Shown here one piece after another: positions 1-61,729 of a stretch of 61,729 bases of DNA. The position numbers and the translations under genes are program-made. This DNA is from an uncultured Spirochaetales bacterium. Its GTDB lineage: Bacteria > Spirochaetota > Spirochaetia > Sphaerochaetales > Sphaerochaetaceae. Under the pieces are notes generated by a model, which made no database searches, was not told where the DNA came from, and saw only the letters and a program-made list of their open reading frames with translations. The stretch spans positions 112,617 to 174,345 of the forward strand of contig CALXXN010000003.1 in NCBI GenBank assembly GCA_944392695.1, in the 5' to 3' direction. Numbering within the stretch: the first letter of the stretch is position 1; the number at the start of each line of letters is the position of its first letter.

Positions 1-1
1 G

Positions 2-328
2 CGGCTTGAGAGCCGCATCATGGAGGCCATTTCGACACTGATCGTGACAGGGCAGGTGAAGAACCCGCACCTGTCACGCTTCACCTCCATCACGGATGTC
101 GAGCTTTCACCTGATGGCGCCTATGCGACAGTCTTCGTCTCGACTGTCGAGGAGGAGGCCCTCGAGCGCTCGGTCAAGGCCCTTGAGAGCGCGGCCGGTT
201 TCATCCAGGCCCGCCTCGCTAAGGTCCTCAAGACACGCAACACCCCTGTCCTGCGCTTTGTCGCAGACAACAGCTGGAGGGAAGGTGAGCGCGTCAACGT
301 CCTGATTGATGAGGCGCTGGGCAGGTAA
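2..328 (+). CDS. rbfA: Ribosome-binding factor A, 5' end cut off by window
   Basis: RbfA binds the 30S subunit during late 16S rRNA maturation. The frame is already open at base 2 and reads R-L-E-S-R-I before the first ATG at base 20, which matches the usual RbfA N-terminus (RLESRI.EEIS). The true start therefore lies upstream of the window and ATG 20 is internal. The C-terminal part shows the compact KH-like core (ITDVELSPDGAYATVFVS, then a helix with FIQARLA). The stop overlaps the next ATG in a TAATG, so truB is probably translationally coupled. infB or nusA would be expected just upstream. Confidence 0.9.
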   Translation, partial: RLESRIMEAISTLIVTGQVKNPHLSRFTSITDVELSPDGAYATVFVSTVEEEALERSVKALESAAGFIQARLAKVLKTRNTPVLRFVADNSWREGERVNVLIDEALGR

Positions 329-1194
329 TGGCCCTTTCCGTCATCGTGATGAAGAAGGAAGCTGGTCTGACCAGCTTCCAGTCGTTAAGGCCGGTGAAGA
401 TGGCCTGCAAGGGCCAGAAGGTCGGACACACTGGCACGCTCGACAAGTTCGCAAGCGGCCTGATGGTCGTGCTCACGGGCGAGGCCACACGCCTCAACCC
501 GCTTTTCTCCGGTTTCGACAAGTCTTACAGGGCTGAAGTCCTCTTCGGCTGTGAGACCTCGACACTTGATCCAGAAGGCGAGGTCATAAGGACAAGCGGC
601 CATATACCGACGCTTGAAGAGATCGAGGCTGTGATACCACGTTTCCTCGGTCCCCAGAAACAGACACCGCCAATCTATTCCGCCGTCCATGTTGATGGGC
701 AGAGGGCCTACAGGGCCGCACGCAAGGGAGAGGAGGTTGAGATGCCGGAACGGGATATCAACATCTACGACCTTTCAGTGATTTCCTACGAGGCTCCACG
801 CCTGGTGATCGACGTCTCAGTCAGCAAGGGCACATACATACGCTCCCTGGCCAGGGACCTTGGAATGGCACTCTCATCAGCCGCCCACCTCACAGCGCTT
901 GAGCGCTACAAGGTCGGCCCTTTCTCCTATTCATCGCTCACTGGCATCCCTGCCAGTGCCGAGGAGAGCGAGGATGCCCTCTCCCTTGTCACGAAGGGCA
1001 GGCTGGAGGTGAGGAGGTCCTCGCTGAAGCGCATCCGGAACGGCAGCATGAACCAAGGCTGCATCAGCTCACGTACAGCTGAAGGCAGTGGCTACTACAT
1101 GCTCTACTGCTGCGGCTCATTCATAGGGGTCGCTGAGGAGACAGTGGGAGGGGCGCTCTCGGTCAGGGCGCTGGTCAGCCGTGAGGATTTATGA
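328..1194 (+). CDS. truB: tRNA pseudouridine-55 synthase
   Basis: TruB isomerises U55 in the T-loop of tRNAs. The catalytic motif GHTGTLDKFASGLM is visible near residues 33-46, with the Asp of GTLD as the catalytic residue. SKGTYIRSLARDLG is the second family signature. At 288 residues the length is normal, including a C-terminal PUA-like tail. The ATG overlaps the rbfA stop and the 3' end overlaps ribF by 14 bases, typical of the rbfA-truB-ribF-rpsO-pnp run. Confidence 0.95.
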   Translation: MALSVIVMKKEAGLTSFQSLRPVKMACKGQKVGHTGTLDKFASGLMVVLTGEATRLNPLFSGFDKSYRAEVLFGCETSTLDPEGEVIRTSGHIPTLEEIEAVIPRFLGPQKQTPPIYSAVHVDGQRAYRAARKGEEVEMPERDINIYDLSVISYEAPRLVIDVSVSKGTYIRSLARDLGMALSSAAHLTALERYKVGPFSYSSLTGIPASAEESEDALSLVTKGRLEVRRSSLKRIRNGSMNQGCISSRTAEGSGYYMLYCCGSFIGVAEETVGGALSVRALVSREDL

Positions 1195-1978
1195 CTTCCA
1201 GACCGTCCTGGAGCGTGGGCTCTTCAAAGATCAGGACATGGCTGTCTCCATCGGAGTCTTCGATGGAGCCCACCTGGGGCATCAGAAGGTCTTCTCGACC
1301 CTGGCGGACTGGACAGCTGCCCATCCTGGGACACGCAGTTGTGTCATCACCTTCGGCACGAATCCGAAGACAAGGGAGGTTGAGACCCTGGACACCCTGC
1401 GCCTCAGGACGCTCTACATGGAACGCTTCGGTATTGACCTGACCTGGGTTATTGACTTTTCCAATGATTTCAGTAAGATGTCTGGAAGTGAGTTTATCCG
1501 CTTGCTATGCACGATGTGCCGTATCAAAGCCGTCATAGTCGGGGAAGACTTCAAGTGTGGCACCCTAGAGGACCAGGTTGCGGCAAAAGAGCTGTCCGGG
1601 GTGTTCCGCTCCTCAGGAATGGATGTCGAGGTCAAGATCATCCCTCCTGTCGAGGATAGTGGCCACATGAGGATCTCCTCCACACGATTAAGGGCTTTGC
1701 TGGCAGCTGGCGACATGGCGGCTGTGGAGGCCCTTGCAGGTTCCCCCTACCGTTATGACCTATGTCAGAACAGCTTCGTGCAGGAAGGGGATGGGCTTGC
1801 GAGCAGGGCTGTCACAAGGCAGCGCCTTCCGAGGGACGGTGCTTACAAGGCCAAGCTGATACTGATGGATGGACGTGCGTTCGATTGCCGCCTCCGGGTC
1901 AGCGGGAAGGACCTTGTGGTCATCGGATGCGGATTGGCCGCTCCTGTGCACGCCGACTCTATCCTGATAACCCCATAA
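1181..1978 (+). CDS. ribF: RibF-type FAD synthetase, riboflavin kinase domain degenerate
   Basis: The N-terminal FMN adenylyltransferase domain is clear: [13 protein letters not shown] holds the HxGH-type nucleotide-binding motif, and [15 protein letters not shown] is the conserved ISST motif near the end of that domain. Start is GTG 1181, overlapping truB by 14 bases. The protein has 265 residues, against about 300-310 for a bifunctional RibF. The C-terminal stretch (about residues 180-265) lacks the G-x-P-T-x-N signature of riboflavin kinase and is shorter than that domain. It may make FAD from FMN only, or have a strongly diverged kinase half. It precedes rpsO by 17 bases. Confidence 0.85.
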
Positions 1979-1995
1979 GGAGATGGAACAATACC

Positions 1996-2262
1996 ATGGT
2001 GACAAAGGAAACAAAGCAGGAAATCGTTTCGAACTACGGTGGCAATCCCGCCAACACTGGTGATGTCGCAGTCCAGGTCGCCCTCCTCACAGCGAGGATC
2101 AACGACCTCCAGGGCCACTTCAAGATGCACCCCAAGGATCATGCATCCCGCCGCGGACTTCTGAAGATGGTCGGTCAGCGCAGGAGGCTTCTGCGTTACA
2201 TCAAGGACCGCGACATCAACGAGTACCGCGAGTTGATCGCCAAGCTCGGACTGAGGAAATAA
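1996..2262 (+). CDS. rpsO: 30S ribosomal protein S15
   Basis: S15 is a primary 16S rRNA-binding protein of the 30S platform. The product has 88 residues and carries the family pattern: [19 protein letters not shown], then [29 protein letters not shown] 1996 is chosen because the fold starts directly there ([11 protein letters not shown]); an AAGGAG lies at 1977-1982, a rather long 13 bases upstream. The same frame stays open upstream to 1762, but that part overlaps ribF and has no S15 similarity. rpsO followed by pnp is a conserved pair in bacteria. Confidence 0.95.
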
Positions 2263-2270
2263 AGCATCAT

Positions 2271-2306
2271 GCACCAGCCAGACCACACCATGGTCTGGCT
2301 TTGTGC
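2271..2306 (+). terminator. Hairpin between rpsO and pnp
   Basis: A perfect 10-bp inverted repeat (AGCCAGACCA 2276-2285, loop 2286-2290, TGGTCTGGCT 2291-2300) is flanked by a further GCAC/GTGC pairing. Only three T follow, so it may be a weak terminator, an attenuator, or an RNase III processing site like the one in the E. coli rpsO-pnp spacer. Confidence 0.6.
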
Positions 2307-2348
2307 AAGTTGTAGATAAAGAACAAAGAAAGAATCGAGGATCGTTTT

Positions 2349-4469
2349 ATGTCAAATGTCAAAAGCGTCTCAGTCATGATCGGGGATACCGAACTTGTCT
2401 TCGAGACGGGTAAGATCGCCAAGCAGGCGAATGGCGCTGTCTATGCGCACTATGCTGGTTCTGCCGTCATCGCGACGGTCTGCTGCGGTGAGCAGCCTTC
2501 AGAGCCAATCGACTATGTACCAGTTTCAGTCGAGTACAACGAGAAATACTATGCCGCAGGCAAGATCCCTGGCGGTTTCCTGAAGAGGGAGGGCAGGCCA
2601 AAGGACAAGGAGATCCTTGTCAGCCGCCTGATCGACCGCCCGATGAGGCCCCTCTTCGACAAGGCCTTCGGCCGTGAGATCCAGATCGTCCCGACAGTCG
2701 TCTCATCTGATATGAGCCACACCCCGGACATCGTCGCGATCAACGCGGCTTCCTGTGCTGTCACTATTTCCGACATCCCATTCTATGGTCCTATCGCTGC
2801 TGTCCGCGTCGCCCTGATCGACGGGGAGTACGTGATCAATCCGACCTTCCAGCAGATTCCCAGCGCCTCCCTCGACATCGTCGTCGCCGGTACACATGAC
2901 GGCATCACCATGGTCGAAGGCGGTGCCAAGGAGGTCAGTGAGGACGAGATGCTCGGCGCCATCGCCGCTGCACAGCCTGTCATCACCAAGATCTGCGAGG
3001 CCCAGATGGAGATGCGCCGCCTGGCTGGCAAGGAGAAGCTCCCTCTGATGGAGATCAAGGAAGACCTCTCCTGGCTCGAGCCTGTCAAGGCCTACGCCCT
3101 TCCGCTTGAGAAGGAAGCCAGCTTCGTCAAGGGCAAGATGAACCGCTACGCCGCCCTCGAGAAGGCCCACGCCCAGGTCAAGGAGCACTTCGCCGACCTG
3201 ATTGCTGAAGATGACAAGAGGCCTGGACAGCTTGCCGCCATGTTCGAGGACATGGAGTACAACATCCTGCGCTCCTCAATCCTGAACGATGGAGTGCGCA
3301 CTGATGGCCGCAAGGTTGACGAGATCCGCCCGATCACCTGTGAAGTCGGCGTCCTGCCTTGCACCCATGGTTCCGCGCTCTTCACACGTGGTGAGACACA
3401 GTCACTTGCAGTCACGACACTTGGAACCGCAAACGACGAGCAGATGTTCGACAACATCGACGGAGAGAAGAGCTATTCCAACTTCATGTTGCATTACAAC
3501 TTCCCTCCATACTCAGTCGGTGAGTGCGGCAGGCTCACGACTGGCCGCCGCGAAATCGGTCATGGCCACCTCGCCCAGAGGGCCCTTGAAGCTGTCATCC
3601 CATCCAAGGAGGACTTCCCCTACACAGTGCGTGTCGTCAGCGAGATCATGGAGTCGAACGGCTCTTCCTCGATGGCCTCTGTCTGTGGCGGCTGCCTCTC
3701 CCTGATGGATGCTGGTGTGCCTATCAAGAAGCCGGTCGCCGGCATCGCGATGGGACTGATCACAGAGGGTGCTGACTACTCACGCTATGTCGTCCTTTCC
3801 GATATCCTCGGCGAGGAGGACCACCTCGGAGACATGGACTTCAAGGTCGCCGGTACAAAGGATGGCATCACAGCCTTCCAGATGGATATCAAGATCGCGG
3901 GTGTCACACCTGAGATCATGTCGAAGGCCCTTGCCCAGGCGAAGGCGGGCAGGATGCACATACTCGGCATCATGACCCAGACACTGGCGGCTCCTCGTGC
4001 CGACATCAGCGAACTGGCTCCGAAGATCCTTTCCTTCAAGGTCCCTGAGGATGCGATTGGCGCCATCATCGGAACCGGTGGCAAGACAATCAAGGCGATC
4101 GCACAGCAGAGTGGTGCTGAGATCAACATCGACGACTTTGGCAACGTCACGGTCTACGGCCGCAACAATGCCGCAAGCCAGGAGGCCAAGAGGCTCTGCC
4201 TCTCGATCATCGAGAAGCCTGAGGTCGGCAAGATCTACCATGGCACGGTCAAGAGGATTGTCGATTTCGGCGCCTTCATCGAGATCCTGCCTGGCAAGGA
4301 AGGCCTTTGCCACATCTCCAAGCTGGCCAAGACACGTGTCAAGGCTGTCACAGACGTCCTCCAGGTTGGTCAGGAAGTTGATGTCAAACTCATCGACATC
4401 GACCGCATGGACCGCCTGAACCTCTCCTACATCGATGCCCAGAAGGACGAGGGCAAGGAGAAGAAGTGA
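2349..4469 (+). CDS. pnp: Polyribonucleotide nucleotidyltransferase (PNPase)
   Basis: PNPase degrades RNA 3'-5' by phosphorolysis and is a degradosome component. The 706 residues show the family order: first RNase PH domain ([16 protein letters not shown], then [29 protein letters not shown]), helical linker, second RNase PH domain ([15 protein letters not shown], then [16 protein letters not shown] and [10 protein letters not shown] with the catalytic-site Asp), KH domain ([15 protein letters not shown]) and a C-terminal S1 domain ([26 protein letters not shown]). Length is normal. Its stop overlaps the dut GTG start in a GTGA. Confidence 0.97.
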
Positions 4470-4945
4470 GCGCCCTTGATGGCAGATCCGCAACAGGCAC
4501 CTCCTTCGAGGGGGTGCCTGTCGCTATTGTCCTCGAGGAAGGGGCCTGCCTGCCTTCCTACGAGAGCAGTGGTGCGGCCGGGGCTGATGTCAGGGCCCAC
4601 CTTGAAAAGCCCCTGTGCATAGCCCCTGGCAAGACGGCCCTTGTGCCGACCGGCCTCCGCCTGGCCATACCAGAGGGTTATGAGGTGCAGGTGCGCCCAC
4701 GCAGCGGGCTTGCGCTCAAGAAGTCGGTAAGCGTGCTCAACAGCCCTGGCACGATCGACAGCGACTACCGTGGCCAGCTGGGGGTCATCCTGATCAACCA
4801 TGGCCAGGAGGACTTCGTCGTCAATGATGGAGACAGGATCGCCCAGCTTGTGCTGGCCCCTGTCTGCCAAGCTGTCTTCAAGCAGGTCGGATCCCTCGAC
4901 CAGACTGAGAGGGGCGGGGGCGGCTTCGGTTCCACCGGGGTCTGA
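4466..4945 (+). CDS. dut: dUTP diphosphatase
   Basis: Hydrolyses dUTP to dUMP, keeping uracil out of DNA. All five motifs of the trimeric dUTPases are present: [38 protein letters not shown] (with the catalytic Asp), [10 protein letters not shown] and the glycine-rich C-terminal arm ending GGGGFGSTG. It has 159 residues. The start is GTG 4466, inside the pnp stop context; it is the only start that leaves a normal N-terminus. Confidence 0.95.
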
Positions 4946-6217
4946 ATGAGGAGCCCTTCCTCCCATCTCATACTATCCCGTCATGTGACAAGGGAGTTCC
5001 TGCTGGACTTCCTTGTCTCATTCATCTTTTTCTTCTTCATCTTCTTCATCAACCAGATCCTGCTGCTGGTCCGCCAGGTCCTTTTGAGGAACGTCGACCT
5101 CATCACGATCCTGCAGCTCGTCCTGTGCGCTATCCCACAGTTCCTGCAGTACGTCGTACCATTCGCGACACTCTCCGCATCATCCATGGTCCTTGGAGAC
5201 CTGGGGGCTGCCAATGAGCTTTTGGCACTGCGCTCCAGTGGAATCAGCCTTGTCCATGTACACCGTGTGCTGGTGACCTGGGCACTGGTCTTGTCAGTGC
5301 TGACCTTCTTCATCTCTGATTACCTGATGCCGCTTTCCAGCCGGACCTACCAGGACCTGCTCGGGGATGTCATGAGGGAGCTGCCGACCTTCGAGATCGA
5401 GCCGGACAGCACGAACAGCGTAGGGGATGTCGTAATGTACAATGGTGCTGTCGAAGGCGATCGGATTGATGACATCGTCATGTTCACACTTGGTGGTGAC
5501 ATGGGCATGACAGTCAGTGCGCCTTCAGGCCGCCTTGAGCTTGTCGACAGTGCTTCCTTCATCTACCAGCTGACGCTTGATGACAGCCAGGTCCTTGTGA
5601 CAAGCTCCGATGTCTCGGACTACCTGGCCGCCCAGGCATCCTCTGGAAGCATGTACCTCGACTTCTCAGACCAGGTGCCGAGCCTGACTGATACAAGCCC
5701 GTCGAATCTCTCCAACAGGGAGCTATGGCCACTGATGGAGAGCCGCAGGGAGCTGCGTGACCGTGACAGGGCCTCCTTCCATGAGTCACGTCAGGAATCC
5801 TTGATCACACTTGCTTCCCTGTACGATGGGCTTTCCAACACTGCCGGGCTTGCCGACAGGCAGTCCCGCATTGATACAGAACTCTCCCGCCTCGATTCGA
5901 TAGGTGTGAAGGAGCCGGTGCAGTTCTACTTCCAATACTACAGCGCTGAGTTCAACAAGAAGTTCGCACTTTCCCTGGGATGCCTTGCCCTGACGCTTGT
6001 CAGCCTGCCGCTCTCGCTGGTACGCATCCGGCATGGCCGCCTTGTCGGCTTTGGCCTCAGCCTGCTGATCGCGGTCGCCTACTGGTACATACTTTTCTTC
6101 AGCCAGCTGGTCATCTTCGACGTAGGCTTCAACGCAGGCCTGCTCATGTACATACCTGATGTGGCCATGTGCGTCATAGGCCTTGGCCTCCTCCTGATGC
6201 GGAGGCGTGAGCTATGA
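4946..6217 (+). CDS. LptF/LptG (YjgP/YjgQ) family permease, first copy
   Basis: Inner-membrane component of the LptBFG ABC exporter family, which extracts lipopolysaccharide-type lipids in Gram-negative envelopes. The 423-residue protein has the expected topology: a strongly hydrophobic N-terminal helix pair after LILSRHVTREFLLDFLVSF, a short helix pair around residues 60-130, a large periplasmic domain (about 135-330, with a long charged helical insert rich in Arg, Asp and Ser) and two or three C-terminal helices. The ATG directly follows the dut stop and the gene overlaps the second copy by 4 bases. Treponemes lack classical LPS, so the cargo is open. F versus G identity is not settled. Confidence 0.8.
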   Translation: MRSPSSHLILSRHVTREFLLDFLVSFIFFFFIFFINQILLLVRQVLLRNVDLITILQLVLCAIPQFLQYVVPFATLSASSMVLGDLGAANELLALRSSGISLVHVHRVLVTWALVLSVLTFFISDYLMPLSSRTYQDLLGDVMRELPTFEIEPDSTNSVGDVVMYNGAVEGDRIDDIVMFTLGGDMGMTVSAPSGRLELVDSASFIYQLTLDDSQVLVTSSDVSDYLAAQASSGSMYLDFSDQVPSLTDTSPSNLSNRELWPLMESRRELRDRDRASFHESRQESLITLASLYDGLSNTAGLADRQSRIDTELSRLDSIGVKEPVQFYFQYYSAEFNKKFALSLGCLALTLVSLPLSLVRIRHGRLVGFGLSLLIAVAYWYILFFSQLVIFDVGFNAGLLMYIPDVAMCVIGLGLLLMRRREL

Positions 6218-7299
6218 AGATACTTGACCGCTATGTGATCACATCCGTCCTGAAGACCTCGCTTGGCAGCCTGGCTGTCTGTGCCTTCCTCCTCCTGGCT
6301 GTCGGACTCTTCGGTTCTATGGATGATTACCTGAACAACAGCGTCCCCTTCTCAACAGTCATGACACTGGCGGTGCTTGACCTGCCTGAATACCTGATGA
6401 TGGCCGCTTCCGTCTCATTCCTCTTCGGGACTACCTTCTTCTTCTCACAGCTGGAAGGCAACAACGAGATGATAATGCTGTTGAACGCAGGCCTGTCCTA
6501 TGCCAGGATCTGCCGCCCTGTGATCATCATGGGCATTCTCGTCACAGCGCTCTTCTCCATTTTCTGTGAGACTGTCATGATCGATGCCTCGGTCGCCCAC
6601 GACAGGCTTTCATCGATGCTCTTCGGACAGACCAGCACGCAGGACAGCTCGGATGTGACCTTGGCAGATGTCGAAGGACGCTACCTGGTCAATGCCGCCT
6701 GGTTTTCAGAGACTGACTCCATGCTCTATGACGTGAACGTGGCTGAGCTGGAGGAGGGCAGGGTGGTGCGCCGTCTCAGCGCCCGGTACGCGTCATGGGA
6801 CAATGATGAAGGCTGCTGGACCTTCAATGATGGACGGCTCTACGAACTTGTCGATGGGCAGTGGTCGTCAAGGCTCTTCTCTTCTTATGAATATCCCCTG
6901 GTGTCAATACAGCCGCAGCTGTTCACAGACCAGTCGAGGAACATATCAACAATGGAACGCAGTGATGCCAGGGCCTATCTGGAGAGGGTGAAGGCCTTGG
7001 ACAGGGATGTCTGGGCCACAGCACAGACCGAATACTACTCGCGCCTCAGCGCCCCGCTGCCTGTCCTTGTACTGACGCTGATCGCCCTTCTCATGAATTA
7101 CCGCTTCAAGAAGAATGTCTTCCTCTTCTCAATCATCCAATCCCTTGCGACCGCTGTCGTCTACTATGTCGTCCAGATGGTCGCGGTCATTGCGGCAGAG
7201 CAGGCTATCATAGCACCCATCCTCTCTGTTATATTACCCGTCGTGACGGTCCTTGCGCTTTCGCTGCTGATCCGTCTCATAGGAGCCATGCATGGTTGA
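6214..7299 (+). CDS. LptF/LptG (YjgP/YjgQ) family permease, second copy
   Basis: Partner of the preceding permease; the two would form the LptFG heterodimer powered by an LptB ATPase not in this window. It begins MKILDRYVITSVLKTSLGSLAVCAFLLL, the typical start of this family, with membrane helices near residues 13-35, 45-80 and 95-115, a periplasmic beta-rich domain of about 150 residues (VNAAWFSETDSMLYDVNV), and three C-terminal helices. The ATG lies inside the stop region of the first copy (ATGA overlap), and the 3' end overlaps tgt by 8 bases. Confidence 0.82.
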   Translation: MKILDRYVITSVLKTSLGSLAVCAFLLLAVGLFGSMDDYLNNSVPFSTVMTLAVLDLPEYLMMAASVSFLFGTTFFFSQLEGNNEMIMLLNAGLSYARICRPVIIMGILVTALFSIFCETVMIDASVAHDRLSSMLFGQTSTQDSSDVTLADVEGRYLVNAAWFSETDSMLYDVNVAELEEGRVVRRLSARYASWDNDEGCWTFNDGRLYELVDGQWSSRLFSSYEYPLVSIQPQLFTDQSRNISTMERSDARAYLERVKALDRDVWATAQTEYYSRLSAPLPVLVLTLIALLMNYRFKKNVFLFSIIQSLATAVVYYVVQMVAVIAAEQAIIAPILSVILPVVTVLALSLLIRLIGAMHG

Positions 7300-8428
7300 T
7301 AGGATCTACACCCTCATCAAGCAGGATGAGAGGACGAAGGCGAGGCTGGGTCACATCGACCTGCCTCATGGACGTGTCGAGACACCGGCCTTCATGCCGG
7401 TCGGTACCAATGCCACGGTCAAGGGCATGTACCACAAGGCTGTCGCAGACATAGGCTACAAGCTGATCCTCGCCAATACCTACCATGTCTACCTCAGGCC
7501 AGGACTTGAGGTCATCAAGGATTTCGGAGGGCTTCATGCCTTCTCTGGCTGGGATGGCAACATCCTCACAGACTCCGGCGGTTTCCAGGTCTTCTCACTG
7601 TCCGGGCTGAGGAAGGTCAAGGACACGGGTGTCACCTTCCAGTCCCATATCGATGGTTCAAGGCATGTCTTCACACCTGAGAGCGTCGTCCAGGCGCAGG
7701 GGATCTATGGATCCGACATCGCAATGGTCCTTGATGTCTGCACACCACCTGGAATCGACCATAGGAAGGCCGAGGAGGCATGGAGGGTCACAAAGCTCTG
7801 GGCGGAACGTTCGATCGTTGAACGTGACAGGCTTGGCAGGGAGGCCTTCCCTGGGAACCTCTTCGGCATCGTGCAAGGCAACTTCTACGAAGACCTCAGG
7901 AAGGAGAGCGCCGAGGTGATCAGCGGCATGGACTTCTCTGGCGTCGCCATCGGTGGACTCTCAGTTGGAGAGGAGAAGGGCCAGTTCAACGACATGCTGG
8001 CCTACACGGCCCAGTACGTCACCCCGGAAAAGCCACGCTATGTCATGGGCATAGGTTCTCCTGATTACATCTTCGAGTGTGTCGCCAACGGCATAGACCT
8101 CTTCGACTGTGTCCTCGCCACACGCATGGCACGCAACGGCGCGGTCTTCACAGATGATGGGGCAATGGCCATGAAGAAGGCCGTGCACAAGTTCGACCAC
8201 GGCCCCATCCAGGAGGGTTGCCGTTGCACTGCCTGCACACATTACTCCAGGGCCTATGTGCATCACCTGGTCAAGTGTGGAGAGATGCTTGGTGGCATGC
8301 TCTGCACTGAACACAACCTGACCTACCTGTACGACCTCATGGTGCGCATCAGGTCCTCGATCAGCGATGGCAGCTTCGCTGACTTCAAGAAGGCCTACCT
8401 TGAGCGCTTCTACGGGCAGGGGGCGTGA
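7292..8428 (+). CDS. tgt: Queuine tRNA-ribosyltransferase
   Basis: Exchanges guanine 34 for the queuosine precursor preQ1 in tRNAs with GUN anticodons. The N-terminal signature ARLGHIDLPHGRVETPAFMPVGT is present. DSGGFQVFSLS carries the nucleophilic and binding Asp residues, FGIVQGNFYEDLR and GGLSVGE are present, and the C-terminal zinc site C-x-C-x2-C with a following His (GCRCTACTHYSRAY, then VHHLVKCGE) is intact. The 378 residues are full length. The start overlaps the preceding permease by 8 bases. Confidence 0.96.
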   Translation: MVDRIYTLIKQDERTKARLGHIDLPHGRVETPAFMPVGTNATVKGMYHKAVADIGYKLILANTYHVYLRPGLEVIKDFGGLHAFSGWDGNILTDSGGFQVFSLSGLRKVKDTGVTFQSHIDGSRHVFTPESVVQAQGIYGSDIAMVLDVCTPPGIDHRKAEEAWRVTKLWAERSIVERDRLGREAFPGNLFGIVQGNFYEDLRKESAEVISGMDFSGVAIGGLSVGEEKGQFNDMLAYTAQYVTPEKPRYVMGIGSPDYIFECVANGIDLFDCVLATRMARNGAVFTDDGAMAMKKAVHKFDHGPIQEGCRCTACTHYSRAYVHHLVKCGEMLGGMLCTEHNLTYLYDLMVRIRSSISDGSFADFKKAYLERFYGQGA

Positions 8429-9911
8429 CAAGTCCAGCCTTCTGATGATGGCCCTGACCTTCATCTCGAGGCTGCTTGGAATACTGAGGGGCAGGGTGCT
8501 CGCGCTCTGCTTCGGTGCAGGCTGGATGGCTGATGCCATCAATTTCACCTACAACATACCCAACAACCTGCGCAAGATCTTCGCCGAAGGTTCGCTCTCA
8601 GCGTCCTACATACCGCTCTTCTCACGTTCAGCAGAGGACAGGGAGCATTCCTTGAAGCTCTACAGGCAGCTTGTGAGCTTCCTGCTTGTCATCTTCGCGG
8701 TCCTGGTACTTGCCACAATCTTCCTTGGACGTCAGGTGGTGGGCCTCCTGTCTGGTTTCGAAGGGGAGGCCTTGGATGCATCCAGCCGCCTGCTGCCTTG
8801 GTTCATGGTCTTCCTCTCCCTCACATCGCTCTCCTGCCTTTGCGCCTCTGTGCTCCAGGCCAGGGGGCGCTTCCTCGCAAGTGCGGCATCTCCAATAGCC
8901 TACACGCTCTCTGTCATCATCCTCCTGCCATTGATGACAAGACGCTCTTCCTACATGGCCATGGCCATGGCCACTGTCATAGGGGCAGTGGCACAGCTAC
9001 TTGTCGTCTGGGTCCCTGCGAGGATGGCGGGCTTCAGTTTCCGCTTCGACTTCCACTGGAGGAGTGGGGACTTTCCAACGATGATTTCGCACTGGCTCCC
9101 CGCGAGCCTCGCAGCCTTGAGCGCTGTCATCACCCAGGCCTTCAGCCTCTACCTGGCCTCTGGCCTTGAGGAAGGTTCCGTCACCGCCCTGTCCAATGCC
9201 ATAGTCTTCCAGCAGGCACCTTATGGGATCTTCCATGCATCCATCCTTGCTGTGTTCTTCCCGCTCTTCGCAAAAGAAGAGGATGGGCGGGGGCTTCTTG
9301 GCGAGGCCATGGTCCGTCTCATGGCCTTCCTTGTACCCAGTGCCATCATACTCATGGCGATGGGGGAGGAGTGCATAGCATCCCTCCTGCAGGATGGGGC
9401 CTTCACCCAGGTCGATACCGCCAGGACGGCAGCTGTGCTGACTTGGCTTGCCGTGGCCATGCCGTTCTCATCACTTTCCGCCCTCGCGGGGCGCTATCTC
9501 AACGCATGTGACCGATACAGCGCAGCCCTGGTCGTGTCAGTGGTGTCCGCAGTGGTGGACATGGCTTCAAGCTATTTCCTATCGATTGGTTACGGAGTAC
9601 GTGGACTTGCCATGGCACAGGGCCTGTCCTCACTTGCAGGCCTGCTTGTGGCACTAGGCTTCATCGGCCGTGGCTCATGGCTCCTGGACACTGCCAGGCG
9701 ACTGGGCCATGTCCTGCTTGCGGACATCCCCTTGCTCCTGCTCGCCCTTGGATATATGAAATGGAACCCGCGCTACAGTGAGGCGGGTTCCACATTGCCT
9801 GTATTGCTGACAACCTGCGCACTAGGACTGGTCTTCGTCCTGGTGACAGTGCTCAGCTATCTTGTCTTCCGTGTCGGATTCCTCAGAAGGAAGCCTTCGA
9901 AATCGACTTGA
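8367..9911 (+). CDS. murJ: Lipid II flippase MurJ
   Basis: Flips lipid II across the inner membrane for peptidoglycan synthesis. The family N-terminal pattern is clear (FISRLLGILRGRVLALCFGAG, then NIPNNLRKIFAEGSLSASYIPLFS), followed by about 13-14 hydrophobic segments to residue 505. The start is uncertain. ATG 8367 overlaps tgt by 62 bases and has no good ribosome-binding site; TTG 8400 has an AAGAAGG just upstream; ATG 8445 would leave a very short N-terminus. The 3' end runs 29 bases into the convergent greA reading frame. Confidence 0.9.
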   Translation: MAASLTSRRPTLSASTGRGRDKSSLLMMALTFISRLLGILRGRVLALCFGAGWMADAINFTYNIPNNLRKIFAEGSLSASYIPLFSRSAEDREHSLKLYRQLVSFLLVIFAVLVLATIFLGRQVVGLLSGFEGEALDASSRLLPWFMVFLSLTSLSCLCASVLQARGRFLASAASPIAYTLSVIILLPLMTRRSSYMAMAMATVIGAVAQLLVVWVPARMAGFSFRFDFHWRSGDFPTMISHWLPASLAALSAVITQAFSLYLASGLEEGSVTALSNAIVFQQAPYGIFHASILAVFFPLFAKEEDGRGLLGEAMVRLMAFLVPSAIILMAMGEECIASLLQDGAFTQVDTARTAAVLTWLAVAMPFSSLSALAGRYLNACDRYSAALVVSVVSAVVDMASSYFLSIGYGVRGLAMAQGLSSLAGLLVALGFIGRGSWLLDTARRLGHVLLADIPLLLLALGYMKWNPRYSEAGSTLPVLLTTCALGLVFVLVTVLSYLVFRVGFLRRKPSKST

Positions 9912-12579
9912 CGAGATAGCTGTAGCGGATGCCATTGATCTCGAAGTCAAGCTCATCGCCGACCTGGTGGTTCAAGAGCTTCATCCCAAGCGGGGTCTTG
10001 AAGTTCAGGATGCCCTTCTCAGGATCGCTCTCCCACTGCCCAAGGACGGTGTAGCTCACATCACTGCCCTGGAGGCGGTCATGGAGGACGACTGTCGTGC
10101 CGAAGCTGACCTTGGAATCATTGACCTGGTCAGGTGTGACGACCTGGGCCTTCTCGATCTCATCACTGAGGGTGCGCAGCCTGGCGTTGAGGTTCTTCTG
10201 CTTGTCCTTGCCATACTGGTACTCTGCGTTCTCACGCAGGTCACCAAGGGCGCGTGCGTCAGCGATTTCGGCAGCGACCTCCTTGAGCTCGACATGCTCG
10301 ATATGCTCCTTCTCCTGGATCTTCTCGTCGAGGGCCTTCTTCGTGCACAGGAAGCCAAGCGGGATGATGCGGTCCTCATCGACAGTGACAGGCTGGTCAT
10401 CGAAGAAGCTGAAACCAGGGAACTTCTCACTGATCACATGCCTCACCTCGATGACATGACCACGGTCGATGTAACGGTCGTTGGCGACAATCGAGTAGAT
10501 CTTGCTTGCCAGGGCCTGGTCACCACGCTCAATGGCACGGAAGATGATCTTGTCCTTGAAGAGATGGCCAAGGGCCTGGTCGTTGCGCTTCTTGTTCTCG
10601 CTGACATCCTTCTTCAGGTCGATCAGGGAGGCGGTATGGTCGAGCACCAGTAGGAGGGTGAGCACCAGCTCTTCCTCAGTGACACCAGCTGACTTCCAAT
10701 CCTCCATCGGGCTGTTCTTGAAGAACCAGAGGAAGACATCGACGTTCTCCCTGTAGTTCTCGACGCTCGAGTGGAGCATGTCGAAGTAGACAGCCTCCTT
10801 GCCATTCGCCTTCAACGCTGAAGGGATGTAGGCATAAGTGTAGTAGGGGAAGCAACGGCGGTAGACATCGCTCCAGGAGCGGTCGACGGACATCACGTTC
10901 TCAAGGAAGGCACGCTTGAGGTCGTTGTTCTGGATCCTGTCGAAGAGTGCGGCCTTGTCCCCAACAGCCTTGTAGAGCATGGCGAAGTCGACCTTGGCCT
11001 CGATGCTGACAGCGGCGACATGGTACTGGTCGCGCAGCTGGGTCAGCAGGAGGTAGGATGCGACCGCCCTGTCATCGACATTGTCCTTGGTGGCACGTGA
11101 GAGCTGGGCGTTGAAGTAGCCTGTCATCTCGGCGAAGGCATCGCTCTCGACATCAAGCGAGAGGGCGACGAAGTCCTTGCAGATCCTGACGCGCTCATAG
11201 AAGTCATGGCTGTCATTGAAGATGCCAAGCTGCTTCTCCTCCTGGGTGATTGGTGTGGAGCGCAGGGCATAGGTGTCCGCCTCTCCAGAGACAGCGCTGA
11301 AGTAGGGGTCCTCCTGGAGGATGCGGCGGGCATCAGAGCGGAAGCCCTCCCATTCCTTCGCAGTCAGGACCTTGGGCACCAGCTCCTCCTTCATCTCCTT
11401 GAAGGAAGCCTTGCCACCATTGCTCTCCATCAGCGTGACAAGCGCCCAGCGTGTGTCCTTGCGCACACGCTCCTGCAGCTTTGAAAGTGCTGCGGTCTTG
11501 AGGACGCGGATGTTGTTCTTCGGAAGCGGGACAAGGGCCTTGAAGGCCATGTCGCTGGTCATTGTCACGGCGTTGGTGCTCGAGAAGGCGACGACGACCT
11601 GCTTGTCATCGATCTTGCGTATGATGCCGATGCGGTCGGTACTCCTCTGGTAGACGAAGGAACCTACATCAAAGGCGATATCGGTCTCAAAGAGCTCAAT
11701 TGCCTTGTGCACGTCCTCGCCCGGGTTGTTGAGCCCTGACTTGTCAAGGCAGGCCTTGAGGCGTCCGCTCTTGGCGTACTTCGTCTTGTAAGCCTTGACC
11801 AGCCCGGTCCTGGCCTCCTTTGCCTGCGGGTCGATGTCGAGGGCCTTCTTGAGGAGGGTGATCGACTTGTTGATATCCTGGGTGTAGTGGGCATAGAGCT
11901 CTGAGAGCAGGCGTACGGCCAGAGCACGATCGACAGAGGAGGCGACCTTCTCCGCAGCTCCGACCAGGTAGCCGAAATCAGGATCGTCGAGTGTGGAGAG
12001 CGTCGTCCAGAGCCCCTTGATCCCATCAACATCCTTGGATGAGATCGAGCGGGTCAGGGCACGGCGGTAGTAGGCCGTGGCTTTCTCCATGTCGCCGGCC
12101 TCTTTGAAATGGTCGGCGAGGATGACCAGGATCCTCTTCTCCTCGAAATCCACCTTGACCAGGCGCTCCCAGACCGGCCACTTGTCAGCCGCACGGCCAG
12201 TCTCCTCATAGCAGTCTGCCAGCGTCCTGAGGGCGTACTTGTTCTCACCCATGGCGAGGATCTGTCCGCAGAGGAACTCGACAACCGCCCAGTTGTGGTT
12301 CTCGTAGAAGGTCAGCAGGAGGTTCTGCATGTTGATGTTGTCCTCGTGGGGACGGCGGATGTAGGCGATCGAACCCAGGATGTAACGGGAGTAGACCGCG
12401 TTCTCATGGCCTGTCACGAAGTCCGTGGCCATGACGGCGAGCTCCCCCTGGTCTTCGAAGGAGAGCTTCCTTATGGCCTTTTCTATACCGTCGAAGGCAT
12501 CAGGGCTGAATGAGACCAGCTCCTGCCTGGTGAAGTCCTTATCTTCTTTGAGCGCCTTGAGCGCTGCATTGCTTTTCAT
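9883..12579 (-). CDS. greA: Spirochaete-type long GreA transcription elongation factor
   Basis: GreA rescues backtracked RNA polymerase by stimulating transcript cleavage. Only the last 160 or so of 898 residues are classical GreA: the coiled coil carries the tip motif ARALGDLRENAEYQ with the acidic D and E, followed by the FKBP-like domain (VSFGTTVVLHDRL, then GMKLLNHQVGDELDFEING). The N-terminal 740 residues are helical, with TPR-like segments around residues 80-300, for example ALRTLADCYEETGRAADKWPVWERL. This architecture is known in treponemal GreA proteins. The role of the N-terminal part is unknown. It converges with murJ and overlaps it by 29 bases. Confidence 0.9.
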   Translation of the reverse strand: MKSNAALKALKEDKDFTRQELVSFSPDAFDGIEKAIRKLSFEDQGELAVMATDFVTGHENAVYSRYILGSIAYIRRPHEDNINMQNLLLTFYENHNWAVVEFLCGQILAMGENKYALRTLADCYEETGRAADKWPVWERLVKVDFEEKRILVILADHFKEAGDMEKATAYYRRALTRSISSKDVDGIKGLWTTLSTLDDPDFGYLVGAAEKVASSVDRALAVRLLSELYAHYTQDINKSITLLKKALDIDPQAKEARTGLVKAYKTKYAKSGRLKACLDKSGLNNPGEDVHKAIELFETDIAFDVGSFVYQRSTDRIGIIRKIDDKQVVVAFSSTNAVTMTSDMAFKALVPLPKNNIRVLKTAALSKLQERVRKDTRWALVTLMESNGGKASFKEMKEELVPKVLTAKEWEGFRSDARRILQEDPYFSAVSGEADTYALRSTPITQEEKQLGIFNDSHDFYERVRICKDFVALSLDVESDAFAEMTGYFNAQLSRATKDNVDDRAVASYLLLTQLRDQYHVAAVSIEAKVDFAMLYKAVGDKAALFDRIQNNDLKRAFLENVMSVDRSWSDVYRRCFPYYTYAYIPSALKANGKEAVYFDMLHSSVENYRENVDVFLWFFKNSPMEDWKSAGVTEEELVLTLLLVLDHTASLIDLKKDVSENKKRNDQALGHLFKDKIIFRAIERGDQALASKIYSIVANDRYIDRGHVIEVRHVISEKFPGFSFFDDQPVTVDEDRIIPLGFLCTKKALDEKIQEKEHIEHVELKEVAAEIADARALGDLRENAEYQYGKDKQKNLNARLRTLSDEIEKAQVVTPDQVNDSKVSFGTTVVLHDRLQGSDVSYTVLGQWESDPEKGILNFKTPLGMKLLNHQVGDELDFEINGIRYSYLVKSISKASF

Positions 12580-12672
12580 GGCGTTGACCTCCGGAATTTC
12601 CGTTATGGCAGGACGAAAAACAAACCGGGCAGGGCATTTCTTTCCTGCTCGGTGTTCCGCCTTGTTGTCAAT

Positions 12673-12701
12673 ATGATAACACCAAAAGGGTGCTTTGGCA
12701 A
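12673..12701 (-). promoter_or_regulatory. Sigma-70 promoter for greA
   Basis: On the minus strand TTGCCA (12701-12696), a 17-base spacer and TATCAT (12678-12673) form a good -35/-10 pair. The start would be near 12666, giving a leader of about 85 bases. The greA ATG is preceded by a GGAGG. Confidence 0.55.
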
Positions 12702-12709
12702 ACAGAATC

Positions 12710-13858
12710 TCAGCTCATCAGGCCCTGTCTGGCGGCCTCCTCGCGCCTGACCTTCCACTCCTTCAACAGGGTGAATGCGATCGATCCTGCAGGTACGGCA
12801 AGGAGCATGCCGAGTATGCCAAAGGCGGCCCCGCAGATCGTGACAAGGGAGAAGGTGTAGACAGGAGGAAGCCCCAGCGAGTTGCCCACGACACGAGGGT
12901 AGATCAGGTTGCCCTCAAGCTGCTGGAGCACGATGATGTAGACGATGAAGCCCACCGCTTGCCAAGGCGAGGCCACTGCGATCATCACAGCGCCCAGGAT
13001 GGCTCCGACGAAGGCTCCGTAGACAGGGATCAGGGCGGTGACACCCACAAGCACACCCGTCATCGCGGCATTTGGCAGGCCAAGGACGAGCATTCCGAGG
13101 AAGCAGAGCGTACCGATGATCACAGCTTCCAGGAGCTGGGCGGTGATGAAACGTGAGAAGGTATGGAAGACCAGTGTGCCGATATGGGCGATCCCGTCTA
13201 CGACCTTCTGCTTCTTCCTGAATATGAGACCGACCAGGCTGTTGAAGTGACGTTTCAGGAGCTCCTTGTATGTGAGGAAGTAGATTGCGGCGACCAGGGC
13301 GACGAAGAATGTGACTATGCTGGAGACCGTTCCCACAATTGTGCTCAATGTCGTCGTGATGAAGCGCGGACTGCTCCTGCGTAGGAAGTCGGAGATCTCT
13401 GTGGTCAGCTCCTCCAGTGTCATCCCCAACCAATCGAGGAGGTTGTTGAGCATCTCCTCTATCCTGGCCTGGTCGACATCGACGCCTTCCTGGATCCTGC
13501 CGGAAAGCTGGCCAAGGGCATCCATGATCACACCAAGCGCTTCGACGAAGGAGGGCAGGATGAAGCCGAGGATCAGGAAGATGGCGATGGCGAAGGCCAG
13601 TATGGCGGCAAGGATGCTCAAGCCACGGGCCGCCTTGGCGGCAGGCCCCACCTTGCACCGGCGCAGATGGCGTTCGAAGAAGTTCACCGGTATGTTGAGT
13701 ATGAAGGCGACCGCGATGCCTATGAGCAGTGTCTTGAAAGAGGAGGAGATGAATGAGAGCACGGAGCCAAGGGCGTCTTGGAAGTTCGACAAGAAGACAT
13801 ATAAAGTCACCAAGATGGCTCCGAGGGCCAGGTATGATAGGAAGTCCTTTTTTCTCAT
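12710..13858 (-). CDS. AI-2E family transporter (PerM/YdiK-type membrane protein)
   Basis: A 382-residue polytopic membrane protein of the AI-2 exporter superfamily. Hydrophobic helices lie near residues 8-30, 40-60 and 75-105, followed by the family's amphipathic region (about 110-165) and then four to five helices with the family pattern GVLVGVTALIPVYGAFVGAILG, and QLLEGNLIYPRVVGNSLGLPP near the C-terminus. Members export diverse small molecules or act as cation transporters, so the substrate cannot be assigned. The gene is divergent from rpe and 130 bases upstream of greA. Confidence 0.85.
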   Translation of the reverse strand: MRKKDFLSYLALGAILVTLYVFLSNFQDALGSVLSFISSSFKTLLIGIAVAFILNIPVNFFERHLRRCKVGPAAKAARGLSILAAILAFAIAIFLILGFILPSFVEALGVIMDALGQLSGRIQEGVDVDQARIEEMLNNLLDWLGMTLEELTTEISDFLRRSSPRFITTTLSTIVGTVSSIVTFFVALVAAIYFLTYKELLKRHFNSLVGLIFRKKQKVVDGIAHIGTLVFHTFSRFITAQLLEAVIIGTLCFLGMLVLGLPNAAMTGVLVGVTALIPVYGAFVGAILGAVMIAVASPWQAVGFIVYIIVLQQLEGNLIYPRVVGNSLGLPPVYTFSLVTICGAAFGILGMLLAVPAGSIAFTLLKEWKVRREEAARQGLMS

Positions 13859-13914
13859 TTCATGACGATTCTAAGGCCTGAGGCCTCCTCGATTCAACAT
13901 GCAATTGTGCAAGC

Positions 13915-13943
13915 TTACATGAAGAAGGCTTTTGTCTTATAAT
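13915..13943 (+). promoter_or_regulatory. Sigma-70 promoter for rpe
   Basis: TTACAT (13915-13920), a 17-base spacer and a perfect TATAAT (13938-13943). The predicted start falls at about 13950, only 4 bases before the rpe ATG, so the transcript may be leaderless or nearly so. Confidence 0.6.
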
Positions 13944-13953
13944 CAGGGGCATC

Positions 13954-14631
13954 ATGAATGGCAAGAGGACAGAATTCTCAATATCGATTCTCTCATCTGA
14001 CTTCTCATCGCCGCTTGACAGCCTGGCGGAGATCGAGGCTGGTGGGGCAGGATGGCTCCATCTTGATGTCATGGATGGTTCCTTCGTCCCACAGCTGACC
14101 TTTGGTCCGAAGTTCGTAAAAGACCTGCGCCCTCATAGCGGCCTGGTCTTTGATGCGCATCTGATGATCGACTCGCCGGAGCGCCAGATCGATGCCTTCC
14201 TGGATGCGGGCTGCGACATCATCACCTTGCATCAGGAGTCCTGCATACACCTTGACAGGGCATTGAACAGGATCAAGGACGGAGGTGCGAGGGCCGGGAT
14301 CGCGATCAATCCATCGACCCCTGTCTGCCTGATCGGACCAGTGCTCCCACTGGTCGACCTCGTGCTTGTCATGACAGTGAACCCCGGCTTTGGAGGACAG
14401 CGTCTGATCCAGGGCTGTCTTTCCAAGGTCGTGGAGCTTGTCGGGCTGCGTGAGGAGGAAGGCTATGACTACCTCATCAGTGTCGATGGCGGAGTGAACC
14501 TGGACACGGTGCAGGATGTCGCTGCCGCAGGTGTCGATGTCGCTGTCGTCGGCAGCGCCTTTTTCAACGAGGCGGACAAGCCCTGGTTCCTTGAAAGGAT
14601 GACAGCCCTTGCAAAGGAGAGCCACAAGTGA
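13954..14631 (+). CDS. rpe: Ribulose-phosphate 3-epimerase
   Basis: Interconverts ribulose 5-phosphate and xylulose 5-phosphate in the pentose phosphate pathway. The TIM-barrel signatures are present: ISILSSDF at the N-terminus, HLDVMDGSFVPQLTFGP with metal-binding His and Asp, VFDAHLMI, MTVNPGFGGQ, and SVDGGVNLDT with the second catalytic Asp. At 225 residues it has normal length. The stop overlaps the dtd start by 4 bases. Confidence 0.96.
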   Translation: MNGKRTEFSISILSSDFSSPLDSLAEIEAGGAGWLHLDVMDGSFVPQLTFGPKFVKDLRPHSGLVFDAHLMIDSPERQIDAFLDAGCDIITLHQESCIHLDRALNRIKDGGARAGIAINPSTPVCLIGPVLPLVDLVLVMTVNPGFGGQRLIQGCLSKVVELVGLREEEGYDYLISVDGGVNLDTVQDVAAAGVDVAVVGSAFFNEADKPWFLERMTALAKESHK

Positions 14632-15092
14632 AGGCGGTCATACAGACAGTCCTTGATGCATCAGTCAAGGTCGATGGAGAGGTCGTCGGGGCGATTGATC
14701 GTGGCATGCTTGTCTACTTTGGTGTCGAGAAGGATGATGATGCGCATATCCTCAAGCCCTTTTTTGAGAAGCTCCTGAAACTACGCATCTTCAAAGACGG
14801 GGAGGGGCGTATGAACCTGTCCCTCTCCCAGGCTGGTGGCTCGATGCTCCTGGTATCTCAATTCACATTGGCATCTGACATTTACAAGGGCAACCGGCCT
14901 GGATTCGAGACCGCCGCCGCGCCCCAGGCCGCCCAGGAGCTCTATCTCAAGGCCGTGGACCTCCTGCGTTCGATGGGGGTTGCCGTAGAGACGGGACGCT
15001 TCGGTGCGCATATGCATGTGTGCTATTGCAATGATGGGCCTGAAACTTTTATTTTAGATAGCAACCGCCTGAAGATAAAGGCGGGTTCTTGA
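14628..15092 (+). CDS. dtd: D-aminoacyl-tRNA deacylase
   Basis: Removes D-amino acids from mischarged tRNAs. The protein of 154 residues carries the two cross-subunit active-site motifs in slightly varied form: SQFTLASD (usually SQFTLYGD) and NDGPETFILDS (the G-cisP region NxGPxT). It starts MKAVIQTVLDASVKVDGEVVG, the standard N-terminus. It is coupled to rpe by an ATGA-type overlap and is followed 33 bases later by recA. Confidence 0.94.
   Translation: MKAVIQTVLDASVKVDGEVVGAIDRGMLVYFGVEKDDDAHILKPFFEKLLKLRIFKDGEGRMNLSLSQAGGSMLLVSQFTLASDIYKGNRPGFETAAAPQAAQELYLKAVDLLRSMGVAVETGRFGAHMHVCYCNDGPETFILDSNRLKIKAGS
15026..15055 (+). promoter_or_regulatory. Candidate recA promoter inside dtd
   Basis: TTGCAA (15026-15031), an 18-base spacer and TATTTT (15050-15055), within the last codons of dtd and about 70 bases before the recA ATG. 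No convincing LexA-type dyad was seen next to it. Confidence 0.35.
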
Positions 15093-15125
15093 ATCAGGTA
15101 CATAGGTGGGTAAGGAGATTTTGGA

Positions 15126-16202
15126 ATGGCAAAGACCAACGAAGTCCAAAACGATGTGAAGCGTGCCCGCGCAGAGGCCTTGGAGGCCGCACGCAGCCAG
15201 ATTGACAAGCAGTTTGGCAAGGGATCGCTCATGCGGCTCGGAGACGCACAGGGCGTCCTCGATGTCGAAGTCATACCCACCGGCAGCCTGCTGCTTGACG
15301 AGGCGCTTGGAGTGGGTGGTTACCCTAAGGGCAGGATCATCGAGATCTATGGCCCTGAGAGCTCGGGTAAGACGACCCTGGCCCTGCATGCGATCGCAGA
15401 GGCCCAGAAGATGGGTGGCACTGCCGCCTTCATCGATGCCGAGCATGCCTTGGACCCTTCTTATGCGAAGAACCTCGGTGTCGATATCAACGAGCTGTGG
15501 ATCAGCCAGCCTGACAACGGGGAGCAGGCCCTTGAGATCACTGAGTCCCTGGTGCGCAGTGGAGCGGTCGACATCATCGTCGTCGACTCTGTCGCCGCCC
15601 TGACCCCACAGGCCGAGATCGATGGCGACATGGGGGATTCGCACATGGGCGTCCAGGCACGCCTGATGAGCCAGGCCCTCCGCAAACTGACAGGCATACT
15701 CTCAAAGAGCAACACGACGATCATCTTCATCAACCAGCTTAGGATGAAGATCGGTGTCATGTTCGGCAACCCTGAGACGACCACAGGTGGAAACGCGTTG
15801 AAGTTCTATGCCTCAATCCGCCTCGATGTGCGCAAGATCGATTCGCTTGGCAAGAGCCAGGACGAGGTCACAGGCAACAGGGTCCGTGTCAAAGTTGTAA
15901 AGAACAAGGTCGCACCTCCTTTCCGCAAGTGCGAGCTCGACCTGATGTTCGGAAAGGGCATCAGCTATGTCGGCAGCATGCTGGATGCGGCGCTCAAATA
16001 CGATATGATCGAGAAGTCCGGCTCCTGGTACTCATACAAGGGTGAGAAGGTCGGACAGGGCAGGGAGAGGACGATCGAGTACTTCGAGCAGAACATGGAC
16101 CTGACCAATGAGCTGGTCGCCGAGCTGAGGGCGAAGATGTTCCCCAAGAAGGATGCTTCTCCTGCAGCTGCTGACAAGCCGGAAGCCAAGGAAGAGAAGT
16201 GA
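15126..16202 (+). CDS. recA: Recombinase RecA
   Basis: Forms nucleoprotein filaments for homologous recombination and repair. Walker [10 protein letters not shown] lies near residue 76, the Walker B strand ([14 protein letters not shown]) and L1/L2 loop regions ([47 protein letters not shown]) are intact, and the protein ends in a charged acidic tail. It has 358 residues. ATG 15126 follows AAGGAG with good spacing. scpA begins 3 bases after the stop, so recA may be the first gene of the recA-scpAB-rluB-cmk-rpsA run. Confidence 0.98.
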
Positions 16203-16205
16203 CGG

Positions 16206-17162
16206 GTGGACGATAGGAACGACGTCCTCTTCGATGAGCGTGAGCGCCCGGTCTTCAAGGTCGCGGAATTCGAGGGACCGCTCGACCTGCTGCTCGCGCT
16301 CATCCAGAAGGCAGAAGTCAACATCTACGACATACCAATCGCAGAGATCACTGCCCAGTTCCTTGCATATATCGAGGAGCATAAGGACGGGGGCCTGCGC
16401 AACCTTGCTGATTTCTACCGCATGGGAGCTGACCTCTTGTACATCAAGAGCAGGATGCTCCTGCCTGTCAAGGTGGAAGTCGACGGTGATGAGTACCAGG
16501 ACCCCCGCCAGGAGCTTGTGGAACGCCTGATCGAATACCAGAAGTTCAAGAAATACACGGACCTGCTGACAGGTGCGGCAGTGGGAGACAACTTCCACAT
16601 ACCACGCAAGGAGAACTTCTTCACCCTGCCTTTCGAGGATGCGGACCTCTTCAAGGGTGTCGACCTCGAAGCCCTGGCCGCGACCTTCCAGCGCCTGCTG
16701 GAGCGCAAGAACCCTGCCAAGCTCTTCAACGTCTACGAAGAGGTCAGCATAGACGAGAAGAAGGCACTGGTGATGGAGCTCTTGGACAATGGCATGGAGA
16801 TCACGCTCTCAGATGTCATCGTGGACTTCACGAACCCCTTGCACATCATCTGCGCCTTCATGGCCATACTTGTCATGGCCAAGGACAGGATCATCGTCTT
16901 CCAGCAACCCGAGCCCTATGGCGAGATCGTGATCGTCCGCCGTCCTCCGGACTGGGACGAGAAGCTGGCTGATGAGTACGACAGGCAGTACGACGAGGTG
17001 GTTGAGAACAACCTCGAGGACCCTGATGATTTCTCGATCGTCTCCGATGAGAGGCGCGATGAGATGGCAAGGGCACTTGCCGGTGAGGACATAGGGGTTG
17101 ATGATGAGAAGGAGGAGGAATTCGTCGGTGACGAGGAGGACCTCCTTGATGAGGACCAATAA
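16206..17162 (+). CDS. scpA: Segregation and condensation protein A
   Basis: Kleisin subunit of the SMC-ScpAB condensin. The N-terminal signature FKVAEFEGPLDLLLALIQKAEVNIYDIPIAEIT is unmistakable, followed by LADFYRMGADLLYIKSRMLLP. At 318 residues it is longer than the usual 240-260 because of an acidic C-terminal tail (about residues 255-318) rich in Asp and Glu. The start is GTG 16206. The last base of the stop is shared with the scpB ATG. Confidence 0.94.
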   Translation: MDDRNDVLFDERERPVFKVAEFEGPLDLLLALIQKAEVNIYDIPIAEITAQFLAYIEEHKDGGLRNLADFYRMGADLLYIKSRMLLPVKVEVDGDEYQDPRQELVERLIEYQKFKKYTDLLTGAAVGDNFHIPRKENFFTLPFEDADLFKGVDLEALAATFQRLLERKNPAKLFNVYEEVSIDEKKALVMELLDNGMEITLSDVIVDFTNPLHIICAFMAILVMAKDRIIVFQQPEPYGEIVIVRRPPDWDEKLADEYDRQYDEVVENNLEDPDDFSIVSDERRDEMARALAGEDIGVDDEKEEEFVGDEEDLLDEDQ

Positions 17163-17779
17163 TGGCTAGGACGAGCCTGATGAGCACGGACGCACGCATG
17201 GTCGAATGCGTCCTATTCATTGAGAACGAAGCCCTGGAGCTGGAGAGGATCTGCCAGATGACTGGGCTTGATGAGAAGGCGGCCAAGAGGGCTTTGAAGG
17301 AACTTGACGGCGTCTTCCGTGACAGTGGACATGGGATCCGGCTCAAGGAGAACAGTGATGGCTCCTATGAGTTCGCCCCCTGTGAGGACCTTTATGACAT
17401 GTTGCGTTCGACCTATGGACGCAAGGTTGACAGGAGGCTCACCAGGGCGGCGCTTGAGACGTTGTCGATCATAGCCTACAAGCAGCCGATCACACGCCGT
17501 GAGATCGACAACATCAGGGGCGTGGCTTCTGACAACATCGTCCGATTGCTACGTGAGAGGGAATACATCAAGGTCGTCGGCCGCAAGGACGTACAGGGGC
17601 ATCCCTGCCTCTATGGCACAAGCCGCAAGTTCCTTTTCGAATTCGGCCTGCGCTCGATCAGCGAGCTGCCCAGGCTGAGCAGCATAGACCAGATGCGCTT
17701 CGAGGATGATGAGGACAGCCTCTTCCCAGACAGCCCTGTCCAAGATGATGAAGACAATCCAGGAGATGAAGATGAGTGA
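17162..17779 (+). CDS. scpB: Segregation and condensation protein B
   Basis: Winged-helix partner of ScpA in the SMC complex. The 205 residues contain the family core: VECVLFIENEALELERICQMTG, then LTRAALETLSIIAYKQPITRREIDNIRGV and GRKDVQGHPCLYGTSRKFLFEFGL. The C-terminus is an acidic Asp/Glu-rich tail of about 30 residues, like its partner. It overlaps scpA by 1 base and the downstream pseudouridine synthase by 8. Confidence 0.95.
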   Translation: MARTSLMSTDARMVECVLFIENEALELERICQMTGLDEKAAKRALKELDGVFRDSGHGIRLKENSDGSYEFAPCEDLYDMLRSTYGRKVDRRLTRAALETLSIIAYKQPITRREIDNIRGVASDNIVRLLREREYIKVVGRKDVQGHPCLYGTSRKFLFEFGLRSISELPRLSSIDQMRFEDDEDSLFPDSPVQDDEDNPGDEDE

Positions 17780-18584
17780 TTTTGATGATGCCATGATGAC
17801 ATACCCAGTCAGGTTGCAGGTCTACATGGCCAAATGTGGTGTCGGCAGCCGCCGCCACTGTGAGGACCTTATCGCCCGTGGCCATGTCATGGTCAATAAC
17901 AAGGTCATACGTGAGATGGGCGTCAAAGTGTCAGAGGAGGACATCGTCCAGGTCGATGGGATCACGCTTGAGCCGGTCGACAAGCGCTATTACATCGCGC
18001 TCAACAAGCCCCGCGGCTATGTCTGTACGAACTGGGATCCGAACGAGGACCGCTATGCGCGTGACCTGATCCAGATCCGCGACCAGGGCCTGCTGTTCAA
18101 TGTCGGCCGCCTGGACAAGGAGTCCAATGGCCTCCTCCTTTTCACCAACGATGGTGAGTTCGCCAACCGCGTCACACATCCACGGAACAAGATTGAGAAG
18201 GAGTATCTCGTCCGCCTTGACAGGAGGGCCTCTGTCGAGGACCTCCGCCGTGCGATCGACGGCCTTTACATCGACATGAGCAAGCCGTACAGGATCATAC
18301 GCTACGACTACCTTCCCCGCCAGAAGGAGTATCTCAAGGTGACCCTCACAGAAGGCCGCAACCGTGAGATCCGCAAGATCTTCAGCTTCCTTGGCTACGA
18401 GGTCAAGGGCCTGACGCGGATCCGTATCGGCTGCGTCGAGCTTGGCTCACTCGAACCTGGCCAGTTCCGCAATCTTTCACGCAAGGAGGTCGAGGGCCTG
18501 ATGGAGGGGCGCAACAGTGTCGACAGGCCGAAGCGCATCATACGCAGGCCACGCAAGGAGGCAGGTGATGATCGTCGCGATTGA
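17772..18584 (+). CDS. rluB: RsuA/RluB-type 23S rRNA pseudouridine synthase
   Basis: Modifies a uridine in 23S rRNA. An S4 RNA-binding domain at the N-terminus (LQVYMAKCGVGSRRHCEDLIARGHVMVNN) precedes the catalytic domain with GRLDKESNGLLLFTNDGEFANRVTHP, where the Asp is catalytic, and LTEGRNREIRKIF. ATG 17772 is preferred over the longer frame from 17706: it follows AGGAG at 17761-17765 and gives 270 residues. Placement after scpB and before cmk is common. RluB rather than RsuA, RluE or RluF is likely from that context but not proven. Confidence 0.88.
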   Translation: MSDFDDAMMTYPVRLQVYMAKCGVGSRRHCEDLIARGHVMVNNKVIREMGVKVSEEDIVQVDGITLEPVDKRYYIALNKPRGYVCTNWDPNEDRYARDLIQIRDQGLLFNVGRLDKESNGLLLFTNDGEFANRVTHPRNKIEKEYLVRLDRRASVEDLRRAIDGLYIDMSKPYRIIRYDYLPRQKEYLKVTLTEGRNREIRKIFSFLGYEVKGLTRIRIGCVELGSLEPGQFRNLSRKEVEGLMEGRNSVDRPKRIIRRPRKEAGDDRRD

Positions 18585-19233
18585 CGGACCCGCAGGTTGT
18601 GGCAAGAGCACGGTGGCCAAGGCCGTGGCAAAGGAGCTGGGCTTCTACTTCCTGAACACAGGTTCCTTCTACAGGGCTGTGACACTGGCCCACATCGAAC
18701 GAGGTGGTGACTGTCATGACAAGGCCGCCTGCCTTGAGACGGCCAGGAGCGTCAGCATCACGGTCCGTGATGGGGACATCTGCCTTGATGGGGTGGATGT
18801 GGAAGACCGCCTCCACGTGCCAGCGGTCGACATGAATGCAAGCATCGTCTCTTCCGATCCCGCCTTGAGGGCTGTCGTGACGGACATGGTACGCCAAGTC
18901 GCAGGCCACATGGACATCGTCACGGAAGGTCGTGACACGACTACCGTGATCTTCCCTGACGCCCAGGCCAAGTTCTATTTTGACGCAGACCTTTCCGTAC
19001 GTGCCGCGCGGCGTGCGCTGCAGGAGGGTGGGGGCAGTGACATCAGCGAGGTCGAACGCCTCATAAAAGCCCGCGATGAAAATGATAAGAACAAGCCGGT
19101 CGGGGCTTTGAAAGCCGCTCCGGATGCCATCATCATAGACACATCTCACTTGACGATAAGGGAAGTTTGTGAGAAAGTTGTTTCAGTTGTGCGCAGCCTC
19201 CAGGAGGGTGTGCATGGCGAAGTAATCGGATAG
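18568..19233 (+). CDS. cmk: Cytidylate kinase
   Basis: Phosphorylates CMP and dCMP. It opens with MIVAIDGPAGCGKSTVAKAVA (P-loop), followed by LNTGSFYRAVTL (usually DTGAMYRA) and EGRDTTTVIFPDAQAKFYFDADLSVRAARR. ATG 18568 is chosen because AAGGAGG (18555-18561) sits right in front and the P-loop begins at once. The 221 residues are normal for the short Cmk form. It overlaps rluB by 17 bases. cmk-rpsA order is widespread. Confidence 0.95.
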   Translation: MIVAIDGPAGCGKSTVAKAVAKELGFYFLNTGSFYRAVTLAHIERGGDCHDKAACLETARSVSITVRDGDICLDGVDVEDRLHVPAVDMNASIVSSDPALRAVVTDMVRQVAGHMDIVTEGRDTTTVIFPDAQAKFYFDADLSVRAARRALQEGGGSDISEVERLIKARDENDKNKPVGALKAAPDAIIIDTSHLTIREVCEKVVSVVRSLQEGVHGEVIG

Positions 19234-19244
19234 GAGTCAAAGAA

Positions 19245-20942
19245 GTGGAAGATGAAACTCAGATGACTGACATGCAGGCCCTTCTGCAGGAGCAGTATCT
19301 AAAGTCACTTGCTGGCATTGAAGACGGTCAGATCGTAACCGGAACTGTTGTACAGTTAAATAACGACTATGTGTTTGTTGATGTTGGCTACAAGAGCGAG
19401 GGCAAGATCCCCGTGGATGAGTTCATCGAGCTGCCGAAGCTCGGCGACAAGGTCAACGTGACAATCGTCAACAAGGAAGGGAAGGGCGGTCAGATCGTCG
19501 TTTCCAAGAGAAGGGCGGATGCCCGGGAGAGGTCAGAGGCTCTTCGCGAAGCCGCTGAGAACCGTACTCCCGTGCTCGGAAAGTTCAGCAAGGTCATCAA
19601 GGGCGGCTATGAGGTCGACCTCGGTGCTGATTATAAGGGTTTCTGCCCGATGTCGAAGGCAGATGTCACAAGGATCGAGGATCCAGAAAGCCTGATTGGC
19701 AAGACGGACTACTTCATCATCGACAAGTTCCATGCTGGTACGAAGATGAAGAGCGTCGTCTCAAGGCGTGAGTACCTTGAGAAGATCATCGCTGAGAACA
19801 AGGAGAAGTTCTTCTCCTCTGTCCAGATCGGCGATGTCGTGCAGGGCGAGGTCAAGTCCTTCACCTCCTTCGGTGCCTTCATCGACCTTGGTGGTTTCGA
19901 CGGCCTGCTGCACATCAACGACATGAGCTGGGGCCATGTCTCCAAGCCCAAGGACTTCGTCAAGAAGGGCCAGGTCGTGCAGCTCCGCCTTATCAACATC
20001 GATCCTGAGACACAGAAGATCAACCTCTCACTCAAGCACATGCAGCCGGATCCCTGGACAAGCTTCGAGGAGCGCTACCAGGTCGGCGATGTGATCAAGG
20101 CCCCTGTCACGAAGATCACCTCCTTCGGCGTCTTCATCGAGATCGAGCCTGGTATCGAGGGTCTTGCCCACATCAGCGAGCTGAGCTGGACACGCAAGAT
20201 CACCAACCCCCGCGAGGTCGTCAACATCGGCGATGTCGTCGAGGCCAAGATCCTGGGTTACGACCTTGACAAGAAGCGTGTCTCCCTCGGCCTGAAGCAG
20301 CTGATGGAGAACCCCTGGGATACGATCGCAGAGCGCTATCCTGTCGGCACTGTCCTGAAGAGGAAGGTCGTCAAGATCACCAACTCAGGTGCCTTCGTCA
20401 ACCTCGAGGATGGCATCGATGGCTTCCTGCACATCGACGACGTCTCCTGGACGAAGAAGCTTAAGAACATGTCCCAGTTCTGCAATGAGGGTGATGAGAT
20501 TGAGGTCCAGATCTCCCGCGTGGAGCCTGAGAACCGCCGCATCCGCCTCTCTGTCAAGGACCTTGAGGGCAACCCTTGGCAGAACCTCAAGAGGAACAAC
20601 CCCAAGTACTCCCTGATCAAGGGTACTGTCTCGAACGTCACTGACTTCGGCGTCTTCGTCAAGGTCGCTGGTGACATCGAGGGACTGATTTCCAAGTACA
20701 ACCTCGTCGGACCCGATGAGGAGTACACGGACAAGGTGCTTGAGAACTTCAAGGTCGGCGATGAGGTCACGGCCATGGTCATGGAGGTCAACCCCTCCAC
20801 CCAGAAGCTCTCCCTCTCGATCAAGGAGATGATCAGGCGCAACCAGCAGTCCGAGATGGCCAAGTACATGGCCGGCGACCAGGACGATGGTGACACCTTC
20901 TCCCTCGGGGAGATGCTCAAGGCCAAGGACGAAGAGCTCTGA
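19245..20942 (+). CDS. rpsA: 30S ribosomal protein S1
   Basis: S1 binds mRNA on the 30S subunit. The 565 residues contain six S1 repeats at about 25-90, 105-170, 190-262, 275-347, 362-432 and 448-520. Repeats 3 to 6 carry the typical FGAFIDLGG.DGLLHI or FGVFIEIEPGIEGLAHISEL core. The start is GTG 19245, 9 bases after GGAG. The gene ends in a strong terminator, closing the operon that begins at recA or upstream. Confidence 0.95.
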   Translation: MEDETQMTDMQALLQEQYLKSLAGIEDGQIVTGTVVQLNNDYVFVDVGYKSEGKIPVDEFIELPKLGDKVNVTIVNKEGKGGQIVVSKRRADARERSEALREAAENRTPVLGKFSKVIKGGYEVDLGADYKGFCPMSKADVTRIEDPESLIGKTDYFIIDKFHAGTKMKSVVSRREYLEKIIAENKEKFFSSVQIGDVVQGEVKSFTSFGAFIDLGGFDGLLHINDMSWGHVSKPKDFVKKGQVVQLRLINIDPETQKINLSLKHMQPDPWTSFEERYQVGDVIKAPVTKITSFGVFIEIEPGIEGLAHISELSWTRKITNPREVVNIGDVVEAKILGYDLDKKRVSLGLKQLMENPWDTIAERYPVGTVLKRKVVKITNSGAFVNLEDGIDGFLHIDDVSWTKKLKNMSQFCNEGDEIEVQISRVEPENRRIRLSVKDLEGNPWQNLKRNNPKYSLIKGTVSNVTDFGVFVKVAGDIEGLISKYNLVGPDEEYTDKVLENFKVGDEVTAMVMEVNPSTQKLSLSIKEMIRRNQQSEMAKYMAGDQDDGDTFSLGEMLKAKDEEL

Positions 20943-20961
20943 GGCTCAGGCAAATGAGAGA

Positions 20962-20994
20962 ACAGGCGGGGGATTTTCGCCCCGCCTGTCTTTT
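20962..20994 (+). terminator. Rho-independent terminator after rpsA
   Basis: A perfect 10-bp GC-rich stem (ACAGGCGGGG 20962-20971 with CCCCGCCTGT 20980-20989), an 8-base loop and a CTTTT tail. Confidence 0.9.
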
Positions 20995-21008
20995 GAAGGG
21001 GGATTTGA

Positions 21009-21704
21009 ATGAAGGATAAGAAGAAGGAGACGCTCTCATCTGACAGGCTCTCTGCCAAGACCGAGGGTTTCCTGTCAAGCAACAAGAAGTCAATCCTGAT
21101 CATCTGCGTGCTTGTCGTCGTCATCGTCGCTGTCATCGCAGTCATCAGCATCGTCACTTCCAGCAGCAGCGAGGCTACGGCCACAGCTGTCTACAACCTC
21201 GAGAGTGAGTACAACTCCATCCGGAACATGGATGAGACGAGTGCTGATTACGCCACCGCAGGCCAGGCCTTCGTCGCTGATGCCGAGGCCATCCTCGCTG
21301 AGAACAGCGATGGATACGCCTATCTGAAGACGAACTACCTGCTCGGCCTCTACTATTACAACATCGCAGCCGATTGGGCACAGGCACAGGCATGCTTCGA
21401 GACAGCCGCCAACGCCGCTGCTGGCACCTACATGGGTTCTCTTGCATTGATGAACGCAGCTGCAAGTGCTGAGAACAATGGTGACCAGGATACGGCCCTT
21501 GCATACTACAACCAGGTCTGGGACGATTATGGGCGTGATGCTGCAGAGAGCCCCAAGGCCCTCTTCAACGCTGCAAGGATCTACGAAGCCCAGGGTGACA
21601 TCGAGCTTGCAAGCGCGACCTATTCCCAGCTTGCTGATGAGTTCCAGGGTTCAGAGTACGCAGCCCTCGCCAGGGCGCGCAACATCGTCCTTGGTGCTGA
21701 GTAA
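21009..21704 (+). CDS. Membrane-anchored TPR protein
   Basis: 231 residues: a charged cytoplasmic head of about 27 residues, one membrane helix near 28-50 (SILIICVLVVVIVAVIAVISIV), then an alanine- and tyrosine-rich helical domain with TPR-like pairs (YLLGLYYYNIAADWAQAQACFETAANAA; ALAYYNQVWDDYG; YEAQGDIELASATYSQLADEF). The layout resembles YfgM-type periplasmic chaperone scaffolds, but function is not assigned. The ATG follows GGGGGAT just downstream of the rpsA terminator, so it needs its own promoter or read-through. Confidence 0.75.
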   Translation: MKDKKKETLSSDRLSAKTEGFLSSNKKSILIICVLVVVIVAVIAVISIVTSSSSEATATAVYNLESEYNSIRNMDETSADYATAGQAFVADAEAILAENSDGYAYLKTNYLLGLYYYNIAADWAQAQACFETAANAAAGTYMGSLALMNAAASAENNGDQDTALAYYNQVWDDYGRDAAESPKALFNAARIYEAQGDIELASATYSQLADEFQGSEYAALARARNIVLGAE

Positions 21705-21757
21705 GACGTAAACAACAGACAAGGGGAGCAATCCCCACCCATAGGAGGAGATGGCCA

Positions 21758-22585
21758 GTGAGGATCATTAGGACAACCTTTTTGACTCTCTTGGCCATCT
21801 TCTTGTTATCTTGTTGTGGGATGCCTACCTACCACGATTTCGATTCCCTAATCTCGATAACCTACGTAAGTTCGGCTCCTGGCATCGATGATGTCGACTA
21901 CATCACAGGTTTCAGAGTCAACATCAACTGGGATGGTGATTCCTATCTTGACAACCTTGATGCCAGTTCGCCTTCTGTCCTCTTGATGTATACGATCGCA
22001 CCTGAGAGGGGGAGTCTATCAAGTAATTTCAACAGGGTCATTGGCGGATCCAACAATTACAACAATGGCATGACTGCCAACTTCAATGACAATGGCCAGC
22101 TTGAAGGTGTGAGTGCCACTATAAGCGGACAGGAAATCATGCTCTACGCTTTTGAAAATGAGCTCAGATCGCTTTCAACGACCCCGACATATACCTATGG
22201 GCCACTCCTGAGGACAGATGGGGACGGAACCAGCATCCCATACTATTATTTCATGATCCGTCGTGAGAACAGTGCTGATGGCTTAGGGTTCTATTTCATA
22301 TTGGATATATATACAGGAGATGGAACTTCATCGACTCTTGTCGATAGCATCTCAATGTTCCGTTCGTATGGGAACATGAACAACCTTGTATTTCCGAATT
22401 CTATTCCTGCGGTGGGTGATTGTAATGGCAATGACTTCAATTTCTACGCTTCAGCGGAAAACAATGATGATCCTTACCAAGTCAGTTTCTCAATTGCTGT
22501 GAACATGATCCCTGGAGCAGGAGGAACACATAACAACATCTTCTGGTCAGATCTCAGGTGGTATCGCAACTATACAGTCCAATAA
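21758..22585 (+). CDS. Putative lipoprotein of unknown function
   Basis: The 275-residue product begins with a basic, hydrophobic signal peptide ending LLSC, a lipobox with the lipidated Cys at residue 19. The mature part is rich in Asn, Tyr, Ser and Asp, a secreted-protein composition, with no recognised catalytic motif. The start is GTG 21758 behind AGGAGGAG (21743-21750). It heads a possible operon with the beta-barrel and phosphoesterase lipoprotein that follow; all three would reach the periplasm or outer membrane. I do not recognise the family. Confidence 0.65.
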   Translation: MRIIRTTFLTLLAIFLLSCCGMPTYHDFDSLISITYVSSAPGIDDVDYITGFRVNINWDGDSYLDNLDASSPSVLLMYTIAPERGSLSSNFNRVIGGSNNYNNGMTANFNDNGQLEGVSATISGQEIMLYAFENELRSLSTTPTYTYGPLLRTDGDGTSIPYYYFMIRRENSADGLGFYFILDIYTGDGTSSTLVDSISMFRSYGNMNNLVFPNSIPAVGDCNGNDFNFYASAENNDDPYQVSFSIAVNMIPGAGGTHNNIFWSDLRWYRNYTVQ

Positions 22586-22642
22586 GGTCTGGAAGCCACC
22601 CTGCTGTTTGTTGTAACATCAATTCACATCTGGAGATGAGAT

Positions 22643-23389
22643 GTGGTGTGCAGGAATAGTGTGTCTGGAGGGACGTTCAGGGACGTCACAGGACAAAGGA
22701 AAGGCGGAAGAAACTCAAAGAAACCCGATGGTGGTAGTGCACTCCTCCTGATAATCGTCCTTTCGTTCATTTGCCAGGGGCTTTATGCGGAGCCCCGGCT
22801 CGGGCTGTCGCTTGGCTATAGGAACAGCTCATATTTCAATCACAGCGCAGAGCAGGACTTCCACGTCAGGGATGATGCTTATGCTGTCGGCATCCTGACA
22901 GGTTTCGATGATTACATCAGGCTTTCCGCTGGCGCATATTTCGAGCCTGTGGACACATTCAATGTCGATCTTGGCGCTTACTATCACCACGCCTATGAAC
23001 CAGCATCTGGCATGGCCCATGCCTCTGTGACACTGGGCCAGGACCTACGCTTCGGAGCCTTCCTCTTCAACTACCGCCTTGGACTGATAGGAGGTCTGGG
23101 TTACAGCTTGTATTCAGATGAAGTCTTCCCGAACCTTTCTCCCGATGTGGTCTTGGAGATGGGATTCGCCATTAGGGACAGCTTCTCTCTGCTTGCCTAT
23201 CTGAGGAGCGCATCCTTCTACGAGACAGCAGCGCAGAGTCTTCCAATAGTAGGAGTGGAGGGCAGGGCTGATATCGGAAGGCATGGTATCTTCTTTGACG
23301 CCCATGTCGTCTTCGCTGATTACATGGAAGGTCCTACGATCCTGGTCAAAGACCTTGTAGTAACACTGGGTTACGAGGTGGCGCTATGA
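22643..23389 (+). CDS. Putative outer-membrane beta-barrel protein
   Basis: A hydrophobic signal segment (ALLLIIVLSFICQGLYA, cleavage before EPRLG) precedes a mature region of about 200 residues made of alternating polar and hydrophobic strands with many Gly, Tyr and Phe (LGLSLGYRNSSYF, YIRLSAGAYF, VDLGAYYHHAY, FLFNYRLGLIGGLGYSLY). It ends in an aromatic/aliphatic strand (LVVTLGYEVAL). This is typical of small 8-10-stranded barrels. The GTG 22643 start gives an unusually long polar lead before the signal, so GTG 22661 or a later start may be real. It overlaps the next gene by 4 bases (ATGA). Confidence 0.6.
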   Translation: MVCRNSVSGGTFRDVTGQRKGGRNSKKPDGGSALLLIIVLSFICQGLYAEPRLGLSLGYRNSSYFNHSAEQDFHVRDDAYAVGILTGFDDYIRLSAGAYFEPVDTFNVDLGAYYHHAYEPASGMAHASVTLGQDLRFGAFLFNYRLGLIGGLGYSLYSDEVFPNLSPDVVLEMGFAIRDSFSLLAYLRSASFYETAAQSLPIVGVEGRADIGRHGIFFDAHVVFADYMEGPTILVKDLVVTLGYEVAL

Positions 23390-24321
23390 AGAAGATCAGC
23401 CTGATTCTGCTTTCATTGGTCATGCTCTGCTCCTGTGACTTCGCTTTTTACAGCGACTATCTCAGCATGGATACGAATACCTTCCTCAATGAAATTGATA
23501 TCCAAGAGGAAGGAGGTGACAACATGCTCCGCTTCCTCGTGCTATCAGATGCCCACTACAACAGGGAGTTGAGGGATGATGGCATCATACGTAATGAGGA
23601 CAACCTCTTCGCATATCTGGATAAAGACAAGGATATTGATGCGGTCTTCTTCCTTGGCGACATGATTGATGACGCTGTGAGCGAAGACTACATCGCCCTC
23701 GAGGGCTTCATAGGACGTCTCAAGGCGCATCTCCCAGAAACAGCTGAGATCATCTCCGCACCTGGCAACCATGACTACAACAAGGGCTCTGACAGTGCAC
23801 AGTGGACAGAGGTTTTCAAGGACCTTGTCTTCGACTCTGGCAACACTGGAGCATACAGGATCTCGGATACAGTGATCTACAAACTTGACTCAGCCTACAG
23901 GCTCCTTGGATGTGACCAGCTTGATCATCTGGAAACAGCCTTGGAGTCTACTGATGCCACATACAAGTTGATACTAAGCCATGTCCCAATCAACCTGGAC
24001 CGTGCTGACCAGGGGCTCTTCCAGTTCGTCCTTGCGGACAACAACGAGCGTGGACGACTGATACGCATGTTCTCAAGTGAGAATGCATTATACCTGGCAG
24101 GTCACCACCATAAGGGTGGTGTGCTCAGTTCCTTCAGTGAAAGCTTCCATGAATATGTCTTTCCAGCCTTCCACAGGAAAGACCTGCTGTGGGGTCTTGA
24201 GAGCCGTGGCTATTACCACATCCTCGAACTCAATGAAGACACAGGGGAGGTGGTGATCAAATCATATCAGATCCAGAATGAATCACTTGAAGCGGAGAGG
24301 ACAATCAATTTCTCATTATAA
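23386..24321 (+). CDS. Lipoprotein metallophosphoesterase
   Basis: A calcineurin-like phosphoesterase on a lipoprotein anchor. The signal peptide ends LCSC. The metal-ligand motifs follow in order: LVLSDAHYN (D-x-H), FFLGDMIDD (G-D-x2-D), SAPGNHDYN (G-N-H-D), LSHVP, and GHHHKGG near residue 240. The 311 residues fit a single catalytic domain. It would act in the periplasm or at the cell surface. Substrate is unknown; nucleotide, phospholipid or sugar phosphate are all possible. Confidence 0.82.
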   Translation: MKKISLILLSLVMLCSCDFAFYSDYLSMDTNTFLNEIDIQEEGGDNMLRFLVLSDAHYNRELRDDGIIRNEDNLFAYLDKDKDIDAVFFLGDMIDDAVSEDYIALEGFIGRLKAHLPETAEIISAPGNHDYNKGSDSAQWTEVFKDLVFDSGNTGAYRISDTVIYKLDSAYRLLGCDQLDHLETALESTDATYKLILSHVPINLDRADQGLFQFVLADNNERGRLIRMFSSENALYLAGHHHKGGVLSSFSESFHEYVFPAFHRKDLLWGLESRGYYHILELNEDTGEVVIKSYQIQNESLEAERTINFSL

Positions 24322-24385
24322 AGCTCTTTGTTCATGTGTCTTACAGGCATGATGGATAACACAGGCATCATCTGGAATTGAATGA

Positions 24386-24408
24386 GGCTGTGGACAAAAT
24401 CCACAGCC
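24386..24408 (-). terminator. Hairpin between convergent operons
   Basis: A perfect 9-bp stem (GGCTGTGGA 24386-24394 with TCCACAGCC 24400-24408) and a 5-base loop, lying between the convergent stops at 24321 (+) and 24442 (-). No long T run follows on either strand. It could stop both transcripts. Confidence 0.5.
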
Positions 24409-24441
24409 CCAACCGTCCTTTAGCGCAATATCAATCAGAGC

Positions 24442-25656
24442 TCAAAGAGCTGATTCAATCGATGAGAGGTCGAAGTTCTCCTTGAGTGAGGCTGATGCGA
24501 CCTTCTTGCCTTCCTTGTAGAGATAGGCGGAGAGGTGGGCACCAGAAAGGATCCTCATGACCTTGTCGCTCTTGTAGATGTCGACAGGCTTGATCTCGAT
24601 TCCATGCTCCTTGCCATAGGTCTCCAGCTTCAGGAGCACCGCCCTGTCATTGTCCTCACTAGCGTTGTAGTAGAAGACGATGACGCGGTCCTTGGAAAGG
24701 ATGTCGTCATGAATCGTGTCGAGGTCGCTGATATACCTCTCAGCCATGGAGCCTGCGACAGCGCCATCACCAACTGCAGTGGCGACCTGGCGGAGGACCT
24801 TGGCCCTGACGTCACCAGCGGCGAAGATACCTGGCTGGTTGGTCTCCATCTCCTCGTTCGTGATGACATAACCACGAGAGTCGAGGTTGACAAGCCCCTC
24901 GAAGAGCTGGGTGTTGGGCAGGTAGCCGATGAAGAGGAAGCAACCATCGACATCGACAGGGATGATCTCGCCAGTCTTGAGGTTCTTCAGATTGACACGC
25001 TTGAGCATGTCATCACCCTCGAAAGAGTCGACGGAGGTGTTCCAGATGAAGTGCATCTTCTCGTTCTTGAAGGCCTTCTCTGCAGCGACCTGGTTGGCAT
25101 CGACATGGCCCTCGTCGTGGACGACAGAGACCCAGACCTCGCTGCAGAAGCGGGTGAGGAAGGTACCTTCCTCGATTGCGGCATCACCAGAACCGATGAT
25201 CAGGACCTTCTTGCCAGTGTAGCGGGCAGCATCACAAGTGGCGCAGAAGCTGATACCCTTGTCAAGGTAGTTCTCCTCGCCAGGAGCACCGGTAAGGCGG
25301 TTGCGTCCACCAGTGGAGATGACAACAGCCTTTGCGTAGTAATTTGTGCGGAACGTGGAAACGCACCAGCGGCCATCCTCCAGCCTCTCAACACCCTTGC
25401 AGTCTGTGAGCTTGACGTTGACACCAAACTTGCGGAACTGCTTGTCGAAGAGCTTCATCAGCTCTGTACCATCGATGCCCTCTGGGAATCCAGGGTAGTT
25501 CTCAATCTCACTTGTGTAAGTTGCAAGACCACCGATGAGGGATTTCTCGAGGAGCAGTGTCTTCAACCTTGCGCGGCCAGCGTAAAGGGCTGCTGTCATG
25601 CCACCAGCGCCACCACCAATGACGACGACATCATATTCTTCGATTCTCTTTTCCAT
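24442..25656 (-). CDS. Thioredoxin-reductase-like flavoprotein with degenerate thioredoxin tail
   Basis: FAD and pyridine-nucleotide disulfide oxidoreductase. The FAD-binding GGGAGGM lies near residue 14, the redox pair C138-A-T-C141 matches the TrxB active site, GSGDAAIEEG is the second dinucleotide fold, and GIFAAGDVRAK binds FAD. The NADPH-selecting HRRxxxR motif is absent; the site reads VVHDEGHVDANQ. After the usual 310 residues comes a 90-residue thioredoxin-like domain without CxxC. ATG 25656 follows AAGGA; the longer frame to 25767 overlaps yeeE and is not used. It is the last gene of the tusA-yeeE operon, so a sulfur-relay role is likely. Partner and electron donor are unknown. Confidence 0.85.
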   Translation of the reverse strand: MEKRIEEYDVVVIGGGAGGMTAALYAGRARLKTLLLEKSLIGGLATYTSEIENYPGFPEGIDGTELMKLFDKQFRKFGVNVKLTDCKGVERLEDGRWCVSTFRTNYYAKAVVISTGGRNRLTGAPGEENYLDKGISFCATCDAARYTGKKVLIIGSGDAAIEEGTFLTRFCSEVWVSVVHDEGHVDANQVAAEKAFKNEKMHFIWNTSVDSFEGDDMLKRVNLKNLKTGEIIPVDVDGCFLFIGYLPNTQLFEGLVNLDSRGYVITNEEMETNQPGIFAAGDVRAKVLRQVATAVGDGAVAGSMAERYISDLDTIHDDILSKDRVIVFYYNASEDNDRAVLLKLETYGKEHGIEIKPVDIYKSDKVMRILSGAHLSAYLYKEGKKVASASLKENFDLSSIESAL

Positions 25657-25723
25657 GATCTGATTCCTTATGAAAAAAGCTGTCCCTGACATGCAAAGTG
25701 CAGGGACAGCCAGGGAAAAGGGC

Positions 25724-26950
25724 TTAGTTGAACTGCGCCCTCTTCTTGTTCTCCCACCACCAGGCAAGGATCCAAAGGCCGAGGAGGGCCAGGAGCTGGA
25801 TCAGGAGGGCAGGAACAAGGCCGCCAAAGAGCTGGGGCAGGTAGACCTTTGAACCAGCAGTGAACCAAGTTCCAGCGGTGGCTTTCGTGATGGCACCAGC
25901 AAACGCGTTACCAAGGCAGAAGAAGGGGAAGCAGATCCAGAGCTGGACATAACCTTCACCCATCCTGACGAAGGTGCCGGAGGCACAACCGCCAGCCAGG
26001 ACAGCGCCGATTCCAAAGATGAATGAACCGATGCACATCTGGAGGTTGATGACGTTGCCAGGCATGTTCTCAGCGGTGAGGCCTGAGAGGTCGGCACCGA
26101 ACTGTGATGCATGGCGTCCGAAGAAGAAGATCGTCGCCAGGGCGAAAGCGACGATGACAGCCCTTGTGAGCTTTGTCTCGCCTGTGAGACCTGGGTCGCG
26201 GTAGGCTGCAGTAAAGCAGAAGCGTGAGCGTTGCATCGAGTAGCCAAGGCCGATGCCAATCACCAGGAAGAGCGGAGCCTTCGGGTAGTTGGGGGCGACA
26301 ACGAAGGAGACGATCAGGAGGAGGGCGATGATCACGACAGCTGCAATGATCTGGATCCTCTTGTTCCTGAGCTTCTGCTCAGCGGTCAGCCTCTTCCTCT
26401 TGGGCCTCTGGTTGGACACGGGAGGCATGAAGTACTTCAGGAGCTTGCCTCCAACTGTCGCACCAAGGAAGACGAAGAGGAGGAAGAGCCAGGCAGCAAG
26501 TGAGAACTGTGGGAGCTGGGAGAAGAGGCCACCGATGTTACAACCACCGGCCATCTTGGCTCCAACACCCATCAAGAGGCCACCAACGATAGCGGCAAGA
26601 GCCTGCTTGTAGTGCTTGATGTTCCTGATCTTCCACTGGGCAGCCAGGAGACAGGCGATCAAAGCACCGAGCAGGAGTCCGATGTCAGTGAGGGAAGCCT
26701 GGTTGTTCCAGAAGTTGTAGGTGGAGGTATCTGTTCCGAAAGTAGCAGCAGTGTCGATTCCGAAAAGGGAAAGGAACATGTTGCCCCACATGCCAAGTGC
26801 ACCGGAGACACCCCATGTGCTGCCGAACATGCACAGGGCCATCGCGAAGATGACAATCAGCGCGGAACCAGCGTAGTATGACCATTCCTTCTTCAGGATG
26901 ATGTCATAAAGGGCTGGCTTTTCAAGCTGGGTATTCTGATTCTGGTCCAT
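25724..26950 (-). CDS. YeeE/YedE family thiosulfate or sulfur-compound transporter
   Basis: A polytopic inner-membrane protein of 408 residues, the two-repeat form of the YeeE/YedE family; the YeeE (TsuA) branch takes up thiosulfate. Both repeats show the family cysteine motifs: MAGGCNIGGLFSQ in the first half and LAGGCASGTFVRMGEG in the second, plus SRFCF between them. About ten hydrophobic helices are visible, with a basic loop (RPKRKRLTAEQKLRNKR) in the middle. ATG 26950 gives MDQNQNTQLEK. It sits 11 bases after tusA, the classic YeeE-YeeD pairing. Confidence 0.88.
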   Translation of the reverse strand: MDQNQNTQLEKPALYDIILKKEWSYYAGSALIVIFAMALCMFGSTWGVSGALGMWGNMFLSLFGIDTAATFGTDTSTYNFWNNQASLTDIGLLLGALIACLLAAQWKIRNIKHYKQALAAIVGGLLMGVGAKMAGGCNIGGLFSQLPQFSLAAWLFLLFVFLGATVGGKLLKYFMPPVSNQRPKRKRLTAEQKLRNKRIQIIAAVVIIALLLIVSFVVAPNYPKAPLFLVIGIGLGYSMQRSRFCFTAAYRDPGLTGETKLTRAVIVAFALATIFFFGRHASQFGADLSGLTAENMPGNVINLQMCIGSFIFGIGAVLAGGCASGTFVRMGEGYVQLWICFPFFCLGNAFAGAITKATAGTWFTAGSKVYLPQLFGGLVPALLIQLLALLGLWILAWWWENKKRAQFN

Positions 26951-26961
26951 CAGGGTCCGCC

Positions 26962-27189
26962 TCACTTGGTCTTCTCGATGACGACTTCCCATTCACCGTC
27001 GCCAACTTCTTCGATTTCGACGTTGTAACCCTGGCCACGTGCCCAGTCTGGGACGTTCTTCATGGCACAGGTGTGGTCAATACCAACAACGAGGACATCA
27101 CCAACAGCCATCTCCTTGATGGCGTTCTGTGTCTTCACGAGAGGCACAGGGCAGGCCTCGCCAAGGCAGTCAAGATACTTTTCAGCCAT
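26962..27189 (-). CDS. TusA/YeeD-type sulfur carrier protein
   Basis: A sulfurtransferase of 75 residues with the family motif L-G-E-A-C-P-V-P, where Cys13 carries the persulfide. It starts MAEKYLDCLGEACPVP and contains the typical VGDVLVVGIDH strand and a C-terminal VVIEK. The ATG is preceded by AAGGAG. As first gene of the operon with the YeeE transporter it probably receives sulfur from the imported compound (TsuB role). Confidence 0.92.
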   Translation of the reverse strand: MAEKYLDCLGEACPVPLVKTQNAIKEMAVGDVLVVGIDHTCAMKNVPDWARGQGYNVEIEEVGDGEWEVVIEKTK

Positions 27190-27260
27190 TGTCTTTTCTC
27201 TCCTTGTTTAGAAGTGATATATGAATTGCACCACTTAGATGTGGAGGTCGCAACTTTTAG

Positions 27261-27279
27261 TTTGTGACTTTTTGACATT
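27261..27279 (-). promoter_or_regulatory. Candidate Crp/Fnr operator 1 in front of tusA
   Basis: TTTGTGACTTTTTGACATT on the plus strand, nearly identical to the site 32 bases away (27293-27311). It lies in the 123-base gap between tusA and the Crp/Fnr gene, so it is well placed to control the tusA operon. Confidence 0.5.
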
Positions 27280-27292
27280 CATGGCTGATGCA

Positions 27293-27311
27293 TTTGTGAC
27301 TTTTCGACAAA
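27293..27311 (-). promoter_or_regulatory. Candidate Crp/Fnr operator 2 in front of tusA
   Basis: TTTGTGACTTTTCGACAAA has dyad symmetry TTTGT-N9-ACAAA, the size of a Crp/Fnr site but with a non-standard core. It ends one base before the stop codon of the Crp/Fnr gene at 27313. Confidence 0.5.
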
Positions 27312-27312
27312 G

Positions 27313-27969
27313 TCAGATCGATGCTAGTTTTCCCGCATCGATTATCTTTATCCTGCCATGATTTGACTGAAGGATACCTTCCTTTTCAAGCTGGGCTGTT
27401 ATTGTGGATACCTGGCTCCTTGAAACAGCAGTCTCCTCACTTATTTTACTTTGCGTCACATCAATTATACCACCTGGAAAATAAGATGCGAGGTCATAGA
27501 GATAAGACGCGACCAGCTGGCGGGGCGTGGACTGGGTACGGTCCTTGATGATGTAGAGGATGTCAGCGAAGCGGTCCATGAAGTTGCGTCGGAGGAAATG
27601 GGACATGCCTGGATATCGGTCCTTCATCTCATTGAATGTCTGGGCAGGGACCTTGAGGATCCTGGAATCCATATCTGCGATGATGTTGATCTTGGCCGCT
27701 GTCCCATACAGCAAGGGACTGGATCCGAGGATGCAGATGTCATCTGGATTGAGGTAATACAAAAGGATTGAATGCCGCTCCTGCCGCAGGACGCTCTTGA
27801 GCCGGCCATCGATGACGAAGATGATGTTGTCACACATGACATCAGGAGAAGCGATCAGCTCACCCTTGCCAAAGCACTGGGTGAAGCTCCGGAAGCACAG
27901 TTCTTCCTGGTCTCCGGCGTCCAGCGAAGAGAAGAATGGAAGATAAGTTTCCAGAAGCTTCCTGATCAT
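27313..27969 (-). CDS. Crp/Fnr family transcription regulator, first copy
   Basis: 218 residues: an N-terminal cyclic-nucleotide-type beta-roll (about 15-120; FGKGELIASPDVMCDNIIFVIDGRLKSVL), a long dimer helix, and a C-terminal winged helix with KISEETAVSRSQVSTITAQLEKEGIL as recognition region. The roll lacks the R-S cAMP phosphate-binding cassette of CRP, so it is probably not a cAMP sensor. It is followed by the tusA operon on the same strand and divergent from a second Crp/Fnr gene with 46 bases between. Confidence 0.88.
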   Translation of the reverse strand: MIRKLLETYLPFFSSLDAGDQEELCFRSFTQCFGKGELIASPDVMCDNIIFVIDGRLKSVLRQERHSILLYYLNPDDICILGSSPLLYGTAAKINIIADMDSRILKVPAQTFNEMKDRYPGMSHFLRRNFMDRFADILYIIKDRTQSTPRQLVASYLYDLASYFPGGIIDVTQSKISEETAVSRSQVSTITAQLEKEGILQSNHGRIKIIDAGKLASI

Positions 27970-28015
27970 GTTAGAATCCCTGTGTCCTTATGGATGATGA
28001 TAGAGGAAAAAAGCC

Positions 28016-28690
28016 TTGCTGACCACAGCGGATTTCGAAGCACTCATGAACTCATGTCAAATCCTCCAGACCCTTCCTGACAAAGACAAGGAAGAGGTAC
28101 GGAGGGTGGGGGAAGTGCGTCCCTTCAAGCGAGGACAGGTCCTCCGTGACCGCAAGGGCGCTGTGAATGCGATGATCTTTTTGAAGAAGGGGCTTGTGCG
28201 TTTCCATACCTGTGGTCAGGACGGGACAGATGTCATGCTCTTCTATGTGGCACCAGGACAGAGCTGCATCATGACATGTCCAAGGCTCTGCTGCTCAAGC
28301 GCATTGGACTACAAGGCCGAGGTTGTTGAAGATAGTGATATCATCCTACTTGGTGAAGACCTCCTGAGGAGCTTTGAAGAATCACACCCTCAGGTCAGGC
28401 GCTACGTTGATAATGTCCTTGCATTCCGTTTGGACAGGCTTTTCACTCAACTTGCATCAATTGTCTCTGATGACCTGACAGAGCGTGTAATGAAATACCT
28501 TATATATATGAAAGAGACGCTTGGCACATCAGAGCTTTCATTGACTCATAAGGCCATAAGCCAAGATCTCAACTGCCGCCGCGAGGTAGTGACCAGGATC
28601 CTCTCTCATTTCCAGGCTGATGGCATGATCAGCCTGGGCCGCAACAACATACAGATCCTTGACAGCCCGCTCTGGGGTGATATCAGCTGA
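28016..28690 (+). CDS. Crp/Fnr family transcription regulator with cysteine cluster
   Basis: 224 residues with the same fold order as its divergent neighbour: beta-roll (FKRGQVLRDRKGAVNAMIFLKKGLVRFH), dimer helix, and winged helix (LTHKAISQDLNCRREVVTRILSHFQADGMI). It differs by a cluster C84-x3-C88-x3-C92-C93 in the roll, near where effectors bind, a plausible thiol, persulfide or metal sensor given the sulfur genes next door. The start is TTG 28016 behind AGAGGA; ATG 28046 is the alternative. Confidence 0.85.
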   Translation: MLTTADFEALMNSCQILQTLPDKDKEEVRRVGEVRPFKRGQVLRDRKGAVNAMIFLKKGLVRFHTCGQDGTDVMLFYVAPGQSCIMTCPRLCCSSALDYKAEVVEDSDIILLGEDLLRSFEESHPQVRRYVDNVLAFRLDRLFTQLASIVSDDLTERVMKYLIYMKETLGTSELSLTHKAISQDLNCRREVVTRILSHFQADGMISLGRNNIQILDSPLWGDIS

Positions 28691-28792
28691 AGTAGTGCAC
28701 TCATGTCTATCCTTTTCATTTATTTGCAGGTATCTTAGGAGGTAGAGATATCAGACATTTGTGCCAGATATTTAGACTGGACAAATAACATC

Positions 28793-28848
28793 AATAAAAC
28801 TTTACATACACGTGTTTCTTAACATCAGCACAGAAGGCCTCTAGTTTC
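28793..28848 (+). repeat. Degenerate direct repeat, copy A
   Basis: Begins AATAAAACTTTACAT, contains ACAGAAGGCC and ends TAGTTTC. It matches copy B over its whole length with scattered changes and one indel. Its first 11 bases are the reverse complement of the AAAGTTTTATT motif found elsewhere in the island. Confidence 0.5.
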
Positions 28849-28922
28849 ATCCAAGGAAATCCAACCAGAATCCGTTTTATGAAACAAATGTTCTAGATAA
28901 AGCAAACATCACATTTAAGCAT

Positions 28923-28979
28923 AATAAAACTTTGCATTTGTAATGATTCTATAAATCAATACAGAAAGCCATTAGTTGC
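28923..28979 (+). repeat. Degenerate direct repeat, copy B
   Basis: Begins AATAAAACTTTGCAT, contains ACAGAAAGCC and ends TAGTTGC; 130 bases downstream of copy A. No third copy was seen at the same spacing. Confidence 0.5.
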
Positions 28980-29519
28980 TATATCCTGGCTTGACGATCT
29001 ATAAAAATCAGTCTAGTAATGAGTTAAAGATATTCATTATCTGGCTTGCAGCTTAAATCGCCTTAGAGCCGATTTTCCAGGCCAGTTGCCCAGTAAAATC
29101 CCAAAATCGTCTGAAAAAGCCCTTCAAGATGTCAGGGAGATGGGTGCTGAAAATTAGATATAATCTATATTCTGTCAACTAGACTATTTTCAGAGCCAAA
29201 AATCAGCCTGAAATCGACATCACTACAGCACAGGAGTGCAAAATCGAACTCCAAACAAGTTTTGCAGCCTTGCAGGGCTTTATAGCGTCTTTGGGTGTGA
29301 TTTTCTTCCTTTCATCCAATTAACTTTACAATATTTTACAAGTTTATTTTACGTTATAATTCATAGCTTATTTGACAAGTTTTATTTTGTTTATCTCAAG
29401 TTTTATTTACTCAGATCCGAAATTATATCTTTACGTATAGAGTAAAGTTTATTTGTTATTTCGGTTTTCATGATAAGCGGAATAGGGCTATCCACCCACC
29501 CTACTCCGTCCATATATCG

Positions 29520-30725
29520 CTATTTCAGCTCCTGGATGCGCTTGCCCATGAATTCCACAAGACCGACAACAAGTGCATTTCCCATACAGAAATAACGAAA
29601 ACTCTCAGGCATGCCGGTATTGGTCCATTCATCAGGGAATCCATTAAGACGTTCACATTCAACAGGGGTCAGCAGGCGCAGGCGTCCAGTTGAAGGATCT
29701 GTCACCACATGGCTTGAGCGGTTCTTCGAAGCTTCGCTCGTTAGCATGGTCCTGCTAGGCTTGTCCAAGGGGTCTGGGAAGGCAATCGCACCCTCTGCGA
29801 AGGAATATTCAAAGCCAGCTGCGGAGACCCTGGAAACCTTCTTGGCTCCCTTCATATATTGCCATTTAGCCTCATCATCAGGCTTCAGATAATACTTCTC
29901 TGGGACACTGGATTGAATGATATCGCCCAGGGTCATGGATTTGCCATTGTAGACAGCTTCAACACGTAATGTATGGCAATTCCCTTCATAGCAGTAACCA
30001 CTGTTCTCAAAAGGAAATCTGAAGCTATCTGAGACCGATTTGACATCATCAGGGATCACCACATCAGATATCCTTGCCCCGATATGGCGTTCACAAGGAA
30101 AGACTGCGGCGAAGAAACCACAGCCCATGAGGACCTCATCCGCTTTCCGGTCGCCATAGAGCTTCTCCTGTACTGATCCATCCATTGTGGCGAATATGAA
30201 TGTCCTGCGGCGTCTTTGGGGAAAGCCGTAGTCGGCAGCGTTGATCATACGCCATTCAATCGAATAACCCAGGCTTGTCAGGCATGCCAGGATGATTCCA
30301 AAATCCCTTCCACGCTGCTTTGCTGGTGATTTAAGCAACCTGTCAACATTCTCCAAGAGGATGAAACGTGGCCGCTTTTCTGTTGCAATACGGTAGATTT
30401 CCCACCACAGGACACCCTTCTTGCCCTGGATGCCTTTGGAGTTCGCAAGTGTTGATGCCACAGAGTAATCCTGGCATGGAAAACCCCCTACAAGAAGCTC
30501 ATGATCAGGAATCCTTGAGGCATCCACAGAAGATATATCTTCATTCAAGTTAAGGGAATCCTTAAAATGGCTGTCATAGCATTCAAATGCCCACTGGCGC
30601 TTCTTTCCTGGCTCCCATTGATCTGCCAGGACAATCTTCCAACCAGACTTCTCCAGCCCAAGATGGAAACCCCCAACACCAGCGAAAAGCTCTACGACCT
30701 TGTTTTCCGATGGATTTCCTGTCAT
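29520..30725 (-). CDS. Cytosine-5 DNA methyltransferase
   Basis: Methylates carbon 5 of cytosine in DNA. Motifs in order: I VELFAGVGGFHLGLE, IV GGFPCQDYSVA with the catalytic Cys, VI LENVDRLL, VIII PQRRRRTFIFA, a target-recognition region, IX (PSRTMLTSE) and X MGNALVV. The 401 residues from ATG 30725 begin MTGNPSENKVVELF. The longer frame to 30785 is less likely because a TATAAT lies within it. No restriction endonuclease, Vsr nuclease or specificity gene is adjacent, so it looks solitary. It lies in AT-rich flanks, suggesting transfer. Target sequence cannot be read from the protein. Confidence 0.93.
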   Translation of the reverse strand: MTGNPSENKVVELFAGVGGFHLGLEKSGWKIVLADQWEPGKKRQWAFECYDSHFKDSLNLNEDISSVDASRIPDHELLVGGFPCQDYSVASTLANSKGIQGKKGVLWWEIYRIATEKRPRFILLENVDRLLKSPAKQRGRDFGIILACLTSLGYSIEWRMINAADYGFPQRRRRTFIFATMDGSVQEKLYGDRKADEVLMGCGFFAAVFPCERHIGARISDVVIPDDVKSVSDSFRFPFENSGYCYEGNCHTLRVEAVYNGKSMTLGDIIQSSVPEKYYLKPDDEAKWQYMKGAKKVSRVSAAGFEYSFAEGAIAFPDPLDKPSRTMLTSEASKNRSSHVVTDPSTGRLRLLTPVECERLNGFPDEWTNTGMPESFRYFCMGNALVVGLVEFMGKRIQELK

Positions 30726-30774
30726 CAAAACCCCACAAAAGCAGAAATCATAAGGCAAACGCCTGATTGTCTGG

Positions 30775-30780
30775 ATTATA
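30775..30780 (-). promoter_or_regulatory. Candidate -10 box for the methyltransferase
   Basis: A perfect TATAAT on the minus strand 49 bases upstream of ATG 30725. No good -35 element was found at normal spacing. Confidence 0.35.
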
Positions 30781-30785
30781 ACCAA

Positions 30786-31247
30786 TATCAGAGCAAAGAT
30801 CCATCACCTCATGCAGAATGTAAAACATTTCTTCCAATGTCTAACAAATTACTCAGGGGCTTTTCATTCAATTCCATACATGTAAAGCTATTATTCAACA
30901 GAGCACAATATCAATCTGCTTACATTTAATATGATATAGTCATTTAAATTTGATGAAATATATAAAGTTTTATTTACAATACTTAAGCCCACTAAAGTAA
31001 AGTTACTTGATAAATTTTATCAAGTAAACTTTAAATTAAGTTTTATTTGTTGTATGTAATGTTTTATTATCTATATGTAAAAGTTTACTTACATCACAGA
31101 AAACAAGGTGATTGACTAGACATTTCTTGAACATTGTCGGAGTGACGTATTTTTTATCATCGTGGATTTTCGTCTTGAATCGCGGGTTTTGACCATTTCC
31201 TTGTTGGATTCTGCTTTGATACATAGAAACACAATGTTTATAATAGA
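30786..31247. other. AT-rich stretch without a convincing gene, right of methyltransferase
   Basis: About 460 bases of AT-rich DNA. It holds AAAGTTTTATTTAC (30965 area), TAAGTTTTATTTGT (31037 area), related ATGTTTTATTAT and AAGTTTACTTAC forms, and a long palindrome (30998-31033). A 62-codon open frame at 31036-31224 (-) starts within these repeats, has no homology I recognise and is not called. Confidence 0.6.
30998..31033. repeat. Long AT-rich inverted repeat
   Basis: TACTTGATAAA (31004-31014) and TTTATCAAGTA (31016-31026) are a perfect 11-bp inverted repeat around one base. The symmetry extends outward by six more pairs (TAAAGT with ACTTTA) after one bulged base, giving arms of about 17. 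Confidence 0.7.
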
Positions 31248-31268
31248 GGCCCAGCGGTTGACTGGGCC
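31248..31268 (-). terminator. Hairpin ending the carbohydrate-transport operon
   Basis: A 7-bp GC stem (GGCCCAG 31248-31254, CTGGGCC 31262-31268) with a 7-base loop, 14 bases beyond the stop of the acyltransferase gene on the minus strand, followed there by TCTATTAT. Confidence 0.6.
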
Positions 31269-31281
31269 AGAATCGATCCGC

Positions 31282-32007
31282 TTAGCGGTTTAGAATGAAA
31301 TAGCCTGTTGTAACAGGAAGGATGCCACCTTCCATCAGGAAGGCCCTCGCCTTCTTTGCCAATGAGCTGCGGACATCATACTCCATGGGGTCGTCCTTGA
31401 GGCAGCCGAAGATACGTTCTTCAGCCTGGCGCCTTGTCATGTCATCAGAAAGCCTGGTGAAACGGGATGAGAACACCTTGATCCGAGATGTATCATCCAG
31501 CAATGCTGACAGCTGGCTTGAAAGCAGCCAGGATGAACACGTAAAGCGGATCCTGTCATGATTGAAGAAGTCCATCGCCATGGCAAGAGACTCATCAACC
31601 TTGGCTGGCGAGATGTCAGCCGCCTTGGGGATGTGTATAGCCAGGGTGAAGTCACCATCAACAGGCTCCAGGAGCTGGTACTGCAGCCCTCCAAGGGCAA
31701 AGAGCTCAAGCTTGATGTGGTGCTCAAGCCACTTGGCCTCGACAAGGCCAAGCTGGCCTGTCTTCTCCCTGTGGTCTTCGACCCAGCGTGGAATGTCCAT
31801 GAAGGTTTCCACTGCTACGGACTTTGGAATACCCCTCCTGTGGTATTCAGGAAGCGCGTCCTGGTAAGCATGCTGGCAGCACCAGGTCATGTCCTCAAGG
31901 GGGCTGTTGCCCTTGACTGCACTTCCCTGCCATGAGAGGACGGCCGCCTTCGCATCAGCGGCCAGCCCTATGTCATCAAGGAAGGTTTCAAAGGAATATG
32001 TGCTCAC
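31282..32007 (-). CDS. GNAT_C-type acyltransferase-domain protein
   Basis: 241 residues. The C-terminal half matches the GNAT_C pattern of the acyltransferase-domain family with separate N- and C-domains: LAIHIPKAADISPAKVDESLAMAMDFF, then FTCSSWLLSSQL, then RIKVFSSRFT. The N-terminal half is helical and fits the NAT_N partner domain. GTG 32007 is preferred to ATG 32022: it overlaps the GH127 stop as GTGA and has AGGAAG just upstream, which implies coupled translation. Substrate is unknown. It is the last gene of the permease-binding protein-GH127 operon, so it may acylate or deacylate something linked to the imported sugar; that is inference. Confidence 0.7.
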   Translation of the reverse strand: MSTYSFETFLDDIGLAADAKAAVLSWQGSAVKGNSPLEDMTWCCQHAYQDALPEYHRRGIPKSVAVETFMDIPRWVEDHREKTGQLGLVEAKWLEHHIKLELFALGGLQYQLLEPVDGDFTLAIHIPKAADISPAKVDESLAMAMDFFNHDRIRFTCSSWLLSSQLSALLDDTSRIKVFSSRFTRLSDDMTRRQAEERIFGCLKDDPMEYDVRSSLAKKARAFLMEGGILPVTTGYFILNR

Positions 32008-33908
32008 AGCTTCCTCATCCATACTGTCATGTCATTGGCGCCCCTGTTGGACCATGCGAAGTAAGGGATGGCCGTTACCTCGACCTCCTCCCTCTTTATG
32101 CCGTATGGCTTGTAGAGGACCTCCTCATAACCATCCACCGATTCATACATCGCCTTGAAGGTTAGCCCCTTTACGCTGTGGCCTTCAATCTCCTTGTCGA
32201 CAAGCTTCCAGTCAAGCTCACCTGCGGGGATGCTGACACGGAAGAGGTCCAGTCCGGGATTGTCCACACCCTCGATCGTGTAGACCAGCGGACCACGTGA
32301 GAGAGCAACGCGTCCTGTGGCGTCGACCACATCAGGATGGGCGCTGAGCTGGACGACAGGCAGCTCGAAGTCAAGGACGATGGATGCGCCTTCCTTGATG
32401 CCTCCAGTAATGTAGGCATAGCCCTTCTCCACCCTGGCATCGACAGCCTTGCCATCAACTGTAAGGCTGTAAGAAGTACACCAACGGGGAATGCGCACAG
32501 CGACTGTCTTATGCGTCGATGAGCCGAAGTTGATCCAGATCCTCCCATCGTAGGGGTAGCTGGTCTCCTGACTGATCAGCACACCATCGACCTGGGCACT
32601 GCCCTCTGCGTACTGGTTGATCCAGATCGTCGAATCATCATAGGAGTAGAAGAAGCGTCCCAGGGATGCGATGAAGCGGAAGATGTTCGGTGGACAGCAG
32701 GAGCATTCGAAGACCTTCTGCCTCTGGTATGCTGGATAGAGGGGCTTGGCGTTGATCCCAGCGAAGAAATCTGAGACAGCCACGCGGCATTCGAGCGCGT
32801 TATCGTAATAGAATGTGTCACCCTTCATCGAGAGTCCGACCAAGGCACCATTGTACATCTGATGCTCAATCATGTCGCAGTACTTGCCATCATGGGTCAG
32901 GCCGAAGAGACGGTAGGCGAAGTTGGCCATGGCGACAGAGGCACAGGTCTCTGCGTAGGAAAGCGCATTGGGAAGGACGTAGTCTGTTCCAATCGCCTCA
33001 CCATAGCGTTCTGCCGAGATACCACCAGTGACATACATCTTGTGCCTGACCTCATCGTCGTAGAGGCGCTGGGCGGCTTCAAGGAGCTCTTTGTCGTCAT
33101 AGTACTTCGCGATGTCGGCCATGGCTGAGTAGAAGTACATGGCGCGCACGGCATGGCCGCCAGCCTTCTCCAGCTCACGTGCAGGCCTGTCATCCTGGGC
33201 ATAGGTGTCGTTGTAGAGGAGCTGGTTTTTCAATGGTGGATTCGCGGGCCAGGTGCCATTGGGCACGGAGAAGACACGGTCGCGCTTGTCACGGCCACGC
33301 TCCTCGACGAAGTGACGTGACAGCTCAAGATAACGCTTCTCTCCAGAGGCCTCGTAAAGACGTATCAGGGCGAGTTCGAGTTCCTGGTGGCCAGGTGTCG
33401 AATAAGGGGCTGAGGCATCGATGACGAAGACCTTCTCAATCAGGTCTGCGAAGCGGCACATCATGTCGAGGAAGCGGCGGCTTCCTGTTGCTTCATGATG
33501 GGCGACAGCGGCCTCGATCAGATGGCCTGCAGTGTAAAGCTCGTGCTCGGTCCTGTCTGTGAAGGGCTTCTGATGGAAGGTCAGGTAGACGGAGTTGAAG
33601 TAACCATCCTCCGCCTGCCCCTTCTCAATACGGTCGATCACAGCTTCGACCAGACCCTCGAGCTCCTTGTCAGGACGGACACGCAGGCAGTAGCAGGCAC
33701 CCTCGATCCACTTGGCGACATCGCTGTCCCAGAAGACATGAGGGCGGTTCGGCATGCCATCCTTCCAGTCCAGGTCCATCGCAGGGATCCTGCCCGTCTC
33801 ATAGAACTGGTCATAGAGCGCCCTTGAGGTCGTCATGCAGTCGACATCCTGCCACTTCTTCCAGAAACCACCCTTGATCGAGACATTGTAGTAAGGAACG
33901 ATTTCCAT
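32004..33908 (-). CDS. Glycoside hydrolase family 127-type (beta-L-arabinofuranosidase-like)
   Basis: 634 residues, cytoplasmic (no signal peptide). It carries the family (former DUF1680) marks: RTEHELYTAGHLIEAAVAHHEATG, the SYAETCAS segment (Glu320 and Cys322) and ECSCCPPNI (Cys404 and Cys405). These match the zinc-site Glu-Cys and Cys-Cys residues of the characterised Bifidobacterium enzyme, whose cysteine is the nucleophile. ATG 33908 follows AAGGAG; the frame to 34046 overlaps the binding protein and is not used. GH127 members act on beta-L-arabinofuranosides, but other specificities occur in relatives. Confidence 0.88.
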   Translation of the reverse strand: MEIVPYYNVSIKGGFWKKWQDVDCMTTSRALYDQFYETGRIPAMDLDWKDGMPNRPHVFWDSDVAKWIEGACYCLRVRPDKELEGLVEAVIDRIEKGQAEDGYFNSVYLTFHQKPFTDRTEHELYTAGHLIEAAVAHHEATGSRRFLDMMCRFADLIEKVFVIDASAPYSTPGHQELELALIRLYEASGEKRYLELSRHFVEERGRDKRDRVFSVPNGTWPANPPLKNQLLYNDTYAQDDRPARELEKAGGHAVRAMYFYSAMADIAKYYDDKELLEAAQRLYDDEVRHKMYVTGGISAERYGEAIGTDYVLPNALSYAETCASVAMANFAYRLFGLTHDGKYCDMIEHQMYNGALVGLSMKGDTFYYDNALECRVAVSDFFAGINAKPLYPAYQRQKVFECSCCPPNIFRFIASLGRFFYSYDDSTIWINQYAEGSAQVDGVLISQETSYPYDGRIWINFGSSTHKTVAVRIPRWCTSYSLTVDGKAVDARVEKGYAYITGGIKEGASIVLDFELPVVQLSAHPDVVDATGRVALSRGPLVYTIEGVDNPGLDLFRVSIPAGELDWKLVDKEIEGHSVKGLTFKAMYESVDGYEEVLYKPYGIKREEVEVTAIPYFAWSNRGANDMTVWMRKL

Positions 33909-34011
33909 CTTCATCTCCTTAGTTGTAAAACGCCTGCCCTCGTTTCCTTGGACAGGCTGGTCATTGGAGCCCTTCCAACGGACAGGGCCCAATGTATGAT
34001 CACAGTGGGAC

Positions 34012-35643
34012 TCAAAGTCCTCCGTACTGGCTGTTGAGCTCATCAAGGTAAGGCTGGATCACAACCATCTTCTGGGCAACCCAGTCCTCCCAGTTCGTCC
34101 TGAGATCTCCTTCCTGAAGGATCAGGTTGGCGTACTCCTGGGAAAGCTGGAGCGTCGCCTGGGCCTTATTCCTTGAGGAATGGAACTCGACATCCCAGTC
34201 GATGTCAGAATACTCGCCCTCGCCGTAATCGAGCTTCAGCTGGGCAAGGTAGTTCATCCTCTCCCTGTACTCATCCTTGATGGATGGGTTGACGACAGCG
34301 AAGTCATCCTCGAGGATGTACAGGCTCTCGATCCTGGCGCCGTACTTGTCGTAGACAGAGGTGTCCTCACCAAGCAGGCTGACAGCCTCGCCGTTCTCAT
34401 CATACTCCCAGTCGATGCCCTCGAGGCCCATGTTGCAGACATACTGTCCTTCCTGGGTGCAAGTCCAATCGATCAGGTCCATGATTCTCTCGAAGTTCTC
34501 ATCCGTGATGTTCGGAGAGAAGATCAAGCTTGACCAGAAGTTCGAACCAAGGATGATGTTGTGGTACTTCTCGTCATTGCCGAGGACGATGGCTGTATGG
34601 ACTACCTCGTCGGAATCAAGGCCGAGGTTGTTCTGTATCTCTGTATCACAGGTCTGGCGAAACTCGGCGACACCACCCATCTGGTACATGGCGGCAGTAC
34701 CATTGATGTAGAAGCGGTCCTTGTCGTTGTCGTTCATCAGGTAGAACTCAGGATCCAGCAGGCCTTCCCTGTAAGCATCCTGGTAGATCTTCAGGGCTTC
34801 ATAGACCTCTTCCTGGGCAGGACCCCAGACATAGACACCTTCCTCGTTCTTGTAGAAGGCGGTCTCTGGAGCAGCGTGGTTGGCCTGGCTCGTCACGAAG
34901 TGGAACATTGCGTTCTGGGGATCGAGGCAGAGAGGGATCAGTGCGGAACCGACATTGCCCGGATCCTGCTCTTTGACCAGCCTGGCGTACTCGAGTGTCT
35001 CCTCTACTGTGTAGGTGTCCTTGATTGGGAAGCCGACAGCCTCAGCCCAGTCCTTGCGCAGGGCGACGACACCAATCTGGTTGACGATGGGGTCGGTCAC
35101 GGCGTTGTAGACATAGATTGGGCGGAGCATGATGTAAGTACCACCTAACCTCTCTTCAAGCTCGAGGTTGAGCGGGCTCTTCTCATAAGCCATGGCGGCG
35201 TTAGGCCACCTCTCCTTCCAGTCATCTGGGAAGCGGTACAGGAGACCCTGGTCGACGTAGTTCTCAAAATCCTGGTAGTTGTAGTTCCAGATTGAGACAT
35301 CGGGAAGGTCATCGGCGTTGATCCAGATCCTCAGGACCTCGTCCCAGGACGCCCATTCTACATAGTTGTAGTCCCACTCGATGTTGAACTTGTCCTTGAA
35401 GAACTGGTGGAAGGGGTTCTGGAACTCCTCATCAGTCACGTAGTCGAGGACGGCGATTGAGATGTTCCTTGTCTCAGCGTATGGGTCTTCAACCTCAGTG
35501 GAGCTAGTGCCCTGGGATGCCGTACTTGTAGCAGTTGTCGTGCTTGATGACGCCTGGCCCTCCTCACCGCCTGAACAGGAGATGAAGGTGAAAGCCATGA
35601 GGAGTGCCAACAAGAGGCACAGCGCCGCTTTTGTCTTTTTCAT
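34012..35643 (-). CDS. Extracellular solute-binding lipoprotein, LplA type
   Basis: Receptor of a carbohydrate ABC importer. The signal peptide ends FISC, followed by a Ser/Thr-rich linker (about residues 30-50) and a family-1 binding fold (ISIAVLDYVTDEEFQNPFHQFF, then LRIWINADDLPDVSIWNYNYQDFENYVDQGLL). Mature length is about 520 residues, the large form found with LplB/YtcP permeases for oligosaccharides. Many Trp and Tyr residues fit a sugar site. GGAGG precedes ATG 35643. The gene lies directly after its two permeases; no ATPase is encoded nearby, so a shared MsmK-type ATPase is likely. Confidence 0.9.
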   Translation of the reverse strand: MKKTKAALCLLLALLMAFTFISCSGGEEGQASSSTTTATSTASQGTSSTEVEDPYAETRNISIAVLDYVTDEEFQNPFHQFFKDKFNIEWDYNYVEWASWDEVLRIWINADDLPDVSIWNYNYQDFENYVDQGLLYRFPDDWKERWPNAAMAYEKSPLNLELEERLGGTYIMLRPIYVYNAVTDPIVNQIGVVALRKDWAEAVGFPIKDTYTVEETLEYARLVKEQDPGNVGSALIPLCLDPQNAMFHFVTSQANHAAPETAFYKNEEGVYVWGPAQEEVYEALKIYQDAYREGLLDPEFYLMNDNDKDRFYINGTAAMYQMGGVAEFRQTCDTEIQNNLGLDSDEVVHTAIVLGNDEKYHNIILGSNFWSSLIFSPNITDENFERIMDLIDWTCTQEGQYVCNMGLEGIDWEYDENGEAVSLLGEDTSVYDKYGARIESLYILEDDFAVVNPSIKDEYRERMNYLAQLKLDYGEGEYSDIDWDVEFHSSRNKAQATLQLSQEYANLILQEGDLRTNWEDWVAQKMVVIQPYLDELNSQYGGL

Positions 35644-35667
35644 GTTATCCTCCAATTTCTATCTATG

Positions 35668-36570
35668 CTATTTGATCGAACCGACCATGATGCCTTTGGT
35701 GAAGTGCTTCTGCAGCAATGGGAAGAAGCAGACTACAGGGATCATCGTCAAGATGACGGCAGCCATCTTGATACCATCTGAGTACTGGCTCTGACCCAAC
35801 GCGGCAAGCGAACTTGTCGCCGTGGTGACGATCTCCGTGTTCTGGATCAGCGAACGCAGGACGTTCTGGAGTGGAAGCTTGTTGGCTTGGCGGATGAAGA
35901 TCATCGAGTCGTACCACTGGTTCCAGAAACCGACCCCGTAGAACAGCGTGATTGTCGCGAGTATGGGTTTCGAGAGGGGTATTATGATCGAGACGATCGT
36001 CCTCCCCTCGCCCGCTCCGTCCAGTGTGGCCGACTCGATCAGTGCTGGAGGAATCGTCTGGAAGTAGTTGATCATCAAGATCAGGTTGAAGACACTGAAG
36101 CAGTTGGTGAAGACGACGGCCCAGAGCGAACCGATCAGGCCGAGCTGCCTCAACACCAGGTAGGTTGGCACGATACCTCCGTTGAAGATCATCGTGAAGG
36201 TCACGAGGTAGAGGATCAGCTTGCGACCTGGGAAGTAGCGCTTGCTCAGCGCATAGCCCATCGTTGTCGTCAGGAAGAGCGCGAGCGGCACACCGACCAG
36301 TAACAGGACGATCGTGTTCTTGAAGCCGACGACGAACTTGCCATCATTGAAGAGGTAGCGGTAGTTCTCCAGCGTCGGATCCGAAGGGAAGAGCATCAAG
36401 GGGGTCTCCGTCGCCTCCTTCTGTGTCGAGAAGGACACGGTCAGGACATTCCAGAAAGGCACGATGATCGTGATTGCGAACAAGAGGAGGATGGCGAAGA
36501 GCACATAGTCAATCGCCGTCAGCTTCTTCCTCGAGCCCATCGACCAGTTGTCAGACTTTCCTCTTTTCAC
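35668..36570 (-). CDS. Carbohydrate ABC transporter permease, LplC/YtcP type
   Basis: 300 residues with six membrane helices. The EAA loop reads ALIESATLDGAGEGRTIVSIIIPLSKPILATI, which contacts the ATPase. The C-terminus KHFTKGIMVGSIK is typical of the YtcP branch. GTG 36570 is chosen for its AAGGAGG and because it gives a normal N-terminus; it overlaps lplB by 20 bases. Confidence 0.9.
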   Translation of the reverse strand: MKRGKSDNWSMGSRKKLTAIDYVLFAILLLFAITIIVPFWNVLTVSFSTQKEATETPLMLFPSDPTLENYRYLFNDGKFVVGFKNTIVLLLVGVPLALFLTTTMGYALSKRYFPGRKLILYLVTFTMIFNGGIVPTYLVLRQLGLIGSLWAVVFTNCFSVFNLILMINYFQTIPPALIESATLDGAGEGRTIVSIIIPLSKPILATITLFYGVGFWNQWYDSMIFIRQANKLPLQNVLRSLIQNTEIVTTATSSLAALGQSQYSDGIKMAAVILTMIPVVCFFPLLQKHFTKGIMVGSIK

Positions 36571-37522
36571 GCTTTCCTCCTTCACCGAACAAGCCACTGC
36601 CACCAAAAACCTTGGCAAGACGGTCAGCCATGACTAGCAGGATGAGGTTGACCACGCTCCTGAAAAGGCTGACAGCTGTCGAGAAACCGAAATCAGTGCT
36701 CGACTGGAATGTGACACGGTATATGTAGATATCAAGGACTTCGGCGACGTCCCTGGTCGCTGCGTTCTGCAAGTTGAAGACCTGGTCAAAGCCATTCGTC
36801 AGGATGTTGCCTGTAGAGAGGATGAACATGACGAAGACCGTCGGCAGGATGTTGGGCAGCGTGATCCTCCAGATCTTCTGCCAGCGGGTCGCGCCATCGA
36901 GATCTGCCGCCTCGTACTGCTCCATGTCTATGCCGCTTATCGCCGCGATGTAGACGATGGCGGACCAGCCACTGTTCTTCCAGATCTCCGTCAGGTAGAG
37001 CATGGGGACGAACTTCGACTTGCTGCCAAGGAAGTTGATTGGCTCATCCACGCCTAGGAGCTGCAGGAAGCTGTTGACGACACCTGTATAGGAAAGGACA
37101 TTGATCATGACACCTGAGACGACGACCCAGGAGAGGAAGTACGGGAAGGTGTACAGTGTCTGACAGACCTTGGAGAAACGGCGCATCCTGATCTCATTCA
37201 GGAAAAGCGCCATGAGCACCGGCACGGGGAAGGTGATCACAAGCTTTGATATGTTGATCCACAGCGTACGCCATACAGAGGCCCAGAAGGCCGGATCCGC
37301 GAAGAGGTAGCTGAAGTTCTCAAACCCGGTCCAGGGGCTGCCCCAGATACCCATCCTCGCGTTGTAATGCTTGAATGCAAGTGACAAGCCACCCATCGGC
37401 ATGTAGGCGAAGATGATGAACCATACGGTTCCAGGAATCAGGAGGACGTAGGTCCACTTGTTCTTCACTATCTCGGCCAAGAGGCTTCCTGTCTTAGGCT
37501 TAAGTATCCTGTCTTTTCTCAC
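36551..37522 (-). CDS. Carbohydrate ABC transporter permease, LplB type
   Basis: 323 residues, first gene of the minus-strand transport operon. It starts with a basic cytoplasmic segment, then KNKWTYVLLIPGTVWFIIFAYMPM, and has the EAA loop QYEAADLDGATRWQKIWRITLPNILPT. Six helices are visible. The start GTG 37522 has AGGAGG 7 bases upstream. A LacI-type operator lies 20 bases before the start codon. Confidence 0.9.
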   Translation of the reverse strand: MRKDRILKPKTGSLLAEIVKNKWTYVLLIPGTVWFIIFAYMPMGGLSLAFKHYNARMGIWGSPWTGFENFSYLFADPAFWASVWRTLWINISKLVITFPVPVLMALFLNEIRMRRFSKVCQTLYTFPYFLSWVVVSGVMINVLSYTGVVNSFLQLLGVDEPINFLGSKSKFVPMLYLTEIWKNSGWSAIVYIAAISGIDMEQYEAADLDGATRWQKIWRITLPNILPTVFVMFILSTGNILTNGFDQVFNLQNAATRDVAEVLDIYIYRVTFQSSTDFGFSTAVSLFRSVVNLILLVMADRLAKVFGGSGLFGEGGKREKRKV

Positions 37523-37541
37523 ACAGGCCTCCTGCAAAAGA

Positions 37542-37559
37542 TGTAGAAACGTTTCTACA
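37542..37559 (-). promoter_or_regulatory. LacI-family operator, transport arm
   Basis: TGTAGAAACGTTTCTACA, a perfect 18-bp palindrome with the central CG typical of LacI/GalR sites. It lies about 10-30 bases downstream of the predicted start of the lplB promoter, where a repressor would block transcription. Confidence 0.85.
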
Positions 37560-37576
37560 ATTTCCAGTTCCAGTTT

Positions 37577-37605
37577 AGGATATGGCAGCATGTGAGCTTT
37601 GTCAA
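37577..37605 (-). promoter_or_regulatory. Sigma-70 promoter of the transport operon
   Basis: TTGACA (37605-37600), 17-base spacer and TATCCT (37582-37577) on the minus strand. Confidence 0.7.
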
Positions 37606-37667
37606 ACGAATTTTGAAGATTTTGTATTTTCTTTTAAATCAAGATATTAACGAATTTCAATTTAAAG

Positions 37668-37696
37668 TTGACAACCAGCCTTCAAGGAAATAGAAT
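37668..37696 (+). promoter_or_regulatory. Sigma-70 promoter of the GH3-GH94-lacI operon
   Basis: TTGACA (37668-37673), 17-base spacer and TAGAAT (37691-37696). The start would lie near 37703, about 80 bases before the GH3 ATG. Confidence 0.7.
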
Positions 37697-37713
37697 GACG
37701 GTTGAAGGAAATT

Positions 37714-37731
37714 TATGGTAACGTTTCCTTA
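37714..37731 (+). promoter_or_regulatory. LacI-family operator, enzyme arm
   Basis: TATGGTAACGTTTCCTTA, an imperfect palindrome sharing the AACGTTTC core with the operator at 37542. It lies about 11-28 bases after the predicted start of the GH3 promoter, the same relative place as in the other arm. Confidence 0.6.
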
Positions 37732-37782
37732 ATCGCTTTCTTCTTAATACAAGAGGAATTAAAACAACAAGAGGTCTTTAAG

Positions 37783-39774
37783 ATGGATCCTCATGGCAAG
37801 ACATTGAAGGAAAAACTGGGGCTGATGACACAGCTTACAAGCGAGAATTTCTCCTCAACCCACTCCCAGGGGAGCACGGGGGCACAAGCCGCCTTCCAGC
37901 TCGATGATGATGAGGCAAGGTACTTGGGATCCACCTTGAACTGCATATCAAAAGATGTGATAGACGCCTTGAATGCCGAGCGTCAGGCCAAGGATGCCCA
38001 GCCGCTGTTATTCATGCTCGACATGATCCATGGCTTCGACCTCATCATGCCCATCCCCCTTGCCCAGGCAGCTTCCTTCGACCCTGCCTTGGTAAGAAAG
38101 GCCAGCCAACTCAGCGCCACAGAGGCCTCTGCCGCTGGTGTCGATGTCACATTCTCGCCGATGTGCGACCTGGCCCGTGACCCACGCTGGGGACGTGTCA
38201 TGGAAGGCTATGGGGAGGATGTCTTCCTCGCCTGCTCCATGATCCGTGCTGTCGTGAATGGCTACCATGATGGGGGCCTGCTGTCATGCATCAAACACTA
38301 CATAAGTTATAGTGCGCCAGATGGGGGACGCGAATACAACAACGCCGAAATCAGTCCAGCGACTCTCTACGAGTCCTACCTGCCCCTCTACAAGGCCGGC
38401 ATTGATGCGGGTGCCGACCTTGTCATGTGCGCCTTCAACTCCTGGAACGGGATCCCCCTGACATGTCACAAGGCTTTGCTGACAGACGTCCTGCGTGGCA
38501 GGCTTGGTTTCAAGGGGCCTGTGATCAGCGACTACGCTGCTGTGAATGAGCTTATCGCCCATGGCGCCGCGGCTGATACCAAGGAAGCCGCAGAGCTCGC
38601 ACTGAACGCAGGCGTCGATATCGAGATGATGAGCACCTGCTTCCTTGAGCATGGCGGTGAGCTTGTCAGGGAAGGTCTTGTCAGTGAGGAGCGCATTGAT
38701 GAGGCCGCAAGCCGCGTGCTCTCCCTGTGGGATCATAAGCCAAGCCCCAGACCCATTGATGTAGATATCAAGGAAGTTGGGATCCAGCTTGCAGCCGAGA
38801 GCGCAGTGCTCTTGAAGAACGGGCGCTCCGCCCTGCCCCTCTCCTCAACCAGCGTGGCCCTCACAGGCAACTTCGCCTCCTCACGCCGCGTGCTGGGAGG
38901 CTGGTCACTTGACAAGTGTGAAGGACTCTCCCTCAGCGAGGCCTTCATCCTTGATGGCATCACGTCCCTTCCCGTTGATGATGCATCCACCGTCATCATC
39001 GCAAGTGGCGAGGACCAGGAAGGCACAGGTGAAGGTGCAAGCCGCACCAGCCTCAGGCTCCCCTCGGCCGACATCGAAGAAGCCAGGCGCCTCAAGACCC
39101 TTGGAAAGACAGTCATCCTTGTCGTCTATGCAGGACGTCCCCTGGTGCTTGGTGACATCGAGCCCTATTGTGATGCCATCCTCTACGCCTGGTTCCCAGG
39201 GACCTATGGGAACATCGCCATCAAGGACCTCCTGCTTGGCAAGCGCCTACCACAGGGCAAGTGCCCTATGTCCTTTCCTCGTAACGAGGGCCAGATTCCG
39301 ATCAACTACGACGGGTTCACGACAGGACGCCCTTGGGATGGCGAGGACCCTTCACGATACTTCTCGCGCTACATCGACTGTCCCAACAGCCCGCTCTACC
39401 CCTTTGGCCATGGCCTTACCTATGGTGAGTGCTCGCTTGATTCAGCCCGGGTTGAAGATGGTGAGCTGGCCGTCACTGTCACAAACAGGTCGGCAGAGGA
39501 TGCGTTTGAGACACTGCAGGTCTATGTATCCAAGAAGATCAAGGGGCACAGCAGGAGGAAGATGGCGCTGAGACACTTTGACAAGCTCGCCTGCCCAGGG
39601 CACTCAACGACAAGGACCAGGATCAAGCTGACAAAGGAGATGTTCATGACGGACATCGGACTTGAGCACTGCTTTGTCGAAGGAGGCTTCACCCTGCACA
39701 TCGGGTTTTCATCAGCCAATACCACACAGGTCAGCATGACGCTCACAAAGGAGGACTTCGATGAGCTCGCTTGA
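37783..39774 (+). CDS. Glycoside hydrolase family 3, beta-glucosidase type
   Basis: 663 residues, no signal peptide, so it acts on imported sugars. The catalytic barrel shows DPRWGRVMEGYGEDVFLA, CIKHYISYSAPDGGREYN and the nucleophile region GFKGPVISDYAAV (Asp250). The second sandwich domain has ILVVYAGRPLVL, and the C-terminus a fibronectin-III-like domain with YPFGHGLTYGECSL. ATG 37783 follows GAGG; earlier in-frame codons lack GH3 similarity. Likely beta-glucosidase, but xylosidase or other exo-activities are possible. It overlaps the phosphorylase gene by 14 bases. Confidence 0.92.
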   Translation: MDPHGKTLKEKLGLMTQLTSENFSSTHSQGSTGAQAAFQLDDDEARYLGSTLNCISKDVIDALNAERQAKDAQPLLFMLDMIHGFDLIMPIPLAQAASFDPALVRKASQLSATEASAAGVDVTFSPMCDLARDPRWGRVMEGYGEDVFLACSMIRAVVNGYHDGGLLSCIKHYISYSAPDGGREYNNAEISPATLYESYLPLYKAGIDAGADLVMCAFNSWNGIPLTCHKALLTDVLRGRLGFKGPVISDYAAVNELIAHGAAADTKEAAELALNAGVDIEMMSTCFLEHGGELVREGLVSEERIDEAASRVLSLWDHKPSPRPIDVDIKEVGIQLAAESAVLLKNGRSALPLSSTSVALTGNFASSRRVLGGWSLDKCEGLSLSEAFILDGITSLPVDDASTVIIASGEDQEGTGEGASRTSLRLPSADIEEARRLKTLGKTVILVVYAGRPLVLGDIEPYCDAILYAWFPGTYGNIAIKDLLLGKRLPQGKCPMSFPRNEGQIPINYDGFTTGRPWDGEDPSRYFSRYIDCPNSPLYPFGHGLTYGECSLDSARVEDGELAVTVTNRSAEDAFETLQVYVSKKIKGHSRRKMALRHFDKLACPGHSTTRTRIKLTKEMFMTDIGLEHCFVEGGFTLHIGFSSANTTQVSMTLTKEDFDELA

Positions 39775-42700
39775 ACCCCTTGCCATGATAAGCAGTGGAA
39801 AGCTCTCCATGGCTTTCTGCCAGGATGGCTCCATACAATCCATACACCTGGGTTCCCTCCTGCTGACCCGGTATATCAAGCATTCGATCGACAGGGACCT
39901 CTGTGTTGCCTGGCTCCGCCGTCATCATGAGGATGGCATGATCGAGTCCTCTCCAATCACAAGACTGGATGCCAGCCTTGCTTCCAACGCGGCACGCTTC
40001 AAGAGCACGGCCCTTGGCATCGCTGTCGATGAGGAATACATCCTGGCTGATGAAGGATGGAAGTACACGGTCTCGCTTGGACCTGCGGAAGGATCCTATG
40101 ACCTGGTCTTCCTCACCGCTCCTGGCTTTGGCACAGAGGGGTTCGTGCTTGAGAATGAGCTCTATGCCTCACAGTACATGGACCATTCAGTCTTCCATGG
40201 TCCATGGGGGGCGGTCATCACCTCAAGGCAGAACCTGGACCAGGATGGGGCCTTCCCACTCTTCCAGAGCCAGTTGCATGGAATCAAGGCAGTGGGCTTT
40301 TCAACAGATGAATGCCAGCTGAGGAAGGGGTCCAGGAATATCCTCGACCTGTCGATGGCGCACCTTGATGACAAGGTCTTCCAGGGTGAGAGCGCCCTGC
40401 ATGCCTTGCAGAGCGATACCTTCACATTGGATAAGGCAACATCAGTTTCAATGATTTGTATCGCCTCACCATCAAACCAGGACAGGGTACGAAAGCCACT
40501 TGATCCATCAAGGCTCATCGATGTCCAGCCACAGGGTGATTGGAAACCAAGGGAACTCCATCCTGCCAAGGCACTTGGCCCTGATATCGAAGGAAGGGAT
40601 CCACGTGATGAGGACCTCAGGAAGGGCTTCGAGGGGGTCAAGTTCGAGGAAGTGTCGGACAGCAGGCTCCTAAGCTTCTTCGCCAAGAGGCATGTCCATG
40701 TCGTCACAAAAGCCAAGGAAGAAGCCAGCGCCAGAGGCACAGGCACGATCCTGATGTCAGGTGGGGACCTCACGGACTTCCGCCATCCACGGATCTCGAC
40801 GACGACAGGCATGGATGGGCTCTTCAGCAGCCATGTCGTGATCGGCAACACGAATCACAACAAGTTCGTCTCATCAAACAGGGGGCAGTACAGTGACAGG
40901 CCCAGCCTCGGCATGAGGATATACCTTGAGGACAAGGGGGCATACAGGAGGCTTGCGACACCAAGCTTCTACGAGATGGGGCCGGGACACAGCCGTTGGA
41001 CCTACCTCCTCGATGATGAGGTCATACGCGTCAGCTGCCATGTAGCCGCCAGCTCCCCTGCCCTCAGGGTCTCAGTGGACTCAGACAGGGAACACCGCTT
41101 CCTTGTCACAATGCTCCTCAGCTTCGGAAAACACGAGAACAAGGACAGCTTCGACATCACAAGACAGGCCTATGGCTTCACTGTCGAAGCCTCTGGGGAC
41201 AACCCCGCTGCAAAGACCACGGACTGCCCTGCCTACGAGGTGAGGACCAGTGGTGGATTCAGCTTCCACGATGACTCCATCCTTCTTGATGGCCTGACTG
41301 TTGAGAACCCTGACCTGGTCTGCCTTGAGAGCAAGGCCACCATGGCCTTCCAGATTGTTATCGGGGCAAAAGGTGTTGAGATAGGGCCAGAGGAAGAAGA
41401 GAGGCCTCTGCTGGAAAAACAGTATGACGAGGTGCTCGCCTCTCTTGAGATCAAAGGGGCGTCGCAAGATGCAGCCATACTCGATGAGACATTGCACTCC
41501 TATGCTCACAACACCCTGGTCCACTACCTGATGCCACATGGCCTGGAACAGCAGGGAGGTGCCGCCTGGGGGACACGTGATGTCTCACAAGGCCCCTTCG
41601 AGTTCCTGATGACCTTCGGACATCATGATGCTGTCAGGAAGATACTCCTGAACGTCTTCGCCCATCAGCGCACCTCAGGAGAGTGGCCCCAGTGGTTCAT
41701 GTTCGACTCCTACAAGGACGCCTATGGCTCCTGCCACGGGGATGTCATCTTCTGGCCGCTGAAATGCCTCTCGCTCTACATCACGGCCACAGGGGATGTC
41801 ACCATTCTTGATGAACCTGCAGCCTTCCTCGACCAAGACAGGGAAGAACCCATCATCACACATGTCTGCAAGGCCCTCTCAAGCATAGAAGGACGCTTCA
41901 TCGATGACACCTGGCTTGTAAGCTACGGCGGCGGGGACTGGGATGACACGCTCCAGCCCATGGACAGCACGATGAAGGATGACCTTGTCAGCTCCTGGAC
42001 CCAGGCCCTGGCCTATGAGGTCATCACAGGACTTGCGAAGGCCACCGAGGGACGGAAGCTGCCCTATGATCTTGCTTCCTGGGCGGAAGGCATGAGGAAG
42101 AACTTCCACACCTACCTGGTCAAGGATGGTTGCATCGCAGGTTTCCTCCTCTATTCCAAGGGCAAGTTGATGCTGCACCCGGATGATGATGTCACGGGTA
42201 TCCACTACCGCCTGATCTCATTGACCCGTGCGGTCATCGCAGGTCTTGTCAGCCAGGAAGAGGCCTTGTCAATCATGGACCTGATTGAAAAAGAGCTGCA
42301 CTATGCGGACGGTGTCCACCTGATGGACCGCCCCGCCCCCTACGATGGTGGCCTGTCAAAGCTCTTCGTCAGGGCTGAACGGGCTGCCAACATCGGACGG
42401 GAGATCAGCCTGGAATACATCCATGCCGACATCCGTCATATCATGGCGGCGGTCAAGGCAGGCCGGGCTGACCTTGCCTGGAAGGGCTTGATGGAAATAA
42501 ATCCAATACTCCTCAGCGGGAGGGTGCCTAACGCCCTACCACGTCAGGCGAACATGTATTTCTCCAGTTCCGACGGCCTCTTCAGCGACCGCTATGAGTA
42601 CAGCAGGGACTTCGACAAACTGAAGGATGGCTCGATTCCTGTCGCAGGAGGCTGGAGACTCTACTCTTCAGGACCTGGCATCTACATCACCGCCCTGGTG

Positions 42701-42949
42701 CGGGATGTGCTTGGACTTGACATGGGAAAGGAGCATCTCACAATTTCTCCTTGCATTTCCGCCTCAGCACTGCCCTTATCTGTAAGCTTCGTCCATGAAG
42801 GCAGGAGAATCAGGGTGGACTATGTGGCACCCGATGCTGATGGGATTGAGCTGGACGGAGTGGATGCATCCCCTGTCCTGCCATGGGAAAGGCTCCGTGA
42901 CGGATCCGTGCTCACTGTACGCTTGCGGACAGGGGGTGTTGGAAAATAA
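39761..42949 (+). CDS. GH94-type glycoside phosphorylase, possible 1,2-beta-oligoglucan phosphorylase
   Basis: 1062 residues. The N-terminal half is a beta-sandwich region; the C-terminal half is an alpha/alpha barrel with GAAWGTRDVSQGPFEFLMTFGHHDAV (Asp607), QWFMFDSYKDAYGSCHGDVIFWPLKCLSLYI and GGGDWDDTLQP. The last corresponds to the GH94 general-acid segment GDWND, making Asp729 the candidate. Glycoside phosphorylases split an oligosaccharide with phosphate to give sugar 1-phosphate. Length and neighbours (GH3, binding protein, LacI) resemble the Listeria sophoro-oligosaccharide phosphorylase operon. The substrate call rests on that resemblance only. ATG 39761 follows AAGGAGG. Confidence 0.78.
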   Translation: MSSLEPLAMISSGKLSMAFCQDGSIQSIHLGSLLLTRYIKHSIDRDLCVAWLRRHHEDGMIESSPITRLDASLASNAARFKSTALGIAVDEEYILADEGWKYTVSLGPAEGSYDLVFLTAPGFGTEGFVLENELYASQYMDHSVFHGPWGAVITSRQNLDQDGAFPLFQSQLHGIKAVGFSTDECQLRKGSRNILDLSMAHLDDKVFQGESALHALQSDTFTLDKATSVSMICIASPSNQDRVRKPLDPSRLIDVQPQGDWKPRELHPAKALGPDIEGRDPRDEDLRKGFEGVKFEEVSDSRLLSFFAKRHVHVVTKAKEEASARGTGTILMSGGDLTDFRHPRISTTTGMDGLFSSHVVIGNTNHNKFVSSNRGQYSDRPSLGMRIYLEDKGAYRRLATPSFYEMGPGHSRWTYLLDDEVIRVSCHVAASSPALRVSVDSDREHRFLVTMLLSFGKHENKDSFDITRQAYGFTVEASGDNPAAKTTDCPAYEVRTSGGFSFHDDSILLDGLTVENPDLVCLESKATMAFQIVIGAKGVEIGPEEEERPLLEKQYDEVLASLEIKGASQDAAILDETLHSYAHNTLVHYLMPHGLEQQGGAAWGTRDVSQGPFEFLMTFGHHDAVRKILLNVFAHQRTSGEWPQWFMFDSYKDAYGSCHGDVIFWPLKCLSLYITATGDVTILDEPAAFLDQDREEPIITHVCKALSSIEGRFIDDTWLVSYGGGDWDDTLQPMDSTMKDDLVSSWTQALAYEVITGLAKATEGRKLPYDLASWAEGMRKNFHTYLVKDGCIAGFLLYSKGKLMLHPDDDVTGIHYRLISLTRAVIAGLVSQEEALSIMDLIEKELHYADGVHLMDRPAPYDGGLSKLFVRAERAANIGREISLEYIHADIRHIMAAVKAGRADLAWKGLMEINPILLSGRVPNALPRQANMYFSSSDGLFSDRYEYSRDFDKLKDGSIPVAGGWRLYSSGPGIYITALVRDVLGLDMGKEHLTISPCISASALPLSVSFVHEGRRIRVDYVAPDADGIELDGVDASPVLPWERLRDGSVLTVRLRTGGVGK

Positions 42950-42977
42950 AATGTACCTGGCACAAGGAGGGAGGACT

Positions 42978-44000
42978 TTGACGATCAAGGACATTGCCAG
43001 GCTCTCAGGCGTTGGTGTCTCCACTGTCTCGAGGGTCATAAACAACACGGGCTACGTCAGCGATGATGTCAGGAACAAGGTGACTTCCATTGTAAGGGAG
43101 TACAACTTCACACCCAACAACAGCGCCCGCAACCTCAAAGGCAGGACGACCAAGAACATCGCCCTGCTGGTCAAAGGCATAACAAACCCATTCTTCAACA
43201 AGATGATCCGCATCATCGAGGAGAAGTGTGCCCTACGAGGCTACCCGGTCTTCATACAGAACGTCGATGCCCAGGCGAATGAGATCGAGATCGCGATCCA
43301 GGAGAAGCGGGACCGCAACCTCTGCGGAGTCATCCTGCTTGGCGGAAATTTCGGTTACAGCGAGGAGGCCTTCAAGGCCCTTGGAATACCCACTGTCCTG
43401 GTCACTGTCTCTGCAAACGAGGATATCTCCAAAGACCTGTATTCAAGTATCAAGATTGATGACGAGAAAGAAGCCTATGATGCTGTATCGGCATTGATTG
43501 CACTTGGTCATGAGGAAATAGGTTTCATCTATAACCCACCTGGTGACCAGTTGACACCTAACAGGTTGCGTTTCGAGGGCTACAAGCGGGCCTTGGAGGA
43601 GCATGGCATAGCCTTCAACCCATCCTTGGTCGCAAGTTATGGAGGTGAGCCACTGCACTCTGGATATATATCAGGGTTCAGGGCGGCACAGGAGCTGCTT
43701 GGACGCAATCCGAGGATGAGCGCGGTCTTCGCCTTCGCTGATGTGCTCGCCCTTGGCGCCTGCAAGGCAATCCTGTCATCAGGACGCAGGATTCCTGATG
43801 ATATCTCGATCATTGGTTTTGACGGTATCGAGGAAGGGGAATTCTTCACTCCCTCGCTTGACACGGTCTATCAGCCTGCCGAGGAGATGGCGCTTGCAAG
43901 CATAGAGGCCCTCTTCGACATGCTCCAGGGAGGCGGCACACGGCACAAGATCTACAATGGTGTGCTGCTGCGCCGAGGATCCACGAAAGCCAGGAAGTAG
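42978..44000 (+). CDS. LacI family regulator of the carbohydrate locus
   Basis: 340 residues. The helix-turn-helix is at the very N-terminus: TIKDIARLSGVGVSTVSRVINNTGYVSDDVR, followed by the hinge helix NNSARNLKGRTTKNIALLV and a periplasmic-binding-protein-like effector domain ending in FDGIEEGEFFTPSLDTVYQPAEEM. TTG 42978 is preferred to ATG 42951 because AAGGAGG lies 7 bases ahead and LacI proteins usually start M-T-I-K-D-I-A. It probably binds the two operators at 37542 and 37714. Confidence 0.92.
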   Translation: MTIKDIARLSGVGVSTVSRVINNTGYVSDDVRNKVTSIVREYNFTPNNSARNLKGRTTKNIALLVKGITNPFFNKMIRIIEEKCALRGYPVFIQNVDAQANEIEIAIQEKRDRNLCGVILLGGNFGYSEEAFKALGIPTVLVTVSANEDISKDLYSSIKIDDEKEAYDAVSALIALGHEEIGFIYNPPGDQLTPNRLRFEGYKRALEEHGIAFNPSLVASYGGEPLHSGYISGFRAAQELLGRNPRMSAVFAFADVLALGACKAILSSGRRIPDDISIIGFDGIEEGEFFTPSLDTVYQPAEEMALASIEALFDMLQGGGTRHKIYNGVLLRRGSTKARK

Positions 44001-44017
44001 GTCCAACATAACAGCCC

Positions 44018-44048
44018 GGCCCCTCCCTTGATCAAGCAGGGAAGAGCC
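44018..44048 (-). terminator. Weak hairpin between convergent lacI and nucleotidase genes
   Basis: Arms 44018-44028 and 44038-44048 pair over 11 positions, with two G-U pairs if read as minus-strand RNA. There is a 9-base loop and no T run. Confidence 0.35.
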
Positions 44049-44055
44049 CTTGGCA

Positions 44056-45546
44056 TCACAAGATGACTTCGAAATCAGTTGGACTTGGAACCTTCACAGG
44101 CACTGCTTGCTCAAAGGATTCAATCAAGACATCCTGGATGTCTGTGCTGAAGCTCTGCAGGACAGGGACTTCACGATAGATATCGTATCCACCTGTACCA
44201 GATGCACGGTAGCTGTTCAGGACCATGCGGAGCTTGTAGCCAGGCTCTGCCAGGAGGTCTATGTCCTTGAAGCGCATGCGTACGACCCGGGAGCCTGGTT
44301 CCTTCGATAAGTCATAGCTGTAGGAAAGCCCACGGTAGAAGTCGAAGTTGTAGCGCTCATCCTTCATCGGTGAGAAGCTTTGTGACTCCACGACAAGGCC
44401 CTCCTGGTTCATCTCGGCAAAGGAGGCACTGCGTTCCATCGCCTTCTTGAGCTGCCTGGCCTCGATCTCCACAAGGACAAGGGAGTTCGAGAAGGGATAG
44501 GCCTTGAGCACATCAGCAAGCCTGACATCAGGACCGAGTGATGTCGGTTCATTGAAGAGGGAGGCTGCGGAGACATCGGCACCTGTGACCGCCATCTGTA
44601 TGTCGTTGATGTAGTCGGCAAGCGTCGAGCCATGCAGATAGCTGTAGAGTCTTGATCGGTCCTCAAGCACACCATCGACATGACCAAGGACCTCACCCAG
44701 CTCGGCCTCAATCCCTGCCTGCCTTGTATCAGCCTTCTTCAAGGCCTCCATCGCAGGAGAAAGCCTCACATCTGCAGCAGGCTTCAATATCCAGGCCTCA
44801 GGCTTCCTCCCCTTCTCCAGCTCCACCTCCGCATAGGTCGCGGCCTTGCTGCCTGCCTGGAGGACAAGCGTACCATGCATGAAGTGGGGTTCGATCAGCT
44901 GGTGCTGATGTCCAGTCAAGAGGACGTCGAATCCAAGTCTTGCGATATCCCCTGCCCTGTTTTCAATGTAAGGACCTTTGGAATCACCATCAGAAAACCC
45001 GCCATGGTAGACACAGATGCGGAAGTCCACATCCATCACCAGTGACTCCTCATATTCCTTTTCAAGACTGTCCAGGGCATCCTGGACCTCAAGACCATCG
45101 AGCCTGGCTCCATCCCAGACGTTGACGTAGTCGGTCACCGCCCCTGTGATGAAGAGGCGCACACCATCGCGTTCCATGATGACGTGGCGCTTTACGCCAA
45201 GAGCCTCCCTCCTGTCGACAAGGTTCGCACACACGATGTGGGCATTAAGGCTCGTCAGGAAATCACAAAGCGTATCGTAGCCGAAGTCGAAGTCATGGTT
45301 TCCAGGCACGTAGACATCAAGACACGCGGCGTTGAAGGCCTGGGCGGTCAGGAAGGGTCTGAGCCCCTTCTTCATCTCGTGGCGCACCAATGGGGAGCCT
45401 TGGAGGGAGTCGCCACCATCGATCCTCAGGCTGCCTGGCGTGAAAGATGAGGCGGTGAGCATATAACCCATCGCCTTCTTTCCAGGGCCGGTGTAATCCG
45501 TCGGATAGATATAAGAATGTGTGTCGCTTGTGTAAGATATCCTCAA
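44056..45546 (-). CDS. Cytoplasmic 5'-nucleotidase-like metallophosphoesterase
   Basis: UshA/YfkN superfamily, closest in layout to the intracellular YunD type. The metal-binding motifs are SYTSDTHSY, DGGDSLQGSP, VPGNHDFDFG, YHGGFSD and TGHQHQL, followed by a C-terminal 5'-nucleotidase domain (LHGSTLADYINDIQ, then AYPFSNSLVLVEI). There is no signal peptide. TTG 45546 starts 2 bases after the phnE stop, with GAGGGG ahead, and is preferred to ATG 45591, which would overlap phnE. As last gene of a PhnDCEE-type transport operon it probably removes phosphate from an imported or derived phosphoester. Confidence 0.85.
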   Translation of the reverse strand: MRISYTSDTHSYIYPTDYTGPGKKAMGYMLTASSFTPGSLRIDGGDSLQGSPLVRHEMKKGLRPFLTAQAFNAACLDVYVPGNHDFDFGYDTLCDFLTSLNAHIVCANLVDRREALGVKRHVIMERDGVRLFITGAVTDYVNVWDGARLDGLEVQDALDSLEKEYEESLVMDVDFRICVYHGGFSDGDSKGPYIENRAGDIARLGFDVLLTGHQHQLIEPHFMHGTLVLQAGSKAATYAEVELEKGRKPEAWILKPAADVRLSPAMEALKKADTRQAGIEAELGEVLGHVDGVLEDRSRLYSYLHGSTLADYINDIQMAVTGADVSAASLFNEPTSLGPDVRLADVLKAYPFSNSLVLVEIEARQLKKAMERSASFAEMNQEGLVVESQSFSPMKDERYNFDFYRGLSYSYDLSKEPGSRVVRMRFKDIDLLAEPGYKLRMVLNSYRASGTGGYDIYREVPVLQSFSTDIQDVLIESFEQAVPVKVPSPTDFEVIL

Positions 45547-45548
45547 GC

Positions 45549-46364
45549 TCAACCCCTCATCAGCTTCGTCCTCAGTTTCGAGGAGATCCATTCGACGATC
45601 AAGACAAGTATGACCAGGCCCAGCAGGATCGCGCCGACATCATTCCAGCGGTAGCTGTTCATGGCGAACAAAAGCGGGGCGCCGATGCCTCCGGCTCCGA
45701 CAAGGCCGAGGACTGAAGCGTCACGCAGGTTCATGTCGAAGCGGTAGATCAGCGTTGATGAGAATGAGGGCATCAGCTGGGGGAGTATGCCGTAGCGGAT
45801 CTTGTCCCAGGTGTTGCAACCTGCGGCATCAAGCGATTCCAGTATGCCTCGGTCCAGCTCCTCGATCGACTCGGTGAACATCTTCGACAACATGCCGATT
45901 GAACAGCATGACATCGTCAGCAAGCCTGCGAACGCCCCAGGCCCGGTGACCATGATGAACATCAATCCATAGACGAAGGGAGGGATCGTACGTACAGCCA
46001 TGACAGCAAGGCGGACGATGTAGGCAACCGGCTTGGGCACTATGTTGGACGCACCAAGGAAGGAGAAAGGCAGGGCCAGTATGGCACCTACAAGGGTGCC
46101 TAGGAAGGCTATGGACATCGTCTCAAGAAGCAGGTATGGAACGCCATTGGTCCCCAAGGTGAAGAGCAAGGAAGGTGTCGGATGGAGTATGCCAAGTACG
46201 ATGCCCTTGGCGACTGCCAGTCCAGACCCGCCTGTCGAGTTGGATTGCACGGCGCTTGCCGACCAGCCCAGGATGAGGACGGACAGCAGGACGGTCACCA
46301 GGACAGCCCTCCACTTCTTCGGTTCGTGGCTCAGTGTCTCAGCATATGTCAGTTCAAGATTCAT
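45549..46364 (-). CDS. PhnE-type ABC permease, second copy
   Basis: 271 residues. The membrane helices and the family loop SIEELDRGILESLDAAGCNTWDKIRYGILPQLMPSFSSTLIYRFDMNLRDASVLGLVGAGGIG mark it as a phosphonate/phosphate-ester permease. It forms a likely heterodimer with the permease encoded 12 bases upstream. Confidence 0.9.
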   Translation of the reverse strand: MNLELTYAETLSHEPKKWRAVLVTVLLSVLILGWSASAVQSNSTGGSGLAVAKGIVLGILHPTPSLLFTLGTNGVPYLLLETMSIAFLGTLVGAILALPFSFLGASNIVPKPVAYIVRLAVMAVRTIPPFVYGLMFIMVTGPGAFAGLLTMSCCSIGMLSKMFTESIEELDRGILESLDAAGCNTWDKIRYGILPQLMPSFSSTLIYRFDMNLRDASVLGLVGAGGIGAPLLFAMNSYRWNDVGAILLGLVILVLIVEWISSKLRTKLMRG

Positions 46365-46376
46365 AACACCGCCCTC

Positions 46377-47207
46377 CTATGCCAGCTTCTTCCTGAAGTA
46401 AGAGCTGACCGATTCGATGATGACGACGGTGACGAAGAGCGCGAGCAGGATCATGCCGACTCTTGCGTACTCCATCCAACCGATACGTTCATTAAGGATC
46501 AGTCCGAGCCCCCCTGCTCCGACATAGCCAAGGATGGACGCGTAACGGACATTTCCTTCAAAGCAGAAGAGGACATTGGAGATGAAACCAGGCAGGACCT
46601 GCGGCCAGACAGCATAACGGATCGCACTGAGCCTTCCCATGCCCAGTGCTTCCAAGGCCTCATGGCTGCCCATGTCCACAGTCTCGATCTGCTCGTAGAG
46701 GATCTTGCCACAGTATGCGAAGGTGAAGACCGCGATAGCGACCGTACCTGCGAAGGTCCCTAGACCGAAGATATAGGTCGCGATCAAGGCGATGACCAGG
46801 GTCGGTAGCGTCCTGACAAGAGAGTAGAAGAACTTGAAGAAGGCAGTAATGACCTTGTTGTGGACCAGGTTCGAGGCGCAGAGGATCGAAAAGGGGATGC
46901 AAAGCACGGCACCGACGACGGATCCGAGCAAGCTCATCTTGATTGTGTCCATCAAGGGCTGCCAGACGCGTGGCATGTAGGACCAGTCAGGTGGCACCAT
47001 GTCGCGGAGGATGACGAAGAAATAGTTGATCCTCGTGACAAGTGTGTCCAGGCTGAAGCCGGTCAGTTCACCAGAGGTTATGACCAGGATGACAAGGACC
47101 AGGAGTACGAGGGGGATGCGGCTGCGCTTCTCCTCTATGACCTGTCCACTCTCCAAGGTGTAGCTCCGGGGTTTGAAGACCTTGTCATACAGACTCATCT
47201 TTGGCAT
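46377..47207 (-). CDS. PhnE-type ABC permease, first copy
   Basis: 276 residues from ATG 47207, which has GGAGGGG just ahead and overlaps phnC by 23 bases. It shows ETVDMGSHEALEALGMGRLSAIRYAVWPQVLPGFISNVLFCFEGNVRYASILGYVGAGGLG, the PhnE signature. It carries a longer N-terminus before the first helix than the second copy. Confidence 0.9.
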   Translation of the reverse strand: MPKMSLYDKVFKPRSYTLESGQVIEEKRSRIPLVLLVLVILVITSGELTGFSLDTLVTRINYFFVILRDMVPPDWSYMPRVWQPLMDTIKMSLLGSVVGAVLCIPFSILCASNLVHNKVITAFFKFFYSLVRTLPTLVIALIATYIFGLGTFAGTVAIAVFTFAYCGKILYEQIETVDMGSHEALEALGMGRLSAIRYAVWPQVLPGFISNVLFCFEGNVRYASILGYVGAGGLGLILNERIGWMEYARVGMILLALFVTVVIIESVSSYFRKKLA

Positions 47208-47943
47208 GTTCCCCTCCGTAGACCAAGGACAGGATATCCTGCCCGACAGCTGAAGCAGGCCCATCGTAGACGACCTGTCCGGCCTTGATGCCGATGACAC
47301 GGTCACAGTATTCGAGGGCCAGTTCCACATGGTGGATGTTGATCAGCACTGTGATCCCCATCTCCTTGTTGATCCTCTTGAAGTCGTCCATGACGACACG
47401 TGCAGTGACAGGGTCAAGGGCGGCGACTGGCTCGTCAGCAAGTATGATGGAAGGGTTCTGGGCCAGCGTACGGGCGAGTGCCACACGCTGCTGCTGCCCA
47501 CCGGAAAGCTGGTCGACACGCGTGAATGCCTTCTCGAGGATGCCGACCTTGTCGAGGCTCTCAAGGGCTTTGAGCTTGTCCTCCCTCCTGAAGATGCCAA
47601 GCACACGCCTCCACATCGGAAGGTCTGGGACGAAGGCCGTCAGGACGTTATTGATCACACTCGTCCTGGTGACGAGGTTGAAGGATTGGAAGATCATGCC
47701 GATCCGGCGCCTGAGGCCCCTGAGTTCCTTGTTCGATAGCTTTGAGACATCCACATCATCGACAGTCAATGTCCCGCTTGTGATCGGATGCATGCGGTTG
47801 ATCGCACGGATCAGGGTGCTCTTGCCCGCACCAGAGCGGCCTATGATGGCGACGAACTCACCATCCTTGATCTCCAGGTCAACGTCCTTCAGTCCGACCG
47901 TACCATTCGGGTAGACCTTGGACACATCATTGAATCGTATCAT
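47185..47943 (-). CDS. phnC: PhnC-type ABC transporter ATPase
   Basis: 252 residues from ATG 47943 (MIRFNDVSKVYPNGTVGLKDV). Walker A GRSGAGKST, Q-loop (MIFQSFNLV), signature LSGGQQQRVALARTLAQNPSIILADEP with Walker B, and H-loop NIHHVELA are intact. It serves the PhnE pair and the PhnD-type receptor encoded upstream. Confidence 0.93.
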   Translation of the reverse strand: MIRFNDVSKVYPNGTVGLKDVDLEIKDGEFVAIIGRSGAGKSTLIRAINRMHPITSGTLTVDDVDVSKLSNKELRGLRRRIGMIFQSFNLVTRTSVINNVLTAFVPDLPMWRRVLGIFRREDKLKALESLDKVGILEKAFTRVDQLSGGQQQRVALARTLAQNPSIILADEPVAALDPVTARVVMDDFKRINKEMGITVLINIHHVELALEYCDRVIGIKAGQVVYDGPASAVGQDILSLVYGGEHAKDESV

Positions 47944-48003
47944 CAGGGGAAACTCCAAATGGGCATGGGAAAACCCCATGCCCAATGTAAGATAATGGCC
48001 GGA

Positions 48004-49041
48004 TCAGCCGTTGAGGGAGCGCATGATCTCCTGCGCGGTCCTCTCGTTGTCGTAGTCGGCACTTGTGGCCGGCTGATATCCGGTGTGGCTGTAGATGGAG
48101 ATGACCTGCCTGCCCTCCTCGGTCTTGTTGAGGTTCATGAAGGCCTGCTGCAGGGCGGCGACGAACTCATCAGTCATGACAGGGCTGTTCTTGGAGACAC
48201 AGACCGTGTCGTTGTAAATCATCGGTGTGACGCCAATGACATCGGTCTCTTCCCAGATGGAAGCGGTGCGTCCGAAGGTCGTGTTCCAATCATCCTCATA
48301 GTCCCTCCTGGCATCAGCGAATGTGCAGAGCACATCGACCTGGCCGGAAGCAAGGCGTGCGAAGGCAGAAGGATAGGAGTCGACCTGGACGGTGTGCTCG
48401 AGGTCTGTGATGGACTTGCCGTCATAGCGCTCCATGATCCACATCGTAGGATAGACGAAACCGGCGCTGCTGGTCGTGCTCATGACAGCCCAGTTGGCGC
48501 TGTTGAGGTCATCCCATGTGAGGGCCTCGCCAGCGTTGACCTTGGCAGCGAGCTCCTGGCCCTTGGCGGAGGGACCTGCGATGATCAGGGCCCTGTAACC
48601 GACAGCCTGCTCGGTGCTGGCGGTGATGGGCTCGTTGTTGTTCCAATCCCTGGGGTCGTCGCTGTCGACGGACAGGCCATCACGTGTGGCTGTCAGGATG
48701 ACATCACAACCGTCATCGTAGAGCAGGTAGGTGTTGGCTGGCATGCCAACAGAGACATCGGCGCTGCCTGCTGTGAGGGCGACACCAACGGCCTCATAGT
48801 TCGTACCGACAGAGATATCGATGTTGTTCACCGTATAGCCCTGGGCGGCGAGCTCCTGGGTCAGCAGGTCCTTCAGAGGCTCGGTGACCGTGATGATCTC
48901 AGCGGGCTCACGTGAAGGCACATACATGATGCGCAGGTTCTCAATGACATTCGAATCGCTGCTTGCGCTCTCGGCTGCTCCGCTGGCGAAGGCGAAGGCC
49001 GCGACGAGGGCGAGAAGAGTGACCAAAACCGTCTTTCTCAT
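48004..49041 (-). CDS. PhnD-type phosphate/phosphonate-like binding protein
   Basis: 345 residues. The signal peptide MRKTVLVTLLALVAAFAFA is followed by SGAAES, a processing context common in Treponema/Sphaerochaeta receptors; there is no lipobox Cys. The mature part carries the PhnD fold (LRIMYVPSREPAEIITVTEPLKDLL, GTNYEAVGVALTAGSADVSVGMPANTYLL). Ligand unknown: phosphonate, phosphite, phosphate ester or nucleotide. AGGAGG precedes ATG 49041. Confidence 0.88.
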   Translation of the reverse strand: MRKTVLVTLLALVAAFAFASGAAESASSDSNVIENLRIMYVPSREPAEIITVTEPLKDLLTQELAAQGYTVNNIDISVGTNYEAVGVALTAGSADVSVGMPANTYLLYDDGCDVILTATRDGLSVDSDDPRDWNNNEPITASTEQAVGYRALIIAGPSAKGQELAAKVNAGEALTWDDLNSANWAVMSTTSSAGFVYPTMWIMERYDGKSITDLEHTVQVDSYPSAFARLASGQVDVLCTFADARRDYEDDWNTTFGRTASIWEETDVIGVTPMIYNDTVCVSKNSPVMTDEFVAALQQAFMNLNKTEEGRQVISIYSHTGYQPATSADYDNERTAQEIMRSLNG

Positions 49042-49050
49042 TTTATCCTC

Positions 49051-49995
49051 CTAATCCCTTTTCAGGGAATTTGTTTCAATCAATGCGCTTGGAGAGTGTA
49101 TGCTGTAGCTCTGCGTCCTCTCCCCACGGACCTTCTCAAGCACAAGCTTGATGGCCGTGCGCCAGATATCATCAGGGAAGATGTGCAAGGCCATGCCACG
49201 CCCCACATCCTCCGGGAAGAAGTTCACATATGTGACTGTCAACGGACAGGCCCCACGTTCATCAAGTGCCTTGAAAGCGCCATGGGCGAAATCGCTATCC
49301 CCGAAGATCAGGGCCTGTGGAACCTCATCAAGGGCCATGACGGCCTTGTACCCGGACAGGCTGTCCATACCTCCTGACACGTACTCCTTGTCACAAAGGC
49401 CATGGGATTTCAGAAGTGCGTTGAACTGTGCGGCACGGTGACTGCCAATCAAGTGCCCCGCCCTCTCATAGAGACCGCCAAGGTAGGCCGCGCTTTTGAT
49501 GCCACGCTCTATGAAGAGCCGGATCACACGCTCTTCCGACTCGGCATAGTCCATCATGATCGAATCGTGCGAATAGCTGATACCAAGATTGTTGATCATC
49601 AGGATGTCCCTGCAATGCTCCTCGAAGTCCAAGACCTCGTCCTGGCTGAAATCCCCTATCGCGATGATTCCATCAGATGGCTGGTTCCTCTCATAAAGGC
49701 GTATACCAACAGAAGGGCCTGCGAGTGTGGCCAGATGGGCGACCATGCGCTCTTCGAAACCAGGCTTCTCAAATGGAGAAAGCGCTACAGCGAGGTTGAC
49801 GACCTTGTCACCCCTCTTCTGGCGTGGAGTCCTGTAACCCAGCCTGGCAGCCTCATCCTCAACCCGCCTCCTGACATCGACTGTCACCGAGAGGCCAGGG
49901 TCCTGGTTCAAGACCCTCGAGACCGTGGCAGGACTGACATGGCAGCTTTCCGCTATTTCCCTGATAGACGCCAATTGGCCCTCCGATGCCTCCAT
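49051..49995 (-). CDS. LacI family regulator heading the phn-type operon
   Basis: 314 residues with an N-terminal helix-turn-helix (ASIREIAESCHVSPATVSRVLNQDPGLSVTVDVRRRVEDEAARLGY) and a short effector domain (VNLAVALSPFEK, then DGIIAIGDFSQDE, then ALIFGDSDFAHGAFKALDERG). It is the first gene of the operon, so it probably controls itself and the transporter. A LacI protein in front of a PhnD-type importer is unusual; LacI ligands are mostly sugars or nucleosides/purines. Confidence 0.9.
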   Translation of the reverse strand: MEASEGQLASIREIAESCHVSPATVSRVLNQDPGLSVTVDVRRRVEDEAARLGYRTPRQKRGDKVVNLAVALSPFEKPGFEERMVAHLATLAGPSVGIRLYERNQPSDGIIAIGDFSQDEVLDFEEHCRDILMINNLGISYSHDSIMMDYAESEERVIRLFIERGIKSAAYLGGLYERAGHLIGSHRAAQFNALLKSHGLCDKEYVSGGMDSLSGYKAVMALDEVPQALIFGDSDFAHGAFKALDERGACPLTVTYVNFFPEDVGRGMALHIFPDDIWRTAIKLVLEKVRGERTQSYSIHSPSALIETNSLKRD

Positions 49996-50046
49996 TAAAG
50001 CCTGTAGGAAGGAAAGCGGTCAACACACAAGATAAAAATTTAGTAA

Positions 50047-50063
50047 AAAATCACAGTGATTTT
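50047..50063 (-). promoter_or_regulatory. Dyad site in front of the lacI-phn operon
   Basis: AAAATCAC-A-GTGATTTT, a perfect 8-1-8 palindrome 52 bases before ATG 49995. On the minus strand it starts right behind a TTGTAA -35-like element, so it occupies the promoter spacer. Candidate autoregulatory operator. Confidence 0.5.
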
Positions 50064-50131
50064 ACAATCCCTTCTCTTGTCGATGATTTTGCTATTGTTT
50101 TCCTACAACTTCTCATAAAAACGTCAGAAAC

Positions 50132-50161
50132 TTGCCCTTGGCCACCCTTACACGCTATAAT
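50132..50161 (+). promoter_or_regulatory. Sigma-70 promoter for mazG
   Basis: TTGCCC (50132-50137), 18-base spacer and perfect TATAAT (50156-50161). The ATG at 50169 lies just where the transcript should begin. Confidence 0.6.
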
Positions 50162-50168
50162 CTGGCAC

Positions 50169-50987
50169 ATGATTGAATACCAGTTCACGCCCGCCGGTGA
50201 CAGCACGGAGGCATTCAGCAAGCTCTACGAGCTTGTCCACATCCTTCGTGGCCCCAATGGCTGTCCCTATGACAGGGCGCAGACGGAACGCAGCAGCCTT
50301 GGCAACCTGGTTGATGAGTCTTATGAATACCTCGAGGCTGTCATCAAGGAAGACAAGGAGCTTTGCAAGGAAGAGCTGGGAGATGTCCTTTTGAATGTAT
50401 TCTCCCTCCTCCAGATCCACGAGGATAAATCAGATTTCACCACTGCTGATGTCATAAACGATGTATGTCGGAAACTGATCCGCCGGCATCCTCATGTCTT
50501 TGGTGATGCCGATGCCGGAGGCGATATGGAAAAGGGCCTTGATATCTACATGGCCGCCAAGGAAGCCGAAGGTGGGCACAAGAACAGCATCAAGGAGGTC
50601 TTGGACCATATCAGCAGCGGGATGCCTCCCCTTGAGAAGAGTTATGAAATCCAGAAGAAGCTTTCGAGGATTGGCTTCGACTGGGAGTGCGTGGACGATG
50701 TCATCGACAAGATCTACGAAGAGCTCGATGAAGTCAAGGAGGCGATCAAGGAAGGTGGCAAGGAGCACATCGAGGATGAGCTTGGTGATGCCTTCTCCTG
50801 CCTCGTCGTCCTGTCCAAGTGGTTGAAGATCCGTCCCGACCAGGCGGTCGAACGGGCCAACAACAAGCTGACAGGCCGCTTCATCAAGCTTTCAGAGATC
50901 TGCAAGGAACGTGGCATCCCCATCGACAAGGACCACATCGAAGAGATGAACCAGGTCTGGGACGAGGTCAAGGAAGCTGAGAACTAA
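50169..50987 (+). CDS. mazG: Nucleoside triphosphate pyrophosphohydrolase MazG
   Basis: Hydrolyses (d)NTPs to monophosphates. Two MazG domains: residues about 15-115 (LRGPNGCPYDRAQTERSSLGNLVDESYEYLEAV, then EELGDVLLNVFSLLQI with the E-x2-E and E-x2-D metal sites) and about 155-262 (IYEELDEVKEAI, then IEDELGDAFSCLVVLSKWL). The 272 residues are standard. ATG 50169 is chosen because the family N-terminus begins there; the frame is open upstream to 49986, over the lacI promoter region. Confidence 0.93.
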   Translation: MIEYQFTPAGDSTEAFSKLYELVHILRGPNGCPYDRAQTERSSLGNLVDESYEYLEAVIKEDKELCKEELGDVLLNVFSLLQIHEDKSDFTTADVINDVCRKLIRRHPHVFGDADAGGDMEKGLDIYMAAKEAEGGHKNSIKEVLDHISSGMPPLEKSYEIQKKLSRIGFDWECVDDVIDKIYEELDEVKEAIKEGGKEHIEDELGDAFSCLVVLSKWLKIRPDQAVERANNKLTGRFIKLSEICKERGIPIDKDHIEEMNQVWDEVKEAEN

Positions 50988-51772
50988 GTCCTCCTTATAG
51001 CCCTCAACCTTCCATCAACCGCCTCCGGATAATCGGAGGCGGCTCTTTGCCACCAGGCAGCGGCAGGTCCAAGGTCGCCAATTGAGGCATAGGTATCACC
51101 TATTGCCATGGCGAGCCGGCTGTCACCTTCTTGATAAGCCACTATGGAAAGTGGCAGCAGCAGTTCACCATCACCACGTGGGATGAGGAGGCGCAGTGCG
51201 CTGACAAGCGCTGCATCGAAATCCTCCCCCGTCCCTTCTTCCGATGACCAGGCCTCGAGGTTGGAGATGATCAAGGTTGAAGGGGAACCCGCTGCGATGC
51301 ACATCAGGGCAGCAGTCTGTGCAGGGAGGCTTGGACGGATCTGCTCATACAGGGCCGTGGCTTCTTCTTCCTCACCCGCCCTTGCCAAGGCTGTGTAGTA
51401 ACTGATCCTATCGAAAAGCGCGGCCTCATCACTTGAGCAGAGCAAGCGCCCCGCCTCAACAGCAATCACCGGGTCCTGGCTCCTTGCAAGCACCGCCCTG
51501 AGGCTGTCGGCGAGACGCTCATCAGCATCCTTGCTGTTCATGGCCCAGTAAAGCATGGCGGCATCAAGGGCAGCCTGGTCGTCACCAAGCTGATAGGCCG
51601 AGAGCATGCGGTAGTAGAGCGCGTCATCATCAAGACGGCTTGCGAGTTCCACACTGCTCTGGTCGATGATGTCCTGGTAGCGGCCTTCCTCGTATGCGGA
51701 GCTGTAATCAAAGGATGCGCCGCATGAAGACAAGACAAGGAGGACGATGAGAAGCAAGCATTTGATCCTCAT
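50984..51772 (-). CDS. TPR-like lipoprotein
   Basis: 262 residues. The signal peptide ends LSSC (lipobox), then come short helical repeats resembling TPRs (SSAYEEGRYQDIIDQSSVELASRL; YYRMLSAYQLGDDQAALDAAMLYW; LAMAIGDTYASIGDLGPAAAWWQRAASDYPEA). It is probably a periplasmic scaffold; no catalytic motif. AAGGAGG precedes the ATG, 27 bases after the RNase P RNA gene. The 3' end overlaps mazG by 4 bases, convergently. Confidence 0.75.
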   Translation of the reverse strand: MRIKCLLLIVLLVLSSCGASFDYSSAYEEGRYQDIIDQSSVELASRLDDDALYYRMLSAYQLGDDQAALDAAMLYWAMNSKDADERLADSLRAVLARSQDPVIAVEAGRLLCSSDEAALFDRISYYTALARAGEEEEATALYEQIRPSLPAQTAALMCIAAGSPSTLIISNLEAWSSEEGTGEDFDAALVSALRLLIPRGDGELLLPLSIVAYQEGDSRLAMAIGDTYASIGDLGPAAAWWQRAASDYPEAVDGRLRAIRRT

Positions 51773-51799
51773 GAATCCTCCTTGTTAGAAAAGGAAAAC

Positions 51800-52136
51800 G
51801 GGCGGCAATAAGCCGGGTTCTGTATAACGACAATCATCTATCTAGGCCAGAAGTCTCCCACTGGCTCAAGCGGCCTACCCTCGGGGGATACGTCCGGGCG
51901 AGACACCCCGATGCTTGGCCTTGCTCCTGATGAGGTTTGCACTGCCAGACCTGTCGCCAGGGCTGCGGTGAGCTCTTACCTCGCCTTTTCACCCTTACCT
52001 GCGCCGGAGCGCAGGCGGTATGTTTTCTGTTGCACTTTCTGTTGCGTTACCGCACCTGGGTGTTACCCAGCATCATGCCCTGTGGAGCCCGGACTTTCCT
52101 CTCCGCCCTCAGGCGCAGCGATTGTCCAGCCGCCCG
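51800..52136 (-). ncRNA. rnpB: RNase P RNA, bacterial type A
   Basis: Catalytic RNA that matures tRNA 5' ends. On the minus strand it contains the universally conserved GAGGAAAGTCCGGGCTCC near the 5' end, and ACAGAACCCGGCTTA near the 3' end. The ends CGGGCGGC (52136 side) and GCCGCCCG (51800 side) pair as helix P1. About 337 bases, a usual size. The 5' end is only 8 bases after the zinc-ribbon gene stop, so it either has a promoter inside that gene or is processed from the operon transcript. Confidence 0.95.
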
Positions 52137-52143
52137 TACAAGA

Positions 52144-52968
52144 TCAAAGTGAATCGAGGTCCTCGTCGCTGATCGCGCCGGCGAAGAAGTCCTCGCCCTC
52201 CTCGCTCTCGAAGCCAGTGAGGTCGATCGACTCCTCGTCCTCCTTGTAATAGAGGATCCTGGAGCAGTAAGGACAATACTCGATGGAACCAGCACCCAGA
52301 TGAACATCGTTGACGAACTGCATCGGGAGAATCATGTGGCAACCAGAACAGACCTGTCCCTGGATGATCGGTGTGATGCCCAGACCCTTCTTGTTCTTAA
52401 CGATCTTGCAGAACTTCGAGTAGATCTCATCGGAGATGCCATCGCCCTTGATGGCCTCACAGGAGGCATCAAGCTCATTTATCCTGGCACGCTTGCCTGC
52501 GAGCACGGCATCGATCTTGGCCTGCTCCTCGGCGACTTCGTTCTTCAGCTCCTCGCAGACCACGCCCTGGGCGTTCAGCTGGGCACCAAGGTCATCGACA
52601 AGTGCATTGGAAGCGGCACGGGCACGGAGCAAGGCGTTCTCAACGACCTTGGCCTCGTCTATCTGCTTGGTCAGGGCCTCGTACTCCCTCTGGACCGTGA
52701 TGCGCTCGACCATCTTCTCGGCCTCAGTCCTTGCACGGAAGGCGTCCTCGTACTTGATGGAGTTGGAGGTGGCCTCCTGCTTGGCCTTCGTGAAGGCGTC
52801 GTTCAGCTCAATGTACTTGGCGTTGGCCTCCTCGAGCTTCGCCTCCTTGCCACGCAGCGCAGCGGGAAGGGACTCAATCTCACCTTCTAGCTCGAACTTC
52901 TCCCTGAGCAGGTCCTGAAGCTGCAGCAGAAGTGAGTGAACATGCTGTAATTCGTTGTCAGCCATCAT
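52144..52968 (-). CDS. Coiled-coil protein with C-terminal C4 zinc ribbon
   Basis: 274 residues: a long heptad-rich coiled coil (about 5-190) rich in Glu, Lys and Ala, followed by a zinc ribbon with V-C-S-G-C-H-M and Y-C-P-Y-C-S, then an acidic tail ending DEDLDSL. This is the DUF164/zf-RING_7 architecture found near rpoD-dnaG in several bacteria. Molecular role unclear; nucleic-acid or protein binding is likely. It follows rpoD by 9 bases in the same operon. Confidence 0.88.
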   Translation of the reverse strand: MMADNELQHVHSLLLQLQDLLREKFELEGEIESLPAALRGKEAKLEEANAKYIELNDAFTKAKQEATSNSIKYEDAFRARTEAEKMVERITVQREYEALTKQIDEAKVVENALLRARAASNALVDDLGAQLNAQGVVCEELKNEVAEEQAKIDAVLAGKRARINELDASCEAIKGDGISDEIYSKFCKIVKNKKGLGITPIIQGQVCSGCHMILPMQFVNDVHLGAGSIEYCPYCSRILYYKEDEESIDLTGFESEEGEDFFAGAISDEDLDSL

Positions 52969-52977
52969 CTTCTCCTA

Positions 52978-55425
52978 TCACACATAATCCTTGAGCTTGC
53001 GGCTCCTCTTTGGATGCCTGAGACGGCGGAGGGCCTTGGCCTCAATCTGCCTGATTCTCTCACGAGTCACATCAAAATACAAGCCAACCTCTTCGAGTGT
53101 CAACGGGTAGCCATCGTCGAGGCCGAAGCGCATGCGCAGGACCTCCTGCTCACGTGGAGGCAGTGTGGTCAGCACCTCGCTGATCTGCTCCTTGAGGAGG
53201 ACGTAGGCTGTCTGCGTGGCAGGGTTCTCGACCTCCTTGTCCTCGATGAAGTCCGAAAGGAGGCTGTCTTCCTCCTCACCGACAGGGGTCTCAAGGGAAA
53301 TCGGCTCACGTGAGACAGACTTGACGGCCTTGACCTTCTTTTCATCCCAGCCGAGCTTCTCAGCGATCTCCTCATCGGTCGGTTCACGGCCCAGCTGCTG
53401 CAGGAGCGAGCGTGACTCACGTACGACCTTGTTGATCTGCTCGATCATGTGGACAGGCACACGGATCGTCCTGGCCTGGTCGGAGATCGAGCGGGTGATC
53501 GCCTGGCGGATCCACCAGGTGGCATAGGTCGAGAACTTGAAGCCCTTGCGGTATTCGAACTTCTCAACAGCCTTGATCAGGCCGATGTTCCCTTCCTGGA
53601 CAAGGTCGAAGAACTGGAGTCCACGGTTGGTGTACTTCTTGGCGATTGAGACGACGAGGCGGAGGTTGGCCTTGATCAGGCGGTCCTTGGCATCCTTCAT
53701 CATCTTCTGTCCTTCCTTGATCTTCTCAACGGACTTGAGGATCTTCGCCGTACCACTGAGCAGCACCTTGTCAGGATCCGCTGGATCAGGCTTGTCATCA
53801 AAGGACTCGAACTCATAGCAGATCTGCTTGAGTTTCTTCTCAGTGACCTGGAGGGCCTTGATATCATCCTTGATCTCGTCAGCGCTGAGGCCGAGGCGCT
53901 CTTCAATCGAACGTGTCTTGCTGCGCGTGGCGAGGTCGCGTCCCAGCTGGCGGAGCTCACGGGCCGTGTCGACGGGCGAGAGCTGCAGCCTGGCGATCAG
54001 GGCGGCTTCCTTCTGGTTGCACTCCTTGATGAACTCAGCGGCATCAAGGAAGCGGTTCGTCATCTCATCAATCTCATCCTGCTGGATCAGGATCGGGTAG
54101 TACCAGATTGGTATGCGGTCTTCATCAGCCATGGCGGCCTTGGCGGACTCGACCATGCGATTGTAGTCCTCTTCAGCCCTGGCCGCATCGAAGGACACGC
54201 CATCACTGACCTGGGCCTCCCCTGCCTCCTCATCGGAGGCTTCAAGGTAGGAGAAGACGGATGAGTCGTTCTTGTCGACCAAGTGGTTTGTATTGACGAT
54301 GATCTTGCCACCATAGGGAGTCTTGATCTTGACATGCATCTTCAGCGTGTCGTTGTCGACATCATCGACATCAATCCCGAGATGGCGGGCGAGTTCCTTG
54401 CGCGAAGACTCGTTTAAGAACTCGATGTCTTCGATTGGGACCTCGAAACCACCAAGGTAGAGCTTCATCAGCTCATCACGCTTCTGGGCGAACTTCTCAT
54501 CACTGACCAGCTCCTCGCCTGTCAGCATCGCCTTCTGGATCTGCTCGTTGTACTCCTTGAGCTGCTTTGAGCAGTCCTTGAGGGCCTCCCTGTAGCAGGA
54601 GGAATAATGCTTCTGGCGTGCGAGCAAGCCCTTGAGCTCCTCAGGAGAGATCGAATCATCATCCTCATCGACCTTGGTCGCCAAGGCGTTGCTGATCTTC
54701 GTGAAGAGGGAGATCAGGAGGCCGCTTTCTCGGATGACGGAACGTATGACCTCATCACCCGCCTCCATCTGCTTGGACAGGGTGACCTCCTGGGATGCGT
54801 CAAGGAGGTTCTCCTTGCCGATCTCCTTCAAATAGAGCCTGATCGGGTCGTCGCCGGAGGACTCGAGCTTGTCACTGCCAAGGATCGTATGGCTCTTGGT
54901 CTCATGCTCGCTGCTGTCACTTATCTGGGATATGTCGACATAGTGCTCGCTCGATCCAATGCGGTCATCATCAGGGCTGGTCCAGGATTCAAGTGTCGGA
55001 GCGTCGGAATCGACCTCGGACTCCTCATCCTCTTCCTCGTCCTCATCATCACTGTCAGAGCCGTCCTTGGAGCTGGACGTGTCATCATCGGCGGCATCGA
55101 GATCGAAGTCGGAGGGTACGTCATCGCCTTCGGCAAGACCATCCTCCATGTCCTCGAAGGCAAGCTCCTCTTCTTCGAGCTCGTCCTCTGACAGGGACTC
55201 CGCATCTGGACCGCCCTCATCGTCGGCCTCACTCGCCTTCTCGTGGTAGTCGATGTCCTGCTCACTGAGGAGGTTCAGGACATCATCGAAATCAGTCGAC
55301 TTGTTGACATCCTCCTCGTTCAGGCCTAGCACCTCCAGTACATCGACCTTAAGGACGAAACCACCGTTCTCGATGCACTTCCTCGAGAGTTCCTTGATGA
55401 TCTGGTTCTTCTGTTCCTCAGTCAT
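52978..55425 (-). CDS. rpoD: Primary RNA polymerase sigma factor
   Basis: 815 residues, much longer than the usual 600 or so. Region 1.1 is at the N-terminus ([24 protein letters not shown]). It is followed by an Asp/Glu/Ser-rich tract (about residues 75-175), region 1.2 ([18 protein letters not shown]), a large non-conserved region, then regions 2 to 4: [55 protein letters not shown], and [15 protein letters not shown] with the DNA-binding helix [33 protein letters not shown] 55425 overlaps dnaG by 8 bases. The region 2.4 and 4.2 residues match sigma-70, consistent with the TTGACA/TATAAT promoters seen here. Confidence 0.96.
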
Positions 55426-57262
55426 TCGCCGTAAATTTCCTTCCTGGCCTTCCAAGCCTCTCCTTCAGCTCCCTGATCTCGGAGTCCACGCCGATCTTCT
55501 CGTTCAACAACTCCTTCAGGTCGTCATCCGTAAGACCTTCAGCCTCCCCCTGCTGGATCTGCATGAGTATCAGACGCCTATCCTCCTCCTTCCTGCGCAG
55601 CGCGATACGGTCCAGGATCTCATCTATGACCGACTGCGGGTTGGCCATCTTGAACTCATCGAGCTCGAAACTCATGGCCACATCATGTCTCACCTGGTCA
55701 TCTGCCAGCAGCGAGAGGAAGATCTCGTCTGTCTTCCCGATTCCGTCACGCCTGACGTTCTCGAGAGCCAAATAGATAAGCTGGGCCTCCCTGTCCTTCA
55801 GGTCTCCAAACCTGAAAGCCTTGGTGTAAGCCGCGAAAAGCTCCCTATGATTTGCGAATATGAGCATCATATACAAATCAGGGGAGATCGCTGATGGACG
55901 GAGCGGTTGCAAGTCGGCTCCCTTACGTTCCTCCAACCTGGCAGGCATGTGTCCCGCTACCTGGCTGGCTGATCGTCTGAGGTCAGCCTCGACCCTCTCC
56001 TCACCTACACCTACAAGCTCAGACAACTGCCTGACATAGGCCTCCCTCTCGACGTCGCTTCCAGTGGCGTTGAGGAAGGATGCCATGCCCTGTATGAAGT
56101 CCGACTTCCCTTTTGGCGTCCTAATATTATAATCATCCAAGCCTTTTGTTACAAGGTACTTGAAGGCTTCCGTGGATCTGGTGAGGCACTGCCTCAGGGC
56201 CTCCGGCCCCTCCTTCTCAAGGTACTCGGACGCATCCTTGTGCTTGTCGAGCGAGAGCACTGACGCCTCAAGTCCACGCTCCTGTAAAAGGACGATGGCC
56301 TTGGCAGTGGCTTCACGCCCGGCACCATCACTGTCAAAGAGGAGCCTGACACGCTCTGCATAACGCCCGATCAGGGCGGCCTGTTCGGCGGTGAATGCTG
56401 TTCCGAAGGGTGCGACCGCGTTCCTCAGCCCAGCCTGGTGCAGGCTGACAGCATCGAAGTTGCCTTCACATATGATCACTTCATGGCTCTCGCGGATCGC
56501 ATCCAGGCCCTCGTACAAGGCATAAAGGTTGTGCTTCTTGGAATAGACCGACGTCTCTGGAGTGTTCAAGTACTTAGGGGCGTCCTCGCGGAAGGAGAGG
56601 TCACGTCCACCAAAGGCGACGACCTTGCCCTGCCAGTTGCGTACAGGGAACATGAGGCGTTCTGCGAAGAGCGGGTACGGGAACTTCCTCTTGCTGAAGA
56701 AGCCTGACTCCATCAGGAAGTCATCCGTGTAGCCAAGTCCTGAGATGTAGCCATGCAGCCACTTCGTGTCTCGTGGGGCATAGCCCAGGCGGAAGCGACC
56801 TATCGTCTCCATCGAGACCTTGCGTGAGGTCAGGTAGTCCCTGGCCTTCTGGGCCTCCGGACTGGAGAGCAGCATGTTGTGGAAGGCCGAGCACATCTCC
56901 TCGTTCAGTTCGAAGAGCGAATTCTTCTCCTCCTTGCGCTTGACGTCCTGGGGGCTCTCCTCCTCAAGCGTGACACCGGCCTTGGCGGCAAGCATCCTGA
57001 CCGCCTCGGGGAAGCTGACACGTTCCATCTTCATGACGAAGGAGAACATCGATCCATGCTCATGACAGGCGAAGCAGTAGAAGCTGCCACGCTCGAGGTT
57101 GAGCTTGCAGCTGGGTGTGCGTTCATTGCCACTGCCATGGAATGGACAGCGGATCCAGAAGGCCCCTCCTCCCCTGTTGATCACCTGACAATAATCAGCC
57201 ACAACATCGACGATGCTGAGCCTGGCCTTGATCTCCTCGATCGTCCTGTCTGAGAAATTCAA
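55418..57262 (-). CDS. dnaG: DNA primase
   Basis: Makes RNA primers at the replication fork. Zinc-binding domain: [33 protein letters not shown], with a few extra residues after CPFH compared with most primases. TOPRIM domain: [31 protein letters not shown], then [12 protein letters not shown]. The C-terminal helical part fits the helicase-binding domain. 614 residues. The start is TTG 57262 (reads as Met-Asn-Phe-Ser-Asp). It heads a dnaG-rpoD operon, the macromolecular synthesis operon without rpsU. Confidence 0.95.
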
Positions 57263-57282
57263 TCCGCGTCCCCGTGCTACCC

Positions 57283-57311
57283 AAAATACAATGCCGGGCT
57301 ATGAAAGGCAA
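57283..57311 (-). promoter_or_regulatory. Sigma-70 promoter of the dnaG-rpoD operon
   Basis: TTGCCT (57311-57306), 17-base spacer and TATTTT (57288-57283) on the minus strand, about 20 bases ahead of the dnaG start. Confidence 0.5.
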
Positions 57312-57325
57312 TGGTCTCCAAGGTC

Positions 57326-58705
57326 TCAATACGAAAATGTGCCACGGACATATGAGAAGGCGGCTTCAAGCCTGTCATCATCCCCAGTAATGAAGGCATT
57401 GAAATCGAAGGGGATGGCTATGTCGGCAGGGATCCCCACACCTTCATACATCGTCCCGTCCTTGTAGCAAACCTGCACGACGGCTGTCTGGACATATGGC
57501 AAGAAGGGGGGCAATTCGAATTCACCCGCGTTGTACACATCATTTTCCCAAATGCCCCCTGTCGCACCTGCGCTCGTGTTTCCGATGATGACAACATTCC
57601 TCCCCATCTCCTGGAGGGCATTCATCATCATGATGGTGACATCAGAATTGGATGCACTCGCCCTGTTGACCAGTATGGCGATGGGAAGGGTTTTGTCCAT
57701 GCAAAGACCATCCTCATCAGGCTGGAACATGATCGGCACCCATGACGTGTAGTCAAGGCGGCTGTCACCCATCTTCGTGCGCTCAAGCATGTATGTGAAT
57801 GGCTCATCTGCAATGCGCCCCCACAGGAGAGGGATGTCGATGTTGTAACCTCCAGTATTGCCCCGGAGGTCTATTATGAGTCCACTCGTGTCATCCTCCA
57901 ACAGCCAATCGTTGAATGTTTCCAGGATTCCAATCATTCTTGAATCCCATTCACTGCTGCCACCCAGGGCATATGAAAAATAGAAGTGATTGAATGCGAA
58001 GTAGACGACGCCATCACTACTCTTGCCAAGCAGGATGTAGACCCAAACCCCTGCCTCCTGGTTGTAATGACCGTATGCCACATAACGATCGAAGCACCTG
58101 GACACCAAGGAGTCGACGCCATCGTCTGTTTCTGATGTCAGGTACAACTCCCTCCTGAGCCCATCCTCCTCAGCAATGGGCAGTGCGAAAATCAAGGACA
58201 TGATGGAATCAGTAGACTCAAATCCCATCTCGCTGACACCATAGCGCTCATCAAAGTACAAGTCATTGTAGGCTCCATCAATGTCCGTGAAAGCATCGAG
58301 GATCTCCTCTCGCGTGTATCCAAGCTCCTCAAGGTGCCTGTTGAGCAAGGACGAGAAATACAAGATCAAGTTCCCAGACTCATCATACAAGTCGAAACTG
58401 TAATGCATGTCATCGAGATCTTCCGCAATCTCGTAAAAGTAGCTGGCACCCAGCTCAGCCGTCTCCGCGCCAATCGTGCCGAGGTCTTCAAAGAGTGGCA
58501 TGTACGCCTCATGGACAGCATCCCATTCCCGCCCAGGGGAATCGAGTGACCAGAAGACATAGTTGTCGTCCATGGCATGCCAGTAGGCATCGAAGAGCGA
58601 CGACCAGGTGTTGTCAACCAGATAATCGGAAGGGGGTGTCTCCTGCCCTAGGTCGCATGAGACGAAAATAACGATGCACATAATGCCAATAAGGATCTTC
58701 TTCAC
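57326..58705 (-). CDS. S41-type peptidase lipoprotein
   Basis: 459 residues. The signal peptide ends FVSC (lipobox). Motifs of the S41 (tail-specific/tricorn-like) fold: DDMHYSF, matching the His-bearing motif of the S41B branch; GLIIDLRGNTGGYN; ILVNRASASNSDVTIMMMNALQEMG with the candidate nucleophilic Ser; and IIGNTSAGATGG and EGVGIPADIAIP. The Lys of classic C-terminal processing peptidases (GEKTFGKG) is not present, which favours the S41B type. No PDZ domain is evident. It would act in the periplasm or at the surface. It overlaps the upstream beta-barrel gene by 4 bases. Confidence 0.85.
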   Translation of the reverse strand: MKKILIGIMCIVIFVSCDLGQETPPSDYLVDNTWSSLFDAYWHAMDDNYVFWSLDSPGREWDAVHEAYMPLFEDLGTIGAETAELGASYFYEIAEDLDDMHYSFDLYDESGNLILYFSSLLNRHLEELGYTREEILDAFTDIDGAYNDLYFDERYGVSEMGFESTDSIMSLIFALPIAEEDGLRRELYLTSETDDGVDSLVSRCFDRYVAYGHYNQEAGVWVYILLGKSSDGVVYFAFNHFYFSYALGGSSEWDSRMIGILETFNDWLLEDDTSGLIIDLRGNTGGYNIDIPLLWGRIADEPFTYMLERTKMGDSRLDYTSWVPIMFQPDEDGLCMDKTLPIAILVNRASASNSDVTIMMMNALQEMGRNVVIIGNTSAGATGGIWENDVYNAGEFELPPFLPYVQTAVVQVCYKDGTMYEGVGIPADIAIPFDFNAFITGDDDRLEAAFSYVRGTFSY

Positions 58706-59400
58706 TGCCGACCTCCGAATGTGTAGGCAAGACCGGCCGAAATGGCACCATGCATGTTGTAGCGCATGGCTTGCCCGTCCTGGTAGCGCCGATCAGTTGG
58801 CGTGAGCGCGAAGTCCCCCCTGCCCTCTATGAAGATGCCGAGACCTCCAGCGAGCCTGAAGGCGGCCGAAAGCTTCACGGAAAGCCCCGCCTCGAAACGC
58901 ATGTCAGTAGAGTCGATGTCTTTCCATGAATCATATTCAACAATGATATCCTCAAGATCCTGGCGGGAGGATGGCGTACGGAATGAACCACACTCCCTCT
59001 TATATGCAAGCATTCCGATATAAGCCCCGGCACCTAGGGAGAAGGCGAAACGGCCCGCACGCCATGAGCCTGTCATCATCAGAGGAAGCTCGATGTAGGC
59101 GTTGTGCTCATGTATGTCAAGGCTGTCTTTCCCCTGATAGCCGTGGACGTACCTGTAGCTCCTGTCCGTCAGTCGGAGGCCCGTCTCAATGCCCAGGCCA
59201 TTATCGAAGTAGATGCCAACAGGGATTGAGACATTGTAAGCATATGAGAGTGTGTAGCGTGTGTCCTCCCTGTAGCCAGTCGATGCGGCGACGCCTCCAA
59301 TGACAGGACCAGCACCAAGCCCTATGGACACAGATGCGGCAGGAAGTGATGACAGTGGCATCACTGACAATATGAGGAACAGGAGGATTTTTCCACGCAT
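58702..59400 (-). CDS. Putative outer-membrane beta-barrel protein (PorT/OMP_b-brl-like)
   Basis: 232 residues. The signal peptide ends LSSLPAA. The mature part alternates Gly- and Tyr-rich strands (VSIGLGAGPVIGGVAAST, YTLSYAYNVSIPVGIYFDNGLGIETGLRLTDRSYRY, AYIELPLMMTGSW, FAFSLGAGAYIGMLA) and ends ISAGLAYTFGG, a typical C-terminal strand. The central phrase N-A-Y-I-E-L-P-L is characteristic of PorT-like barrels. Its stop overlaps the S41 lipoprotein start by 4 bases, so the two are co-translated. Confidence 0.78.
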   Translation of the reverse strand: MRGKILLFLILSVMPLSSLPAASVSIGLGAGPVIGGVAASTGYREDTRYTLSYAYNVSIPVGIYFDNGLGIETGLRLTDRSYRYVHGYQGKDSLDIHEHNAYIELPLMMTGSWRAGRFAFSLGAGAYIGMLAYKRECGSFRTPSSRQDLEDIIVEYDSWKDIDSTDMRFEAGLSVKLSAAFRLAGGLGIFIEGRGDFALTPTDRRYQDGQAMRYNMHGAISAGLAYTFGGRQ

Positions 59401-59508
59401 AGCTTGATCTTATGTCAATGGAAGTTGGAACGCAATCCTATTCTATCAGAGAATCGGCAAGAGGACTCCATCCTCTTCAGGGTGGAGATGAATTGCCGCA
59501 GATTCATA

Positions 59509-59537
59509 TTGGATAATCTAATCAGCTGTGGTATAAT
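59509..59537 (+). promoter_or_regulatory. Sigma-70 promoter for tnpB
   Basis: TTGGAT (59509-59514), 17-base spacer and TATAAT (59532-59537), ending 5 bases before the tnpB ATG. Confidence 0.6.
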
Positions 59538-59542
59538 GAATT

Positions 59543-60889
59543 ATGGATGAATCGGCACGCATCGTGAAGAACAACGCCATCAAGGAGCACGGCAAGGAGA
59601 CCCGTATCCGTCATGCGTCGATGCGTCCGCTCTGTGTGGATCTGAAACTCGATCTCAAGTGCCTGAACAGGAGTGAGCAGGAGAAGCTATGGCACTACTT
59701 CACACAGTGCCGCTGGCTGTGCAACCACCTCATCTCACTTCCAGAGTCCGATTTCAAATCCTTTGATACCAAGACCAGGACAATCACATCCCTCGACAAG
59801 GACGGCAATCCTGTCGAGCGCCAGCTCACCATGCCAGCCAAGTTCATACAGTCGGTGTATTCATCCCTCAAGCGTGACATGGCCTCCCTTGCCGCGAAAC
59901 GTAGGAAGACAGGAAAGAAGAACGGCAAGCTGAAGTTCAGAAGTGAGTACAATACGATAGAACTCAACCAGTACAGGGATACGCACTGGATCTGCCATGG
60001 CGACGATGGCGACAAGAATGGCAAATATAAGAACACGGTCCACATCTCGGGAATAAAGCGGCCAATAAGGGTGTACGGGATGGACCAGATACCGAAGGAT
60101 GCAGAGTTTGCCAATGCAAAACTAATCAAGAGGCCTTCAGGGATATATCTCATGCTCACTTGCTATGTTCCGAAAGGTGGAGACAATGCCATCCAGGAGC
60201 ATAAGCCCCCAGTAGGCCTCGACTTCGGCATAAAGACGACGATAACGACCTCCGAAGGTGAGAAGTACGACATGACAGTCCGAGAACCGGGACGCCTCAA
60301 GGGCCTGCAGAAGAAGCTCGCCCGCCAGATGAAGGGCTCCAGGGGCTGGTATGACACGAGGCATCTCATCAGGAGGGAGTACGAGAAGCTCGCCAACAGG
60401 CGGCGGGCAAAGGCCAACCAGGCATACCATGACATCACAAAAGGGAGGAAGCTCATCGTCATCCAGGATGAGAGCATCGCAGGATGGCACAAGGGGCTCT
60501 TCGGCAGGCAGGTGCAGAACAGCGCGCTTGGAACGCTGAAGGGCAAGCTGATGTCCAATCCGAATGTGCTTGTCGTAGACAGGATCTTCCCGTCGACGAA
60601 GATGTGCCCGAGCTGTGGAGCCATCAATGAAGGCATCACGCTCTCAGACAGGGTGTTCGCATGCGGGTGCGGGTACGCTGAGGACCGTGATGTCAAGGCT
60701 GCGAAGACAGTGCTTCTTGCAGGAGAGCATGAAATGTCCTGCATCCGTGCGGAACACACGGGACCTCCGGAGGAGCGGACGTCAGGCTTCCATACCTCGT
60801 ATGAGATATGGAAGCAGTCTGCGAGACGCCCTGGAAAGGGAAAGAGCCCGGAAGCTCCATCCTCTAAGCATCAGCGAAGGATGGCGTAG
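59543..60889 (+). CDS. tnpB: TnpB RNA-guided nuclease/transposon protein
   Basis: 448 residues. The RuvC-like active site is complete: Asp227 in VGLDFGIKT, Glu310 in IQDESIAGWH and Asp383 in AEDRDVKAA. A zinc finger lies between the last two (C-P-S-C-G, then C-G-C-G). The N-terminal helix-turn-helix-like region (about 25-70) and a basic segment (KRRKTGKKNGKLKFRSEYN) fit the RNA/DNA-binding lobe. TnpB proteins are guided by an RNA made from the right end of the element. The C-terminal 55 residues overlap that region and look composition-constrained. Confidence 0.93.
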   Translation: MDESARIVKNNAIKEHGKETRIRHASMRPLCVDLKLDLKCLNRSEQEKLWHYFTQCRWLCNHLISLPESDFKSFDTKTRTITSLDKDGNPVERQLTMPAKFIQSVYSSLKRDMASLAAKRRKTGKKNGKLKFRSEYNTIELNQYRDTHWICHGDDGDKNGKYKNTVHISGIKRPIRVYGMDQIPKDAEFANAKLIKRPSGIYLMLTCYVPKGGDNAIQEHKPPVGLDFGIKTTITTSEGEKYDMTVREPGRLKGLQKKLARQMKGSRGWYDTRHLIRREYEKLANRRRAKANQAYHDITKGRKLIVIQDESIAGWHKGLFGRQVQNSALGTLKGKLMSNPNVLVVDRIFPSTKMCPSCGAINEGITLSDRVFACGCGYAEDRDVKAAKTVLLAGEHEMSCIRAEHTGPPEERTSGFHTSYEIWKQSARRPGKGKSPEAPSSKHQRRMA

Positions 60890-60894
60890 TTCAC
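60720..60894 (+). ncRNA. Candidate omega (right-end) guide RNA scaffold
   Basis: In TnpB elements the guide RNA covers the 3' end of tnpB and the right end. This stretch contains several possible stems and the terminal hairpin at 60857-60884. The guide would be the bases right after the element's end, here the 3' part of the neighbouring gene. Boundaries are inferred, not seen. Confidence 0.35.
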
Positions 60895-61340
60895 TCCACT
60901 TCAGCGTCCACTATTGTCTTGACCTTGTGCAGGAGTGTCGCCCTGACCTTGCCCCGGATCTCATCAGCAGCATGCACAGGGCCTTTCCCGATACCAGGAC
61001 ATTCCTCCCCTTCCGCCTCCCAGAGGGCCCTGTCGGAGAAGACGTAAGGCCAGAAGGGATATGTGGAGCATTGCAGGGGGCGCACTGGGTAGATCGAGCA
61101 GCCCTTGTCAGTCAGGAAGACGCAGTCATAGTCCTCCTTCTCGACCAGCGAAAGCTGGCTGTAGGAGCCCATGTCGACTTTCCTGCAGTATGATGCGATG
61201 AACTCATCCTTGCCCACGCCCAGGTATGCTGGTATCGCTTCAAGGTCCTCATCAGAGAGGAAGACATAGCCAGGAGAGCCACCACAGCAGTGGCCGCAAC
61301 GCTGGCATTCGAAACAGACACCACGATCATACCAGGCCAT
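60891..61340 (-). CDS. YkgJ family cysteine-cluster protein
   Basis: 149 residues starting MAWYDRGVCFECQRCGHCCGGSPGYVFLSDEDLEAI. The cysteine pattern (C-x2-C-x2-C-x2-CC), then FLTDKGCSIYPVRPLQCSTYPFWP, matches the YkgJ/Fe-S zinc-binding family; members are thought to bind a metal or Fe-S cluster and have no firm function. ATG 61340 is chosen; the frame continues upstream to 61481 only because it reads through the terminator and the tRNA gene. The stop codon lies in the right end of the TnpB element. Confidence 0.85.
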   Translation of the reverse strand: MAWYDRGVCFECQRCGHCCGGSPGYVFLSDEDLEAIPAYLGVGKDEFIASYCRKVDMGSYSQLSLVEKEDYDCVFLTDKGCSIYPVRPLQCSTYPFWPYVFSDRALWEAEGEECPGIGKGPVHAADEIRGKVRATLLHKVKTIVDAEVE

Positions 61341-61354
61341 GTACACCCCCAGGT

Positions 61355-61384
61355 AAACAGAAAGGCCTTCCGTCTGGAAGGCCT
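61355..61384 (-). terminator. Terminator between tRNA-Tyr and the ykgJ gene
   Basis: On the minus strand a perfect 9-bp stem (AGGCCTTCC, loop AGAC, GGAAGGCCT; 61384-61363) followed by TTCTGTTT. Confidence 0.85.
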
Positions 61385-61390
61385 CTGTGA

Positions 61391-61472
61391 TGGAGAGAGA
61401 AGGATTCGGACCTTCGAAGGCTAAGCCAACAGATTTACAGTCTGCCCCCTTTGACCGCTCGGGAACCTCTCC
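61391..61472 (-). tRNA. tRNA-Tyr, anticodon GTA
   Basis: 82 bases on the minus strand. Acceptor GGAGAGG pairs with TCTCTCC (one G-U). The anticodon loop is CTGTAAA with GTA, there is a long class II variable arm, and the T arm is GAAGG-TCCGAAT-CCTTC. The discriminator is A; CCA is not encoded. Confidence 0.95.
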
Positions 61473-61486
61473 GTCAAACACGGGCT

Positions 61487-61515
61487 ATTCAAGCAGGATT
61501 CAGCCTCTTTGTCAA
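61487..61515 (-). promoter_or_regulatory. Sigma-70 promoter for tRNA-Tyr
   Basis: Perfect TTGACA (61515-61510), 17-base spacer and TTGAAT (61492-61487) on the minus strand, about 14 bases ahead of the tRNA 5' end. Confidence 0.65.
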
Positions 61516-61729
61516 CAGTTCCAGCGCAATTTTACTCAATTTCTTTGCAATATCATGTATTTAAATGAATTATCTCATGTTCCCCATGCCAATATCAAAG
61601 ACGGGGCAATACGCACCCCCTTCACAGTTTCATCGATATCGTCACTTATGACACCTGCATTTTAAAGTTTCGCGGAAAATCTAGTGCTAAACCGGGTCAG
61701 ACCTCCTCGATGCGTTTTCTGAGTCCTGC
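61516..61729. other. Window end, no firm gene
   Basis: Mostly AT-leaning intergenic DNA. The last 33 bases could be the 3' end of a minus-strand gene (ten codons then TGA, stop at 61697-61699), but other frames are also open there, so this cannot be called. Confidence 0.3.

Follow-up and report, generated by a model that had tools for sequence, protein, structure and literature searches.

Tandem lopsided sites in front of a spirochaete tusA operon: predicted operators of two neighbouring Crp/Fnr proteins

An uncultured Spirochaetales bacterium carries two nearly identical 19-mers in the 123-bp gap between the Crp/Fnr gene crpA and tusA, which raises the question of whether they are regulatory sites and which protein would read them. 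In the window, meaning the whole stretch of 61,729 nucleotides analysed here, they lie at positions 27261-27279 and 27293-27311, have 16 of 19 bases in common and are 32 bp apart, exactly as quoted in an earlier note on this DNA. On the minus strand the genes follow in the order crpA, tusA, a yeeE/yedE-like gene and a thioredoxin-reductase-like gene, with a second Crp/Fnr gene, crpB, divergent from crpA:

24442..25659 (start uncertain), minus strand: thioredoxin-reductase-like flavoprotein with a C-terminal extension (TIGR01292, 7e-96)
25724..26956 (start uncertain), minus strand: yeeE/yedE-like predicted sulfur or selenium transporter (Pfam Sulf_transp, 1e-58)
26962..27189, minus strand: tusA, TusA/TsuB/YeeD-like sulfurtransferase (Pfam TusA, 3e-24)
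27225..27230, minus strand: presumed -10, TGCAAT (T[AG]NNNT at a fixed distance from the site)
27248..27253, minus strand: presumed -35, TTGCGA (by eye)
27263..27277, minus strand: site 1 core TGTCAAAAAGTCACA, promoter-proximal predicted operator, centre about -52
27295..27309, minus strand: site 2 core TGTCGAAAAGTCACA, distal predicted operator, centre about -84
27313..27969, minus strand: crpA, Crp/Fnr regulator (Pfam HTH_Crp_2 and cNMP_binding; helix ..SRSQVST..)
28016..28690 (start uncertain), plus strand: crpB, divergent Crp/Fnr regulator (Pfam HTH_Crp_2; canonical RExVxR helix)

Both regulators belong to the Crp/Fnr superfamily, with a cNMP-binding-like barrel and a C-terminal HTH_Crp_2 domain. 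CrpA exceeds the Pfam cut-offs for cNMP_binding and HTH_Crp_2, and CrpB exceeds that for HTH_Crp_2, its cNMP_binding match reaching 22.2 bits against a cut-off of 27.5. The structure model of CrpA (pLDDT 85.7, pTM 0.61) matches Crp/Fnr structures in fold comparison, and the nearest solved structure by both sequence (7e-31) and fold is 3dv8, a Crp/Fnr protein of Eubacterium rectale with 22% identity. TusA is 98.6-100% identical over 74-75 residues in nine same-genus genomes. TusA-like and YeeE-like proteins are encoded side by side, the arrangement by which YeeE/TsuA-TsuB thiosulfate uptake is recognised (the substrate is predicted), with NCBIfam matches below the cut-offs for both proteins and YedE/FdhT as the transporter's best, at 2.8e-53. 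The thioredoxin-reductase-like protein matches TIGR01292 over residues 9-310 of 405 with 320 bits, under the cut-off of 343. Elsewhere in the window, a minus-strand frame at 29520-30785 resembles a cytosine-C5 DNA methyltransferase by eye (FAGVGG, GGFPCQ).

Genome-wide searches covered the host draft genome of 2.31 Mb, in which the 17-mer TTTGTGACTTTTNGACA matches without mismatch at the twin sites only and at two further places with 2 mismatches. The core TGTC-N5-RTCACA is not rare alone, since it has 10 exact matches genome-wide versus 5 for a reversed control, and 16 matches at no more than one mismatch in the window versus 10.3 expected, a count reached by 7 of 100 shuffles. The case for the twin sites therefore rests on conservation. 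A large regulon was considered and set aside, own-genome matches being just twice the control.

Comparison with relatives changed the description of the element. The earlier note had described a two-fold dyad with a TTTGT half-site; the outer bases of the palindrome TTTGT-N9-ACAAA vary among relatives and we rejected it as the defining element, whereas the crpA-tusA gaps have in common an asymmetric element of 15 bases that reads TGTC-N5-RTCACA in coding (minus-strand) orientation. The note had also pointed to a third, weaker dyad overlapping site 1. This dyad, GTCGCAAC/TTTGTGAC from 27247 onward, overlaps the presumed -35 (TTGCGA), whose letters are variable across relatives, and it is therefore no conserved site.

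Related genomes were searched in front of tusA/yeeE, the check that the note had proposed, and the motif was kept there. Among 24 genomes with a close tusA, 15 with crpA and 9 without it, the core occurs before tusA at no more than one mismatch in 13 of the 15 crpA-bearing loci, which span two genera, versus none of the 9 others (Fisher p = 4e-5, with independence overstated because the genomes are related; the 15 represent two genera and only 12 distinct tusA 15-mers). Within 200 nt upstream of tusA, 12 of the 15 loci hold an exact core, L091 has one mismatch and L007 and L009 have two; all nine crpA-less loci have at least two mismatches on either strand. First-order simulated upstream sequences contain the core at no more than one mismatch in 1.5% of cases (forward strand). 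In eight of the nine crpA-less loci no crp gene was recognised by eye in the 1.5 kb upstream of tusA, and in the ninth, L092, tusA stands beside a different Crp/Fnr gene (helix RNVVGR), which was left out of the CrpA group. The distal site is less widely kept: site 2 or its counterpart is present in four genomes (L005, L006, L012 and L013), lying exactly 32 bp from the first in L005, L006 and L012 (the last with one mismatch), while L013 keeps the distal site and its proximal one is unrecognisable. A second forward site at no more than one mismatch is absent from the other 11 loci, and L089 has an extra reversed site with one mismatch.

The two halves of the element differ and keep a fixed order. 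The right half is kept in 14 of the 15 crpA-bearing loci, and 11 of those 14 have the left TGTC. In 18 tusA sites (12 distinct 15-mers; the L013 proximal and L089 reversed sites left out), the left half has T 18, G 15, T 16 and C 18 times and is whole in 15, with exceptions in L007, L009 and L091; the right TCACA is kept at 18, 17, 18, 18 and 18 sites by position and is whole in 17. Neither a left TGTG nor a right GACA occurs among the 18, though each differs by a single base and the search would have admitted it. Read from the other strand, the promoter-proximal RTCACA gives TGTGAY, an ordinary half-site of CRP, here at N5 spacing, and the distal TGTCR alone is unusual. The element is accordingly distinct from the symmetric CRP/HcpR-type TGTGA-N6-TCACA, having N5 and a left TGTC. 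An FNR-type site is TTGAT-N4-ATCAA, and no such halves stand in the conserved 15-mer. The suggestion in the earlier note of a regulator with new specificity thus holds insofar as the site departs from both the FNR and the CRP consensus, but one half is ordinary, and the evidence points to two neighbouring regulators acting jointly rather than to one with a new palindrome. It is very probable that a regulator acts at the twin sites and that they belong with the neighbouring Crp/Fnr gene.

From the sites, their asymmetry and fixed geometry, the co-occurrence of the two genes and their complementary residue losses, all computed here, we infer that a CrpA-CrpB heterodimer would bind the hybrid operator and control tusA-yeeE-trxB, more likely as an activator, a reading to which we assign a probability of roughly 0.55. 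On this reading each of the twin sites would be an operator, the two in tandem, for a dimer combining the adjacent proteins: CrpB, with ordinary CRP-type recognition residues, would take the promoter-proximal half (RTCACA, that is TGTGAY), and CrpA, in whose recognition helix two of the three base-reading residues are lost, the distal half (TGTCR). The signal sensed would presumably involve thiols, sulfur or an oxidant.

The direction of control was considered from the promoter geometry. The 14 loci whose right half is present all have a T[AG]NNNT hexamer 32-33 nt after TCACA. Between 5 and 60 nt, the overlapping 31-32 bin gives 11 of 14 and every other distance at most 5; because the pattern was picked with the sequences in view, the count is descriptive. 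With this hexamer as the -10, sites 1 and 2 are centred at -52 and -84. In the window's genus a TTG was seen by eye 9-10 nt past site 1, with 17 nt from it to the -10; the presumed promoter is absent from the promoter scan output. A dimer at about -52 could be helped by a second at about -84 on the same helix face. Classical CRP activator positions are -41.5, -61.5 and helical-turn steps further upstream, so that -52 counts against activation, and the sites may instead be repressor operators, at which dimers would hinder polymerase or its upstream alpha-subunit contact until a signal released them. Besides the non-classical positions of both sites, that reading is favoured by A-rich tracts that, by eye, separate site and -35 in the window's genus and by several -10 boxes near consensus (TGTAAT, TAAAAT and TAGAAT are one base off). 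The sites overlap neither the presumed -35 nor the presumed -10, however, and the 14 site-bearing -10 boxes (TGCAAT, TGTAAT, TAGAAT, TAAAAT, TACTCT or TAAGAT) include no consensus TATAAT, whereas genome G009 of the same genus, with a 99% identical tusA and no crpA, crpB or site, has a promoter read by eye as TTGAGT-N17-TATAAT, a contrast that rests on this one crpA-less genome. This difference favours activation; we regard repression as rather unlikely and weakly prefer a role of the sites in activating the tusA operon. In the same genome (L036), an in-frame stop seems, by eye, to interrupt the yeeE-like frame downstream of tusA, reflecting either decay or an assembly error.

The two regulator genes occur together. 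Of the 139 genomes of the family, 15 (9 from the window's genus, 6 from a second one) carry a crpA orthologue (at least 185 bits; next 134), and the crpB orthologues (at least 200 bits; next 167) are in the same 15, none of the 139 having crpB at that threshold without crpA. All 15 have tusA directly downstream of crpA and crpB beside it in divergent orientation, so that two paralogues with differing recognition residues are both present where the tusA operator occurs. The window's CrpA is 45-52% identical to its eight same-genus relatives and 35-40% to the six of the second genus. CrpA and CrpB each form one clade (100/99), several CrpB branches being long, and their separate trees have 10 of 12 splits in common.

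According to PMC1274295, CRP residues 180, 181 and 185 touch DNA, with R180 going with G3 and E181 with A6. Position 180, which corresponds to residue 184 of CrpA, is R in 14 of 15 CrpA proteins, in all 15 CrpB proteins and in all 24 stand-alone relatives compared. Position 181 is E in every CrpB and every relative and in no CrpA, which has S, T or G; position 185 is R in no CrpA, in all CrpB and in 22 relatives, the other two having K. The CrpB residues R, E, R are thus invariant against a mean column identity of 43%. The CrpA of L091 carries Ser in place of R180, and there the left half reads TTTC beside an intact right half, as expected from the R180-G3 rule (PMC1274295) if CrpA reads the left half only; this covariation is one case, and in L007 and L009 CrpA keeps RSQVS, yet the left half is TTCC.

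These residues bear on whether one protein could suffice. Crp/Fnr regulators are textbook homodimers on palindromes, and a CrpA homodimer of altered specificity might bind a strong and a weak half oriented by RNA polymerase contact, with CrpB regulating elsewhere. The position of crpA just upstream of tusA and the way the sites track its presence agree with this, as does the prevalence of homodimers in the family. Against it, a right GACA occurs in none of the 18 sites, although a single substitution would produce it; CrpA has neither E181 nor R185, whereas the TGTGA found in the right half accompanies those residues in CRP-type relatives; the left half alone follows the CrpA change in L091; and among the 139 genomes none has a crpB orthologue of at least 200 bits without crpA. 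We consider a CrpA homodimer unlikely. A CrpB homodimer on one good and one poor half, CrpA being a modulating sensor or having other targets, would account for the invariant R, E, R and for the right half, which is the half-site expected of CrpB and is conserved best, but left TGTG occurs in none of the 18 sites, and the exact symmetric TGTGAY-N3-RTCACA is absent from six of the nine crpB-bearing genomes of the genus (a count of exact copies; imperfect ones exist, such as one before trxA), which makes it distinctly improbable. A third family member was also rejected as reader of the right half: none was found at E 1e-25 in 8 of the 15 pair genomes (draft bins, in which a gap is possible), and the TGTGA half is therefore hard to ascribe to one. 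A function of the repeats at the RNA level, whether as hairpin or as crpA terminator, is barely tenable, for although site 2 RNA alone folds at -6 kcal/mol (z -3.0), site 1 RNA gives 0 kcal/mol, the whole gap folds no better than shuffles (z -0.45), conservation falls on the half-sites themselves and not on complementary arms of varying sequence, and the terminator scan found no terminator in the gap. The twin sites can with high confidence be predicted to be regulatory sites of the CrpA/CrpB pair.

Stand-alone Crp/Fnr relatives suggest where the pair came from. The 24 compared are a selection from the loci fetched after family and phylum searches and include the near-copies L028/L030 and L185/L186; their helix is R-E-V-[VI]-x-[RK] throughout. 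TGTGA-N5-TCACA at no more than one mismatch has 16 matches in 12 of their 24 loci, 3 of them exact, versus 1, 4, 4, 5, 2, 3 and 1 for spacings N2, N3, N4, N6, N7, N8 and N9. A thioredoxin or peroxiredoxin gene stands nearby (by eye) in 9 of 11 loci, 7 of which had been chosen for holding the palindrome. The host's own genome has a third Crp/Fnr gene before trxA (L025:2159, contig 25), with TGTGACATCATCACT (one mismatch) just before trxA. This near-symmetric TGTGA-N5-TCACT lies 22 nt before a TATATT hexamer and would be centred at about -42 if that were the -10. Given the enrichment in the relatives' loci and the trxA site, N5 spacing looks like a trait of this Crp/Fnr branch, and the tusA sites look like a symmetric N5 palindrome with one half changed.

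The cysteines divide in a similar manner. C46 is present in all 15 CrpA proteins, no CrpB and all 24 relatives; C79 in all 15 CrpA, 8 of 15 CrpB and 22 of 24 relatives; and C85 in all 24 relatives and in neither CrpA nor CrpB. The split of tasks is not clean, since CrpA lacks C85 and eight CrpB proteins have C79. The stand-alone proteins of spirochaetes resemble the pair in kinship, N5 spacing, C46 plus C79 and thiol-redox neighbours, and differ in being single genes with a symmetric site, a canonical helix and C85. The pair may derive from such a single-gene thiol-redox regulator beside trxA with a symmetric TGTGA-N5-TCACA site, CrpA after duplication keeping two cysteines as presumed sensor and CrpB the full DNA reading.

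Known systems offer partial parallels. Heterodimeric Fnr proteins already have precedent: in Herbaspirillum seropedicae, Fnr1-Fnr3 heterodimers were proposed on hybrid motifs with one half-site each (PMC5934665). There too, two Crp/Fnr paralogues would bind one half upstream and the other downstream, but each has its own promoters and forms homodimers, as that paper describes them, whereas crpA and crpB are divergent, co-occurring, beside their target and complementary in residue losses. A cyanobacterial paper (PMC2633013) raises the idea that a CRP monomer or a heterodimer binds a site that is non-canonical. HcpR/CRP-type regulators have the half-site TGTGA and residues 180, 181 and 185 in common with this system; as given in PMC1274295, their sites are a symmetric N6 wTGTGAnnnnnnTCACAw or FNR-like with hcp as target, in contrast to the lopsided N5 sites of a sulfur operon. 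TGTCR falls within the CooA consensus TGTCGGCNNGCCGACA, which is a symmetric 16-mer (PMC545781), while the tusA site has TGTCR in one half only. In literature searches, titles and opening lines of abstracts contained nothing recognisable as this site or the crpA-crpB pair.

Further candidate targets were sought with a stricter pattern, which gave 19 matches in 16 genomes of the genus: 9 before tusA, 3 at one rubrerythrin-like gene and 7 elsewhere, 5 of these within reading frames and 2, both in G010, between genes; strict matches in the crpA-less genomes G006, G007 and G011 are inside reading frames. One of those between genes in G010 (contig 7, L134:1501) is TGTCTTTTTATCACAAA, shortly before a thioredoxin-domain frame (Pfam 3.8e-8), seen in one genome. 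A lopsided site upstream of the rubredoxin/rubrerythrin-like gene is exact in G001, G010, G013 and G015 (L169) and has one mismatch in G008 (L168); G001, G010 and G013 (L131-L133) are near relatives with a near-identical promoter at this gene. No site at no more than one mismatch precedes it in the crpA-bearing G002, G005 and G012 or the crpA-less G004 and G009, and in G015 the site is separated from the gene by a terminator-like repeat (by eye). At E 1e-20 no gene of this kind was found in the window's genome. Since the distribution is patchy and this genome lacks the gene, it would at most be an additional target for some members of the genus.

Taken at its fullest, the proposed mechanism is an obligate heterodimeric Crp/Fnr sensor arising from a duplicated thiol-redox regulator with split jobs, CrpA contributing the cysteine pair and a new half-site, and CrpB the ancestral half-site with a cysteine lost; its hybrid operators would precede an operon for sulfur import and thioredoxin reductase and, in certain species, also a rubrerythrin-like gene. 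We put this forward tentatively, at a little under an even chance. The host genome itself encodes a stand-alone relative whose site is near-symmetric, which makes the evolutionary step directly testable. If correct, it would be a natural case of a duplicated homodimer becoming an obligate heterodimer with a new target, and would reveal a circuit by which uncultured spirochaetes control TusA/YeeE-type sulfur uptake.
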